Assembly (NCBI GenBank): GCA_002682825.1
Contig: NOKP01000003.1
Location: forward strand, 1,550,001-1,614,000
Direction: 5' to 3'
From: Neonectria sp. B-13
Lineage: Eukaryota > Ascomycota > Sordariomycetes > Hypocreales > Nectriaceae
Length of the DNA stretch: 64,000 nucleotides
Shown here: in pieces, positions 1-64,000 of the stretch
Numbering within the stretch: the first letter of the stretch is position 1
Layout of the letters: every line of letters starts with the position of its first letter
Program-made: the position numbers and the translations under genes
Notes under the pieces: model-generated
What the model was told of the DNA's origin: nothing
What the model saw: only the letters and a program-made list of their open reading frames with translations
The model's database searches: none

Positions 1-1146
1 GTTTAGCAAAGAGCCGACGAGCTCGGATTGGCCCCTGGAGATGGCCGTTTTGAGAACGGATGCATCGTTGAACTCGACTGAGACACCGTAGGAGGCAAGA
101 AGACTAGCCATTTCAAAAAATTGAGAGGCACATGCCAGTTCGAGAGACTGAGAGAGAATGTCGCCGTTTGCACCACAGCAGAGCAAGAGCTCGGCAAGCT
201 CCAGTTTCGTTGTTGGGCTGAGTGATATGTGTTCAATTAGGAGCTGGAAAGCCTCTTCGATGCCGGGGCTCAGCGGGGGTTTGTTTCCCATGGCTATGGC
301 GATAGCAATGTCTCGGCGTCCGCTATTGACTGCGATTTTGAGGGCTTCAGCCTGGTTGAAGTTACCGTCGGCTGTGGTACGAGTGAGGTGTAGCACAGTT
401 GCCGGATTTTGAGCTCTGGCGGCGTCGCTCAGACCCTGAGACACACACAACGGCGATGGCCTACCATCAGACTGGAGAAGGAGAGCGACCATATTGGACA
501 GCCCCTGAGCAGCACAAGCTTGTCGAAAGGCATCCTGCCCCTCTGGGGTCTGGGACGCATTCGCCCCATATTTGAGCAAGAGCTCGACAATTGGCGTATT
601 CCCACTCTTGATCGCGACTGGGAGACAGCTGTCGAGGGTGAAGGGATCGGCGTGGGGGATCAGGACCTGGACCATTTCCAGTTGACCGCGCTCGACAGCA
701 ATCTTCAGTAGGCGAGTTCTATCGCCAACGTTTTCGACGCTCCGCCGTCTGGTTAGGAGTCCGGACTTTCCCGTTTGCATTCCATGAATATCAATACCTG
801 AGGCAGATAATTTGGCGATGAGAGCCTCGGCGACACCAGGCGAGCCACAGTTACCCACCCATTGGGTGAGGACGTCGAGGATGTCTTTGGGATCATGGCC
901 CTTGCCTTTCTTCAGGTTGCTAGAAGAGAAGGCTCGAGACAGACCTGTCTTGGGTTTGAGCTGGGCGATTTCGGCAGACCGTCTCACCAAGAGGTCTTCG
1001 GCAGTCTGGTCGTCGCTTAGGGATCGGAACGAGGGTGGGTTCTGTGGTCGTGCGAGTGGCGCGGGAGCGGGCGGAAGCACGATGCCCCATTGCTCGGATA
1101 GCTGAATGATGCGCCGCTGGCGGACGTCGGCCGATGGGGAAGGCAT
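1..1146 (-). CDS. Ankyrin-repeat protein, 3'-truncated by window edge
   Basis: An uninterrupted reading frame of 382 codons runs from an ATG at 1146 leftwards off the edge of the window, so the C-terminus is missing. The N-terminus begins MPSPSADVRQRRIIQLSEQW; after a basic low-complexity stretch (about residues 60-85) the chain becomes a series of helical repeats with ankyrin-like signatures, for example TPIVELLLKYGANAS near residue 185 and LELAELLLCCGANGD near residue 305. Ankyrin repeats are protein-interaction modules and the sequence shows no catalytic domain in the visible part. No intron is needed. The gene is transcribed away from the 2.3-kb gene-free stretch on its right. The frame is certain; the biological role is unknown. 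Confidence 0.8.
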   Translation of the reverse strand, partial: MPSPSADVRQRRIIQLSEQWGIVLPPAPAPLARPQNPPSFRSLSDDQTAEDLLVRRSAEIAQLKPKTGLSRAFSSSNLKKGKGHDPKDILDVLTQWVGNCGSPGVAEALIAKLSASGIDIHGMQTGKSGLLTRRRSVENVGDRTRLLKIAVERGQLEMVQVLIPHADPFTLDSCLPVAIKSGNTPIVELLLKYGANASQTPEGQDAFRQACAAQGLSNMVALLLQSDGRPSPLCVSQGLSDAARAQNPATVLHLTRTTADGNFNQAEALKIAVNSGRRDIAIAIAMGNKPPLSPGIEEAFQLLIEHISLSPTTKLELAELLLCCGANGDILSQSLELACASQFFEMASLLASYGVSVEFNDASVLKTAISRGQSELVGSLLN

Positions 1147-3481
1147 CCTAAGTTTGGGTTGTCATTTGGATTGGAGCTGTTGAAGCTGTACGCGCACGGA
1201 GGCGAGTGGCCTGGCGAGGAGAAACAAGCGGTTCGGTGAAGCGAATCGCGAGGATGTCGTTGAGGCAGGCGAGAGGCGGAATTGGGAAACAGGCTGAGTG
1301 CGCTCCAGCAGACGGCTGGGGAATCGGAGCGTCGGGTGTGCGAAGGTGCGAGGTGTGAAGCTCGAGTATGACGAAGGAAAGGTGCAAGTTTGAGATTGCG
1401 CGCCCGAGAGAAGCAGAGCCTTGTGGTGTCGAGGTAGTAAATTCGTGCGGCAGAAGCGAGTTGGGCGATGACGGGCTCCTTCTAACATCCCCATCCATGT
1501 ACGGAGCTGGAGCTCTCTTTCCTTTTGTCAGGCCAGACGGAGGGGTTCGCACCACCAACACCACGGTCCAGTGTAATATGTAGGTACCTTCCCCAGCGGT
1601 GGGGCATACGCTGAGACCGCCTGTACCGGCACCGACCCGACTGCATTAGGGAGGCAGCGAAGCGCTGCGCCACAGCCGCATAGCGGTCCCGGAGTCGTCG
1701 AGGGAGCCAAGGAGCCCACAGAGGCTCAGGGCGGGTGCGGAGAGTGCATGCCTTAGCACTCAACCTTGCTAAAGCGCCCCCCTAAACTCGGCTCGCCTGG
1801 CGCTCATCCGAGGATCTCCATCCATGATGGATCCATTCAAAATTTCAGCGAGGTTTCATCTATGACCTCGACTGCCTGATTCCTGATCCTCATCAACTAT
1901 CGTACCCAGGTCTTTAACATGTCTGGTCTGAAAGTAGCATGGACCTTGGCCTCTTATTCCTCTCATACACCTCTTGCTTCTTGTTTTGGTTCCTCTTAAA
2001 CCTCCTGGGCTCTCCACGAGGCTCTTCCACCGCCAAGGCTCAAACCAGGGAAAGCCATGGCTTCGGGGCTGGGTCTCTTGCACTGCCCCTGAGGCCCTAC
2101 TAACCAGTGAATCAGTGACATGCCACCCATCCAACCCCTGCCCTGAGCAGCCCGTCAATAGCGGCAAGCCAGGTTTCGTGCGCGGGGCGCTGTCACATCG
2201 ATGGATCCGCTGGAGACTTGAACCGCTAAGCCGCAAGCAGCATCATTTGAGCGACGTAGCTAAGAATAGGCAGCCTGGAAAGCCTCTGAAATTCGTTGTG
2301 CCGATCGTCATAGGTGGGTTTTCCCGAGAGCTACAAGTACCTGGACGACGACCACACCTCGTGTTACTCTCCAAAGTTGCAAAGGTTACGCGTCCATTCG
2401 TAACGGCTTGATTTTTTTCTTCTTAAATGGAGAAAAATTCCTGTGAAGGATTCGTCATCACGGACATCAGACCGACTCTGTATTTTCGCATTGGTCGTAT
2501 CTCATCCGGCCCTTCCGATCTCCGGGATTCCACGAGTCTAGCCTTGAAAGTTGAGACGACGTCGATTGAGCGGAGACACCACTCAGTAAAGCCAGCACCG
2601 CTGGAGGCCTTTTTTTCTCACACCTGCTTCCTTTTACGGTGCAATCCCCCTTGCAATGTAACATGACTGACCGCATTGGAAGACGTGTCGAGAGGAGATT
2701 TTTACACTTTGTGCTACACAGCAGGGCCAGCCTCCAATACAACTTGCGCCTAAACCCTTCGGGGACGAGGCAAAGAGGGCATTGCAACCGAAGCATCCAA
2801 TCGCCATCAGGTATCCCCGGAATGGAAGGCATGCAGAGAAACGAGGGGTTAGTTTGGGCCTAGATGGTTTACACGACATCAAACATACATTCCGTCTTTC
2901 GCGCGATGGCCCTGCCAAGTCCTGATGCACAGCAGATCAAACGGTTTCCCTAGCGAGATGTTTTTCCTTAGACACACCAGAGCTATGCCTAGCAATGGAT
3001 GTCTAGGCCTTGGATTGACATCGAAAGTTCCAGTCGGGTTTACGGCCCAATGCGACACCAAGATGCAGCGAGACGACGCCTGGCACCCAGTGTGACAATG
3101 GCAGCCTGCCACACTGGCAAGCCTTGCTCAGCTCGGATGATCATGCCAACCAACGGCTAGGCCGACAGACCGCCAGCGAGCCTCGTCTCGACACTGGTCC
3201 GCTGTTGGCCGTCGGACTTGCAAGAGTTCTATCCGTGACAATGGCACAATACAGCGTCACGAGGCATACTGCTGGTTGCCCGTTAGGAACTATCACCCCC
3301 GCTGCCTATCGAATTGAACCACAAGGTATGCCTTCGCATGAGGCCAGTAAAGTACTTAAAGCGTGCGGTTTCAAGGCTTGTAGAAGTTTTTTCAGCCCTC
3401 CGGATCCCTCTAGATCGTATAGTTGCGTATCCTTTGCTTCCTTACCAAACTTGTCCAACTCAGAGAAAAGAATGAACGACA
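1147..3481. other. Gene-free stretch (promoter side of ankyrin gene)
   Basis: No convincing gene is seen in these 2.3 kb. The longest open frames (for example 1974-2411 plus strand) have no recognisable motif, no splice pattern and composition like the surrounding DNA. The part next to 1146 presumably holds the promoter and 5' UTR of the ankyrin gene. Confidence 0.5.
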
Positions 3482-4660
3482 ATGGCATTTTCTCTCCCTT
3501 TCTTTAGGCCAGAACCCAAACACTGGGACTTCCTACCATCGGTACACAAGGACGTCGTCCCAAGATACCTTTTTCGCGTATACAACCCAGCATCCTATGG
3601 CAAGACAAGCACGACATGCGTCGAACTATCTGCCCTCCTAGAGTTCAAGGAGGACATATTTGCCGTCTTCGTGCGCGACCCCGGGTGCTGTTAAGTGATT
3701 GAACGACCATTTGCAAGGAGATCCGAATGATGGCTACGGGAAGACATGCAATCTCACAAATTGGACGTCATCTTTGCTTGTCGCCTTGTTGTATGGTGTG
3801 TTCCTGATGGACTGTTACAAGGAGAAAGCCGAGAACATAAAACTTCTCGTTATTTTACCCAATGCATGACGCAGGGAACATTCGTCAAGGATACTGAAAT
3901 CATGACTGTCTTTGTTCCACATGAGAAACATGTACCGAGCGAAGGGTTGAGTCTAAGACAGCTTTACACGATCCGACACAATGAATATCGCTTTGGCGAA
4001 TATCTCTCGCAAGGGAAGGTCGATATCCGAGGCAAATCTGACGAGGCAAGCTTTCGCACGATGATGGATAGTAGCCTGCGAGTTCTATATTCGTGGCTGT
4101 CCGACCATTCACTTAATGAGAAATAAGCGGAAAGAGTTCTACAAGCTTGACACAAGTTCCATGAAACACCGAACTTGCCCGCTGGCTGTGTCCAGAAAGC
4201 AATACGGGTTGCTCAGAAACCATTCGGGGAGTTCCGGGCAGTACTAGTGGCTGACATGTTTCTTGCTTTAGAACGACGTCCTCAGCGCGACCAAGCAATT
4301 CTTGACGCCTTCAAGGCTACTTTCAGTGGTGGTGAGCAATGCTATCTACCCCGGGCGGTCTCAGGGCACCCTGCAGAGCCACTACCAACTAATGTTGAAG
4401 CGCCGCGAAGAAGTCGATATCAAGAATAATTCGGATGGTCAGCAATATCCCCCCGAAACCCCAGATTTTGTCATTGTAGAAAATGGCATCGCACAGAATG
4501 AGGAGCTGGACTCGCTACAAGGGATCAGGACGAGTGGGTGCTTACCCGCCACTCAGAGTTTTGACGATATCCCAATGGAGTTGATAGACCCAGAGCTCGG
4601 GAAATCTGGCAATTGCATAGGAGGAGGGGTAAATGGTTTGTGTTCCGTCCTCAGGTAACA
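3482..4660 (+). pseudogene. Broken DUF7587-type gene
   Basis: Pieces of one protein family occur in order on the plus strand but in shifting frames. They are: PRYLFRVYNPASYG (about 3560, after ATG 3482); CNLTNWTSSLLVALLYG (about 3750); YRFGEYLSQGKVDIRGKS (about 3985-4040), whose GEYLSQG string is typical of the family; and a helical tail containing ADMFLALERRPQRDQAILDA (about 4250-4310), followed by YQLMLKRREEVDI in yet another frame. In-frame stops follow the first piece (3692) and the second (near 3867), and no GT-AG intron of usual size rejoins the frames. I therefore read it as a decayed copy of a fungal lineage-specific protein of the kind annotated DUF7587. The family name is from memory; function is unknown. 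Its neighbours (phosphotransferase, orphan gene, further gene relics) fit a fast-evolving region. Confidence 0.6.
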
Positions 4661-4843
4661 GTTTGCAGTGGTTCTTTGTCTTGCAGTTCTTGTTGTATTC
4701 TCATTCATGTTGAAAGATATCATGGTTACTAAGTGCAACATAAGAAATTATGTTTGGATTGTGCTTTCGCGAGCCTCCACCTGATCTGTGATTCGTCTTG
4801 AAGCCATAATATCTCACTCAAATCTTGCTTGCAGAAGAGGAAG

Positions 4844-6327
4844 CTACAGAATCGAACCTGAAAGAATGAAGCTCAGACCATGAACTTCGACCAATGCTCG
4901 CTCGCCGTGTTCCTGCATCTTCATCCTCACAAACGGCTCCATGGTCTCCGCCTCCGCCTTGGTGAGCATGCCGAGCCTCGCGTGATGATCGCCGTTCTCG
5001 TTGTCCCCAAAAAACTTTCTGTCCAAGAATTTCCAGTAAACGTAGTCGAACGCCCAGCTGTTCCTGGCCGCGTAATTGATCATCCATGCTCTGCTCTCCC
5101 AGCGTTTGCGCATCTGCTGCGAGAGACGCACTCCTCCTTGGTCACCGCCGGCGGTTCCAGAGCCAGCCTGCAAGTTTTCTTCTTCTTCCTCTAGGAGATG
5201 CAAGATCGTTTTCAAGCGAGGCTCGTATGTCTCCATCCAAGACACATACCCCCCCTCGGACCAATCATCCGGTGCCTTCAGGAGGAGCCACCAATCAATA
5301 ACGCCGACCACGCGGAGGTCCTTGTCGATCAATACGTTGGAGGGACGCAGGTCTTCCGAGAACAGTCGAAATACTGCCTCTTTGCTGCTCTGATGATCCT
5401 CGTCCGTGTCAAATCTAGACACGAATCGCTCTTCTGCGGCTAGCCGCCGGAAAAGCTGGCGAGCGACGTATTTATCTCTCGCGTCGTCTTCATCCTCGAC
5501 AGCGTCATTGTGCTGAAATGCCAACTGCGTCAGGTGCATGTCAGCTAGTGCAGAGTACCACTCCGTAGCGGTCGAATACTGCCGGTTTGGCAATAGAGAC
5601 GGAGGCGCCTCTGTGAACTCGAGAATTGAGTTCATGTTCATAGTTAGGGGCCGCCCGGACACATAGAAGCCCCCGTCTTCATCTTGAACCAGTGATCCAA
5701 TGCGGTCGAATGTCAGCGTAGACAGCTGCAAAATGATGTTGGCCATCTGTCTGTAGAGAACTTCGAGCTTCTCTGTGCTGACGTTAGGATCCAGGACATG
5801 AGACTCGCTAGAGTTGATAACGGGGTCATTAAGAGCCTCCGACATTGTTTTCTCGTGCTCAGTATAGTCCATGATGATGAATGGTCCCAGGCCAGTAGGA
5901 TTTTCCGCTACGGTACCATAATGGTAGACCTCAGCAACTGGAATCGTGGTTTTCTCCGCAATATACCGCATCATTGCGACCTCATAGCGGACTTTCTCGT
6001 CGGGGCACTTAACGATTGCTATCATCGACGGTTAAGCAATCGCCAAATTGATAAGGACACTACATTCTCAAATACCTTTGCAGGGGATCCTCAGAGCAAC
6101 TGAGGAGCCATCCTGATAATCCAGGCGGTAGAATACGTTATACCCGCCTCTGATCGGACTGTGAAGCTCCACGGCTCCCCGGGTCGGTATTTGTTGATAA
6201 AACTGCCAATATCGCGGTATACCTGCGCCTTGAATAACGACCTCTCCCACGTCTCGGCCTCTTCGTCGCCTTTCTCCCAGGCAAGGTCATCCTGCCTCAT
6301 CCGCATATATCTCGGTTTGAGAGGCAT
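4844..6327 (-). CDS. APH-fold phosphotransferase family protein, frameshifted near 5' end
   Basis: The likely gene starts at ATG 6327 (MPLKPRYMRMRQDD), has a 57-bp intron at 6019-6075 (GT-AG, branch CTTAAC) and ends at 4844. Exon 2 (4844-6018) carries the family core: KVRYEVAMMRYIAEKT, a catalytic-loop equivalent FSEDLRPSNVLID and the following metal-binding segment VVGVIDWW. These match the aminoglycoside-phosphotransferase-like kinases that are numerous in filamentous fungi; the substrate cannot be predicted. Within exon 1 the frame that starts at 6327 reads to about WSFTVRSEA, while the family-typical continuation GGYNVFYRLDYQDGSSVALR lies in another frame, so a one-base shift is needed near 6147-6156. 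No intron fits there. It is either a sequencing/assembly error or a real inactivating lesion; the long intact remainder favours a recent event. Confidence 0.7.
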
Positions 6328-7104
6328 GGCGAATACGCTGCGGTCCTATTGTATCAAATAATGATCGGTGTGAACAGTTTCAAGGAAGCAGTCGACAATT
6401 GCAATGGTATCTTTGGTGTGTGTGAGTTGTTGGGTCTGGAAGCAAAAGAGGTCGGGGCAGTGGTCTATTTATTGGGGCCTGAGGCCTGAAGACTTTTCTT
6501 TTTTATAACTTTATTTAATCTTATATATTATAATTAACTGCTTAATATATTAGGAATGTACTATATACTATTATACTTGGCAATTGTAACAGTTAGTAAA
6601 CATTTTTAACTTGTCTAAGTTACCTAATGTTCTTAGAAAGATTACTTACCCTATCTGCTCTTTATAGCTTACTCTAGCTCTTAACGATCGTATAAGTAAA
6701 TATGCTCAATGTAACAATTATACAATTAGCTAAATAAGCACTATAAAAATAGAACATATTATTATACTAGTATCTTTAATAAAGAGCGGATGGTGATTCC
6801 GGGTATGGGAGAGTTCGATCAAACCCCTGCCCGGGAATTTCTACTTAAGGGTTCACAATTGAGATCTTGGTCAGAATCGAAGGCCCGGCGCTGGATCGCT
6901 TGCTGAAATTAATACGAGGGTTTACAAGCTGGATGCATAGAGGAGAGTCATAGCCGAGCTGAGAAACGCCCGCTCTGAAGTGCATCTTGCAAATGAAGGG
7001 CACTACTCAGGTTGTTTCGTACGACCTTCCTGGTTGGGTTGGATCAGACAAGGGGACTGTCAACACTGCTTCCATTCATTCTGGTTCTGGTTCTGAAAAC
7101 TAAA
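6328..7104. other. Intergenic, with AT-rich stretch 6484-6790
   Basis: About 300 bp (6484-6790) are strongly AT-rich (runs such as tttatttaatcttatatatt), in sharp contrast to the flanks, and contain no open frame of note. Such AT-rich islands in ascomycetes are often decayed transposons mutated by RIP; no element is recognisable here. The remainder, next to 6327, should contain the promoter of the phosphotransferase gene. Confidence 0.5.
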
Positions 7105-7569
7105 TCACAAATTGCTCCTTGACTGGCTGTGTCCAGTAGCATCTCTACCTTCTCCACCATCACCCTCTTCATCCTCTTCATCTACGGTCTCGACGGGCTC
7201 TGCGCTATCAGCTTGAAAGATAATGTCTATCACTTCCGGGTGCCCGTCCGTGCTGCTCGTTTTCCCGTAGAACAGCAGAGCCTTTGCATACCATTCCGGA
7301 TCATTAGTCTTGTATGAAATTGCATCTTCCTTGATGGTCTCCAATACTGTGATATTCGGATTCGGCGGCTGAATAATGATGCCATTTTCCACGCCCCCCT
7401 CAATATGGTAGCGTGCCCAAACGGCGTCACCGTACCTTTGCTCGTGAACGGCATCGACGTACATAGTTGCCCAGGGCTCGACCACTGGCCATCTTTTATT
7501 GATCACGTCATACAAAGAAAAATCGAGGAATAGATGCTCGACAAGGGGTGTGAAGCTTGGAACATTCAT
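7105..7569 (-). CDS. Small hypothetical protein (154 aa)
   Basis: Open frame from ATG 7569 (MNVPSFTPLVEHLFLDFS) to a stop at 7105, with no intron. The protein is soluble-looking, with a compact N-terminal two-thirds and a very acidic C-terminal tail (VETVDEEDEEGDGGEG) before a short polar end. The frame remains open upstream to an ATG at 7788, but that extension is rich in Pro, Ser and Tyr and unlike the rest, so I prefer the internal start. I recognise no domain. It lies isolated between AT-rich DNA and a broken gene. Confidence 0.45.
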   Translation of the reverse strand: MNVPSFTPLVEHLFLDFSLYDVINKRWPVVEPWATMYVDAVHEQRYGDAVWARYHIEGGVENGIIIQPPNPNITVLETIKEDAISYKTNDPEWYAKALLFYGKTSSTDGHPEVIDIIFQADSAEPVETVDEEDEEGDGGEGRDATGHSQSRSNL

Positions 7570-8112
7570 GGCCGCAGCACTGTATTTGCTCAGAGTCAAG
7601 AACCGATGGGGGTAATAGTATCGGGGACAGGTGTAACATACATATTTCGCTTTATGGACACACGGATGGTAGATGAAGTTGCACGAGTATGGCAGATAAG
7701 GCCGAGGCAGAGAGAAAATGGAGGCTGGAGAGACAGAAAGAAAGTGCAAGGAGGGGGAGCCGAAGCCGTAGCTTTTATGCTGGGACAAGAGAGCGTGATT
7801 TAGGCATCAACCTGGGCTCGGCGAACCATTAATGAGGCGTCTGTGTGAGGGGTACTGGCCTCGGTATACGATTGTTCTCCCAACAGCCAACGTCCATGCG
7901 TGTAATTATTCCCTGGCCCCATTAAGCCTTAAGCGGCAAACTCGGCAACCGGCAAAGACTAATGAATAGGAAGCGAGAAAGGGGAAATACTTCCAAGACC
8001 TAAAGATCAAAATACCAAATTGCTCATGTGCCGAATATCAATGCTGCTTTGTCCTCTGATTAACACCTCTGAGTGCAAGGATACCATAGATCGTCAATCC
8101 TCTACTACTGGT
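7570..8112. other. Intergenic
   Basis: Nothing recognisable is seen; the part next to 7569 is presumably the promoter of the small orphan gene. Confidence 0.5.
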
Positions 8113-8600
8113 GCCAAACAGTGGAATAACTTATTCGACCGCCACAAAACCCTCCTACACCAGCATGATGTGTTCTTCCTTACCAACTAGGACCCCATCG
8201 CCAGTTTACAGCTACGTCAGCTTCCCTCCAAGTACAGCACGACAACCCGCGTGTGGCACAGCTGCATCATCCCCTTCCTTGAAATTTTCCGGCGTGAATT
8301 GCCCGCGTCACAGGAGCATATACTGAAATTCTTGAATATGGCACACAGTACAACCCTACATAAAAGCCTTTTACTTTGTAAAGTCGCTTTGTGTGCTGGT
8401 TCCCTTCTTGACGGCGAGGGAGAGAATCATGCCCATATTTGAACCTGGGTTGAACTCCGACTCGAAACACTCATCGCCGATTGATGCAGCCTTCATCCAG
8501 GTACACGGAATCCTATTTTTAGGAAAAGCGAAGGAAAGATTGACAAACACCATGGAAAGATTCTTCGTGCTCCTTGAAAATCACATCAGAAGGATATAAG
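8113..8600 (+). pseudogene. Relic of EST1-like DNA/RNA-binding-domain protein
   Basis: Plus-strand fragments in different frames resemble the fungal proteins with an EST1/SMG7-type DNA/RNA-binding domain. The first fragment (8116-8340) reads QWNNLFDRHKTLLHQHD, then after a stop LPSKYSTTTRVWHSCIIPFL and LPASQEHILKFLNMAH. The second (8345-8599), in another frame, reads AFYFVKSLCVLVPFLTARER and then IDAAFIQVHGILFLGK and LLENHIRRI before a stop. The usual middle part of the domain is missing between them, so the copy has a stop codon, a frame change and an internal deletion of roughly 80-90 codons. The assignment rests on remembered family patterns. Confidence 0.55.
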
Positions 8601-10605
8601 AGCCATGGTTTGAGTCAGGGCTAGTTATCTCTTCCTTCCAGGAGTACATCTCCCACAGTACTGATTGACATATCTTAGATGTTTCATTGATATTACTCTA
8701 GTGTGTTCTCTTCTTGACCATGGAGCCAAATCGAACATTCTTATAAGGGCTCAGCCAAAATACCAGGCCGAAGCCATTGTAGAAAATAGTTTCAGCCTCA
8801 GATCCGACTCCTAAGGGCTGCTGACGCTGACGATATGAACGATGGCCTTGACTCCGACTGGATGCTAACGCCTGGAAAAAAACCTTGAGCAAGCCCTTTT
8901 ATTTAGTAAGCGCGACTATCGACGGGACTATTAAGAATATGATGTCCCCAGAGGTTTCAGTGAACGCGAAGCCGAGTGCGCGTTATTTGTCTCAGCGCCT
9001 GAGCCGCTTGTACTTTAGAGGCAGATCTCTGCCAGGTATCTTGGACCTGGACCCTATTACCTGACCTCCTGGATGACACTCGGTATCTTAGAGCTCTACC
9101 TTGGAAAATTAGCTATTGTGGCAGATCTACATGATCTGAAAATCTGTAGTCTTTGACGACTATTACCAGCGAAAGGGCATGCTGATTAACTCTGAACTTG
9201 ATGGCCTCGGTCTCTGCCCTGTTGAGAGCCTTCCGGTAAGTTTCCCAGTCAATTCATACATAAAGAGATGCTAACACTCATAGCTATCTTGGTTTATTAT
9301 CAAGCCCCTGATCCCACCTTTAACCTAGCAGGATAGCAAGTAGCTTTGAATTATCAAGGATTTAGTGAGGCGATTAAGAATGAGTCATAGTGGCAGTACT
9401 GAAAGACTAAAGCCATTCATACCGAGATGATGGGATATGGATTCTATGCTTTAGAGCTGGGGAAAAGAAATCGAGGTTGGTGCTGACAGACATGTTGCGA
9501 GACCTTGACTAGATGGAAGTAGAGTAAAGAGACCTTGTTTTCTCGCCTTAGAGTACATGATCTTTAGCAGCTATTGTAAATACATTTTGAATAAGCGCTG
9601 TCTAGCTTTTAAATCCGCTAGGGAGAGCACTATTCTGAAGGCATGAGTTGCAAATCATCCACTAGACGACTTGCTCTTAGATGCGCCCCAATATATCAAT
9701 CGAGCTCTCAAGTATTATGCAAAAACTCCGAAGGAACTAAAATAGAGATGAGAATGGGTTCTTCACTAGATAGTACAAAGGTCTCCCGAACCCTCTCAAG
9801 GGTCTAGCCTCAGGTTTTCCACACCTATTAAGACACCCTCTCGCGGCGTGGCATTTCTATCAGAAATCTCAGTCTAGACGAAAGCGCCTCAAAACACACG
9901 TGGGTCTGAATAATACAACCACCATGATATGATAGAGAAGCCAATCAAGTACAGCAATGCGCGATCACATAAATTGATTACATTTAAGCCTCGGGCCAAG
10001 ACCTGCGTGGATGCCTGGCTTATCCTGCCTCGCTGGACAACTTCGCCGTATTCCTGGATTGACGGATATGCTGCTGGGAATGGATCGGCTTGCGCTTGAT
10101 GATGATGGGGATGAAGAGGGAGCAGAACCAAGGGACCCTGATTGTTCTTACGAATGAACTTATCCGGCATTATCCATGTTTTCTGACAGTCTTACTTCTG
10201 ATAGTTATATTTCCCAAGCCATGCTTACTTTCTTTCCATCAGCACTCAGTCACGCTGACCAATTCCTCCCCACACAACGACCAAAACCACCCTCGAAAAC
10301 CACGACCAGACAGCTCCGCTGCTTTCCGAAAACCCCCCCATCGGTTGCCGGGCATACCAATCCCAATTCCGCTTCCCGCGCGCGCGTCCCGTCGGTGCCC
10401 ATGACGTGACGCCATTCCGTACGGGTGATTGCTAAGCAAAACAGCCCGCCGAGCTCCTCTTGAGCATTTACCCCGCCATCATGGAAAGCTATATACGCGC
10501 CGACTGCTTCCGAAGTCGCACGTAGGGCTAATCGCTTGTTTCCCTTGACGGGCTTGAGTTTGGTGTCTTGCAATTGACTGATCCGGAAAAATAAAACGTG
10601 CATAT
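8601..10605. other. Gene-free stretch with degenerate coding traces
   Basis: No intact gene is seen. Two traces stand out. At 9236-9283 a 48-bp segment begins GTAAGT, contains GCTAAC and ends CATAG, exactly like an intron, but the flanking frames are broken. At about 9520-9750 a plus-strand frame gives peptide-like stretches (ANHPLDDLLLDAPQYINRAL and ALKYYAKTPKELK) interrupted by stops. These look like remains of a spliced gene I cannot identify. From about 10240 the GC content rises toward the quinone oxidoreductase gene, whose promoter must lie just upstream of 10606. Confidence 0.45.
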
Positions 10606-11787
10606 ATGGCCCTGCCGCTTGTTCTGCCGGTCCGCCGCTCACTTCCCCTTCTTAAGCTCGCCAGATCCCCAGCGCTTGCGCGTTCATTCCTCCCGCACCG
10701 CCACGTCACCAGCTACTACACGCAGCACATCGCTCCGCTGTCCACCATGGCTCCCGTACCCTCCACCATGAAGGCCGTCCAGATCTCGCAGAATGGCGGG
10801 GTCGAGGTCCTCGAGTACAAGGACATCCCCGCGCCGACGGTCGGCGACGGCCAGATCCTCGTCCGCAACCACTACGCCGGCCTCAACTACATCGACACCT
10901 ACTTCCGCTCCGGCCTGTACAAGGTGCCGCAGTTCCCGCAGACTCTGGGCCGTGAGGGCGCCGGCGAGGTCGTCGCCGTCCACTCGTCCGTGTCCAGCAT
11001 CCCCGTCGGCGCGCGCGTCGTCTTCATGGGCAGCTACGGCACCTACGCCGAGTACAGCGCCGTCGCCGCCTCCGACGCCATCATCATCCCCGACTCCGTC
11101 TCCACCGACAAGGCCGCCGCCGCGTACCTGCAGGGCCTTACTGCCTGGACCTTCGTCCGCGAGGCGGGCGAGGTCAAGGCTGGCCAGTGGGCGCTCGTCC
11201 ACGCTGCGGCTGGCGGTGTTGGCGGCCTGCTCGTGCAGATGCTGCGGGTTGTGGGGGCCAAGACCATCGGCACGGCGAGCTCGGAGGAGAAGTGCGCATT
11301 GGCACGCAAGAATGGCGCCGAGTGGACCATCCTCTCCTCCGACGATGTGGTTGCCAAGGTGAAGGAGATCACCGAAGGCCATGGTGTGGACGTCATCTTT
11401 GATGGCGTGGGCAAGACCACATTTGACGCCGATATCGAGATGATTGCCCGCAAGGGCCAGATCGTGTCCTTTGGAAACGCTGTAAGCTCTCACAAGACGT
11501 TCCACTAAGCTGCAAGATTTACTAATGGATCGTAGTCCGGCGCGGTGCCTCCCGTCAACATTCTCCGCCTAACCCCCAAGTGCATCAAGCTGATGCGACC
11601 TGTCGTGGGTGGATATCTTGCCGATCGGGCCAGCCTAGAAAAGTACAGCAACGAGCTCTTCGAAATGGTCGCTTCCGGAAAGCTGGACATTCTGATCCAC
11701 GACGTGTACCCCCTAAAGGAGGTGGCAAGGGCGCATCAAGACATTGAGAGCAGGAAGACGAAGGGCAAGTTGCTCATAAAATTGTAA
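10606..11787 (+). CDS. NADPH:quinone oxidoreductase, zeta-crystallin type
   Basis: Two exons, 10606-11481 and 11536-11787, separated by a 54-bp intron (GTAAGC...CGTAG, branch ACTAAT), encode 375 residues. The MDR fold is clear: a GroES-like N-terminal domain with GLNYIDTYFRSGLYKVPQF (about residues 92-110), no zinc ligands as expected for quinone reductases, and the nucleotide-binding AAGGVG at about 201-206. The enzyme is expected to reduce quinones or alpha,beta-unsaturated carbonyls with NADPH. The first 47 residues are Arg/Leu-rich and lack acidic residues, like a mitochondrial presequence; a second ATG (residue 48, position 10747) starts the conserved enzyme, so dual targeting is possible. 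The gene converges on the epimerase gene, with 127 bp between stop codons. It resembles yeast Zta1. Confidence 0.9.
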
Positions 11788-11914
11788 TTAGTGTGAACTT
11801 CGCTTCTTTTCGCTACAAGTCTAAATGCCATGGATTTTTTCAATCACTGTGTCCAAAACATCTACGTATAGCTCCATCTAGATCCAAGGGGCGACGGGAT
11901 TAGTTATATCTGAA

Positions 11915-13334
<1,420 letters not shown>

Positions 13335-13713
13335 TGTGAAGTTCTTTGTTCTTGGAGGTAAAAAGTTTGTGGTGAGGGAGAGGATGGAGGTTGGTGTAGT
13401 TGCAACAGTTGCGCGCAGTGCGGGGGGTCTTGGAATGGAGGTGAGCAAGTGCGTGCGACAGGTGGAGTGGTAATTCGTAGTGGGGGAGAGAGGGGACATG
13501 AGTGGCCAGGGAGCCAAGGGGGCAGTTCGTAAGAGACGTACGAGTCCCGGTAGGGAATAGAGTGGAGGGGTGAGGGGATTTCAGCCGCCAAAGCCGTTGC
13601 TAATAAGGGACACGAGAGGGGCGTCTTGTTTTCACTTTTATTAGCTCTTACTCTATCTGACATGTGCCTTGACCATTGGTACTTTGGCACTTTGGGCTTG
13701 AGCTGAATGGCAA
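13335..13713. other. Promoter region of epimerase gene
   Basis: Pyrimidine-rich on the minus strand just upstream of ATG 13334, as usual for highly expressed ascomycete genes. No separate gene is seen. Confidence 0.5.
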
Positions 13714-14157
13714 TCAGTCAACTAAACCGCGGCGATTCTTTTCGGGGTCATTGTCAGGAGTCGTATTGCGCATTCCATTCCTGGGGAGCCCCTCACCAAA
13801 GACAATGGGGTGACTGTTCATCTTCCCATCGCTCGGCCCGGAATCCACCTCGATAGCTCCATAAGTCACCATCCCACTCCAAGGTTGTTCTCCCTTGTGA
13901 TTTCGGAAGCTTTTAAGACTCGACAACATGGTCCACGTATGTAGCAAGTTGATCTCGGTGATGATCACCCTGAGCAGGCTTTCTTCAATTGTTGTGCTAA
14001 GTTCATCTCCTCTTGCGTACCTCCGAAATATACCCATGTATCGGACTCTTGGGCCATCGTTCCAGTCACCAGGGCATGAGTCAGCGAGTTTTGAAGCTGT
14101 CGTTCTCACAAAGTGACGCAGCTCGTCCGGCTCACAGTCGCGCCCACGCAGTCCCAA
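13714..14157 (-). CDS. Uncertain ORF / gene fragment
   Basis: A minus-strand frame of at least 147 codons ends at 13714; it stays open to about 14268 but contains no ATG in that extension. The peptide includes ELRHFVRTTASKLADSCPG and TTIEESLLRVIITEINLLHT and ends in a hydrophilic tail. No domain is recognised. The upstream frame runs into the 12-bp tandem repeat at 14266-14325, where a different frame has an ATG, so a spliced start is conceivable but not demonstrable. It could be a real orphan gene, a fragment, or chance. Confidence 0.25.
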   Translation of the reverse strand: MGLRGRDCEPDELRHFVRTTASKLADSCPGDWNDGPRVRYMGIFRRYARGDELSTTIEESLLRVIITEINLLHTWTMLSSLKSFRNHKGEQPWSGMVTYGAIEVDSGPSDGKMNSHPIVFGEGLPRNGMRNTTPDNDPEKNRRGLVD

Positions 14158-14265
14158 ACGAACCGTTGGCTTAGGTGGAGCCCCAATATTCGACGGCTCG
14201 GACCTGGTGCCAAGCTCAACAGCTGCTGGATCGTGTATGTTAGTATCGTAGAGTCTAAGTTGATC

Positions 14266-14325
14266 AAGTTACTCGGTAAGTTATTCGGAAAGTTGTTCGG
14301 TAAATTGTTCGGGGAGATATTCGGC
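14266..14325. repeat. 12-bp tandem repeat, five degenerate copies
   Basis: Five consecutive 12-bp units close to AAGTTNTTCGGT: AAGTTACTCGGT, AAGTTATTCGGA, AAGTTGTTCGGT, AAATTGTTCGGG and GAGATATTCGGC. On the minus strand one frame reads as a repeated Asn-Leu/Phe-Pro-Asn tetrapeptide. Confidence 0.85.
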
Positions 14326-16440
14326 ATTATGGTCGCGCAAACCAGGACCTGGTCCCAGTGAGATTTAAAGTGCTCAGCAGAACTCTCACTTCAGCTATTG
14401 AGCACTGGGTCTTAGGTACTATGTATAATCTCAAGCGCTCTTCGCCCTACGACTAAAGACTCTAGACTCCCTTAGATATACGGTTAGGCATAGGCTTAAT
14501 GTGTATAAACTTCAATTAACCGGTAGCATAATTATAAATAAGGCGATGTGCTTATGACGAAAGGGGGACTTGTGAGTCGTGTTCTTTCTAGGCATCAGCA
14601 TCGAACTTAGATTGGAAACGCTGTAGCGTTAGATATTTGCCTGGACATACAGGTGGAGGAAACTTAAATGGGGAGGCCAACATACTTCTATCAGTGTGCA
14701 CTGGTCTCGCTCATCAGTTCCTGTGTCAAGTCTAGCTCTGAATAGCATTTGGTGTTAAGACATGGTTCTTAATATAGCGAGTGGTGGAATTACATATATA
14801 TATATAGAAGCTGACCGCCGCATAAGTTGATCCCGTCTGGAGAGAGGTTTAACTGAACCTCTCAAGAAAATTTCCCCTACCCACTATGTCCAATTGCCTC
14901 TCTGTTCTTTCTCTCCGGTCTCTACCCAGGCAACCACCCCGGCTGGTGACCTACTTTCCACATGGAGCAGTAATATCAGCACCACATATGCACCCAAAGC
15001 TTTTCCCACTATGAAAACTGTGGTTGTAAACGACCGGCAAACCCATCTAAAATGGTAACAACAATGATCCGTGGGCTCAAGGAACATGCTAGCGCATTCC
15101 TCCTCTCTTCTCCTCCGATACCACTTTTCCCACGACTTGGTCCCGGCCCTCTGCTCAGAATCATCATCTCCCACCTCTCAGCATTCAATCATACAATTCT
15201 GTAAAATGTTCTTGTATTCTTTTGCATTCTCAAAACTCGCTAGTGGATAGGAAAGTCCTACGGCTTTATCACTTGAATTCAAATCATCTGTGGAGCGGCG
15301 GTCTTCTTCTGGTTACGGAAGACCCTGAAAAACGACCTGAACGTGACCGCGAGAAAGGGTTCCTGATGTCGAGTCTGATCTATTCAACGTGAACCGAGGG
15401 GGGACTGGAAAGTTTTGCAGCCTTGGAGTCATCAGATCGTAATTGGGCTGGGCCCAGGTGTTTCTGTTTATTTGAGAATACTGACCGAGGCTAGAGAACG
15501 TATGAACACTGTGGAATTTCGAGACTTGGGTTGTTAATGAATCTGAACTTCAATTTTTCCATTTGGCAGTGTGACAGCCCTGTCATTCCGGCGGTAGGTT
15601 GATGGAAATCATGTATCGGCGCCGTGGTCAAGAGTTTCTTATCAAGGAAGTGGTTATTGGGCATAGGAACATGCATGCTAAAAGTATCGAATCAATTGAG
15701 GCCTGATGAACGCTGCAGCTTCAGAAGTATGGCTGGTTGAGATTGGGTGTGTCCCTCACCGAAAACACAGAAAACGCCAGGCCACGTGATCACGCCCAGC
15801 CTCTTGATTTGCGCCGCCTAATCCTCGGCGCGCTTCGCGTCTTGCAGCCGCCATCACCAAAACACTCACACCAGCATCGCCCAAGATATCGCCAGAAACG
15901 GAATTCCTTTACGAAACCCCCTGGTCATTGACATTTCACTTCGGAGCCTCGAGTCCTTGATCTTCGAAGCGCTGTTCTGGCTTGGGTCGCGCATCATCCC
16001 CGTCTTGGCCCCAGCTTCGTCACGCACTGGATTCACGGAGCTCACCGTCCGCCATCATCAGCCACCACCAACATGCGCTTTGTCTGCGTGCACGCGCGCC
16101 TCGACTTTTAGCTTTCGCTGCATCTCAAGGGAGAACCGGCGCACTGAGATATTGCCTTTGTTCGCCATTTTTGGGATGAGGCGGATCATTCTCTGAGCTG
16201 TTCTCCACCTATTGTCTCTGTTATTCTCGCGCCTCGGATGCGACATCTCCAAAAGTCTTTGACAACTGCTCATCCCCTTGCTTGCGCGATCCCTTTGGGG
16301 GGATGGTCACGGCCGCCCTTTCATGACACAAAAGCGCCTGTTTCCTTTCATTCACCACTCGATCCAAATTCTCAAGTCTACTGTTCAGTCCGACTCTCAC
16401 CTTCTCACTCCATCAAACTCATTTCAGTCTCATCCTCGCA
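14326..16440. other. Intergenic, ending in SUN-gene promoter
   Basis: No gene is supported in these 2.1 kb. Open frames such as 14884-15174 (minus) lack an ATG and any motif. From about 15780 the sequence becomes GC- and CT-rich; this last 600 bp probably holds the promoter and 5' UTR of the SUN-domain gene starting at 16441. Confidence 0.5.
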
Positions 16441-19400
16441 ATGCCACCAAAATCCGTGCGACGCAGTTCGCGGCTGGGAAGCCGAGAACCAAGCCGAGAA
16501 CCAGAACCGGCAGCTCCTCGCGATAGCCCAGTCACCTTTGCGAGACCGCATCTTCCACCTTTGCGTGGTACGCCGAGCTCCCGTAGGCAATATACCTATG
16601 GCTCCGGCGTTGAACCGCCAGCGCGATCTGCCAGTCACATTCAGGGCATGGATGTCGACGATGCTGTCAATGTGGTGCTGCAAGGAGATGGCGAGGACGA
16701 CGTGTTTGTCCGACCAAGGATACCACAACGCACCACCGCTACTGAAGATCCGGAGGAGGATGAGCTGGCGCAACCCTCCAGGCAAACAAGAGCCCCTAGG
16801 CGGGGTTCTTCAAGGCGAGGTGAGTCTCATCGCTGGAAGTACTGTTGCCAACACCTAACACCCAGCAGGCGTCGCAAGCACCTCAAAACCTCCTGCGCCG
16901 ATTGTGTCAGGCAGTAACGCCGCAAGCACTCTAAAGCCTCCTGCGCCGATTGTACCGGGCAGTGACGCCGACAGCATGCGCAGCTTTAACATGGAGAGTG
17001 ACTACTATGGGGATGCGACGATAGAATCTACCCCTGGGGGCACTCCAATGCCTAAAGGCCGCCAAGCTACTCTGCAACAAGGGCGACCAACCCCTCAAAG
17101 GACAACTCAGAACCAGGCTCCTGAGGGCTCAACCGACAATGCATATAGCGAGATATATGCTCAGGCTCGTTCCGCAGCAGTTGCCAGGAGTAGACTGACC
17201 CGGCCCGGCGTGGAGCAGGCGGAGAAGACCCAACCCGAACAAGGGCAACCCCCAGATCAGCAAGACCCAGAGGAGGATCCTGGCGAGAGCGAAAATTCAG
17301 ACGAGCTGGCGTACAGGAATTCTTCCCGGGGACACGGCCGCAAAGCCAATACCCCAGCTCCTAGTCGGATGCGTCAGGTCAGCACCAGGCAACTGAGGTT
17401 TCGGAAGCCAGGATCGGTCCAAGAACCAGAAACTGGAGAAGACCTAGAGGAAGAAGGCCAGGGTGATCGACCGAGGGCGAATATACCCACTACGCAAATA
17501 ACCGAAGGCCTGTTAAATAGGAGGTCGAAGGAGCCTCAATCGACAGCGGACCAACGCCCAGAAGCTGCCGAAGGTTCGAGGGCAGCTTTGCACATCAAGA
17601 GTGGAGGCGGCCGAGGCCTGTTTGCACGAGCAGACGAGCTCAACAAGAAGAAAACCTCTTTCAACACCGACACGTATCCAGCGGACGCGTGGGAACGAGA
17701 TGCCGCAATCCAGCGCGACATCTTGGAAGCCGAAGAGCGGGTTGCTAGCGAGCGAGAGGCAACGAATATACGCGAAGCGAGGCGTCGACGGCGGGCTTGG
17801 TTCATGTCTCTGTGGCCTCTGAATTGGTTCGCCAGGCTCTTCCGGATTCGCCCACCGACGGAGAACGACGAAGAAGAAGACGACGGCACGGCTGGCCCCA
17901 CTGACTGGTGGCGTTTACTTAACCCGAAGACATACTTCCACACGTTTCTTTGGTTCATTGACACGACCATGGATCAAATTATCGATGCGATGGACAGGCT
18001 GCCGAGTATAAATGTCCGCGGCCGCATCCCTAGGCCGGGTCAGAACTTCGGAATGGTCGTCGCTGGCATTTTTGCCTTCATTGTCATGGCCCTTATCGGA
18101 CCTACTATTATTGAGATGTTGAGGACATTGAGTATCCCAGACGTTGGATCATTACCAAGCACGGATGGCATTCACTTGCCCAGCATCGGCGGCATCGCCG
18201 GAAAGATTGGCGGTTTCATTCCCTCGTTATCATGGTGGCCATTGCGGAGGTCCAGGGGCGATTTCGACGACCTCTTCGACTCAATAGGACCGGACGACAA
18301 CGCGAATGAACTTGTCAACAAGGTGTGGGAACATTACGAAAAGAGCGTCGGCTCGGTCAAGAAAGATGTCAGACTCCACCAGGCGTCTCTCCAGAAGCTG
18401 GAGATTGTGGTGCCCAAGATTGTCAGGATGGAGCTCAAGAATGGGAAGCCCGTTGTCACGCAGGAGTTCTGGCATGCGCTGCGAGATCTCATTCACGGAG
18501 ACGGCAGCTTCTTGACCGTGGAGAAGAAGGGCGGCGCCTACGAGTTTACGTCGGAGGAGCAGTGGCAGGCCATCCGGGCCCGTCTCAACAAGGACCCGAC
18601 CTACGCGTCAAAGTTGAACGCGACCGTTGCCGGCATCGAAAACCGCCTTGATGCTAAGATGTCTGGGGTTTGGGATGCCTGGGTCAAGAACAACGAGGAC
18701 AAGATTGCCGAGCTCATCGGCCCGGCCCTGGATAAGATCCAAGCTGCCGGCTCAGGGCGTGAATTCGACGAACGGCTCAAGAAGATCGTCAAGGACCAAC
18801 TCCAGGGCGGCGACCTCCAGGACGTCATCGTCACACGGCAAGAGTTCCTGCGCCATCTCCAGAACGAGTTCGCGACCCATCGCACCGAGATCCGCGCCGA
18901 GATCCAGGCGCTCCAGCCCCAGCTCGAAGAGCTCCGCGAGGAGATGCGGGCGGCGACCAGGAACCAGCCGCAGGGAATGACCAAGGACGAAGTCGCTGCG
19001 CTGGTCAAGTCTCTCGTGCTCAAGGCCGTCGGCGACCTGAACCTCGAGGCCATGGCCAAGGGCAAGATCCACTTCCACTGGGCGGCGGAGCTCAAGAACC
19101 AGATCAACTACTTCGGCATCGGCGCCGGCGCCACCATCGACGGCAAGCGGACGTCGACCACGTACGACCCCATGGACCAGGGCACCGTCGCTCCCGAGGC
19201 CTTCATCCGCGGCATCCGCGGCGTCGAGCCGTACCCGCCCATCGCCGCCCTCAGCCCCTGGGAGGACGAGGGCGACTGCTGGTGCGCCGCCCGCTCCGTC
19301 AACCACCGCGGCAACCCTCACGGCGCCACGCTCTCCGTCCAGCTCGGCCATCGCATCGTCCCGCAGCACATCGTCGTCGAGCACGTACTCCCCGGCGCCA

Positions 19401-19741
19401 CCAACGACCCGGCCGCGCGCCCGCGCCATATCGAGGTGTACGCGCACTTCGAGGACCACGTCGTGCGCGAGCGCGTCCGCGACTTCGCCGCCACCCACCT
19501 GCCCGACGCCGCCCACGACCGCGACTTCCAGGCGCCCGACTACGGCGAGGCCTTTGTCAAGATCGCCCAGTTCGTCTACGAGGGCGCCGAGCTGCACGAC
19601 GGCGTCCACGTCCACCGCCTGCACAGCGACCTCGCCACCTTGGGCGCCGCCACGGACCAGGTCGTCGTGCGCGCCGTGAGCAACTACGGCGCCGACACCC
19701 ACACGTGCTTCTACCGCGTGAGATTATTTGGGCAGCCGTAG
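16441..19741 (+). CDS. sad1: Sad1-like SUN-domain inner nuclear membrane protein
   Basis: Exons 16441-16819 and 16869-19741 (49-bp intron, branch CTAAC) encode 1083 residues. The N-terminal half is long, basic and disordered (RSSRLGSREP, many Pro/Ser/Gln), as expected for the nucleoplasmic part. A transmembrane segment lies at about 520-542 (FGMVVAGIFAFIVMALIGP), followed by a perinuclear region with predicted coiled coil (about 730-850). The C-terminal SUN domain starts near 880 (FGIGAGATIDGKRTSTTYDP) and ends at the stop with CFYRVRLFGQP. SUN proteins bind KASH proteins across the perinuclear space, linking the nucleus to the cytoskeleton and spindle pole body. Exon 2 begins with a 48-bp tandem duplication. 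The last 800 bp are markedly GC-rich compared with the 5' part. It is convergent with Dbp4. Confidence 0.9.
16874..16969 (+). repeat. 48-bp in-frame tandem duplication in SUN gene
   Basis: Two 48-bp units (16874-16921 and 16922-16969) differ at only a few positions and encode AST(S/L)KPPAPIV(S/P)GS(N/D)A twice. The first unit starts five bases after the splice acceptor at 16868. Confidence 0.9.
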
Positions 19742-20117
19742 GCGGGTCTTCTGGTTAAAGGGGGTGATGACGTGTGACGAGGCTTTACTATTGGTGTCGG
19801 TGGAGGGCGAGATATGTACCTATCGCAACGCTGGATCATGCGCTGTTTGTGGCTTTTACGAAACGTACGGATTTGCATGGCATTTGTGGGAAGCGCGGAG
19901 CTCAGGGGCTTTTGGGATTGATAGGTTTATATCACTGCATCCATGTATATGTGTCTGTTGGATAACGGTGACTGCCACAGCAAACAAAGGACTTCACGCG
20001 TGCCAGTGATGAATCGTGAGAAAAATAACCTCGTGAATTCCAGCCTCCGTCTTTTGTCTAATCCTACGCACAAGGCCACAACAAAGGGTATCGCACCTAG
20101 CCAGTCCACTCTCCCCC
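19742..20117. other. Convergent intergenic gap (3' ends of SUN gene and Dbp4 gene)
   Basis: Short gap between two stop codons; it should hold both 3' UTRs. No gene is seen. Confidence 0.6.
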
Positions 20118-22623
20118 TTAATCCAAGAGTCCCGTCGCGAGAGCCTCCAGATCCTCCAGCGTCTCGGGCTCCTGTTGCATCTCGATGACCTTGCCCTTGC
20201 CCTTCTTGGCCTTCTTGGCCTTCCGCTCCTCGTCCGAGTCGTCCTCGAACCACTTCTTGGCGCGCTTCCGCGGCGGCTCGGGCTCCGAGTCGGAGCCGGA
20301 GCCCTGTCCGGCCATGGGCAGGGAGCGCAGGAACTCGAGCGGGTCCTGATTGTCGTCGTCGTCGTCGTCGACGGTCTGCAGCATGGGCGCCGCGTCTGGG
20401 TCGATGCCCGCAAGCTCCATGGCTTCGCGGGCCTTGCGCTTGTCTCGCTTGTCGCGCTTCTTCTGCTTGGCGTGCTGCTTGTCGTCGACGTCGGCGTCGC
20501 GCACGCGGGTGGCCTCGTCCTCGACGAACTTGCGGCGGAGTTCCTCGGCGGGGCCTTCTTGGTGGAAGTCGTCCTCGTCCTGGAGCTCGTAGACTTCGTG
20601 TGCGTTGCCGTCGTCGTCGTATACCAGCTTTGTGGGGTTGCCCTTGAACTTGAGCATCTTCTTCTTCGACTTCAGTGCCTTTTCTCGTCGTTTTGAGTCG
20701 ACAATGTAAGGCTCGTTTCCTCCCATCCCATTAATGATCTTGGCTGAGCTCTCGAATGCGTTCTTGGACTCTTCGTCGAGGTCGTCGTCGTTGAGACGTC
20801 TCTTCACTGACAAGAAATCCTCCTCGTCCTCATCATCTCCATCCTTCTTCTCGTCGTCATCGCCTATAACCAGTTTCGTGTAATGGCTTGACAAGACATC
20901 CTGGTTTGTGCGCTCAAACATACGGTCGTACTTTGTTCGCACCTCGTTCTTCTTAGTCTTCTTGGGCCCATCGAGATCCCCATCCGATTCGGAGCCGCTG
21001 GACATGCCCGCGCGGGGAGCGTTCTTGATGCGCTTGATGTCTTCTCCCTTCTGAAACTTAATGTGCGGTGTTCCAGGTAGACCAAGGCTAGCTGCGAAAC
21101 CATCGAGATCGAGCTTGTTGAACTTGAAGACTTGCTTGTCTCTTTGTAAATGAATCGATCGTGTGTAACTGATGAATGCCTTTTGTCCGAGATACTTCAG
21201 ATCAGGGTTCTGGAAGCACATGCTTTGTAGCTGGTCCTTGATCGACTTCTTCTTCTTCTCCTTGACATTGACTTTCTGGATAGGAATTTTCTTCTGCTCT
21301 AGGCGCTTGAGCATTCCTGCCTCTTCATTGGGATCTAAGAAGATGACGGCTCGACCGTTGCTCTCAAATCGGGCGGTTCGGCCAACGCGATGAATATACG
21401 TGTCGGCATCTTCGGGGCAATCGGCTTGGATGACCCAATCGACGGCAGGGAAATCAATGCCTCGGGCGACGACGTCGGTGGCGAACAAACACGACTGTTT
21501 GGCAGCCGTGAATCTCGAGGTGATCTCCAGTCGGGCCAGTTGTTTTTGCCGGCCGTGAAGATGGAGTAGAGGAATACCAGGCTGGAGGTGTCGGAAGCTC
21601 TCATACACAAATCGGACCTGCTTGCCGGAACTGAGGAACACGATGATCTTGCTCTTCAGGTTTGCCTTGATGAAGCCGTAGAGAGTATCGAGCTTCTCGG
21701 TCAAGGGTGTGACGATGTAGTGCTGCTGCAGATTCGTCGGGGTCGCGGCGATGGCGGATTCGTGGACCGAGACGTATTCGGGGTCCCTGAGGCTCAGACG
21801 TGCTAGGTCGGAAACCTTTCTGCTCTGGGTGGCACTGAACATGAGTGTTTGCCGGGTTTTTGGTAGGTGCTCGATCAAGGCGTCGACTGACGACTGGAAG
21901 CCCATGTCCATGATGCGATCTGCTTCGTCCAGGACCAGGATCTGCAAGTTGTTGGCGTCGAAACCCGCCGTCTGGTCCAGGTGCTGTAGCATTCGACCAG
22001 GAGTGCAGACCAAAATGTTCATTCGGTCGAGTCGCTCAGCTTCCTCCTTCAAACTCTTGCCGCCAATAACCAGGCCAGCCGAGAAGGCATGATGGCGACC
22101 GATCTTGCGCAGAACCTCGAAGATTTGGACGGCCAACTCGCGAGTCGGGGAGATGACGAGGGCACCAAGCCCGTCGAACTCGGTCCATTGTGCTCGGTAG
22201 AGTTTCTCGAGCACAGGAACCAGGAAGGCGAGTGTCTTTCCGCTGCCCGTTTTGGCGGCTCCGAGGATGTCGTTTCCCTTCAGCGCGAGCGGGATGGCGC
22301 CGGCCTGGACGTCGGTGAGGGTCTGGAAATGCGAAGCCTCGAGTCCGGAGGCGGTCGGGACGGAGAGGGGGAGTTCGGAGAAGCTTTTGATTTCGGTGGA
22401 CTTGGGATCCTGCAAATAATCAGTGAGCAACGATGCTCATCCAAGGCATTGCCCTGATGCAACGACGCAGCGACACCCCACCAAGACTTACCAGGTCTTT
22501 GACGCGCTCCTCCAGCTTCTGGAGGTCTTCCTGCTCCCTCTTGCGCTTCTGCTGACGCTGGTCAGTGCGGTTGTTCTTCTGCGGCTTGGGCTGGCGCCCG
22601 CCGTGTCGTGCGTTGGGGGCCAT
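20118..22623 (-). CDS. DBP4: ATP-dependent RNA helicase Dbp4 (DEAD box)
   Basis: Exons 22492-22623 and 20118-22409 (82-bp intron) encode 807 residues. The DEAD-box core is complete: an upstream aromatic/Q-motif region (FSELPLS...TDVQAGAIP), motif [10 protein letters not shown] (about 95-103), SPTRELA, TPGRM, DEAD (205-208), SAT (236-238), ARGIDFP and HRVGRTAR (384-391). The extension [15 protein letters not shown] and the long acidic/basic tail ([17 protein letters not shown] and Lys-rich end) match Dbp4/Hca4. Dbp4 acts in the nucleolus in early 18S rRNA processing, releasing U14 snoRNA. The gene is head-to-head with the membrane-protein gene at 23491 and lies 2 kb from Esf1, another small-subunit biogenesis factor. 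Confidence 0.93.
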
Positions 22624-23490
22624 TCGTCCAGCGTTGAAGAAAATGTACTCGAAAAAGAATGAAATGGTTGACTTGCGATGGTCTCTTTGGCGTCGCTGGA
22701 AATTTTTTGGAGTGAGCGGCGATCTTGGACGCCGATGGCCGATGCCCCCACATTTAACTGTACATGTGGGGCGTCCATTCTACAGGCATTGACGCAGTAA
22801 CTAGGGCCATCACCGCAATCGAAGTTGTCTATGAGAATAGTGCAAACTTGCGGCTTCGTTGTCTACGATATATTTGTAAAAAAAGAAAAAACTAGCCAAC
22901 TTAAAGCGAGTTTATTGATCTAAGGGTCGGAAATGTTTAAAGCATTTTACGCCGTTGGTAGGCCACATTCGTATTGGACAAGGCACACGCTGTAGCAGGG
23001 AGCTGGGAGATATCTACAGCGCTAAAAGCATGTACGGAAATGTAGATATCAATCGTTGGCCTAGGTCCTATCTGGCTCTTATCTGAAGAAATTTACATCA
23101 ATCCCCAAGCCTTCATGCAATATGAACTCCAAGGAGCACAATTTCACGACTTTCTGGACTAGGCTGCTCGAGCACGAGGCGTTCAGGACTGGAGTCGAGG
23201 CTTAGACACACCCAAAACTCGAATCTGCCCAGGCTAGCAATTAGGCAGGCACTTCAGCTGCAGTATATGCACCCTCAACACACCCACAGCTCAGAAGACG
23301 ACTGGCTCAACTCTTTACTCTGGCGGCCTCGAAATAGGGTTGCATAGTTGCCGTGGGCTAATGTAGATGGTCTGCTGTCTCCCCGTTACACATAAAATGT
23401 CCATAAGCCCGATTTCCATCCGAAGATGGTTCTGAAGGGTTTCATTACTGTACCCAGCAACTCCATATTACCTGTTGATAGCGGACAGCC
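22624..23490. other. Divergent promoter region, Dbp4 / membrane protein
   Basis: 867 bp between two divergent start codons. No gene, repeat or clear motif was seen. It should carry the promoters of both genes. Confidence 0.55.
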
Positions 23491-24372
23491 ATGGCTTACA
23501 ACTACAATTACTACCGCTCTGTGCCGACAATCGCACCTCCGCGGTGGCTGGACCGCCTGGGCAAAGTGTCCGCCATAACGATCGTCATCGCCTTCGTCTG
23601 TGAGATACTGGAGCTCTGTTTTATCCTCATGGCCATGTCGGACGGAAAGGACAAGAGCGACAAGAACAAAAGCACAATTAGTTTTCCAGCTTCGGCTCGG
23701 GCAATCCTGGGAATCCAAATAACCATGGTACGAACGCATCCCCACGCTCAGACAAGGTAGCTTGAACAATCGCTCAGCGTGGCAAACCAGGCAATTATTG
23801 GGGTGATCATGAACTGTTGTATTGCGATCGGGCACTGCAATCTCTCAGCAGGGATCAACCGAAAGTATCCCGAGGGGGGGTGCTGCGGGACGAAGTCGTG
23901 GAGAACGACGATCCTCCGCTTCTGGTTTCCCTGGTACGCTTTCTTCGCTGGCATCTGGGCCATCGTCATTGCGATGCAAGCAAGCTTTGTGCCTGTTTTG
24001 GGACATGATCGGTTGGCGGAATGTGTCCCGTACAGCAGCAAACTCATTCTTTGCAAGATGTATAGCGCATCGTGGGCCGGAGGCATCCTTTGCTGGTAAG
24101 TACACGGCTGAACCCTTCGAGTATGGGCCATTAACGTCGGCAGTGGTGTCTACTGTATTGAATGCATAATCCTTCTCACCATGGCATGGGGCCTCCGCCG
24201 AGTGGAGGTTGAGCAGGCAAATCTGGTAGAATCGGTGGCCAGAGATTATAGGGCCAGGGCTGAAGCTAATAAATGGCTTAACACGTTGCAGGTTGGAAAT
24301 CCAGACGTGATTCAGGATACAACTCCAGCTGAAGACGACATCATCGGGGGGCCGTCCAAGATAGAGCGATAG
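23491..24372 (+). CDS. Four-pass integral membrane protein, unknown function
   Basis: Three exons (23491-23727, 23791-24095, 24144-24372; introns 63 and 48 bp, the second with branch TTAAC) give 256 residues. Hydrophobic segments occur at about 28-50 (ITIVIAFVCEILELCFILM), 74-95, 125-148 (WYAFFAGIWAIVIAMQASF) and 173-195, leaving a polar C-terminal tail (EDDIIGGPSKIER). The topology resembles MARVEL-like fungal proteins but I see no diagnostic motif. The exact acceptor of intron 1 is chosen to keep the frame and the second membrane helix. Confidence 0.7.
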
Positions 24373-24689
24373 GGTGGTTGCTTTGGTGGGTGGAGGGAGA
24401 ATATACTGGGATTTGAGCAATATAAGATCCGGTAGAGAGCTTCACAATGGAACCTGAGAGTTTAATAGATAGACTGAATGGATTTGATACATTTCATGTT
24501 TTGTACTTTGTTGATTGAGTTGAGTCCTTGCTGGTTGAATCTTGGGACCTTGACAAGCCCCCACCAAATTAAACAACGTTCACCGCCCTCGGCAGAAAAG
24601 TTTCACCGCCAAAAAATTGCTTTCTGCCCCTCCATGGCACTGTCGCCAACCCGGTTCATCACCACGTCCACCACGTCGCAACACACAAC
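24373..24689. other. Promoter region of Esf1 gene
   Basis: Short spacer between tandem genes. No gene is seen. Confidence 0.5.
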
Positions 24690-26822
24690 ATGAAGAACTC
24701 CAAGAAGAAGGGAGGCTCGTCCTCGGCCGCCCCCATATCCGATGCGCGATTCGCCAGCTTCGAGAGCGATCCTCGCTACAGACTGCCTTCCAAGAAGGCC
24801 GCCAAGACCACAATCGACAAGCGCTTCTCGCGCATGCTCAAGGACGACGAGTTCACTGCCACCGCAAAGGTCGACCGCTACGGCCGAAAATTGAAGTCCG
24901 ACACAAAGAAAAAGGCGCTGCAGAGGCTGTACCGGGAAGAGGGCGAGGACGAGGACGAGGATGAGGATGAGGACAAGGATGAGGACAAGGACGAAGACGA
25001 TGAGGACGACATCGAGGTGGACGATGACGAGGTGGTGCAACGGGAGCTCCGCGCTGCTCACGCCAGCCAGGACCCGGCGAGAGGCGGCGGTTTCGCATCC
25101 TCAGATTCCGATTCCGACTCCGATGATTCTGAATCTGGCGAGGTGGAAGGTGGTGTCAATATCCCCGTGGGCGACATGCAAAGGTTCCAGGACGAACAGG
25201 CCGATGCCGAAGCGGGAGAGGTTACCAATCGCGTTGCTATAGTGAATCTCGACTGGGACCACGTCAAGTCAACCGACCTGATGGCCTTGTTCTCTAGCTT
25301 CATCCCGACAAGCGGCGGCAGAATCGAGAAGGTCTCCATCTTCCCCAGCGAGTTTGGCAAGGAGCGCATGCAACAAGAGGAGGTGGAGGGCCCCCCCAAG
25401 GCGCTTTTCAAGAGTGCTGCGCGAAGCGATTCAAGCGACGACTCGGAAGACGACGCGGACGAGAAGAGCGACTCGGATAGCGAGAATGAGGATGACAAGA
25501 TCAAGAATGACTTGCTCCAGGAGGGAGACGATCAGGATTTCGACAGCGATGCCCTACGGTCTTACCAGCTCGATCGTCTTCGATACTACTACGCAGTCAT
25601 GATTTGCTCGAGCCCCGAAGTTGCGCAACAAATCTACGAAGCCACCGACGGACGAGAATACCAGGCATCCTCCAACTTCCTCGACCTACGATTCGTGCCC
25701 GACGACGTCACGTTCGACGACGAGCCCCGTGACGAGTGTGACAAAACACCAGACTCGTACAAGCCCATCGAGTTTGTGACAAACGCCCTGCAGAGCTCCA
25801 AAGTCAAGCTCACCTGGGACATGCACCCAGATGAGTATTCCCGAAAAGAGTCCATCAACCGCGCATTTAGTGGAAGCCGAGCGCAGATTGAGGAGAACGA
25901 TCTGCGCGCCTACCTCGCCAGCGACAGCGAAGACGAGCAATCAGTAGGAGGGGAACCCGAAGTCGACGAAGCCGGAGACGATGCGCCCAAGTTGACCAAG
26001 AAACAGCTCGCTCGGCAGAAGATGCGAGCGGCCCTCGGATTGGGAGACGAGCCACTCGCCAAGGCCTCCAAATCTGCGCCCGTGGGAGATATGCAAATCA
26101 CTTTTACCCCTGCTCTGTCGGAGGGCGCAGCGAAGAAGGACGAAACGGAGGAGACGACGCTTGAGAAGTACGTGCGTAAGGAGAAGGAGCGCAAGGAGAA
26201 GAAGCGCCAGATGGCTCGAGCCAAGCGCGAAGGCAAGGACTCCGATGGCTCTGATGCCGAGGATGTCGAGGAAGCTGAGGATGTCGATGAGGTGGCTTCC
26301 GCCGCGGAGGGCGATGATCTCGGCTTCGACGATCCGTTCTTCACCGCCGCGGAGCCCGCCGCCGCATCCAAGGCATCGGTCCGCAAGGAGGAGCGCCGCA
26401 AGAAGCGCGAAGCCCGCGAGGCGGCCGAGGCAGAAACGGCGGCCGAGAAGGAGCAGCTGGCCAAGGTCATGGCCGCCGACGCCAACGACAACCAGGCGGA
26501 GCACCTGGACCACTTCGACATGAACGAGATCCTGAAGGCGCAGAAGCGCAAGGACAAGAAGGGCAAGGCCAAGAAGCGCGCCGAGGCCAAGGCCAAGGAG
26601 TCGCGCGGCGGGCTGCAGGAGGACTTCGACATGGATGTGGCCGACGACCGCTTCAAGGCCGTCTTCGACAGCCACGAGTACGCCATCGACCCGTCCAACC
26701 CCAAGTTCAAGGCCACGGACGGCATGAAGAAGCTGCTGGAGGAGGGCAGGAAGAAGAGGCGGGCGGGCGACGAGGAGGCGGAGGCGCCGCGGATCAAGAA
26801 GGCCAAAAAGGGGCGGAGGTGA
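24690..26822 (+). CDS. ESF1: Pre-rRNA processing protein Esf1
   Basis: A single exon of 710 residues. The N-terminus has the conserved basic opening (DARFASFESDPRYRLPSKKA, then IDKRFSRMLKDDEF and VDRYGRKLKSDTKKKALQRL). A very acidic stretch follows (about 90-110, runs of DEDE/DKDE), then the RNA-recognition-like middle (NRVAIVNLDWDHVKSTDLMA, RLRYYYAVMICSSPEVAQQI, FLDLRFVPDDVTFDDEPRD). The C-terminal NUC153 motif is at about 655-690 (DRFKAVFDSHEYAIDPSNP) before a Lys/Arg-rich end. Esf1 is a nucleolar component of the small-subunit processome needed for 18S rRNA maturation. The length is normal for fungal homologues. The gene ends 306 bp from the convergent methyltransferase gene. Confidence 0.95.
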   Translation: MKNSKKKGGSSSAAPISDARFASFESDPRYRLPSKKAAKTTIDKRFSRMLKDDEFTATAKVDRYGRKLKSDTKKKALQRLYREEGEDEDEDEDEDKDEDKDEDDEDDIEVDDDEVVQRELRAAHASQDPARGGGFASSDSDSDSDDSESGEVEGGVNIPVGDMQRFQDEQADAEAGEVTNRVAIVNLDWDHVKSTDLMALFSSFIPTSGGRIEKVSIFPSEFGKERMQQEEVEGPPKALFKSAARSDSSDDSEDDADEKSDSDSENEDDKIKNDLLQEGDDQDFDSDALRSYQLDRLRYYYAVMICSSPEVAQQIYEATDGREYQASSNFLDLRFVPDDVTFDDEPRDECDKTPDSYKPIEFVTNALQSSKVKLTWDMHPDEYSRKESINRAFSGSRAQIEENDLRAYLASDSEDEQSVGGEPEVDEAGDDAPKLTKKQLARQKMRAALGLGDEPLAKASKSAPVGDMQITFTPALSEGAAKKDETEETTLEKYVRKEKERKEKKRQMARAKREGKDSDGSDAEDVEEAEDVDEVASAAEGDDLGFDDPFFTAAEPAAASKASVRKEERRKKREAREAAEAETAAEKEQLAKVMAADANDNQAEHLDHFDMNEILKAQKRKDKKGKAKKRAEAKAKESRGGLQEDFDMDVADDRFKAVFDSHEYAIDPSNPKFKATDGMKKLLEEGRKKRRAGDEEAEAPRIKKAKKGRR

Positions 26823-27128
26823 TGAGTGATGGGTACAAGGGATGGATGGGTTGTAGTAATTCAAAAGGACCTTTAGACGGCGTACAAAATCCAGCACTTG
26901 GTTGATCATGACATGCAGTTATATATAGTCCGTCATTCGTGAAAGGCATACATCGTCACAACACCGACTCCCCCTTTTCGGCGTCCTATGTTCAAGACGA
27001 TCCTCGAAACAGGCAAACAAAGCACGCTCAACTCCAGCCCAAACAGAAGCAATGTTTCAAACGGCAAGACACGAAACACACCAGCCCACACCACCGAAAA
27101 CATAAAGGATGAAACACGACTAGGGAGG
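26823..27128. other. Convergent gap (3' UTRs of Esf1 and methyltransferase)
   Basis: Short gap between stop codons; no gene seen. Confidence 0.6.
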
Positions 27129-28611
27129 TCACTCGTCGTCCAGCGGTTTCTGCCCGCTCCAGAAGTGCATCTTGCCGTAGGCGTGGACCTTGGGATCGCG
27201 CATCGCCTGGCGACACTCGGCGAAGAACACCTCCATCTCGGCCTTCTCCCAGCCCAGCTGCGGGAAGTGGACGGCGCCGACGGCGGGGAAGAACTCCTCG
27301 CAGGCGGTGCGGTAGTACATGCCGACGAGTCGCATAAGCCTGTTGTTCACGTCAGGATCCCCCCTTTCTTGTGCTTCTACTAGGGGATCTTACTTGTCGC
27401 GTGGCCACGTGCCGTAGGGCAGCTTGATGTAGTTGTGCTGGATATTCACGAAGCCGGCGTCGGCGAGGTACTGGGCGCCGAAGACGGCGGCGTGGGCGTT
27501 GGTGCCGAACTGGGCGAAGGCCTGGACGAGGATGTCGGTGAAGCGCTGGATGGGCCAGTCCTTGGGCATGGAGTCGTCGTCGGAGTGGCACTGGCCGTCG
27601 ACGTCCTGGAGCTCGACCCAGGCGCCGGGCCTCATGTGGCTGAGAGGGAGGGACGTTAGATGGTAAGCGGCAGCGTGGCTACGGGGAAGTAGACGTACTT
27701 GTATGCTTGCCTGAGGAGGTTGACGGGGGACTTGAGGATGGGGATCATGTTGCGGAGGTGGACGAAGTCGAAGTCGTCGCCGTTGAGCCACTCGTCCTCT
27801 ACGTCGTCGACGAGGAACCTAGAAGCGCGGAAGAAGAGGCATCAGTATGGGTTTGGAGGCTATGGTGTTGCGGATTGCGGGAGACTTACTTGACGTTTGG
27901 AGGTACCCAGGCAGGCTGGATGGGACTGAGATCCAGCCCTATGACCTCGGCACTGGGGAACTTGTCTCCGACTGCAAGCACACGACGACCAAGTCAGTCC
28001 AGCTCGAAAGAACACCAGTTTCCCAGATGAACAATACCCTCTATGGCCCAGAGCCCCGTGCCCGTGCCCAGGTCGGCGATCTTCTGCGGATTGTCCCCGA
28101 CAGGCGCGTAGAACAGGCGGCCGTCGGTGGCCTCGAGCATCATGGCGTGCAGCATGTCCTCGCGGCTCTGCTCGGCCTCGTCGTTGGGCAGCGGGTAGCG
28201 GCCGTGGCGGTAGCGGTGGTAGCGGCGGCCGTTCTCGTAGCTGTGCTCGAGGATGCTGGAGCTGAGCGACGTCGAGTCGGAGCGGTTGGTGATGGACTCG
28301 GCGTCGAACTCGCTGGCGTCGAACTCGCCGTCCTCGTCGCTGCCGCCGGCTTCGATGAGGGCGTCGCCGTGTAAGAGGCCGTGGGTGGGTTGTTGTTGGT
28401 TGTCGTCGTCGTGTTCTGTGTTATGGCCGGGGGATTGGTCTTGTTTCGCGCGGGTCAGCCATGAGGATCCCTCGCCATCTATCTGCTTGTTGTCTCTTAC
28501 GGTCGGATGCTTACCTTGGGCTACAGGACTCGACTTGTCGGCGGACCTTGGGCTGCCCTTGGAGCTCGCCCTGGGGCTCCGCTTGCCCTCCGAGCCGCTC
28601 GAGATGCCCAT
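27129..28611 (-). CDS. LaeA-like SAM-dependent methyltransferase
   Basis: Five exons (28038-28611, 27890-27971, 27699-27818, 27394-27639, 27129-27339; introns 66, 71, 59 and 54 bp) give 410 residues. The N-terminal 110 residues are low-complexity, Ser- and Asp-rich. The family start [20 protein letters not shown] is followed by motif [15 protein letters not shown] (about 178-192), then [16 protein letters not shown] and [17 protein letters not shown]. This arrangement is that of the LaeA/Lae1-like (Llm) methyltransferases, nuclear or cytosolic regulators of secondary metabolism and development. I cannot tell the true LaeA orthologue from a paralogue; the Arg/His pattern and tail suggest a paralogue. 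No biosynthetic backbone gene lies in the window. The start is fixed by an in-frame stop upstream without another ATG. Confidence 0.85.
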
Positions 28612-30998
28612 TTCTACACGACGATCTTGCGTCTCGCTTTGATGAGGTGTTCGTTCCCTGGGCGTTTGCGTATCTATCTCAGGGACGGAGCGGGGGAGAT
28701 CGAGATGAACGACTGTTGGGCGACTCGAGACAGCGCAGGACTAGTGGGGCATAGAACTGGGGCCAGGCGAGGAGACAATGCGATGGATGCGTGGGAGCAT
28801 CGAGTGGTGAGAATGTGACAGGTAACAAGGAGCCAACTAAGAGGAGGAGGAGGGCGAGGAGGAGGATGATGAATTTGGAAAGGGCTATTTGGAATCCGCC
28901 ATGAGGAAGAGGCGCGTTTTCGAAGACGCCTGGGTTTTTACTTTTTCTACCTCTCGTCATTCCCCATGAGGCCGATGGTGGAAACCTCCAAGCACTCCTC
29001 GGCAGGCACAGTGTCCAGCCGGCCATGCTAGAAGCGAAGCCAAGCCGAACCTTGAAGACGAGATCCGGGGAAGACGGGACGGCCTGGGGCGGAGACAAGG
29101 TTGAGTTACATGCGTGCCGGGTGGGCTGACTCCGACAGGGCGTCTTGGCGGGGAACGCCCTCCGTCTTCTTTTCTCTCTTCTCGCGGCCTTCCTATTCCA
29201 TGACTGGCTCGAGCAAGTTTGGTTTTGTTCCTGGGAGTTTCTGGTGCATCCCAGCCAGCTCCGAGGCACTGGGCGTGTAGACCAGCTATGACACGGGCGG
29301 GCTTTTGTTAGTCTGGTTAGCGCATCGTGGGACGGACGAAAGTGGCTAGAGCTCGACGGGTTAAGCTCATGGGGGAACGGGGAATGGGGAATGGGGAAAC
29401 TAGCCGATCCGAGTTTCTAGCGGTATGGTTCCAGCGTTGTCCAGGCTTTTCGTCAAGAAATGCATGTCAGTCGTCAATCACGTCGCCAAGGGACGTCAAT
29501 CGAGAACACCCGTGACCCGGTCTTTGGAGAGCGCGAGAGAGAGACGGAGAGAGAGAGAGCGGGGTCAGGGATGTGTCCTGTCTGTCTGTGGATCCATATC
29601 GGGCGGCTGAAGCTACCCGTCTTTCTGACTTTGTGGCATTTCAGCCACGGCATCTGATTACTTACTTACATACTTGGTAATTGCTGCATGAGGATCGGAG
29701 AGAGGCGAGGTGATGGGCAGAGAAGTGGCACAGGTTTAGCCATGGGTGTGGAGGACTGAGACACACATGGGGGTTGGTCTCACCAGCCACCAGACCCAAC
29801 TACTAGTATGCAAACCGGGCAGTACGACACAAAACAAGATGGCGTGCTCTTTTTCTTTTTCGCATCGTGAAAAGGGTCGTGCGTTCCCATCACGATACAC
29901 ACGATAGAACCAGGCCACCCACGGCCCATTTGTCGCTTGATCCCGCTTGGTCCCGCACTAGGGGTCCCTTGACCGATCCCGGACTGCCGCATCGGTGGGT
30001 TGGGGTTGAAAGAGGTAAGGTGAGCCGGGCTAGTTGGAAGCAGATGGTGGTGAGTCTTATCTCCACGGGTTCGCTCGTCCAACCTGCGAATGCCTGCCAA
30101 CCGTTGCTCTGCCGAACATTGCCTGTGCAGTGTGCAGGGCCGTGTGCAGTGCGCAGTGCGTTCGTTATGTGCACCATCCTCGCGACAGGGGGGTTTGTGT
30201 GGTCGAGATGGCTGGTCGAGGTGGCTCTGCGGCCGGCTTTGAAGCGATAGGATGCGATGCCATCAGACAGACACAGATGGACTGCAGGCGACAAACCGAC
30301 GTCAAACACCAAAATGTCTCAAGAAAACAACCAATCCACAGCCATCACCATCACCATCATCACCATCTAGCCCAAGCCAACATCGTCCATCGCACCCTCT
30401 CGTCGCACAGCCGCACAGCCACGCAGAAAGCCCATCCCATCCATTCCCTCACCGACCGACCCCCCCGGAGCTTATCTTCCACCATCCCACGCATCGCACA
30501 CCACTTCCGCTGCGCCTTTAGCGCGACAGACTACAGTGCTATGGAGCATCATCGAAGATCCCCCAGGCGCAGGGATCCGAGGAGGGGACGGCCGTTGAAA
30601 GCAATTGGACAGGGCCGCCACCATCCCAGAGTCGGAAGTGGCACTTGTCCCATCCTGACGCTACTGTTCTCGGTGGGGAAACGCGTGAGCTCTTTATTTT
30701 TCCCCTCCTGCTGCCTTTCTCTTTTCCGTGTCGCCCCAGGCGGTCGGTGGGAAAAATGCGGCCGCCTGTGGGAGCGAGGTGCTACATAACTACAGTGTCG
30801 AGGGTGTATTAGTAGTGTATATTAATATCAGAGAGTGCCATCTCGTGTCGCCTTCGTCGCTTTTCCTCCCCTCCTCCCCTTCCTCCCGTGGTAGTTGTGT
30901 CGAAAAGACCTCATCCTCATCCTCATCCTCATCTTCATCCTCATCCTCATATCCCCCCGCCTTAGCCAATCAACCACCCAGAACTCGACTTTCCTGAC
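28612..30998. other. Long divergent promoter region with simple repeats
   Basis: 2.4 kb between the divergent methyltransferase and membrane-protein genes. It contains purine runs (aggaggaggagggcgaggagg near 28830 and GA repeats near 29530-29562), a CAT/CAC microsatellite at about 30341-30367, and a hexamer repeat just upstream of 30999. Long open frames here (28679-29269 minus, 30034-30789 plus) have no motif and biased composition, so I regard them as non-coding. The length suits a complex regulatory region or long 5' UTRs. Confidence 0.5.
30909..30950 (+). repeat. Hexamer microsatellite (TCATCC-type)
   Basis: About seven copies of a CTCATC hexamer with one C-to-T variant, ending some 50 bp before the ATG at 30999, so probably in the 5' UTR. 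Confidence 0.9.
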
Positions 30999-31721
30999 AT
31001 GGCCGCGACCGTCACGACGCCCCTCCTCCCCATCTCCTCCGCCACCACCGCCGCCGTCGCCCTCCCGGACCGGTCCTCGCAACAACTCCAGCTCCGACTG
31101 CAGCAACAACTCCAACTCCACCAGCAACAACAACCCCCCGCGCCGCAAATCTCCCTCGCCGCCCGCATCCAGCGCACCGCCATCTCCACCTTCTGCCTTG
31201 TGCGCTTCTTCCGCGGCCTCTCGCTCATCGTCTACCCGCGCTTCGGCCTGTACGCCCTCGACGTGCCCTCCGATGGCTCCTCGTGCATGCTCGCCAGCCT
31301 GATCGGCGTGCGCGACATCCTCCTCGCCGGACTGCTGCACACGGCCGACGTCGCGAATGCCCTCGACGGCGACGCCTACGCCCGCCGCGAGGTCAGCCGC
31401 TCGCTGGCCGTGGGCCTTCTCAGCGACGCCGTCGACGCCTTCGTGCTGATCTTCTACGCCGCCTGGTCGTCCGACTGGGGCAACCCCGTCAGCGTCATCA
31501 TCGTCACCGCCGTCATGGCCATCCTCGAGCACCTGACGCTGTGGAGCCTCAGCGAGGACGAGTGGGACGCCCCCGAGCACCGGAGCCTCGAGGAGGACAA
31601 GGTGTCGAGGATGAACGCCTGGCTGCGCGAGCTGGGGCACTACGAGCAGGAGCAGGAGCAAACCCAGGCGAGGCCCGAGTCGTCGCGCGCCTCGACCTGT
31701 CGGGACGCGGACATGGTGTGA
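30999..31721 (+). CDS. Small integral membrane protein, unknown (240 aa)
   Basis: A single-exon frame of 240 residues from ATG 30999. The first 50 residues are low-complexity, with a Gln/Leu stretch (QLQLRLQQQLQLHQQQQ). Hydrophobic segments follow at about 60-80 (FCLVRFFRGLSLIVYPRFGL), 95-115 (CMLASLIGVRDILLAGLLH), 130-155 (LAVGLLSDAVDAFVLIFYAA) and 162-180 (VSVIIVTAVMAILEHLTLW). The tail is acidic and polar. The GVRDILLG-like motif with paired helices recalls the DUF4267 family, but this is a weak match. Strong third-position GC bias supports it as coding. Confidence 0.65.
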   Translation: MAATVTTPLLPISSATTAAVALPDRSSQQLQLRLQQQLQLHQQQQPPAPQISLAARIQRTAISTFCLVRFFRGLSLIVYPRFGLYALDVPSDGSSCMLASLIGVRDILLAGLLHTADVANALDGDAYARREVSRSLAVGLLSDAVDAFVLIFYAAWSSDWGNPVSVIIVTAVMAILEHLTLWSLSEDEWDAPEHRSLEEDKVSRMNAWLRELGHYEQEQEQTQARPESSRASTCRDADMV

Positions 31722-32154
31722 AGGATGTGTTTCGAAGGGTTGCTTCGACGGTGTTTTGGGCTTTGGCGTCTAGGGGTATTTCCATTTCTGCAAGCACAGG
31801 CGTTGGGTTGTTTCGTGTGGTTGGAGTTTTGGTTGGAACTTGGGACGTGGGATGGCGAATCTCTGCGTGCGTGTCGAGCGACTGACTGTGTTGATGATGA
31901 TATGAGCGAGCATCCTTCAATGGACAACGAAGATGGAATCTACTTCAAATCAACATGCTTACGCAAACCTCAAGAGCCGTAGGATCCAATCAGTGAACAT
32001 TGATTGCATCAGTCTTGTCGATCTATGTCATAACCTTTCGGAGCTCTATGGCAGTTCAGCTGAGTTGAAGCTTATACTGAACCTCCACTCTCAGAGCCAC
32101 CAGCATCTAAATCTATCTAAATCTACCGCTGTAACTGCACCCACAACATCCTCA
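31722..32154. other. Convergent intergenic gap
   Basis: 433 bp between two stop codons; no gene seen. Confidence 0.55.
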
Positions 32155-33705
<1,551 letters not shown>

Positions 33706-35037
33706 GGAAGCGGGGGGTGAGGTTTTTTTCTTTTTTCTCTCAAAATTTCGATAAGTAGGGGCTGGATGAGTTCGAGCCCGCCAAGTCAGCCCAATTGCAC
33801 CAGGAGAGATGGACGGAAGAAGACAAAAAGATCAGAAAGGGATGCGTCGCGAATTCGCCGAAGCTTGCGATGTCGATATCCACTTTTCCCACTCCATGAG
33901 GCCCATTGCGACAAGCCCTGTCGGGTCAACGGCAGCCAGTGAAGTGAAGCCCGAGGGTGGAGATGCGGTCGCGACGGAGTGAGTCTGGCCATTGTGCTAT
34001 ATCACGCCATCGCCGGCGTCGGGAGGTTGACGGGCGGCGTAGTCTAGGGTTTCGGCGAATCAAGTGAAGGATGGAAAATAACCTAGGAAATTTGAAGCTT
34101 TGGAAGAAACAAACGGGGGGGATAAATGATGATCAAAGTTTGGATTTCTTCTAGAAGCTGCAATGTGCTGCATCTTCCGTCGGGGTTTATGTACAATCAC
34201 GTGCAAAGTCTGCGAATACACAAGTCGTAACCTTGCTTTTACATAGCATGACTGAACAACCCCTTTATCTTTTAAGTATGAGGAATCCTATAAAAGTAAA
34301 GCTATCTAGACTTGCTATCGATCTTTAGGATGGCGATGAAATACTAAAGTGGACTGGTAAAGGGACTCCGCCTTGACGCTCTAGAAGCCGACCGAGACCC
34401 AAATCAGCTCTTCGTGCGTTTCTAGTAGTGTGGCCTCGTCTAGTTAAAGGAGCGGGTTATATAAGTCTTGACCATAGATCTTCGTAACGGATTCTTCGAG
34501 TCTTTACACCCGGTCTTTACAACTAGTCTTCGCAACGGCTCTTTACCACGGGTCTTAACCACGGGTCTTAACCACGGGTCTTCACCGCGGCTCTCCGCAA
34601 CGGGTTCTCGCGGCGGTTGTACAAGTATTTGCAACAGGGCTTTGGACTGGACTATACAGGTCTGCATTACGGTCCTCACATCGCAACGGGTTGGACGGGT
34701 CACTACCACAGGCCTTCACTTCAAGCTAGTCCCGGCTTCTTACTCCTACTCCCTCTCCCACTCTCTATAACTTCAAATCCTTCCCCTACCTCCCATTCTA
34801 CCACAACTCGGCTTAGTCATAAGACATCGAGACAGCCCGAAAAGTAGGTTCCGACGCCCGCACGACACAATACAACCCCATCTACCGTCAACGCAGACCA
34901 CCGCCGGCCCTGCATGGACTCTCGCCACGCTCTCGCCTATCTCTCTCCTACAAGTTGCGGGTTGAGGAGACTCTTATGTTTTCTCTTCCCCGGATCCTGA
35001 CCCTAACTCGGTAGTGAACGCATCCTCCTGCTCTCTC
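33706..35037. other. Intergenic, repeat-rich; possible LTR remnant
   Basis: Contains the FMO promoter next to 33705, then repeat-like sequence. Between about 34427 and 34870 there is a TATA-like GGTTATATAAG (34450-34460), degenerate repeats and a CT-rich tract, an arrangement seen in LTRs. No retrotransposon coding sequence is adjacent, so at most this is a solo remnant. Confidence 0.35.
34546..34584 (+). repeat. 13-bp tandem repeat, three copies
   Basis: Three consecutive copies of CCACGGGTCTTAA (34546-34558, 34559-34571, 34572-34584, the last with one change). They sit in a wider field of degenerate CGGGTCTT/CGGCTCTT repeats from about 34479 to 34620. Confidence 0.85.
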
Positions 35038-35589
35038 TCACCTTAGCTTATCCTTTCTAATCACTGACTCGTTGATCCTTTTACGATCTTGCGTACCCTT
35101 TCTCTTCTGACCACATCTTGGCACTGCTAGCACCTTCCCTCCTCTATACTCTGCTGGGTCTACCGGGAACAGCAGGTGCTCCATTGCGTATGCTCCTTCA
35201 TCATCATCCATCTCGATGATGTTGATCTGGAGGACCTCAGGGTCAGTGTCATCTGCTGGAACAAGATGGTCAAAGTTGACCCCATAGTAGTCAATCGTTC
35301 TGATGAGGAGTAAGTGGCGGTCGGCACTAGAGGTAAAGTAGAAAAATCCAATCTGAAAGGTCACTTACGTCCATGGTCTCGGGTCCTCCATCACCCAGCC
35401 CAAGTACTCATCTCGCACAACCATGTCGCCACTAATATCAGGACGAACATCCTGCCCGTGTATTGTTTTAAGTGCTACTCTTGCGAGCTCTGGGCCAGCT
35501 GGCTGCGGACATGGCCGAAATGGGCTTTTAAGCTGCCATGTTATCCCAGGAAGTAGTTTCTCAATTGACACCAGTGGGCCCTCAATCTG
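35038..35589 (-). CDS. Unrecognised gene, 5' end unresolved
   Basis: Two minus-strand open segments seem to belong together. The first (about 35365-35589) reads LVSIEKLLPGITWQLKSPFR and ends ...DEYLGWVMEDPRPWT; the second (35038-35322) reads ADRHLLLIRTIDYYGVNFDH, then MDDDEGAYAMEHLLFPVDP and a basic end. They join in frame across a GTAAGT...CTCTAG segment of only 42 bp (35323-35364), shorter than the other introns here. No ATG starts the first segment, so an upstream exon or a truncated gene is implied. No domain is recognised. It lies beside a repeat-rich, possibly transposon-derived stretch. Confidence 0.35.
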
Positions 35590-36271
35590 GATTCGTAAAG
35601 GTTACTCTACTGGCGGGAGATGGCGAGATTGAGCCGGGGAGTGGATGCAAGGTGGGATGTGAAGATCCAGTGCCATCAGGTTTGCAATGAGCGGTGGTAC
35701 TAATGTTGTAGGGTTGAGGGAACGAGACGGAAGTGACAGTCTGGCCTTAGTCGAACAAAAGATGTTGTTGAGGAGCGTGGAGTTTTTCTCGTGTGGGCAG
35801 GGGGATGAATCTGTACGTGAAACTGCACGGTGGCATTTAGTCAGTTGTGGCCATTGTCGAACATGAGAATTATTAATGGAGATGCACCCACCCAATTTAG
35901 GCAAAATGGGTGATTCAGTGAAGCGGTTGGTAAAGAAGAAAAGAAAAGAAGTTCCGGTGATAATGACTGTTGCGGGGTAATTATGGTGCTGTACAGGCAA
36001 ACATACTGCGAATGTATTGGGTGACCAGCCAGCTTCACCCAGCCGGCCTCCTTTATACACCCTTCTTCTTCTCACATGACATAATTTTGGACAGAATAAT
36101 CGTCAGACTCGCAGCCCTGTCAGTGGGCGCCAATGCGTTGTACGTTTCCATAGTCTCAATGCAGAACTCGAAGAAATGAAGTCTTAAACAGAGCTGTGGC
36201 TGTGAGGGAGCGACCAGCCAATTGTCATTTATGCTACCAATGTTGAGCTTATACCGGGACAACTCCCTTGA
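35590..36271. other. Intergenic
   Basis: No gene supported. A minus-strand open frame (35602-36075) has no motif; it might include an upstream exon of the neighbouring fragment, but no splice joining was found. Confidence 0.4.
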
Positions 36272-37103
36272 TCACGCAGACCGAGGAGCCAGGGCGATGC
36301 AAGAAAAGCGCAGGTCGCCACCTTCAGCCGAATCGGCTCGCTGAAGATCCATCAATCGCTTGATTCCCAGCTGTAGAGCCTTCTCACTCAACGCATCTTC
36401 ATCCTCGGCCAACAGCCCCCTGTGTATCGGTCCCTTTCTCGCACCCTCCAGCTCCCACAAGTTTCCGTCCCCGGCCCTGACGAAGGCTACAAAATGGTTA
36501 CCCATCCGCTCCATCTCGTCAATGCTCGGTGGAGCCGTGTCCCCGATGAGAGACGATGCCTGACTGGCTTGGAATATGACCTCGGACCTGGACAAAAGAC
36601 TTGCACGGTCCTCTCTATGGAGGGGAATAGCTTCGTCGCGAAACTTGGCAAGATCACTTCCGGGGACGACCATCTCCGTAGGCGCGCCGTTGTAGATACA
36701 GTGAAGAAATCCAATCAGGCCACAGCCGTGTATGATGGTTTGATGAAACCACACCGCGGGTTCATCTGGGCCGGCACCGTCGTACCACTCTGTCTGCTCA
36801 TCTTCGGCTTCACGTTCGCGTTGCCAGGCTTTTGTCAGGGGAATGATGGCCAACAAGGCGTAAACGGGACGCGGGACGGTAGCCAAGAGTTCCGGGTCAT
36901 CTAGGGAATAGACGTCATGGAACGAGAGGTCCGGGGAGAGTCCCAGCCGCTGAGCAAGATCATTCATCACCTCGGGGTTGTTCTCTAATGTGCATCGTCA
37001 GCTGACTAAGGTAGGAAAGGGTGCACCGTCCACGGCAAAGCCTACCAAGCATGGTGAATATCCTCGGCGAAGAGCCAGAGGCCGGGTGAGTTTCCTGCGC
37101 CAT
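36272..37103 (-). CDS. Ubiquitin C-terminal hydrolase, UCH (L1/L3, Yuh1) family
   Basis: Exons 37046-37103 and 36272-36984 (61-bp intron, branch CTGAC) give 256 residues. The start LENNPEVMNDLAQRLGLSP and FHDVYSLDDPELLATVPRPV are typical UCH N-terminal elements. The active-site segment is QTIIHGCGLIGFLH, giving oxyanion Gln101 and nucleophile Cys107; the general base is His183 in NHFVAFV. UCH enzymes remove small adducts from ubiquitin or related modifiers. Unusually, the segment that should provide the catalytic Asp (ELDG in relatives) reads ELEG, so Glu199 stands at that position. Everything else looks intact and in frame. Confidence 0.88.
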
Positions 37104-37642
37104 GGCTGTTGTGATTGCTTCTCGACGTGAGCGAAGGTGGATGTTTACCAGCTACCTAGGAGAAATAGGTGCGAGAGTATGTAGAGAGGAGAGGTAGGCT
37201 TGAAATCGTTGGACGATTGAATCACTGCACGTTGTTGTTATAGTTCCGCTGTAGTGCACTTTCTCAAGGTACGGGTGACGTGTGACGGGTGTGCCTAACC
37301 GTCAGAGCCGAGCGGCCATTGGCCAGGTACTAAACAGCGAAGTTCCCCCTCCGCATGACCAAGTCAACGACCCTGTTGTCTCGAGAAAACATGGTTAAAT
37401 AAAAAACACGTCATCAAGTTTGATTATCTCTCGTACCTACCTAGTAAGTAGGAGAGACTAGTTGTTTTCTTTAGCTAGGACCTTCAGCCGCGTGTTTTCT
37501 CGGTCCTACGAGATGCTATAGATGTGGCCAGAAACGACCAGAATATGTCATCAAGGGCCCGTCCCGATACACAGGCGAGTCCTCCCGCTTTGTCCTGCAG
37601 TAGATACGAGTTTTCGCCAACCCATCAACGGTTGTAAGCGGA
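37104..37642. other. Intergenic (promoter side of UCH gene)
   Basis: 539 bp, no gene or recognisable element seen. Confidence 0.5.
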
Positions 37643-38453
37643 TTACACTCTTTCGGCAACAATGCTCATGTAAATGCCCCATAGAAGACCGACAAAACTC
37701 AAAAACACAATCCGACGATGGACAGGGATGAAACTGAAGCTGATGATGGAAGCAATGGGCCAAATCTTATACCCAGCAATGATAATCGGGATAGTTTCCT
37801 ACTGATAATGAGTGGCGCTCATGAAAGACCTAAAACGAGAAGGGGACTGACCGTCATGATGTTCTTCCAGATCTGAGAGCTGCCCTGACCCTTGAGGATG
37901 CCCATGAGCACGAGGAAGGCGACTGTATTCATGATGGCTCCAGCGGTCATGCAATCGATGAACCACTTGGTCAGTGTGTTCTTGACGCTCAACTTGGGCT
38001 CCGGGGTCCCTAGGTGTTGGGGGAAGCCGTCTTTGAGCTCGGGCGCATCATCGTGAGGCCTCATCTCGATGTCGCCAATACGCTCAACCCGGCTGTCCAG
38101 GGGATACGCGGGGTACCAACGCTCAAGATATTGCTGCCAATGGTAATTGGGAGGAGCAGTAAGAAGCGTAAGAGTCACGAACCGCAGCAGCTGGAAAATA
38201 TCCAATGCCAGTGGGCGCTATTACGGTGCAACAGCAATTAGCAATTGGGCTGGATTATCAAGGGGCACGATGACACGGAAGAGTGCACAATCATGGCGTT
38301 TGCAGCATCTCATTTTTCGGCAATGGAAGCAGAGCACGCAAGTGGAGCAATCCTGACCTTTTCCTGGCGCGCAAGGATGACCTGGGCGCAGAGGTTGGAG
38401 ACGGTCGACAGCGCCGCAGCCTGAAGCGTGGCAGTAACAATGGGAGACGGCAT
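37643..38453 (-). CDS. Mpv17/PMP22 family membrane protein
   Basis: Exons 38358-38453, 37852-38217 and 37643-37798 (introns 140 and 53 bp) give 205 residues. The family pattern is clear: ATLQAAALSTVSNLCAQVIL at the N-terminus, then PLALDIFQLLRFV, TAPPNYHWQQYLER, NTLTKWFIDCMTAGAIMNTV, and in the last exon IIAGYKIWPIASIISFSFIP with HRRIVFLSFVGLLWGIYMSI. These are four-helix proteins of the mitochondrial inner or peroxisomal membrane (yeast Sym1, mammalian Mpv17, PMP22), thought to form or modulate small-solute channels. Exon 2 has a loop (RIGDIEMRPHDDAPELKDGF) longer than in the shortest homologues. It is divergent from the MFS gene at 39812. Confidence 0.85.
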
Positions 38454-39811
38454 GTTGGGTGGTTAACGAGCGTGGGCGTGGGACGTGGTGGCAGATTGAT
38501 ACTGTGGACTTTGGATCTCACAGTGCAAGTCATTGAGTTGACAACTTGGCGACTTGGATGTCGGCGTTTCGTATCAGTGGAGGTCCACGTCCACGTGTTG
38601 CGACGCGTGCGGCCGGGATAAGTAAAGATCCGCGATTCCAGCTGCTGACTGAGACGAGCGACTGACAAGCATCTTCAGTGATCTGAATTCCCCCTCGAGA
38701 TATTCTCTCTCTGGGAGCGTAGTTTCTCGAGAGCGCCACGTTGTGCACGTAGTAATGCCGTCGCCATTGCCTTTTAGCACATTGCTCCCTTGCAACCACG
38801 GTGAAGCCAAGCCATTTTCGGCCGAGCCCGTACCAAAACTCCGATCCCTGCCCGAGTACCCACCACAACGCGAATGAGAATGCATGTCTGAACTAATGAA
38901 TAGGATGAGTCAACGACCAGAAAGCCGAGTTGAATGGGGGAAAAGGGCGTAAATACTCGCTCTTTCTATCTCTTGGCGTAATATATCAAGATGATGGAAT
39001 TGCGATCACATACTTCGCCGTTGGATGAGTGTCGTCGCGTGTGCCCACAGAATGTTTGACGAACTTTACATTCACGACACATTAATCAAAGTCAGCAAAC
39101 TCGCCCATAAACCAAATCTTAAGCCTCAGATTTCCGTCACTTATTTTCGACATCTTCCAAAGACCGCTGAATTGGGCAAATCGGTGCTACCATCTGCGTA
39201 ATGTACCACGACCCACAGAGCCCACCATCCGTCATCTCCTCCCGAAACAACGGGAATTTGAACTCAGCTCCGACTTCATGTCCGTTCTCCGTACCACATG
39301 CAGGCTAGCCGAAGTCTTCATGTTAAAATACTCTTAGCGCCCTGTCCCCATTCATGGCGGAATTGTCGCCGCAGCACACTCTGCCATTTCCGAGGACGCA
39401 TGTATCTCCGCACGCCGCACTATTCGTCACAGGGTCAAGAAGCCGAGATTTCAACATATGGAACACCGGGGTGTTCCGCGGTCTACGTATCGGATCTCTC
39501 GAGCTGGTGAGATAGACATATTGACAAGGAGTTAGTGCGTAGTATGGGCGTCTCGGCCTTTTGTGACGGATCACGGCGAATGCGATCGATCTAACTATAG
39601 TCCATGTCCGACCCCACAACCCGGGCTTTTGCACCATGTAATTCGATGCCGGGGTTTCCGGGGTTCCTCAAAGTCGATTGAGATGCTTGAGTCACCGACA
39701 ATGACAAGTTGCACAGCTTTATAAAAGAAAGGTTGACTTCTTAAAATTGCTGCATCTAACAATTCTTCACCGTCCAACAATCCTTCACATACAATCCCTC
39801 CATAGCCCAAC
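38454..39811. other. Divergent promoter region
   Basis: 1.36 kb between two divergent start codons. No gene, repeat or clear motif was found. Confidence 0.5.
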
Positions 39812-41372
39812 ATGGCAACAAACGGAAGTACAACCGAGGTAGACTCCATTCACGAGCCACCTTCTACAACACGCGAGGTAGAGAAGGGCAATTTGGATCT
39901 TCCAGGGCCTGATAATCCCGGTAGCACCGTCAGCCAGATCCCAGACGGAGGCGCTGCAGCTTGGCTCGTGGTATTCGGAACATGGTGTACATCATTCTGC
40001 AGCTTCGGCTGGATCAACAGTAAGCTTGTTCTCTAGCGCCTGCTGGAGCTTAGAGGCATGGCTAACACCCGTTCTAAGGCGTGGGGATTTTTCAAGATTA
40101 TTACGAGCATGAATTGCTCAAGGACCTATCGTCCAGCACAATTGCATGGATTCCGTCGTTGCAGATTTTCTTCATCATGGTTATGGTGAGTACCGTCGAT
40201 TCAGACACCTGACTCTTCCAATTATCATACACGTTTTAATGGGCTTTCTGTAGGGCCCTGTGGTAGGAAGGCTGTACGACATTTACGGACCACGTCGCTT
40301 GATCCTGGGTGGGACGTTGCTGCACGTCTTCGGCTTGATGATGGCATCGATATCGACAAAGTATTATCAGATCTTGCTGTCACAGGGTGTCTGTAGTGCG
40401 ATTGGTGCATCTGCCATCTTCCAACCAGGTACGACTCTCTCCTCAAATCCTACAACTTAGGCTAACAAAACCGTTCACAGCTATCAGTACAGTGCCAGAG
40501 TGGTTCAACAAAAGACGAGGTGCTGCTTTTGGCATCTGCTCGACGGGATCCAGCATCGGGGGTGTCATCTTCCCCATCATGCTGACGCACTTGATCAAGA
40601 AAGTTGGCTTTCCTTGGACAATGCGTATTTCCGCATTTCTCATCCTCTTTCTCCTCATCATTGCCAATTTGACGGTCAGACAAAGAGTGGAGGTCAAGGA
40701 CCATGCCTCGAAGAAGGTAGACCACCTGCGTCCCTTCCGCGAGCCCAAGAGCATCTTTCTCATGGCTGGTTTCTTCTTGATCACATTTGGCATCTTTGTT
40801 CCTATCGACTACGTCGTTGTAGAAGCCCGAGCTGCCGGGATGGGCTCTGGTATACTGCAATACCTCGTTCCTATCCTTAATTCTGCTAGGTTTGTTACAT
40901 CCTTTCTGTCACCGACTCAGTTCTGGGCTAACGAACGAGAAGCTTCTTCGGACGATCATCGTCCGGCCTTATAGGTGATAAGCTTGGGCGATTCAACGTT
41001 TTCTGCACGGTCTGCGGCATCACTGGCATCCTGACTCTTGGGCTTTGGATACCTGCGAGCAACAACGCCGCCCTTATTTCGTTTGCTGCGTTCTTTGGGT
41101 TCTTCTCGGGAGCCTACATCTCGCTCTCTCCTGCTCTCGTTGCTGAGGTCTCCCCACCTGAAGAGTTTGGCTATAGAACGGGTCTTCTCTTTATGTGCGG
41201 CTCGATCGGAGGCCTGGTCACGAATCCCATTGCCGGGGCCATCTTGGATGTAGATCACGGCTCTTTTACGGGCTTGAAGGTTTTTGCAGGCGTATTTTGC
41301 CTCGTTGGTACCGTGGTTACTTTTGGAGCAAGACTTCATGAGACTGGCTTTAAACTAGCGGCCAAGTATTGA
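39812..41372 (+). CDS. MFS transporter, monocarboxylate-transporter-like
   Basis: Five exons (39812-40019, 40079-40185, 40254-40428, 40481-40889, 40943-41372; introns 59, 68, 52 and 53 bp, three with CTAAC branches) give 442 residues. The cytoplasmic N-terminus (about 45 residues) leads to [16 protein letters not shown], the typical start of fungal MCT-like (MCH) carriers. The loop [16 protein letters not shown] is the MFS loop 2-3 signature. Twelve hydrophobic segments can be counted, with a central loop ([20 protein letters not shown]). Substrates of fungal members include organic acids, riboflavin and secondary metabolites; none is predictable. The second MCT-like gene at 60661 has a different gene structure and is not a recent duplicate. 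Confidence 0.88.
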
Positions 41373-42114
41373 TCCTGCTACCCTCGACCAATAGAGGGAA
41401 ATTTTCTATAAATTCAAATAATAGAAAATGCAGAGGATACATGACCAGGTTTCAATCATTAGCCGCTAGACTATGTTTAAGACGATGCATGTTGGTCGGT
41501 GACTGACCAAAGGGGTAATGGCCGAGTGAGCCAACCAACGCATCATAATGGCGCAATTGAAAAGGCCACCGTATGTTAGAGTTGGCTTGGGCCATGTGAA
41601 ATCGTGACTCATTTCCAAGGTTGGGTAGAATGAACATCTTGAGGCTGGGTATCCAACGTCGAGGACTCCCAAAGGCACCAGTATTTCGCCATCCATTTCA
41701 ATCTGAGATCACTCTGATTCAATCAACGTCTATCTTGCTATCGTTTGTGTTACCAATTTGATGACTCGCTCAGCGCATTGAATTTGGTGCTAGTCTTTAG
41801 AAATGCGGGGTTGGTCACCACCGTCAATGTAGATGCCAGACTGTCCTTTCTCATGCAGATGCAACCCAACATGCAGTTTTTACCAGGGTTCGTGATGTGT
41901 TTTCGCTCTACTATTGGCTCTTCATTCTTTCTTCCATGTTGAGGACCCACAGCCGGTTATTGTCGCACTGATGCCTACTGACATACAAGAATAAATAGCA
42001 TCGCTCGACCGACGGTCTACTCTAGAACCTTCTATATCAGGGTCATTGGCTTTACCTACTCGCAGTGAACTCGATTCAGCCAATATCACAAGCCATTTTG
42101 CGACAGTGTTCACT
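41373..42114. other. Intergenic
   Basis: Tandem spacer of 742 bp; no gene seen. An open stretch just upstream of 42115 begins only at TTG (42046), so it is not used. Confidence 0.5.
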
Positions 42115-43045
42115 ATGGAGGACGAAACTTCCAGAGTCGACGAGCGGGAGGCTCAAGAGAACAGGCCACTCTTAGGTGGCGACAATACCGATGTTTCTCA
42201 GGTGATGTCGCGACATGACAAATTTCTTTTCAATGGCATTGCAGCATCACTCGGTATCGGCATCGTTGTCTTGTGCTTCCTATTCCCTGTCGCAGCCCTG
42301 GGCGCTGAAGGAGACCGCTTTGATTACCGGTACAGAGATATGGGGCTTGATGAGACAAATACGTCCGTTTTAACCGCAGTAAGACCAGTATTGGGCCCAT
42401 ATTCATGTATCAGCGCTACTAACCAGGCAATGTTTAGAGCTTCATCGTCATTCCTTTGCACATCATCAATCTCATCCTCCTCAAACGCACCAACAAGTCT
42501 CTTCCGGTACTGCTAAACACCCTCTATTTTGGACTTTCGGGATACGTTTCCTTCCTCGGCAGCTTTTATATCTTGATGAACTACGCCTCCTGTCGGTCGA
42601 GATACTGTGATCGCTCCGATCGCGCCTGGTTGGAACCCACCTGGTTAAGAGACGCCGAAGTGCAAGTTCCAGAATGGACCCCCGACAAAATCGAGGATTG
42701 CCATAAATGGACCGTTAAGTATGGAGCAGTCAGCATAGCATTTTTAGTGCTGCTGGCTTTATACGGGTGAGTCTTTCTTGGCCCGGCATGCGAATCTACG
42801 GAATGGCTTAACACTAACTCAACCACAGCGTTGTTCAGATGGCGCTTTTTATTTTCGTGCTGGTTGACATGTTTGACACCCAGCGTAAAAAAGCCATATC
42901 TGAACGCTCAGAAGCCTCATATACTCGTTGGAGCCTTCCAGTCGGCCAATTCTCAGTTGAGTTGAGCTTCCGCTGGGGCAATCCAAAGGCCGAGGCGCCA
43001 CAGGAAAAGTCCGAGGCCGTTGAGGAAACGCAGAGCCGGGACTAA
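42115..43045 (+). CDS. Integral membrane protein, unknown (269 aa)
   Basis: Exons 42115-42378, 42438-42766 and 42829-43045 (introns 59 and 62 bp) give 269 residues. A polar N-terminus (MEDETSRVDEREAQENRPLL, with a di-leucine-like end) precedes four hydrophobic segments: about 40-65 (IAASLGIGIVVLCFLFPVAA), 88-104 (SFIVIPLHIINLILL), 112-136 (LLNTLYFGLSGYVSFLGSFY) and 178-208 (AVSIAFLVLLALYGVVQMAL). The C-terminus is hydrophilic and acidic/basic mixed. Cys residues in the loop before the last helix (ASCRSRYCDRSD and EDCHKW) could pair. No family is recognised. Good splice sites support it as a real gene. Confidence 0.7.
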
Positions 43046-44795
43046 GCACAGAGCAATCTAATGCATGGAAGTGTATACTGCAGGGAACAGGGTGTTGTGG
43101 AGAACGGTGTGCAAAGGGACGGTGTCGTAAAGAACCAAGACTTCTTTGAATGACATTATTCAAATTTGATTCGACAGTGATAAGTAGTAGTGACGCTCAA
43201 TTTAACACAGAGTACCTTGAAGGTTATAAAGTTCAAGGCCACATGTAATTTTGCGACATGCTCTTGTCCCGTGAGCTGACCGATATTTTGGCCGATTTAC
43301 ACTTTTCCCACTCTCCATCTTCCTCAATCATTTCACACATGGCATCCGATTTCTCAATTACAGAGCGCAGTCCTATGCACTGTCTCTACTAGTCTAGGTT
43401 CCGAAGATGCCCTCTCCAGGTATTTGCCTACTTCTTTAAGTCTCCGTCTAAATTTCCAGCCCTTACTACTGAAGGTGCTTTTGTAGAACACACATTGTTC
43501 AGCGGCCACTACCACAATATGAGCAAGCGGGCTATTATAAACCACATGGCTGATAGACTGATTCTTAATTTAGAAATCGAAATAAACGCAAGGGCAGATC
43601 CTAAAACCACTATTTTGATTGCCGGCACTTTCTGACTAGTCACAGTAGGGATCTTTGACCAATCGTGATAAATAGTATATAGAGCCACGCTCAAAGTAGG
43701 TGATAGTTGAAGTATAGACAATCTTGCGCCGGGGTGATATGGGGCTCATACCTAGAAGCCTCCGCATTCTCGCCGTCCGAGACGGGCGATCTCGGCCGCG
43801 GCAGAAGAGAAAACGTCGAGACTTCTCCCCATCTGGACTACGATAGATAATCTCAACAAGGGAGCCGGTACTCAGTGCTTACGTAGTCTAAGTGTCTCCA
43901 TTTGATTCTCGAGATGACTTGCTGCGACACATGGGATTTTGTCTGGCTTCTCCTCGCCGTTCCGCGGTGGCTCGACCACAACCTATCTATCATTGAAGAA
44001 GATCCAACACAAATGTGTGATCATTGTTCCGAGTCATTTATGTTGGCCTCCTCCGTAGACATGCACCTTCAGCCAAAGCATGCAAAGAAAGACTACTTGA
44101 AGAGTATCAGTCGTGTACCGAGTTCTATACTGGTTGGGGTCTGAATCATCAAAACATGGCTGAAACATCTAAGCACCATTTACACCCTTGTAACAGAATT
44201 ATTTCAAACCCTCCTGGAATTCAACTTACAAGAAATACAAGGTCGACGAAGCATGGTAGACCGAGATAGTAGGTATTTTGATCTTTGCTCTTGTGTGGAC
44301 ATACTTACGTGTCTCGGTTTTGTGCCTTTGATGCTTTGCGCCAAATTTTACAAGCGTGCATGCGGAGAAACATTACAAGTCATATTTGTCTTGACATAAG
44401 ATGCGGAAGTGGTAAGGAAGACGAAACGATCTAGCTACGCGTAGAGATGTTAGTAACTGACTGGCCGTTTTATGCCCAAGGATTCAAGTTCGCTGCCGCA
44501 CTCGGCCCCTTGGCCCCCTCTTCTCCCTTTTATGCGTATCTTGAGATCGAATGTGGCGTTAATACAGATGTAAAAAAGCACGGAGACCAACGACGACAAC
44601 GAAAGCCAGTGTATGAATATGATTAACAGACCGTGAGGCATGTACAACAAAAGTCCCTCTAGCTTGACTTTCTTCTCTAAGTATTTCAGTATCATATTTG
44701 AAAATCCCTCTGTTCTAGGAATATGGACGACTGATAGAGTTTAGTAATTGTTACAGAAAAGTAAGATTATATAAATACATAAAACACATATATGC
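43046..44795. other. Gene-poor stretch with possible zinc-finger relic
   Basis: No intact gene. At about 44010-44085 (plus) one frame reads CDHCSESFMLASSVDMHLQP followed by KHAKK, a C-X2-C-X12-H-X4-H zinc-finger pattern, but there is no ATG or flanking domain; neighbouring frames give unrelated peptides. The region between the zinc-finger trace and the nitrilase stop at 44796 shows nothing else. Confidence 0.45.
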
Positions 44796-45962
44796 CTAAG
44801 CTCCCTTGTTCTCTAACCCAGTTAAGGCCTCACGCTCCTTCTTCTGCTTGAGCAGCGTCTCCAATGGCTTGTGGGTAGAGATCAAAGTCATGTTACCAGT
44901 TCCAGAAAGATACGGCGTATCTGTAGGGTTATCCGAAGTGCGGATAACGTAGTTCTTGGGTTGGTCATCAACCACGAGACGCAATAGATCGGGACGAGAG
45001 TAGTGGCCGACGCAGTCGGTGAGGGTCTTTGCGTAGTCGATCGCATCCAGGTCAATATCGCAGTAGATCAGGCCGTCAAAATTGGGATCAGTGGGCTCAG
45101 TGAGCTGCTTGCCATCAGGAGCAAACACGGCGGCACGGCCACCGCCTCCGCTAAGCATGAAGCTCTCCTTGCTGGCGCCGGCTTGACCCTGACTATTCAA
45201 TCTGCTGCCCTCGGCAGACAGCGGCTGGTTGGTGCAGAGAACGTAAACGCCTCCCTCCAGAGCATACATTCGGCTAGCAGTAAGTTCGTTGGCCTCAGAG
45301 AACAGCGACCAAGGTTGATTGCCCCCGTTGTACTGGCCGTTGAACGGCCATGCAGCGATGTGAACCTGCTCGCCTTGCGAGTAGGTGTGGTACTTGAGCA
45401 GAGGTTGATAGTGCTCTGTAACTCACAGTTAGTATGAAACTTCGATGCACCCAGAGAGTTATTGCTTACCCCAGCAGTTCAGCATGCCAATCTTGCCGAG
45501 AGGAGTTTCAACGACAGTGGTGAGGGAGTCTCCAGTCGAATCCCCGAACAAGGTTCTCTCCACGTGCGTCGGCTTGGTCTTGCGTCGATGGAGAAGGATG
45601 TTGCCATCAGGGCCGATGAGGACTTGGGCAAGATACAGGCTCGCACCAACGCGCTCACTGAAGCCAAATCCGACATGCATCTTATTCTCGGCCGCGCACT
45701 GGCGGATCTGAAGCATCTCGTCGCCATAGGCGGACATGCTGTTCTGCATGTACTTCTGAACCAAGGGGATGTTCTCTTGGTAGTTGCCCGACCACAAGAA
45801 GTTTGGGTAGCCAGGGATCCAGACCTCCGAGAAGGCAATGAGTGCAGCTCCATTATGTTTGGCTTCCTGGATGAGTTGGACAGACTTCTTGATGCCGGCG
45901 ACCTTGTCAAACCAGCAGGGCTCGGCCTGACTAATGGCAGCTTTCCACTGACGGATAGACAT
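44796..45962 (-). CDS. Nitrilase (nitrilase / cyanide hydratase branch)
   Basis: Exons 45470-45962 and 44796-45415 (54-bp intron, branch CTAAC) give 370 residues. The Glu-Lys-Cys catalytic set of branch-1 nitrilases is present: Glu46 in AFSEVWIPGYP, Lys128 in RRKTKPTHVER and Cys163 in LNCWEHYQPLLKYHTYSQ. The CWEH context and HIAAWP downstream are those of fungal nitrilases and cyanide hydratases; the exact substrate (aliphatic or arylacetonitrile, or HCN) cannot be called from sequence. The reaction is nitrile plus water to acid and ammonia, or to amide. The gene is divergent from the sugar-porter gene and shares a 718-bp promoter with repeated dyads. An ATG at 45962 (MSIRQWKAAISQ) is chosen; the longer upstream frame starts only at TTG. 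Confidence 0.92.
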
Positions 45963-46200
45963 GGTGAGTTGACGGTCAAGGGATCGATGATATGGAGCTA
46001 GAGGCTTAAAGTGATCACGATGAGGAGGGATAATGAATCGCAACAATGATGAAGTCGTTAAGCCTGTAAGACCGACTGCTCGGTCGACTTATTATATACC
46101 GTACTCGACATTCGCCATGTTATCGTATCCCCAGAGCTCTACCAGACGCAAATCATATGCAAAGTCAGCTTTCGCCTCTAGTTCGAACCCCATGGTACCT

Positions 46201-46217
46201 TGGATAAGCATTATCCA
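46201..46217. promoter_or_regulatory. Dyad 1: TGGATAAGCATTATCCA
   Basis: Perfect 7-bp inverted arms (TGGATAA / TTATCCA) around a 3-bp centre; equivalently YGGATA-N5-TATCCR. It lies 239 bp upstream of the nitrilase ATG. Confidence 0.6.
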
Positions 46218-46250
46218 TCACCTTATCTACTATTGGCAACACGGGCGTCT

Positions 46251-46267
46251 TGGATAGGCATTGTCCG
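46251..46267. promoter_or_regulatory. Dyad 2: TGGATA-N5-TGTCCG
   Basis: Sequence TGGATAGGCATTGTCCG, same spacing as dyad 1 with one change in the right arm; an extra half-site CGGATA follows directly (46266-46271). Confidence 0.5.
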
Positions 46268-46333
46268 GATAACACCCCGCAGTAGTAGTGGAGCAGGATC
46301 AAGCCATGGCGTCCGACTAGTAGGTTCATAGGC

Positions 46334-46344
46334 TGGATAATGCT
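46334..46344. promoter_or_regulatory. Half-site TGGATAATGCT
   Basis: A left arm TGGATA followed by the same ATGC spacer start as in the dyads; the right arm is missing. Confidence 0.35.
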
Positions 46345-46472
46345 TTTAGTGTTGGCGTCAATTTGCGCTATCTGTGACCGTCCAGTGCAAGGTAGACTAT
46401 ATCGGCTATGACCTGGTTCAAGATGCTTGAATCGCTTTGCGCAGAGCATTTCCCATACCTAGGCTGGTCAGC

Positions 46473-46489
46473 CGGGTAATGCCTGTCCA
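46473..46489. promoter_or_regulatory. Dyad 3: CGGGTA-N5-TGTCCA
   Basis: Sequence CGGGTAATGCCTGTCCA, same spacing and the same ATGCC spacer as the copy near 51821. A TATCCA half-site follows at about 46493-46498. It lies about 190 bp upstream of the MFS ATG. Confidence 0.5.
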
Positions 46490-46680
46490 CCTTATCCATT
46501 CTACTACTAGCTTGAAGCTTCTCGGGGCCGCGGCGCTCAGAATGTTCTCGACCCTAAGACATCTCTGCCGAACTTCTATTAAAGACGATCGTGATTCCCC
46601 ACGGTAAACGAGATGCCGTTGTTAACCCATACGACGCCAACCAATCAATTCCACAAAGTCATACTCAACCATCTTCCACA

Positions 46681-48645
46681 ATGTTGTCCGGGAAAAGACT
46701 GAACACGTTTGTACGCATGATATGACATCTCATTCGGCTTGCCTTTCGAACCGGCTAACACTGTTTCCCCCTAGGTTATTCTCTTCTCCACCTTGGGAAG
46801 TCTCACATATGGGTATTGCGCCTGTATTATCGCTACTACATTGGGGCAGCCCAGCTTCATCAAGTATATGGGATTGGATACAGCATCCAACAGGACTCAG
46901 TTGGAGGGTGCCATCAATGGCTTGTTCCAGGCGGGCGGTCTGATCGGAACTCTTGCCTGTAGCGAGGCCGCTGATCGCCTGGGCCGGAAGAAGGCCATCC
47001 TTATCGCCGCCTGTCTTTGCGTCATAGGCGGTGCACTGCAAGCCGGCTCAGTACATGTTGGCATGTTCGTCGCGGCGAGATTCATCACTGGCTGTAGTGT
47101 CGGTACGTAGTCTCGAGAGAGCTGATAGTCAGACAATCACGCGTTACTAACATACATCTCTTCCAGGTGCACTTGTTACACTTGTACCTCTCTTCCAGAG
47201 TGAGATGGCGCCACCGCAAACTCGAGGTTGGTTGGTAGGCCTCCATGGTATGTGTGTCCCCCAGATATTGCTCGAGTCGGCTCTCTGATGGCATGTTCCA
47301 GGTGTCTTTATTCTTCTCGGCTACTCGATTGCGAGTTGGGTCGGCGTAGGCTTCTTCTTCGTCGACGTTGGCGGTGCTCAGTGGCGACCACCCCTAGCCT
47401 TCCAGTGTATCTTCCCATTGTTGCTTGCTGCTGGGGTGTCGCGTCTCCCTGAATCCCCCCGATGGTGTAAGTACTCTCGTTTCTGCCCACTCAGCGCCAC
47501 GATCTAGATGGGGTCGTTGAAGCTGTGCTGACTCGCCCATAAGTGATCGAACGGGGACGAACGGACGAAGCAAAAGAGATCCTATTCAGCTTGCACGAGT
47601 CCGAAGACGATCACTCGCATGTGTTCGCGGAGACCGAGCTTTCGCAGATCAAAACGCAGCTGGATTACGAGCGGACGCTCCCTTCGTCGTGGGCGTCGCT
47701 CTTCACAGTCCCATCCTACCGAAAGCGCGCCATTATAGGATTTCTGACCATGTTCTGTGCCCAAGGCTCTGGAACTCAGGTCATCAACAGTAGGTCCAGA
47801 GAGATCACTTGTATACAACGTGATCATGCGGCTGATAGATGACTAGATTTCGGGCCTTTGCTGTACTCTGGTCTTGGTTATAGTAGCCGTAATCAGCTCC
47901 TGCTCCAGGCAGGCTGGATTACCTACGGTCCAATCGGCAACTTCATCAACGCGATTCTCCTGGACAAGCTGGGTCGCAAGCCAATCATGGGTAAGGGGCA
48001 TTGAAATCTCACCTTGGCGATTTCGAACTGACCGTGGTAGTGTTTGGGCTTGCTGGAACCGCCATGGCCCTGCTCGGCGAGTTGATCATGCTTGCACTCT
48101 TCACCGGCTCCGATAACCGTGCCGCACTCAGCGCTGCCGTTTTCTTCTTGTTCTTGCACATCGGATTGTAGGTCAACCTTGTCCGCTCGTTGCCGATCGC
48201 AGCTAATTGTACCTTCGCTAGCTATGCGTCGTGCTTGGACGCTTCAACCTACGTTTATGCTTCTGAAATCTGGCCAACCCATCTGCGGGCCAAAGGCTGC
48301 TCGTTGTCGACAAGTGGGCTGTTTGTATGCTCGCTCATCTTGCTCATGGCTGCCCCTACTGCCTTTGCTGCCATCTCGTGGCGATATTATCTCGTCTTCT
48401 TCTCTCTCACATTCACTTCCATTTGGATCTTCGCATTCTACTTCCCAGAGGTAAGGCTATCACAGCAAGGTACCGCGATTGAGGCTAATCATTTGTTACA
48501 GACAAAGGGATTGCCACTAGAAGAAGTTGCCCAACTATTTGGAGACCATGTCGAGTTACACATCGTAGAGGGTACAATCCTGGAGGACACTGCTAGCAAG
48601 CTCAACAGCACTACTGAGCGCGAAGTTAAAAAGGAGTCGGCTTGA
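46681..48645 (+). CDS. MFS transporter, sugar-porter family
   Basis: Nine exons (46681-46710, 46775-47102, 47167-47247, 47302-47466, 47544-47789, 47847-47990, 48041-48167, 48222-48450, 48502-48645) give 497 residues; introns are 50-77 bp with good branch points. Sugar-porter marks are present: DRLGRKKAILIAACLC in loop 2-3, RLPESPRW ending the sixth helix region, DKLGRKPIM in loop 8-9 and PETKGLPLEEVAQLFGD after the last helix. Twelve membrane segments are expected. Members carry hexoses, polyols, quinate and other acids as proton symporters. The divergent position next to the nitrilase suggests uptake of a nitrile or of a related plant compound. The first exon is only 30 bp. Confidence 0.88.
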
Positions 48646-48907
48646 CCTCAGACATAGCATAGCTCTATCATGATGTTGAATTCGTCTGCTACAGGTTAAT
48701 TAGTTTGCAGCAACCACTGGTCTCAATCTAGGTATCATAACACGCGCAACTGTCATAGCATAGTTTAGCTCAGTTGGAACTAACGGTGGCTGGCAGTGCA
48801 GGCAAATACATAACAAAGAAGATTGACCATGTTAATACAAGTCTATAATTTTAACAATTTTGTTACAATAATGTCGCTCCTCATGAAGTCCCGATTACAT
48901 AGTCGCC

Positions 48908-51386
48908 TCAGTTGCTGTTTAATCCAGCCCACGGTTGGCAGTCCAGTTCTTGCCAAAGGCCGAGCGAAAGTGCATCGTCAACGCCATCCAAGTCTTCAAA
49001 GAGCCAGGGAGGCATGCCGGAGTCTAATATAGGTGGCATCTGTAAGCCTTCGGATGTTGAATCATCATCTTGCAGCTTGCTGTCCGGACTCGGTATTCCG
49101 ACACTCAGCGCACCTTGAATATCCTCGCACACAGACCACTCTTCAGCCAGCTGGCGAATCGCGAGTAATGCACGCCGGCTCCATGCCCATGCAGTACTCA
49201 TTTCATCCAGCGCTGTGACTAAAGTCTCCAAAGAGCTCACACTTCGACGCCGTGCGCTAAATTCCGCCGCTGTTGCCTCTACAAGGACAATAATGGCGGC
49301 TGTAAAGGCGCAATGGACGGCGGAAATAGGGATGCGCCGCTGGATAACCGTAAGAAGACGAAACTCATAGTCGACATTATCTGCGAGACTTACCAGGGTG
49401 TAGTGGTTGCGGTAGAGTTTAAAGATGTTGGCTATAGAGTGAGCTGACTGGCTGCATTCTTTCAAGTGGATAGGAGCTGCATCAGGCTTCACAGTCTTTG
49501 AGCCTCCTGTAGTCTTTTGGACTCTAATGAATGGTCGATGAAGAAGTATCACAGCAACGTGATATTGAAGACTTGAAAGGAATCAGTCATAACCCATCAT
49601 TACAACATAGGGAACACGACAAGGATAAAGAGATAATAAGGAAACCGGTGACCTACTGAAGATGGTAGACATGGGGGAGGGCAGGCTGGGAGGAGGTAAT
49701 TGGAAGCCGAAGACAGCTCGGTAGATGAGTGTAAAATTCCATGAGTTTGACGTGTGTTTTGGCAACCAGATCGGCCATGTGCGGCGCGGTGGCGCGGCCT
49801 CGAGGGCGATACCTGTAGTTAAGTGTTAGCTAGTGGCAAGTCACGGCACGAGACAGCCATACACCTCGTCGAGCGCAGATGCTGAGAATTTGAATAATCG
49901 ACAGACGTCCGAGCAGTTGGAGATGATGTGGTTTCTCGGGAGGACTATTCTCGGCCCTGTGTCTGGGGCTCCTGACCACTCTCCATACTCAGGCTCGTGC
50001 TGGGCGGTCGGCAGGGGCGCTGTGACTTCGTGCTCCTGGATCGTTGATGGCCGTCCTAAGCCAATATTGAAGAGTCTGTGATACATATCAATCAACATCT
50101 CAAGTATGCAGGAGGAAAGGAGAGTATGTCATACTTGTCAATAACATAGCAACCCCACCAGACAACATTTCTATACTCCGCCTCCTGCTTGGTGATGTAA
50201 CCTGCTTTGCACCCAGGGTCACAGTCGAGATGCAATCCCAGATTGAAGGCCATTCTTGTCGCCATCCCTAGACGCATTCCAATCAGCAAAGAAAGTGAGC
50301 AATGGTTCCATGAAGAGAGAAACCTACCGCAGTATACCCAGCCAAGTGCCTCTTTGTCCGTCGCTGTTTCTCGCAGAGAAAGCAGAGCTGCCGCCTGTAC
50401 TGTTGCAACGCTAGGTGCTTGGCTCTCATAGAACAAAAGTATCTTTGCTTGCTCCGCAAGTGCGTTGCCCGCGGTGTTCGGATCATCAGGATCGGTGCGC
50501 AACTCCGGTCGATCTGAGTACCGAGCTGCCAAAGCCAAGACTGCCGATAGGACGAGTAAAGAGGCGTACTGACCCGAATGGTCAACGTACAGGTCTTGTA
50601 TGAACAGGTCCTTGACAATGATGTACTGCCAATTGTTCTGCCAGCTCCAAAATATGTCTAGCAGGTGGTCCTGGAGCTCTGCGGAAACTTCTGCGCGCAA
50701 GTTTAGTCGTTGCAAGGTGTCCATGGCTCGATTTTGCAGTTCCAATGTCGATATTGATGATTTCTCGGCCAATTTGCTTCGCAGGAGCGAGAAGTTGCTC
50801 CGAGACCCGAAATATCGCACCTGTCCATCTTCCCCAACGTTCAAGCGTCCAAGGCGGTCGGAGAGCTCTCGCATGGGCGATCGTCGACCCAAGGAGACAC
50901 CGTCGGAGGTTAAGTCGGACTCGAGCTCAGACTCAAGCTCGGACTCGAGCTCATCGTGAAGTTCCGAGTCGCCCGTATCCTTTGTGGCCAGGTCCGGACG
51001 AGAGTGCTGGAGTTGTGACTCGAGGTTCCTGATGCGCTCCTGAAGCGCCTCGACGTATCGTTTGCTCGGAGGTCTAGGCCCCTTTGTTAGATGTGCCCTC
51101 GATATACCGTCAATCGACCAAGGGAGCAGCAGCAAGCTCTTACTTTCGATTACTTTCTTTGGACGTGTATTCGCATAGCCCCTTAGCTTCATAGCAGGGA
51201 GTACATGATGGTCTATTACCGTCACACTGAAGATTCGCGAGGCGTAGTCAGGCGCTTTTGTGTTCTCGAGCATGTGAGTGGGACTCTGGATCGGGGGCTC
51301 ACTTTGATTCTCTTGGCTCGACACGGGTTACAGGCGACAGTCGAGCGCTGTCTTGGCTTCCCAGAAGCCGTGGTTTGTATATTCAT
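48908..51386 (-). CDS. Zn2Cys6 transcription factor 1
   Basis: Eight exons (51303-51386, 51144-51226, 50328-51073, 50135-50267, 49863-50075, 49657-49812, 49394-49571, 48908-49339) give 674 residues. The binuclear cluster is Cys19, 22, 29, 36, 39, 46 (CNPCRAKRIKC...CTPC...C), followed by a linker and coiled coil (RYVEALQERIRNLESQL) and an acidic repeat ELESELESELESD (about 85-100). The fungal-specific middle homology region is evident: YASLLVLSAVLALAARYSD, GWVYCGMATRMAFNLGLHLD, VVWWGCYVIDK and IGLGRPSTI. The first intron falls inside the zinc cluster. Intron 7 (49340-49393, 54 bp) is open in frame, so retention would add 18 residues. Its upstream region has the same dyad as the nitrilase/MFS promoter; it is the best candidate regulator of that pair and of itself. 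Confidence 0.88.
50917..50952. repeat. 12-bp coding repeat, three copies
   Basis: Three copies of GGACTCGAGCTC (the middle one with two changes) encode the Glu-Leu-Glu-Ser repeats of the transcription factor on the minus strand. Confidence 0.85.
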
Positions 51387-51820
51387 GACGCGTATACAAA
51401 CTAGAGGTTCTACGGCAGGCGGCCAGCGTATCGCATGGGAAACGAAACGGGGGAAAGCACACTCTGGAGAAGTACGAATTACGAATGCAGCTGACCAGTA
51501 GTGGGGGAACGCCGTCATTTAGTCTAAATAAAGACGGCTTATCGCTCCACGCTACGGAGTGGATCAAACGAACATGCTGCTTCCCCAGTTCATACAGCCG
51601 TGTAAAACATGTATATCTTAATAGCTTCATAAGAATTAAATGTTAAACTATCTTGGAGATACTGAAACTTTTAATACGTATTACGAGAAAGAAGGTACTC
51701 AAACATTTATCTATACACATTCTTTTAGCTATCTCATCTGGTTGCGGCCCCTGGCCTCAAGATAAGAGCCCCAGTCTCCTTCAGTGGGTCACATACTTTT
51801 ACATCAAGTCATGCTAGGTC

Positions 51821-51837
51821 CGGATAATGCCTATCCA
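51821..51837. promoter_or_regulatory. Dyad 4: CGGATA-N5-TATCCA
   Basis: Sequence CGGATAATGCCTATCCA, with the same arms, spacing and ATGCC spacer as the copies in the nitrilase/MFS promoter, 435 bp upstream of the factor's ATG. Confidence 0.6.
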
Positions 51838-51870
51838 GGCCAGCCACTAACGCTTATCGAGATACGGATG

Positions 51871-51899
51871 TGCGGATACTCCACACTCTGTTATCCGCA
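51871..51899. promoter_or_regulatory. Inverted repeat TGCGGATA-N13-TATCCGCA
   Basis: Perfect 8-bp arms (51871-51878 and 51892-51899) around 13 bp, using the CGGATA half-site of the neighbouring dyads. CGG triplets in inverted orientation are the classical target of Zn2Cys6 dimers. Confidence 0.55.
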
Positions 51900-52390
51900 T
51901 AGCCCAACTCACCGACTACGTTGCAGCAAAGTCATGGGTCGACGCACGTTGTCGAAGTGCTCCTTTATTACGTACTGTACATACAGTATTACCCCGGATC
52001 CCCGGACCACAACTGATGGATCGGTAACCACCGTCATCTCCGCCACCAGGTTACATAGTCACTTCTCCGCATCCCCAGGTCCCCACTAGGGAGGGAGCGT
52101 GGAGAAAGCTTTTGCCGCTAACCAAAGGCATGCACCACTTGTTCCCCATAGCTTGAGAAAAGTTGGTCACCAGGCCAGCAGTGAGCACCGCGTTGAAACC
52201 CTGTTTCTAATTACGGAGTGGGCAACGACCCTCGTTGTCATAAACGGGATATGAAAAAAGGGGTCCTCCTAAGGGAACATAGTTATAAAATATCTGAGCG
52301 CTGGCATCAAGGTCAAAGCGGTTCCCATGACGTTTAATCATTAAACTAGCTGGTGTCGATAGCCATACAAGGGGGCTGGCTGCAAGAATA

Positions 52391-54803
52391 TCATACAGGC
52401 ATATTCAAGTTGAATTGCTCGTCGGGAATGTCCCAGTTGCTCGGTGAGGGCAGGTTAGATAAGAACGACGGTGGCTCAGCCGAGCGCTCAATCAGGACTT
52501 TCGCCAGGCTTCCGTGATCGACCAGTGACCAAAGGAACTGCTCTGATGCGGAATCAAGATCGGCTGCCAGGCATTTGACGTCGAATAGATAACCGTAGCT
52601 ATCGGCACGCGCCTCAAGTTCTTCAAGTTTGGTTTTCTGCCATTAAACCATGGTCAGCTTCCACAGTATTTATATTCGAGACATTGGGGGAGAAAGGAAC
52701 AAACCATATTTGCAGCCATTGGCCACAGCTTTGCCAGTCTTTCCAATACGTCCATGGTCCTCTTGAAATAGCTTTGGGCGTCATAGTTGTCCACATCAAC
52801 GTCCTGGTGCTGCGCATCAGATACCAAGCAATGGATTCCGGCAGCGATAGCAGCGCAATATGTGTAAAACGACGAGTCGAGAGAGATTAAACTGTCAGAA
52901 GCCACTCTAAGCAAGTCTGAGAGTTTTCGTGCGTGGTCTTGAGACAAGCGAAAAGCATGTGAGGCGAAGCTGCTGGGGGCCCTCGATGCTATGGGTCCGA
53001 GCCGGACACGCAGCAGGAATGGATGATTGAGCAGACAATGACAGAGATGAAACAAAGCGTGCGAAAAGATGAGGTAACCAATCTGACACATGTCGACGTC
53101 ATCTTCTGCCAAGGGCCCATAACGGATGATGTCGAGTATGGGCGTTGCACGGCTGTTTAGTTGTGATTCGAGCAACAACAGAGAAGCATTAGTCGCTGTG
53201 AAGTCTGATTTGGGATCCCATGGGGACAGATTTTCAGATCCCGTCCGACCATGCATATATCTCGTGCAATTACCAAAGATGGATGTGGTCACAATAGTCA
53301 AGCCGAAAAGACTTTGAGAAGGGGCCTGGGGGGTATGCCAACTCAGCATCTGCTGCAGGGTGGGCGTTTGAACCCATTCTCCGTTTTGGAATTTTTCATC
53401 ATCGCAGGGAAGTTGAAGGGTGCAGTCGTGATCTAAAATAGTTGCTGGTCGCGAGCGCGCGCATGAGATCAACTTGTCCATGATATACGTGGACCAAAAC
53501 GTCCTCCGGCGCTCTTCGCGTTCCGTCTCTAGGAGGAAGGATGGGGGTTCCGACATGAGGTCGATCTCTTGAGAGAGGCGAATGGCGAGGCCGAGGCGTA
53601 ACCAACCCGAGCTAACCTTTCCCGCTATTGATTCATAGCTGTTAGCGTCTGTTCGAGCAAAAGGCTTGGCATATAGGAACGTAGGACTATGGAAATAAAT
53701 GCAATTGGTACCGCAAGGGAATCGGAGATATGATGCAATATATGATGTCGGTCAGCAGTCCTCCTTACCAGTATAATCAACAATGGCCAGCAGAGTGGCG
53801 GTTTGAATCACGGATAAATCAAGATTGTCGTCGACGCTCAGATTATTCTCGATGACACAGAGCCATGACTGTCGCGAGAATGCGTTTGAGGCCGCATGAA
53901 CTTTTCCAAGGAAGTAGGGATTCTCGGAGAAGCGGACGGCTAATGCGAGCACTGCGAAGAGCAAGCACTTTGGCACCTGGTCATTTTCTAGGCGCTGCAA
54001 AAATGAGGCACGATGGAAAAAGGAATAGGGCTGGTTCTGGACGCGGGCGAAATATGTGTCGACGAGAGATCGCAAAATGTCAGGCGGTGGGATCCGATCG
54101 AGAGAACTATCCGAAGGGCAAGGGACCATTAGTGATAGTGTTCCAAGGATGAGGTTGGACAGACTTGATCTTACACATCCTCGGCCGCGGTTGCATATGC
54201 TAACGAGTCACTTGCGTCACCGAAAGCGGACTGATTCAGGGGGGCTGATTCGGCATGCTTTGACGGCGATGGGAGTGCGGGGGTCATATAGTCGTATAGA
54301 GATGGGGCGAGTGCCTGACTGCGGCAATGCCAGGCTGTATTAGATATCAGAGGGAGTAGCAAAGTAGACGTAGGACCTACATTGAAGGCCCTAGCTCGCC
54401 CTGATTGAGTCTGCTTAGGATCATCTCGATCGAGGAGATGCGCTGCAGAAGCTCGGTCTAGTGTCGGAGTCAGCCACCTAGAAGATCTTTACGACTTGTC
54501 TGACAGTATTATTTACACTTGTTGAGGCATTGGGCGGTGGATGAGGGTTCGATCCATCTCTGGATATCGAAGAAGAGAAGGCTTCGTACACACAGCTGCG
54601 TCGATTCCGTTGACAGAGAGTACATACAGGACGCTCCCCAGAGCATCTAGTCTTTCGTCGCCTGTCGAAACAAGAAGGGAGGAGGGCCGTGGTCAGCTCA
54701 ACTCGGTGCCTCGGGTTCTGAAGCGTGCTCACCTGCAATTGGCGCAAGCTTGGCGGATTCGCTTGATGACTCCCGCATGTGACGATGGACGACGCGTTTC
54801 CAT
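52391..54803 (-). CDS. Zn2Cys6 transcription factor 2
   Basis: Seven exons (54733-54803, 54505-54661, 54381-54457, 54175-54318, 53769-54106, 52705-53624, 52391-52636) give 650 residues. The cluster is Cys20, 23, 30, 37, 40, 47 (ACANCRRRKTRCSGERP...CTLC), interrupted by the first intron within NCR|RRK. A short coiled coil (ELLQRISSIEMILSRL) follows, then the fungal transcription-factor domain: LRSLVDTYFARVQNQPYSFF, LLFAVLALAVRFSENPY, GWLRLGLAIRLSQEIDLMS, EREERRRTFWSTYIMDKLIS and SRPATILDHDCTLQLP. The donor of intron 2 (54504) is uncertain among three nearby choices. It lies 476 bp downstream of the ligase gene in the same orientation. Confidence 0.82.
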
Positions 54804-55279
54804 CCTGGAGACGACTGGGCTGAGTCTAAGCTTAGCGACTGGGGCAGTGAAGGGACAGCGACAGGGGCGATAGCAGAGACGACAGAGACAGTAACTGGGG
54901 TTAATTGCTTCAAGGTGAAAAGAAATACGGCGGGGGCATTTACTGAGGCAGTAGAGAATAGAGAATCATTCAAGCAGGCCGAACAACGATGGAGGGGCAG
55001 GTGAAGCAAGCAGAGGAGGCAGGTCAATGCCCCATCGAGTTTGCGGGGTCTAGTCGATTACACGGTAGATATATATGGACCTATCGGGTCGGCCATGCGG
55101 GGTGTTAATTAGACCTAGTCTAGATAATCTATGTTTCCGACCCGGGTAGTTCGCCTACTCTTGGTATTGTGGTGATTAACCAGGTAGTAAACTAGGAACG
55201 TCGTCTTCAAAGGGGTGGCAAGCGGTGAAGAACAGGATGTTCCCTTTGATGCAGTTCTAACTCTACCTTCTAGATAAAT
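54804..55279. other. Spacer between ligase and transcription factor 2
   Basis: 476 bp; the promoter of factor 2 should be here. No motif shared with the nitrilase promoter was seen. Confidence 0.5.
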
Positions 55280-57243
55280 CTAAAGCTTAGCTTTCGCACC
55301 GACCCGCTCCGCAAGATGCTTGTCACCAATGTCGCGGAGCTTATGCTTTTGGTGCTTTCCACTCCCAGTCTTGGGAAAGTCAGGCACGATTCCTTTCTCG
55401 CCGACCCAGAATACGTGGACGGGGGCCTTATGCCGGCCCAGCTGCTGGGTTACCCAGTCCCGAATTTCGGCATCACTCGGACGCCATTTAGCTGTGGGCG
55501 CCAGGCTTAAAAAGGCGCCCACGACTTCGCCGTACTTCTGGTCCTGCAGCCCAACAATGCTTGCCTCCGCGATGCTAGAATGCTCTAAAACCCGCTCCTC
55601 GATCTCCCTAGGGAAGATGTTTTCTCCAGCTAGAGCCAAAGTTTAGTGCGCTGGATGTGGAATCGGGCTACTTTTAGCTCACCTCGGATGATCATGTCCT
55701 TGATTCGACCAGTAAGGCATGCGTAGCCATCGTCGTCAATCAATACCTCATCGCCAGTTTGCATCCATAAGACTCCGTTCTCGTCCCTCTTCATCACTTC
55801 GTCGGTCTTTTCTTGGTTCTTGAAGTAGGCCTTCTGCAAGCCAAAGCCGCTAATGCACAACTCACCTCGTTGTCCCCTAGGCAAGATGTTTCCCTTCTGA
55901 TCTATCACTTTTCCTATCATATGTGGGATAACGCGGCCAACACTCTTGAGCCGTTGTTCTGGCCCATCTTCGAGGCTGGTCATGAATGACACTGGACTGG
56001 TTTCTGTCATCCCGTAGGAGATGAGGATCTTGTCCAAGCCCCATTGGGCGCGCAATTGCTGCGCCAGGGCTGTCGATAGAGTCGACCCAGCGCTCAGGGC
56101 GCAACGAAGAGTGGTTGGTATCTGGCCCGTTTTGCTCACCACTTCCATTTCCGCAACGAACATAGTTGGCACACTGAGAAGTACCGTAGCACGCTCATTG
56201 GTGACGGATTGCATCACTCTCGCGGCATTGAACGAGTCCGAGGCGAAGACAATCGCGCTTCCGTGGGAAAAGCAAGCTAGGAATCCGAGTACTAGACCAA
56301 AACAATGGAACAAAGGGGGTGGACAGCAAACAACGTCATTGGGCGTTAATTGAAGCATGTCACCCACGAAGCGGCCGTTGTTAATAATGTTACTTCGATC
56401 TTCATGTCAGCATAATACGCTTCGAAGGTCGTGTAATTTCAACGTACAAGCTCGTCAACATGGCAGCCTTCGGAGCGCTGGTCGTTCCTGGCCACAACAA
56501 GAGGTCAGTCAGTAAGCCTTTCAGGGTTCTGGAAGTACAAGGATAGTCACACCTGAGGTGAATTGAAGGTTGATCATGTCATGGGGCGAAACGGCTCCTG
56601 CAGCCTTTTTCAACTCCGATGGGCTGACTCTGCCAGAGGGCGGAATGGATAGGAAGGCGGCGTAGTGTTGGACTTTGACGCGAGTTTCGAGACCACTGAA
56701 CTGGTCAAAGGACACAATATGTCGCAGATTGCACAGCCCGGGCGTAGTGCTACTTTTCTGCTGTAGATGCTTTATGTGATGGCCCAGTTGTCTCGAGCCA
56801 ATATGGGATGCCGTGAAGAGCAGTTTGCACTCTTGAGGATTGCCTATCAGCGAGCTGCTGAATTCAAGTGACAGGCACTTACCGGCTCTTTCCATCGCGT
56901 TATGTAGCTCAACGGGTGTGTAGGTGCTGTTCAGTACGACTACAGGACATCCGATCCTGGCGGCACCGAGGAATGCCTCCAGATATTCGACGCGATTTCC
57001 ACCTAGGACGCCAACGCAATCCCCATGGCGTAGTCCGAGTGCGTACAAGGCTTCGGCGACGACGTGACTTCGGTCTGCCAATTGGCGATAGGAGAGCCTT
57101 GCGGATTGCCAGCTGGAGATGACTGCGGGTCTGTTGCCATAAAGAACAGCCTGTTCGTCCACAAAGGCTCCCATAGACTTGTGCCAAAGGGAAATATCAG
57201 TTGACCCCTTGACTAAGCTGAGATTAGGCGAGGATGAAGGCAT
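55280..57243 (-). CDS. Acyl-CoA synthetase / AMP-dependent ligase, peroxisomal
   Basis: Five exons (56883-57243, 56553-56831, 56448-56487, 55683-56392, 55280-55629; introns 51, 65, 55 and 53 bp) give 579 residues. ANL-superfamily motifs are in order: A3 FTSGTTSAPKAAM (split by an intron), A5 YGMTETSP, A7/A8 LWMQTGDEVLIDDDGYACL and GRIKDMIIRAGENIFP, and A10 PKTGSGKHQKHKLRD with the catalytic Lys. It should activate a carboxylic acid to its acyl-AMP and acyl-CoA; the overall look is of medium-chain or aromatic acid ligases. The protein ends in Ala-Lys-Leu, a canonical type 1 peroxisomal signal. Intron 1 (51 bp) is open in frame. The usual GGENI reads AGENI here. Confidence 0.87.
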
Positions 57244-59315
57244 CTTGGCTGGTTGACTGCAAAATGTTAGGTGAACTTGTAAGGGCTCAGGGACTTCAGA
57301 AAGGGGGGCGAGTTGTCACAAACATATGCAGTCCTGCCTGGCGATACAGGTATTTAGCTTCCCTTTATTTCGGTGCGAATCATTTGTTCTTATACCCAAT
57401 ATTACAGTCTTCCCACTCCGTCGGAAGCGTCCACAAGTCCACAATCCCGTCAGGACGCCGACCCCAGGCTTCGGTCCGGCTATCCGTGCCTAACCGTCCG
57501 CTTAAGCATTTTCCGGCGAGTATCTTGGCCCATATCTCTATTGTTCTTTAGGGCCGCCCTCATAAGAAACAATCTTCGCACAATTCCAGCTCCTCCGATG
57601 CATTGGAAAAACTAAGCTCTCAGAGGCACATGTCATTGCAAGACATGTTTGCCGCATGCTGGTGTCCAAAGTGGCCTGGTCCGTGACTGGAGTTGTTGGC
57701 AGTCTCGGTCTGGGACAGACTCAGAGTCGGACCTAGACCCAATCGAGATTAAGACAGTGTAGAGAGAGGACAGGAGTCCATAATTCAGCGGAACGCCTAA
57801 GAAGGACTCTTGGCGAACCCAACGACAGAGCCTTTGTGCCTTCTCATAACATTGCCGACTTATCAGATGCGGGGCGGCCCCAGTGGAACCCGGCTTTAAA
57901 GCCCTGAGAAATTGTCACCTCGGACCGCTATTCGGAGGGACCAAACTAAATCCCTTGCACAAAACGGAGACCGGTCCGCTTAGCTACTCCGGTCCGATCC
58001 CCACTGTAAGACTAGAACATGGCCTTTCGGGCATCGTTGAAACGACTGGCCACCCATTATGGCGGCTTGCAGGTTCTTGAATATAGTGGTTCCTGGCTTG
58101 CAGCAGATGCGGTTGCTCGTATGCAGCCCTGTCGCTGAGCTACGCCTTATTGTGTTGGTGTTAAATAAGACTGACCGGCAGGCAGGATTACAAGCGCCCG
58201 TGGTTCCGCTCCAACCACCAATTTGGAGAGATGGCACAGATAATGCTTGAACTCATCGGATGGACGTAGGTTTATGGTGGGCCAAATAATCAAACGATGT
58301 CGATTTATGTGCAGTTCAAATAAAGAATGGGCTAATACTAGAGACATACGACTCCACAAAGAGAGGGAATAATGGGAGTTCCACTCTCAACCAGAGATGA
58401 TGGGTGATATTTGGCAATGCCTTCGTTTCCTAGTAGCTTATTGAAAACATTGAGAAAGATAGACCTTATGTTCTCAATCCTGTCTTCCAGTGAGTTAATT
58501 TGACGATTTTACGCGACCTCAGCCGCTTGTCGACTCTTTCAGAATTCATGTTACACTTCAGGATTTTTCTTCCAACGAGTCTAATATCAATGAGCATTTA
58601 GTTTAGTTACGTTATGAATGGATGCGGTAATCGAATGATACAAGTCCAGGGTGATCATGCGGAATCGTAGCTCACCCACAGAGCCTCGTCACAACTTCAA
58701 AGGAATTCGTAAATTGGGTGACCACGCGCTTCTTTGTGGTTTTCTGGTTGAAGTGCTCATTGTTATGGTAGTCGAGGCCGAAGCAGGCGACATAGCGGGA
58801 TATGTTTCGTTAAAAGAGAATGATTAGGATTTAGAACACCGACTTGTCATCATTTAAAGTTGGCAGGGAGGGAAGTGAGGCGTAAGTCAATGTAATATTC
58901 ATTGTTAAAGACTGGTAATGAACTTACTATATTTAAAGTCATATTATATGGCAGCCATTAATGAAGTATTAGTTAAAGATTCTCTCACTTTCTTTTTCTT
59001 TTCCTGCACATGTAATTTGTTCAACATTGAAAATATGAGCATGTACATAATTAAATCATTATATAATATCTAACTGTAATAAGTAACAACTTTATCATTC
59101 CAATTGTGGGGACCCTGTAGCGATAGATTTAAGGTAATTAGATCGGGGAGAAACGCTCTTGCTGACTTAACTTCTTCAACAATTTCGAGTAGGAACCTGC
59201 CTCACCGTGGCACCACATTATCAACATTGTATACCCTGCTGATTTAATTGTCCTAGTTGCACCTTTTACTAAGCACAACCACCCGGGATCACCGACCAGA
59301 TGGCCGACATGAGCG
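57244..59315. other. Divergent intergenic region with AT-rich part
   Basis: 2.1 kb between divergent genes. No gene is seen. From about 58880 to 59110 the DNA is strongly AT-rich (for example gtaatattcattgttaaag), like the island at 6484-6790. The parts next to 57243 and 59316 should be the promoters of the ligase and the GST-like gene. Confidence 0.5.
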
Positions 59316-60200
59316 ATGCTGAGTACGCTCTACTCCTCCCCCTTCTCCCTCTACTCTATGATGGCCCGCCATACCATCCAACTCGGCCCTACGACACATG
59401 ACGCGAGGCCGCCCCAAAAGATCAGCCTTAGCTTGATCAACACCCGTAAGAATGAGGCTCTGACGGAGGATTACCTCGTCAGGGTGAACCCCAGAGGCCA
59501 GATTCCCGCCATGACCGGCAACGTGCTTGAGCAGCTACTTACTGACAGTCGCTCTATCTCGCTTCATCTGGCTGAGAAGCACTACCCGGCCATGCTGCCA
59601 GTGGAACGTACAGCCGTCATCAGGGACCTCCTCGAAAGGATCTATAATATCTATGGCCTGTCATTCAGCAACAAGAACCCAACAGCAGAGATGATGCAGC
59701 ATAACCCTTCACCCGTGGAGGATATCCTCAAGAGAACTGATCTCAGCCCGGAATACCGCATGGCTCTCGAAGCCAAGCTCAAATTGTACGTCGCTCCTCC
59801 CGTCCTTCGCTGCTGTCACTAACTCTCTCAATCACTAAGCCACAACGAGAACAATGCCGTCGCCTTCCAGCCAGCCATCGTGGCCAAAGCCTGTACAGAC
59901 CTGCAGGCCATCTTTGCAGAGATCACGGAGCTCCGCAGGCAAAGCGGCGTTTCCAACAACAATGCGGAATGGACCTTTGGCACTCAGGTGGGCCCCACGG
60001 TGCTCGACAGCCATCTCCTTCCGCTCTTACTGCGCTGCATCGATGCCGGCAACGCCGAGCTCGTTCCCCAGGAGCTCCGGCGGTGGGCCGGAGTTAAGGC
60101 AAAAAGCCCCGCGTGGCAAAAGGTCATGCACGGCAGGTCGACACAGTGGGACCCTTCGATGGGCCCTGTTGAGGATATGCAGGAGATGATGTCCCTGTGA
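59316..60200 (+). CDS. Glutathione S-transferase-like protein
   Basis: Exons 59316-59785 and 59840-60200 (54-bp intron, branch CTAAC) give 276 residues. The N-terminal thioredoxin-like part starts LYSSPFSLYSMMARHTIQLG and continues with EDYLVRVNPRGQIPAMTG and LTDSRSISLHLAEKHYP, the cis-Pro loop and the Asp/Ser glutathione-binding region of GSTs. The C-terminal half is helical (AIFAEITELRRQSG, VGPTVLDSHLLPLLLRCIDA). The start used is ATG 59316; an ATG 16 bp upstream is in another frame. It may conjugate or isomerise an electrophilic intermediate of the neighbouring pathway, or serve detoxification generally. Confidence 0.8.
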
Positions 60201-60660
60201 GACTTGTTGCTGCTTAGGTAACAAATCCGACTACATGTCGTGTCAAGGGCGTCGGCGCAAGGGGAGAAGATCTGCCAACTGGGACTATGTATACCATGGT
60301 GACGTGATTGTTCGAAGCGGGGTATAACTACGATGTACATAGGGACGCTGGCGCTCCCCACAATCATTTCACAGGTGTTGGTGTTTCTCATGTAATATAC
60401 CTACTATACTGCTCCTTTCTATCACTCTGACTTGCCCCCGGTAACTGACGCTACGCCATCGCGATAATTGAGCACCTGTGCCTGCGGGACCCTGGCCGCA
60501 CACGAGCAGGCTCTTAATCGATGATGAATTTGTCGGATTCAGCGGCTCAGCGAGGACGCGCTGATATGATAATGACGTAATGGTTCCGCTCCTCGCCGAC
60601 CCGTCCTGTTTCGCATTCTCCAAGTGTATTATACTCACTCCAAGTACCAGTCCAGTTACA
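60201..60660. other. Spacer / promoter of second MCT-like gene
   Basis: 460 bp, no gene seen; no copy of the YGGRYA dyad was found here. Confidence 0.5.
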
Positions 60661-62116
60661 ATGGGAGATGTCGAAGAATATCGTTTCCCGGAGTCGCGAA
60701 CGTTGCCTCGTGGCGAGCGAGACGATCCCGACGTCGAACCAAGTGTCGTGGATGCGGAGCAGACCAATTCGAGGCAGATGGAATCAAAGAGGACAAAACT
60801 CTGTGTTCTCATAGGCTCTGGGATACTTCAGTTCCCAATATGGGGTAGGTTTGGCCCCATGTCTGGATTGCAACGCTACTTACGCTCGTGCAGGTTTTGC
60901 TATGAGCTACGGTATATTCCAGGAGTATTACTCCGACAACATGACACTGGAAGGAGACCGCAACGTCACTGGTGTAATTGGCACGACCGCTAATGGTGTC
61001 ATGTACCTATCCATGCCCTTCCTCTTCGCGCTGTTCACCAGACGATGGGCTCATCACCGCCAACTTGCCGCTCTTTGTGGCACCGTGATCGCATGCGTCA
61101 GCTTCTTCCTGTCCTCTTACAGCACCAATATCTGGCACTTGGTCGTGACACAGGGCATCACATCTGCTTTGGGGTGTGCCCTCATCTATAGTCCAACAAC
61201 GCTCTCTCTCGGCGAGTGGTACACTACCAGCAACCGTGCTTTGGCATACGGAATCGTTCTGTCTTGCAAGAACATCGTTGGGACCAGCTGCCCATTCATA
61301 CTTCGAGCTTTGATTGATGTCTACGGCTACCGGACCACTCTGAAAGTCTGGACTGCGATTGTTGGTGGAACAAGTATCTTTTCTATCTACTTGATACCAA
61401 CCCACCCGTCGAAAATCTTGATACACAACACTCGAGCACACAGAATCCCCTGGAATTTCCTCAAACACCGATCTATCTACTTCTACAGCATAGCCATCAT
61501 CTTCCAAAGCTCTGGCTATGGTATTCCGCAAACGTATTTGAGCACCTACGCCCGAGATGTCGCCTTATTGTCTCAGACCTCAGGCACACTGATGCTGGCT
61601 CTCTTTAATGCACCCGGCATTATTGCTTCTTCCTTCTTTGGATGGCTGAGCGACAATAAGCGAATCACTCTTTCAGCCCAGGCCGTATCCGCGATCCCCC
61701 CTGTCTGCTGTGCCCTTTCTACTTTTCTCCTTTGGGGCTTGACCTTCCAGGGCAGCATTGGCCTCCTCATAGTCTTCTCTATGACGTTTGGGTTCTTCTC
61801 CAGTGGCTATAGCGCTACCTGGGGAGGGATGCTCAAACAGATGGAGTCTGAGTCTGCCGAGAGAAACGAGGCAGTTGACTCCGGAATGCTCTATGGTCTG
61901 CTAAATGGTGTCAGAGGGATCGGATATGCAAGTGGAGGGTTTGCTGGTGTGGGACTGCTAAAAGCTGGAACTATATGGACCAGCCACCGCTTTGCTTATG
62001 GGACCTCATACGGGCCCCTTATACTCTTTACGGGGCTTTCTTCCCTCCTTGGAGGCTGGGTCGTTCTATGGAGGTGGAATCCGAAGACACTCTTGCCACG
62101 AGTGTCGAGAGGGTAA
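60661..62116 (+). CDS. MFS transporter, monocarboxylate-transporter-like (second copy)
   Basis: Exons 60661-60844 and 60894-62116 (49-bp intron) give 468 residues. After a polar N-terminus, the first helix (LCVLIGSGILQFPIWGFAMS) is followed by YGIFQEYYSDNMTLEGD, a loop typical of fungal MCT-like carriers. Eleven to twelve hydrophobic segments follow, including ITSALGCALIYSPTTLSLGE and GFFSSGYSATWGGML; the central loop contains RIPWNFLKHRSIY. The gene is tandem to the GST-like gene. It could export or import an acid handled by the ligase, but no substrate can be deduced. Confidence 0.85.
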
Positions 62117-62575
62117 GGTGCGCCAATGTGGATTTGGTCACACATGGTGTGTTCATGAAGTTCCCAGCGGAGGATGAGGAGATCATTTGCCCAAGGCAGG
62201 ATGGAAGGCTTACAAGATAGGAGAGCGGGGTGACGGCGAGGTTACTATCCTCCCCGTCGACTAGGTAAGAGAGTCGACAGCGAAGTGTCAATGGAACTGA
62301 GAAGTTGAGGGTCAGAGACGGGCAGACTCGTCCTTATCTGAAACGAAACAAAGCTATGCGCTCCGGGATTTGCACCAACCCCAATCATATCCAAGAGTGG
62401 CATGCCGTACTTGTTTGTTGTGTAGGAATACAGACACAAGCGCATTAAGATGTGGATCATTCGAGCGCTGAGCTAGAAACACATCTGCCTCATCCAGGGA
62501 GCAGGATGGCTATCCAGCGACTTGCGACCTTGAAGATGCTCGTCAGGATCCCCTCCACCTTGACTGGATCTACCC
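62117..62575. other. Intergenic
   Basis: Nothing recognised beyond the 3' end of the MFS gene. Confidence 0.5.
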
Positions 62576-63332
62576 CTATTTAACCCTGCAGGTACTTAAT
62601 CGATCAGAGAAGGCCCTGTGGCAGCGCAGCCAGACGTGGCACCCGAGCCGACATACTTGATGAGATGCAACGCAAAGGAAAGAAAGGATAATCCAATCCA
62701 TCATTAGCACCCGACTCGGCGACATTAAGATTCTGAAGGCCTTTACTTGCCCTTGACTATGACAGCCGAGAGCACAGGGTCCGTTGGTGTCACACATGAA
62801 TCCACGGCGAGGGCATGCAGAAAGCTGGGCGTTACAAAGAGTCTCGAGACAATAAGGCTTGTGGTCATCCACATGCGTGTAATTCCTGGCCCGAGTAACA
62901 AGGGAAGAGACTTCCATTGTTTTTGCAAGTACATGCTGAGAAGTTGAACGCTCGCCAGGACGAGCTGGACGCCCAGCACTAGCCGAGAGAAGTTAAGAGT
63001 GGTGACATTCAGATTGTCTTCATAGTCGATTTCTGAGACGCCATCCAAAGAACACATTGCATGGTCTCTTGGTCTTATGAAATTGGCGGCATTGGGTCTA
63101 ACTGTTTCCTCATCGGGTTAGCGGCCAAGACACAAATGCTAAGACATCAGCAAGGTGGGGTACAGCATGCAGGGTGCAACCGAAACGATCCGCAGGCTTC
63201 AGAGAGATAGTGACTTTCCTTGAGGAGAAATGATACTGGGCTAAATAACGAGATAAAGCCTCCTAGAAGGGTTAAGATGATATTAATGTTGGAGACTGGT
63301 TTCAAAGAGGTTTTCTTATCATCCTGGTCCAC
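62576..63332 (-). pseudogene. Broken Na+/H+ antiporter gene fragment
   Basis: Minus-strand pieces match the N-terminal part of fungal plasma-membrane Na+/H+ antiporters (Nha1/Sod2 type). In order they are: LTLLGGFISLFSPVSFLLKE with SHYLSEA (about 63190-63290), PNAANFIRPRDHAM (about 63060-63100), TTLNFSRLVLGVQLVLASVQ and KSLPLLLGPGITRMW (about 62870-63005), and SCVTPTDPVLSAVIVKGK ending in a stop (62743). Further pieces follow in other frames: LQNLNVAESGANDGLDYPF and ALHLIKYVGSGATSG. The second Asp of the conserved ND pair is retained. There are stops, frame changes and a deletion after KGK, and no more of the protein follows. It is a truncated, decayed copy. Confidence 0.7.
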
Positions 63333-63678
63333 AATTCCTTTTGCCCCTCATTTACGGAACTGGGCTAAGCCCATTGACGTAAGGTCGTACTGTGACGTCG
63401 TTGCCGATGGGAATCGCACGTGGATTATCGCGACCAAGAGTGGGTGTCGAGAAAATATGGCATTCCTTGATAAACCTGATTTAAAAATAACAAAAGCGAA
63501 TGTAAACAACAAAATTTTCGTTTTTTCCCGAACCCTCGACTTTCCATTGTGTATTAAAACCAAAGCCACCGAAGAAAGAAAAAACAATACCCCTTCTAGG
63601 CCACAGCTGTTGCCTCATTGGATCTCCTTTCCCAAGTTGAAGTCCTCTGGCGTCCTAGATACCTCAGCTGCCGTTGAT
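63333..63678. other. Intergenic
   Basis: A 170-codon plus-strand open stretch (63220-63732) overlaps the antiporter relic antisense, lacks an ATG at its start and has no motif. It is not called. Confidence 0.45.
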
Positions 63679-63968
63679 TCAGTAGTCAACGATGACCCCC
63701 TCAGGTCCAATACGTTCGTCATTGTGAGTTAGGGACAAAGATAGACCGTGGTGAGTGTTATGCAAAACCTGGAGATAGACCTTATCTTCAGACGAAACAA
63801 CCGGATTGGCTTTCATCCACGTGAGGCGGCAAAGTGTCTTGACCCCGTTGTGGGAGGGGCCTTGCCGGCAGATGGTGAGTGTGAGCCCACGACCTGCGGC
63901 AGTCTTTCGGATTGCGAATGCGTCAGTTGGCACCTTGAAGCCAATGGGCTTCGTGGAAGAAAGTGAAA
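63679..63968 (-). CDS. Possible terminal exon of a gene beyond the right edge
   Basis: A minus-strand frame reads from a possible splice acceptor (CTTCTAG, about 63969-63975) through KPIGFKVPTDAFAIRKTAAG and VKTLCRLTWMKANPVVSSED to a stop at 63679, about 96 codons. There is no in-frame ATG before 63679 that gives a sensible start, so if real it is a last exon whose gene continues to the right. No domain is recognised. Confidence 0.25.
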
Positions 63969-64000
63969 CGCCCTAGAAGTTCCATTTAGCCTATTATTCC

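What the first reader, a model, noticed from the sequence alone, without database searches (positions are those of the whole stretch)
45963..46680. Repeated YGGRYA-N5-TRTCCR dyads in a divergent nitrilase/transporter promoter
Three dyads with identical 5-bp spacing (46201 TGGATAAGCATTATCCA, 46251 TGGATAGGCATTGTCCG, 46473 CGGGTAATGCCTGTCCA) plus several half-sites lie between two divergent genes. The spacer is also similar (AGCAT, GGCAT, ATGCC), and ATGCC recurs in the copy at 51821. This is seen directly. Inference: a pathway-specific Zn2Cys6 dimer controls both genes. The GATA cores allow an alternative, AreA-type nitrogen control, which would also make sense for a nitrilase.
Basis: partly seen in the sequence, partly recalled or inferred. 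Interest (0 to 1): 0.78.

Follow-up and report, generated by a model that had tools for sequence, protein, structure and literature searches.

The report
Shared operator of fungal nitrile-gene clusters
A 15-letter near-palindrome repeated in front of a fungal nitrile-degrading enzyme, its partner transporter and their presumed control gene recurs in front of aldoxime- and nitroalkane-degrading genes that sit beside related control genes in the same genome, so it is very probably the docking site of a family of dedicated gene switches.

Summary
Three dyads lie in the 718-bp divergent nitrilase/MFS promoter and one is centred 443 bp upstream of the cluster's Zn2Cys6 gene: 7 strand-hits in 64 kb against 0.22 expected. 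Read in one direction all four are GGRYAATGCYTRTCCA, which occurs nowhere else in the 61-Mb genome except mirror copies of the same sites.

New: two paralogous clusters share the site class GGRTAAT-N3-TAYCC (GG-N11-CC): aldoxime dehydratase–regulator–nitrilase, with dyads before both enzymes, and nitroalkane oxidase/MFS–regulator, with a dyad in the divergent promoter. In seven cluster promoters, eight dyads have spacer 5 and none another spacer from 0 to 12. A matrix from the window sites alone puts the three enzyme promoters level with or above all but 0–1 of 191 control tiles.

Best explanation: the cluster's own Gal4-type regulator binds as a dimer and switches nitrilase, transporter and itself. 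AreA is a poor fit for the dyads (GGATA, not HGATA), though HGATAR is above chance upstream of the regulator (7 against 3.0). The half-site resembles QA-1F's, but the dyad is one base shorter. Binding is untested, and promoters of other species could not be read.

The parts
46201..46217 (.). dyad 1, TGGATAAGCATTATCCA (oriented on the minus strand: GGATAATGCTTATCC)
46251..46267 (.). dyad 2, TGGATAGGCATTGTCCG (oriented on the minus strand: GGACAATGCCTATCC)
46473..46489 (.). dyad 3, CGGGTAATGCCTGTCCA
51821..51837 (.). dyad 4, CGGATAATGCCTATCCA, centred 443 bp upstream of the regulator's ATG (possible autoregulation)
46335..46345 (+). extended half-site GGATAATGCTT without a second arm
46028..46033 (+). 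isolated GGATAR half-site
46267..46272 (+). GGATAR half-site directly beside dyad 2
46492..46497 (-). GGATAR half-site directly beside dyad 3
44796..45962 (-). nitrilase gene, 370 aa, one intron (45416-45469), PF00795; nearest solved structure a cyanide hydratase
   Evidence: gene model
46681..48645 (+). MFS transporter gene of the sugar-porter family, 497 aa, eight introns, PF00083
   Evidence: gene model
48908..51386 (-). Zn2Cys6 regulator gene, 692 aa, six introns, Zn_clus and Fungal_trans; proposed binder of the dyads
   Evidence: gene model

Best explanation
The dyads are operators for a dimer of the cluster's own Gal4-type (Zn2Cys6) regulator, encoded at 48908-51386. Each zinc cluster reads one GGRYA half-site; the two half-sites are inverted, with GG and CC exactly 11 bp apart. 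The three dyads in the divergent promoter switch nitrilase and transporter together, and the one upstream of the regulator gives autoregulation. The inducer is presumably a nitrile, or a compound brought in by the transporter. The regulator belongs to a paralogous family in this genome whose members also control aldoxime dehydratase/nitrilase and nitroalkane oxidase/MFS genes through the same class of operator, GGRTAAT-N3-TAYCC. Shown: the sites, their statistics, gene models, gene linkage in other fungi, and paralogous clusters with the same dyad. Inferred: which protein binds, dimer binding, activation rather than repression, inducer, autoregulation.
For: Dyads far above chance in the window and, in oriented form, unique to this cluster in the genome. 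A complete zinc cluster whose DNA-binding region aligns with Gal4 and Put3. Same dyad class upstream of enzyme genes in the two loci that hold the regulator's two best-scoring paralogues, and none in the other eight fetched loci. Spacer 5 only: 4 window and 4 paralogue dyads, none at spacers 0-4 or 6-12 in seven promoters, 1 at spacer 5 in 136.3 kb of control. Matrix from the window sites alone: nitroalkane oxidase/MFS 15.1 bits (0 of 191 tiles as good), aldoxime dehydratase 13.7 (1 of 191), nitrilase-2 12.0 (1 of 191). Linkage of regulator, nitrilase and MFS in other fungi.
Against: No binding or expression data. No dyad in the promoters of the two paralogous regulators, so autoregulation is not shared. 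The fourth paralogue dyad (L053:5113) does not reach the 9.5-bit listing limit of the window matrix, while a place in L054 does at 15.0. The loose 17-letter motif is not enriched genome-wide. 10 of the 16 distinct genome sites of GGRTAATNNNTAYCC lie outside the three clusters and were not examined. The second aldoxime dehydratase and the second nitroalkane oxidase gene have no such site on their contigs. L053 was not chosen blind: one of its dyads had been listed.
Confidence: 0.77

Rival explanations
1. The dyads bind a different zinc-cluster regulator, such as the second Fungal_trans gene around 52654-53751 or an unlinked factor.
For: A second Fungal_trans gene lies next door, and dyad 4 lies between the two regulator genes.
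Against: Dyad 4 is on the start side of the 48908-51386 gene and on the stop side of the second gene. The paralogous clusters that share the dyad contain paralogues of the 48908-51386 regulator, and that regulator's homologues are the ones linked to nitrilases and MFS elsewhere. I did not search for homologues of the second gene.
Confidence: 0.13
2. AreA/GATA nitrogen control through the GATA cores of the dyads.
For: Three of four window dyads contain GATA; a nitrilase releases ammonia; HGATAR upstream of the regulator is 7 against 3.0 expected, and 4-5 against 2.8-3.9 in the three paralogue enzyme promoters.
Against: AreA/NIT2 prefers HGATAR (PMC4246892, passage), but the GATAs in the dyads are preceded by G; dyad 3 has no GATA; GG/CC and the fixed spacing are not part of a GATA site; HGATAR in the 718 bp is 3 against 3.0. 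Separate GATA sites may still add nitrogen control.
Confidence: 0.06
3. The dyads are chance or duplicated sequence without function.
For: The oriented consensus was derived from the sites themselves, and the loose motif is not enriched genome-wide. Dyads 1 and 2 form an 18-nt direct repeat.
Against: Shuffle statistics; that direct repeat hardly extends beyond the dyad; a matrix from the window sites alone picks out the paralogue enzyme promoters.
Confidence: 0.04

Closest known systems
QA-1F/QF operator (QUAS) of Neurospora crassa, GGRTAARYRYTTATCC
   Same: Inverted GGRTAA-type half-sites serving a cluster-specific regulator; present in divergent promoters, with a common element reported between qa-1F and qa-1S (PMC12941744 and PMC6859608, passages).
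   Different: QA-1F's dyad is GGRTA-N6-TATCC (16 bp), here GGRTA-N5-TAYCC (15 bp); the 16-mer is absent from the window even with one mismatch. I compared no QA-1F protein sequence.
Gal4 / RhaR sites, CGG-N11-CCG
   Same: GG and CC 11 bp apart (RhaR: PMC12941744 table passage; Gal4 site recalled); the regulator's DNA-binding region aligns with Gal4.
   Different: The outer C/G is not kept (T or C in the window; any base in the paralogues), while inner letters GGRYAAT are.
AraR/XlnR sites CGGDTAAW / CGGNTAAW
   Same: Dyads 3 and 4 contain CGGDTAAW (site from PMC6486530, passage).
   Different: Dyads 1 and 2 do not; here the element is a fixed-spacing inverted pair.
NirA/NIT4, site CTCCGHGG
   Same: Many homologues of the regulator are named nit-4-like or NirA by the sources.
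   Different: CTCCGHGG is absent from the cluster; the one outgroup-like row named NirA (P0098) lies outside the 100-row clade. Authentic NirA/NIT4 sequences were not compared.
Fungal aldoxime dehydratase-nitrilase gene pairs (Fusarium graminearum, Ochroconis mirabilis)
   Same: Paralogue cluster L053 holds an aldoxime dehydratase and a nitrilase gene; adjacent pairs are reported (PMC4738786, passage).
   Different: The passages I saw mention no regulator or operator; here a paralogous regulator gene lies between the two and dyads precede both enzyme genes.

Membership tests
Zn2Cys6 (Gal4-type) pathway-specific regulator | C-X2-C-X6-C-X6-C-X2-C-X6-C zinc cluster | tested here: met
   also in both paralogues; Zn_clus 28.9 bits against cut-off 21
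Zn2Cys6 (Gal4-type) pathway-specific regulator | Fungal_trans regulatory domain | tested here: met
   PF04082 E 2.3e-33
Zn2Cys6 (Gal4-type) pathway-specific regulator | linkage to the genes it controls | tested here: met
   window cluster; linkage to nitrilase, MFS or aldoxime dehydratase in 24 of 104 homologues, lower bound
Zn2Cys6 (Gal4-type) pathway-specific regulator | binds the dyads as a dimer and controls the genes | not testable with these tools
   needs gel shift or DAP-seq and a deletion strain
QA-1F operator | GGRTAA-N4-TTATCC, 16 bp | tested here: not met
   0 matches in the window with up to 1 mismatch; no spacer-6 dyad in seven promoters
Gal4/RhaR operator CGG-N11-CCG | GG and CC separated by 11 bp | tested here: met
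   all eight dyads
Gal4/RhaR operator CGG-N11-CCG | outer C and G | tested here: not met
   T or C outside in the window, any base in the paralogues
AreA/GATA site | HGATAR | tested here: not met
   dyad GATAs are GGATA; HGATAR in the 718 bp 3 against 3.0 expected, but 7 against 3.0 upstream of the regulator
NirA/NIT4 | CTCCGHGG sites in target promoters | tested here: not met
   6 in the window, none from 29267 on
AraR/XlnR site | CGGDTAAW | tested here: inconclusive
   in dyads 3 and 4, not in 1 and 2; window total 5 against 7.6 expected

The most novel reading that the evidence does not exclude
Fungi carry a dedicated family of paralogous Zn2Cys6 regulators, each linked to a different enzyme for C-N compounds (nitrilase; aldoxime dehydratase plus nitrilase; nitroalkane oxidase). 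All read one operator code, GGRTAAT-N3-TAYCC, with cluster-specific core letters, so the clusters form a partly cross-talking regulon for nitrile, oxime and nitro compounds, hidden so far under the label 'nit-4-like'.
Probability: 0.45. Interest if true: 0.68.

Novelty: new member of a known kind. Interest (0 to 1): 0.52.

Why it matters
None of the papers listed by my searches (listings of at most 20, of which I opened passages of few) is about how fungi switch on nitrile, aldoxime or nitroalkane genes. If right, this gives a testable operator and regulator for nitrilase, aldoxime dehydratase and nitroalkane oxidase genes, relevant to chemistry with plant defence compounds and to inducible expression of industrial nitrilases. 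It also offers a natural series of paralogous regulators and operators in one genome in which zinc-cluster specificity can be compared, and it suggests that many proteins labelled 'nit-4-like' belong to a separate regulator family.

Tried and rejected
NirA/NIT4 site: absent from the cluster. QA-1F 16-mer: absent. Duplicated promoter segments as the source of the dyads: the direct repeat of dyads 1 and 2 is 18 nt, hardly longer than the dyad. RNA element: no tRNA (ARAGORN, bacterial settings) and no Rfam family at gathering score in the window. Spacer-5 dyads at the other eight fetched loci (L054-L059, L062, L063): none. Autoregulation in the paralogous clusters: no dyad in the two regulator promoters. 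Sites at the second aldoxime dehydratase or second nitroalkane oxidase gene: none of the sites is on their contigs. Literature: searches (no paper) listed no paper on a fungal nitrilase regulator; most subscription journals are not held. The regulator tree is a FastTree with local support only; the two paralogue rows fill 42-49% of the columns and several rows have long branches.

Data handling: mirror copies of contigs and a site read on both strands were collapsed before counting distinct sites (20 strand-hits became 16). Linkage counts were made by eye from the longest-contig column and locus tags; the nitrilase and MFS lists show the best 120 of 2498 and of 1104, so misses are expected, and one of the MFS matches (P0075 with P0227) rests on contig length alone under different species names. 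Two further fusions (P0009, P0094) with unrelated domains were not counted. Locus L053 was not chosen blind: one of its dyads (C39:5666112) was already visible.

Full report
What is there. Intron-rich genes and best-scoring protein hits from Pleurostoma, Fusarium and Cylindrodendrum point to a filamentous ascomycete. Around the finding are three genes. A 370-aa nitrilase runs leftward from 45962 (one intron, PF00795). A 497-aa sugar-porter-family MFS runs rightward from 46681 (eight introns, PF00083). A 692-aa Zn2Cys6 regulator runs leftward from 51386 (six introns, Zn_clus and Fungal_trans). Gene models are mine, from open frames and splice signals. The nitrilase's nearest solved structure is a cyanide hydratase (E 4.7e-81); its substrate is not known.

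The dyads. YGGRYA-N5-TRTCCR gives 7 strand-hits at four places against 0.22 expected, and no shuffle of 100 reaches 7. Three are in the 718-bp divergent promoter and one is centred 443 bp upstream of the regulator's ATG. Read in one direction all four obey GGRYAATGCYTRTCCA. In the whole genome that string occurs at 8 places, which are these four sites and their copies in a mirrored part of the same contig (the mirror copy is identical over 8500 of 8500 bases). The loose motif itself is not enriched over the genome (86+82 strand-hits, backward control 79+82). GGATAR half-sites are dense in the promoter, 7 against 0.97 expected, 3 of them within dyads, and an 11-bp extended half-site lies at 46335.

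Support from paralogues. Protein searches of the own genome turned up other nitrilase, regulator and MFS loci. I fetched ten of them and scanned them. Two hold spacer-5 dyads, and these are the loci of the regulator's two best-scoring paralogues. In L053 (C39:5661001-5671000) the order is aldoxime dehydratase (PF13816, E 8.5e-88; nearest solved structure phenylacetaldoxime dehydratase), a paralogous regulator, and a second nitrilase, all leftward. Dyads GGATAATTGGTATCC and GGATAATAAGTACCC lie 191 and 317 bp upstream of the nitrilase ATG, and GGGTAATTATTATCC lies 466 bp upstream of the dehydratase ATG. In L064/L060 (C39:5976001-5989000) a nitroalkane oxidase gene (nearest solved structure nitroalkane oxidase, E 6e-49) is divergent from the MFS paralogue with the highest identity by segment (64% over residues 12-121), and another paralogous regulator is convergent to that MFS. 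The dyad GGGTAAGTATTATCC and three one-mismatch dyads sit in the shared promoter of about 695 bp (the MFS start codon there is putative). All three regulators have the complete zinc cluster, and the two introns beside it fall at the same places.

Statistics. The genome rate of GGRYA-N5-TRYCC is 609 places in 60.9 Mb (backward control 566), so 20 kb should hold 0.2; L053 and L060 hold 4. L053 was not blind, since one of its dyads had shown up. Over seven cluster promoters, spacer 5 gives 4 (window) and 4 (paralogues), while spacers 0-4 and 6-12 give none; 136.3 kb of control gives 1 at spacer 5 and 0-2 at the others. A matrix built from the four window sites alone scores the nitroalkane-oxidase/MFS, aldoxime-dehydratase and nitrilase-2 promoters at 15.1, 13.7 and 12.0 bits, with 0, 1 and 1 of 191 control tiles reaching them. 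The two paralogous regulator promoters score nothing special. Over 169.6 kb the four best places outside the window are three of these dyads and one place in L054; the remaining paralogue dyad (L053:5113) is below the 9.5-bit listing limit. The common site is GGRTAAT-N3-TAYCC. It has 20 strand-hits genome-wide against 10 for the backward control; collapsed, 16 distinct sites, 6 of them in the three clusters. Since the pattern was fitted to these sites, that last count is a description, not a test.

Gene linkage elsewhere. Among 104 regulator homologues, 8 share a contig or neighbouring locus tag with a listed nitrilase and 14 with a listed MFS. Two share both, and 4 more are annotated as fusions with a nitrilase (one), an MFS (two) or an aldoxime dehydratase domain (one), which makes 24 of 104. 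The shared contig is inferred from equal contig length, and some of these contigs are megabases long. Consecutive tags occur in Penicillium sp. CMV-2018d (N7465_002517 regulator, 002518 MFS, 002519 nitrilase). In the tree of 107 rows the window regulator falls in a 26-row group (support 100) with Fusarium and Pleurostoma proteins. The dehydratase-cluster regulator falls in a 7-row group (support 93) with the Fusarium protein fused to an aldoxime dehydratase. The nitroalkane-cluster regulator falls in a 6-row group (support 99) with the two MFS fusions. A protein named NirA (P0098) lies outside the 100-row clade that holds all three. Adjacent aldoxime dehydratase and nitrilase genes in fungi are already reported (PMC4738786, passage).

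How it works. Most likely the cluster's own zinc-cluster protein binds each dyad as a dimer and switches the nitrilase, the transporter and itself when a nitrile or a related compound is present. The DNA-binding region aligns with Gal4 and Put3. GG and CC are 11 bp apart, the register of Gal4 (recalled) and RhaR (PMC12941744 table passage). The half-site GGRTAA is that of QA-1F, but QA-1F's dyad is one base longer. Which protein binds, its sense (activator or repressor) and the inducer are inference. The divergent promoter with shared sites recalls the bidirectional QUAS element between qa-1F and qa-1S (PMC6859608, passage).

AreA. AreA/NIT2 prefers HGATAR (PMC4246892, passage). The dyads carry GGATA, one window dyad has no GATA, and HGATAR in the 718 bp is at the chance level (3 against 3.0). 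Upstream of the regulator HGATAR is 7 against 3.0, so nitrogen control through separate sites there is possible.

Limits. No expression or binding data. No promoter of another species could be read. 

Noticed in passing
   Followed up: no
G000 contigs, e.g. C50:1-1824023 (L061): Several contigs of the assembly are mirrored: hits recur at coordinates with a constant sum on C20, C27, C34, C36, C38, C41, C47, C50, C54, C59, C72, C105 and C114; the copy of the cluster is identical over 8500 of 8500 bases. Probably a fold-back assembly artefact; it doubles naive counts.
   Followed up: partly
L054 (C67), L055 (C59), L056 (C83): Three further nitrilase genes lie within 10 kb of more distant Zn2Cys6 regulator paralogues (23-27% identity) but without the spacer-5 dyad: possibly the same arrangement with other operators.
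   Followed up: partly
window 46226-46237 and 46500-46511: A 12-nt repeat TCTACTAYTRGC follows dyads 1 and 3 at a similar distance, and CACCTTATC follows both dyads directly; a second, unexplained element.
   Followed up: no
window 4844-6031 and 36272-36997: An APH-type phosphotransferase-family frame and a ubiquitin C-terminal hydrolase frame, ordinary neighbours.
   Followed up: no
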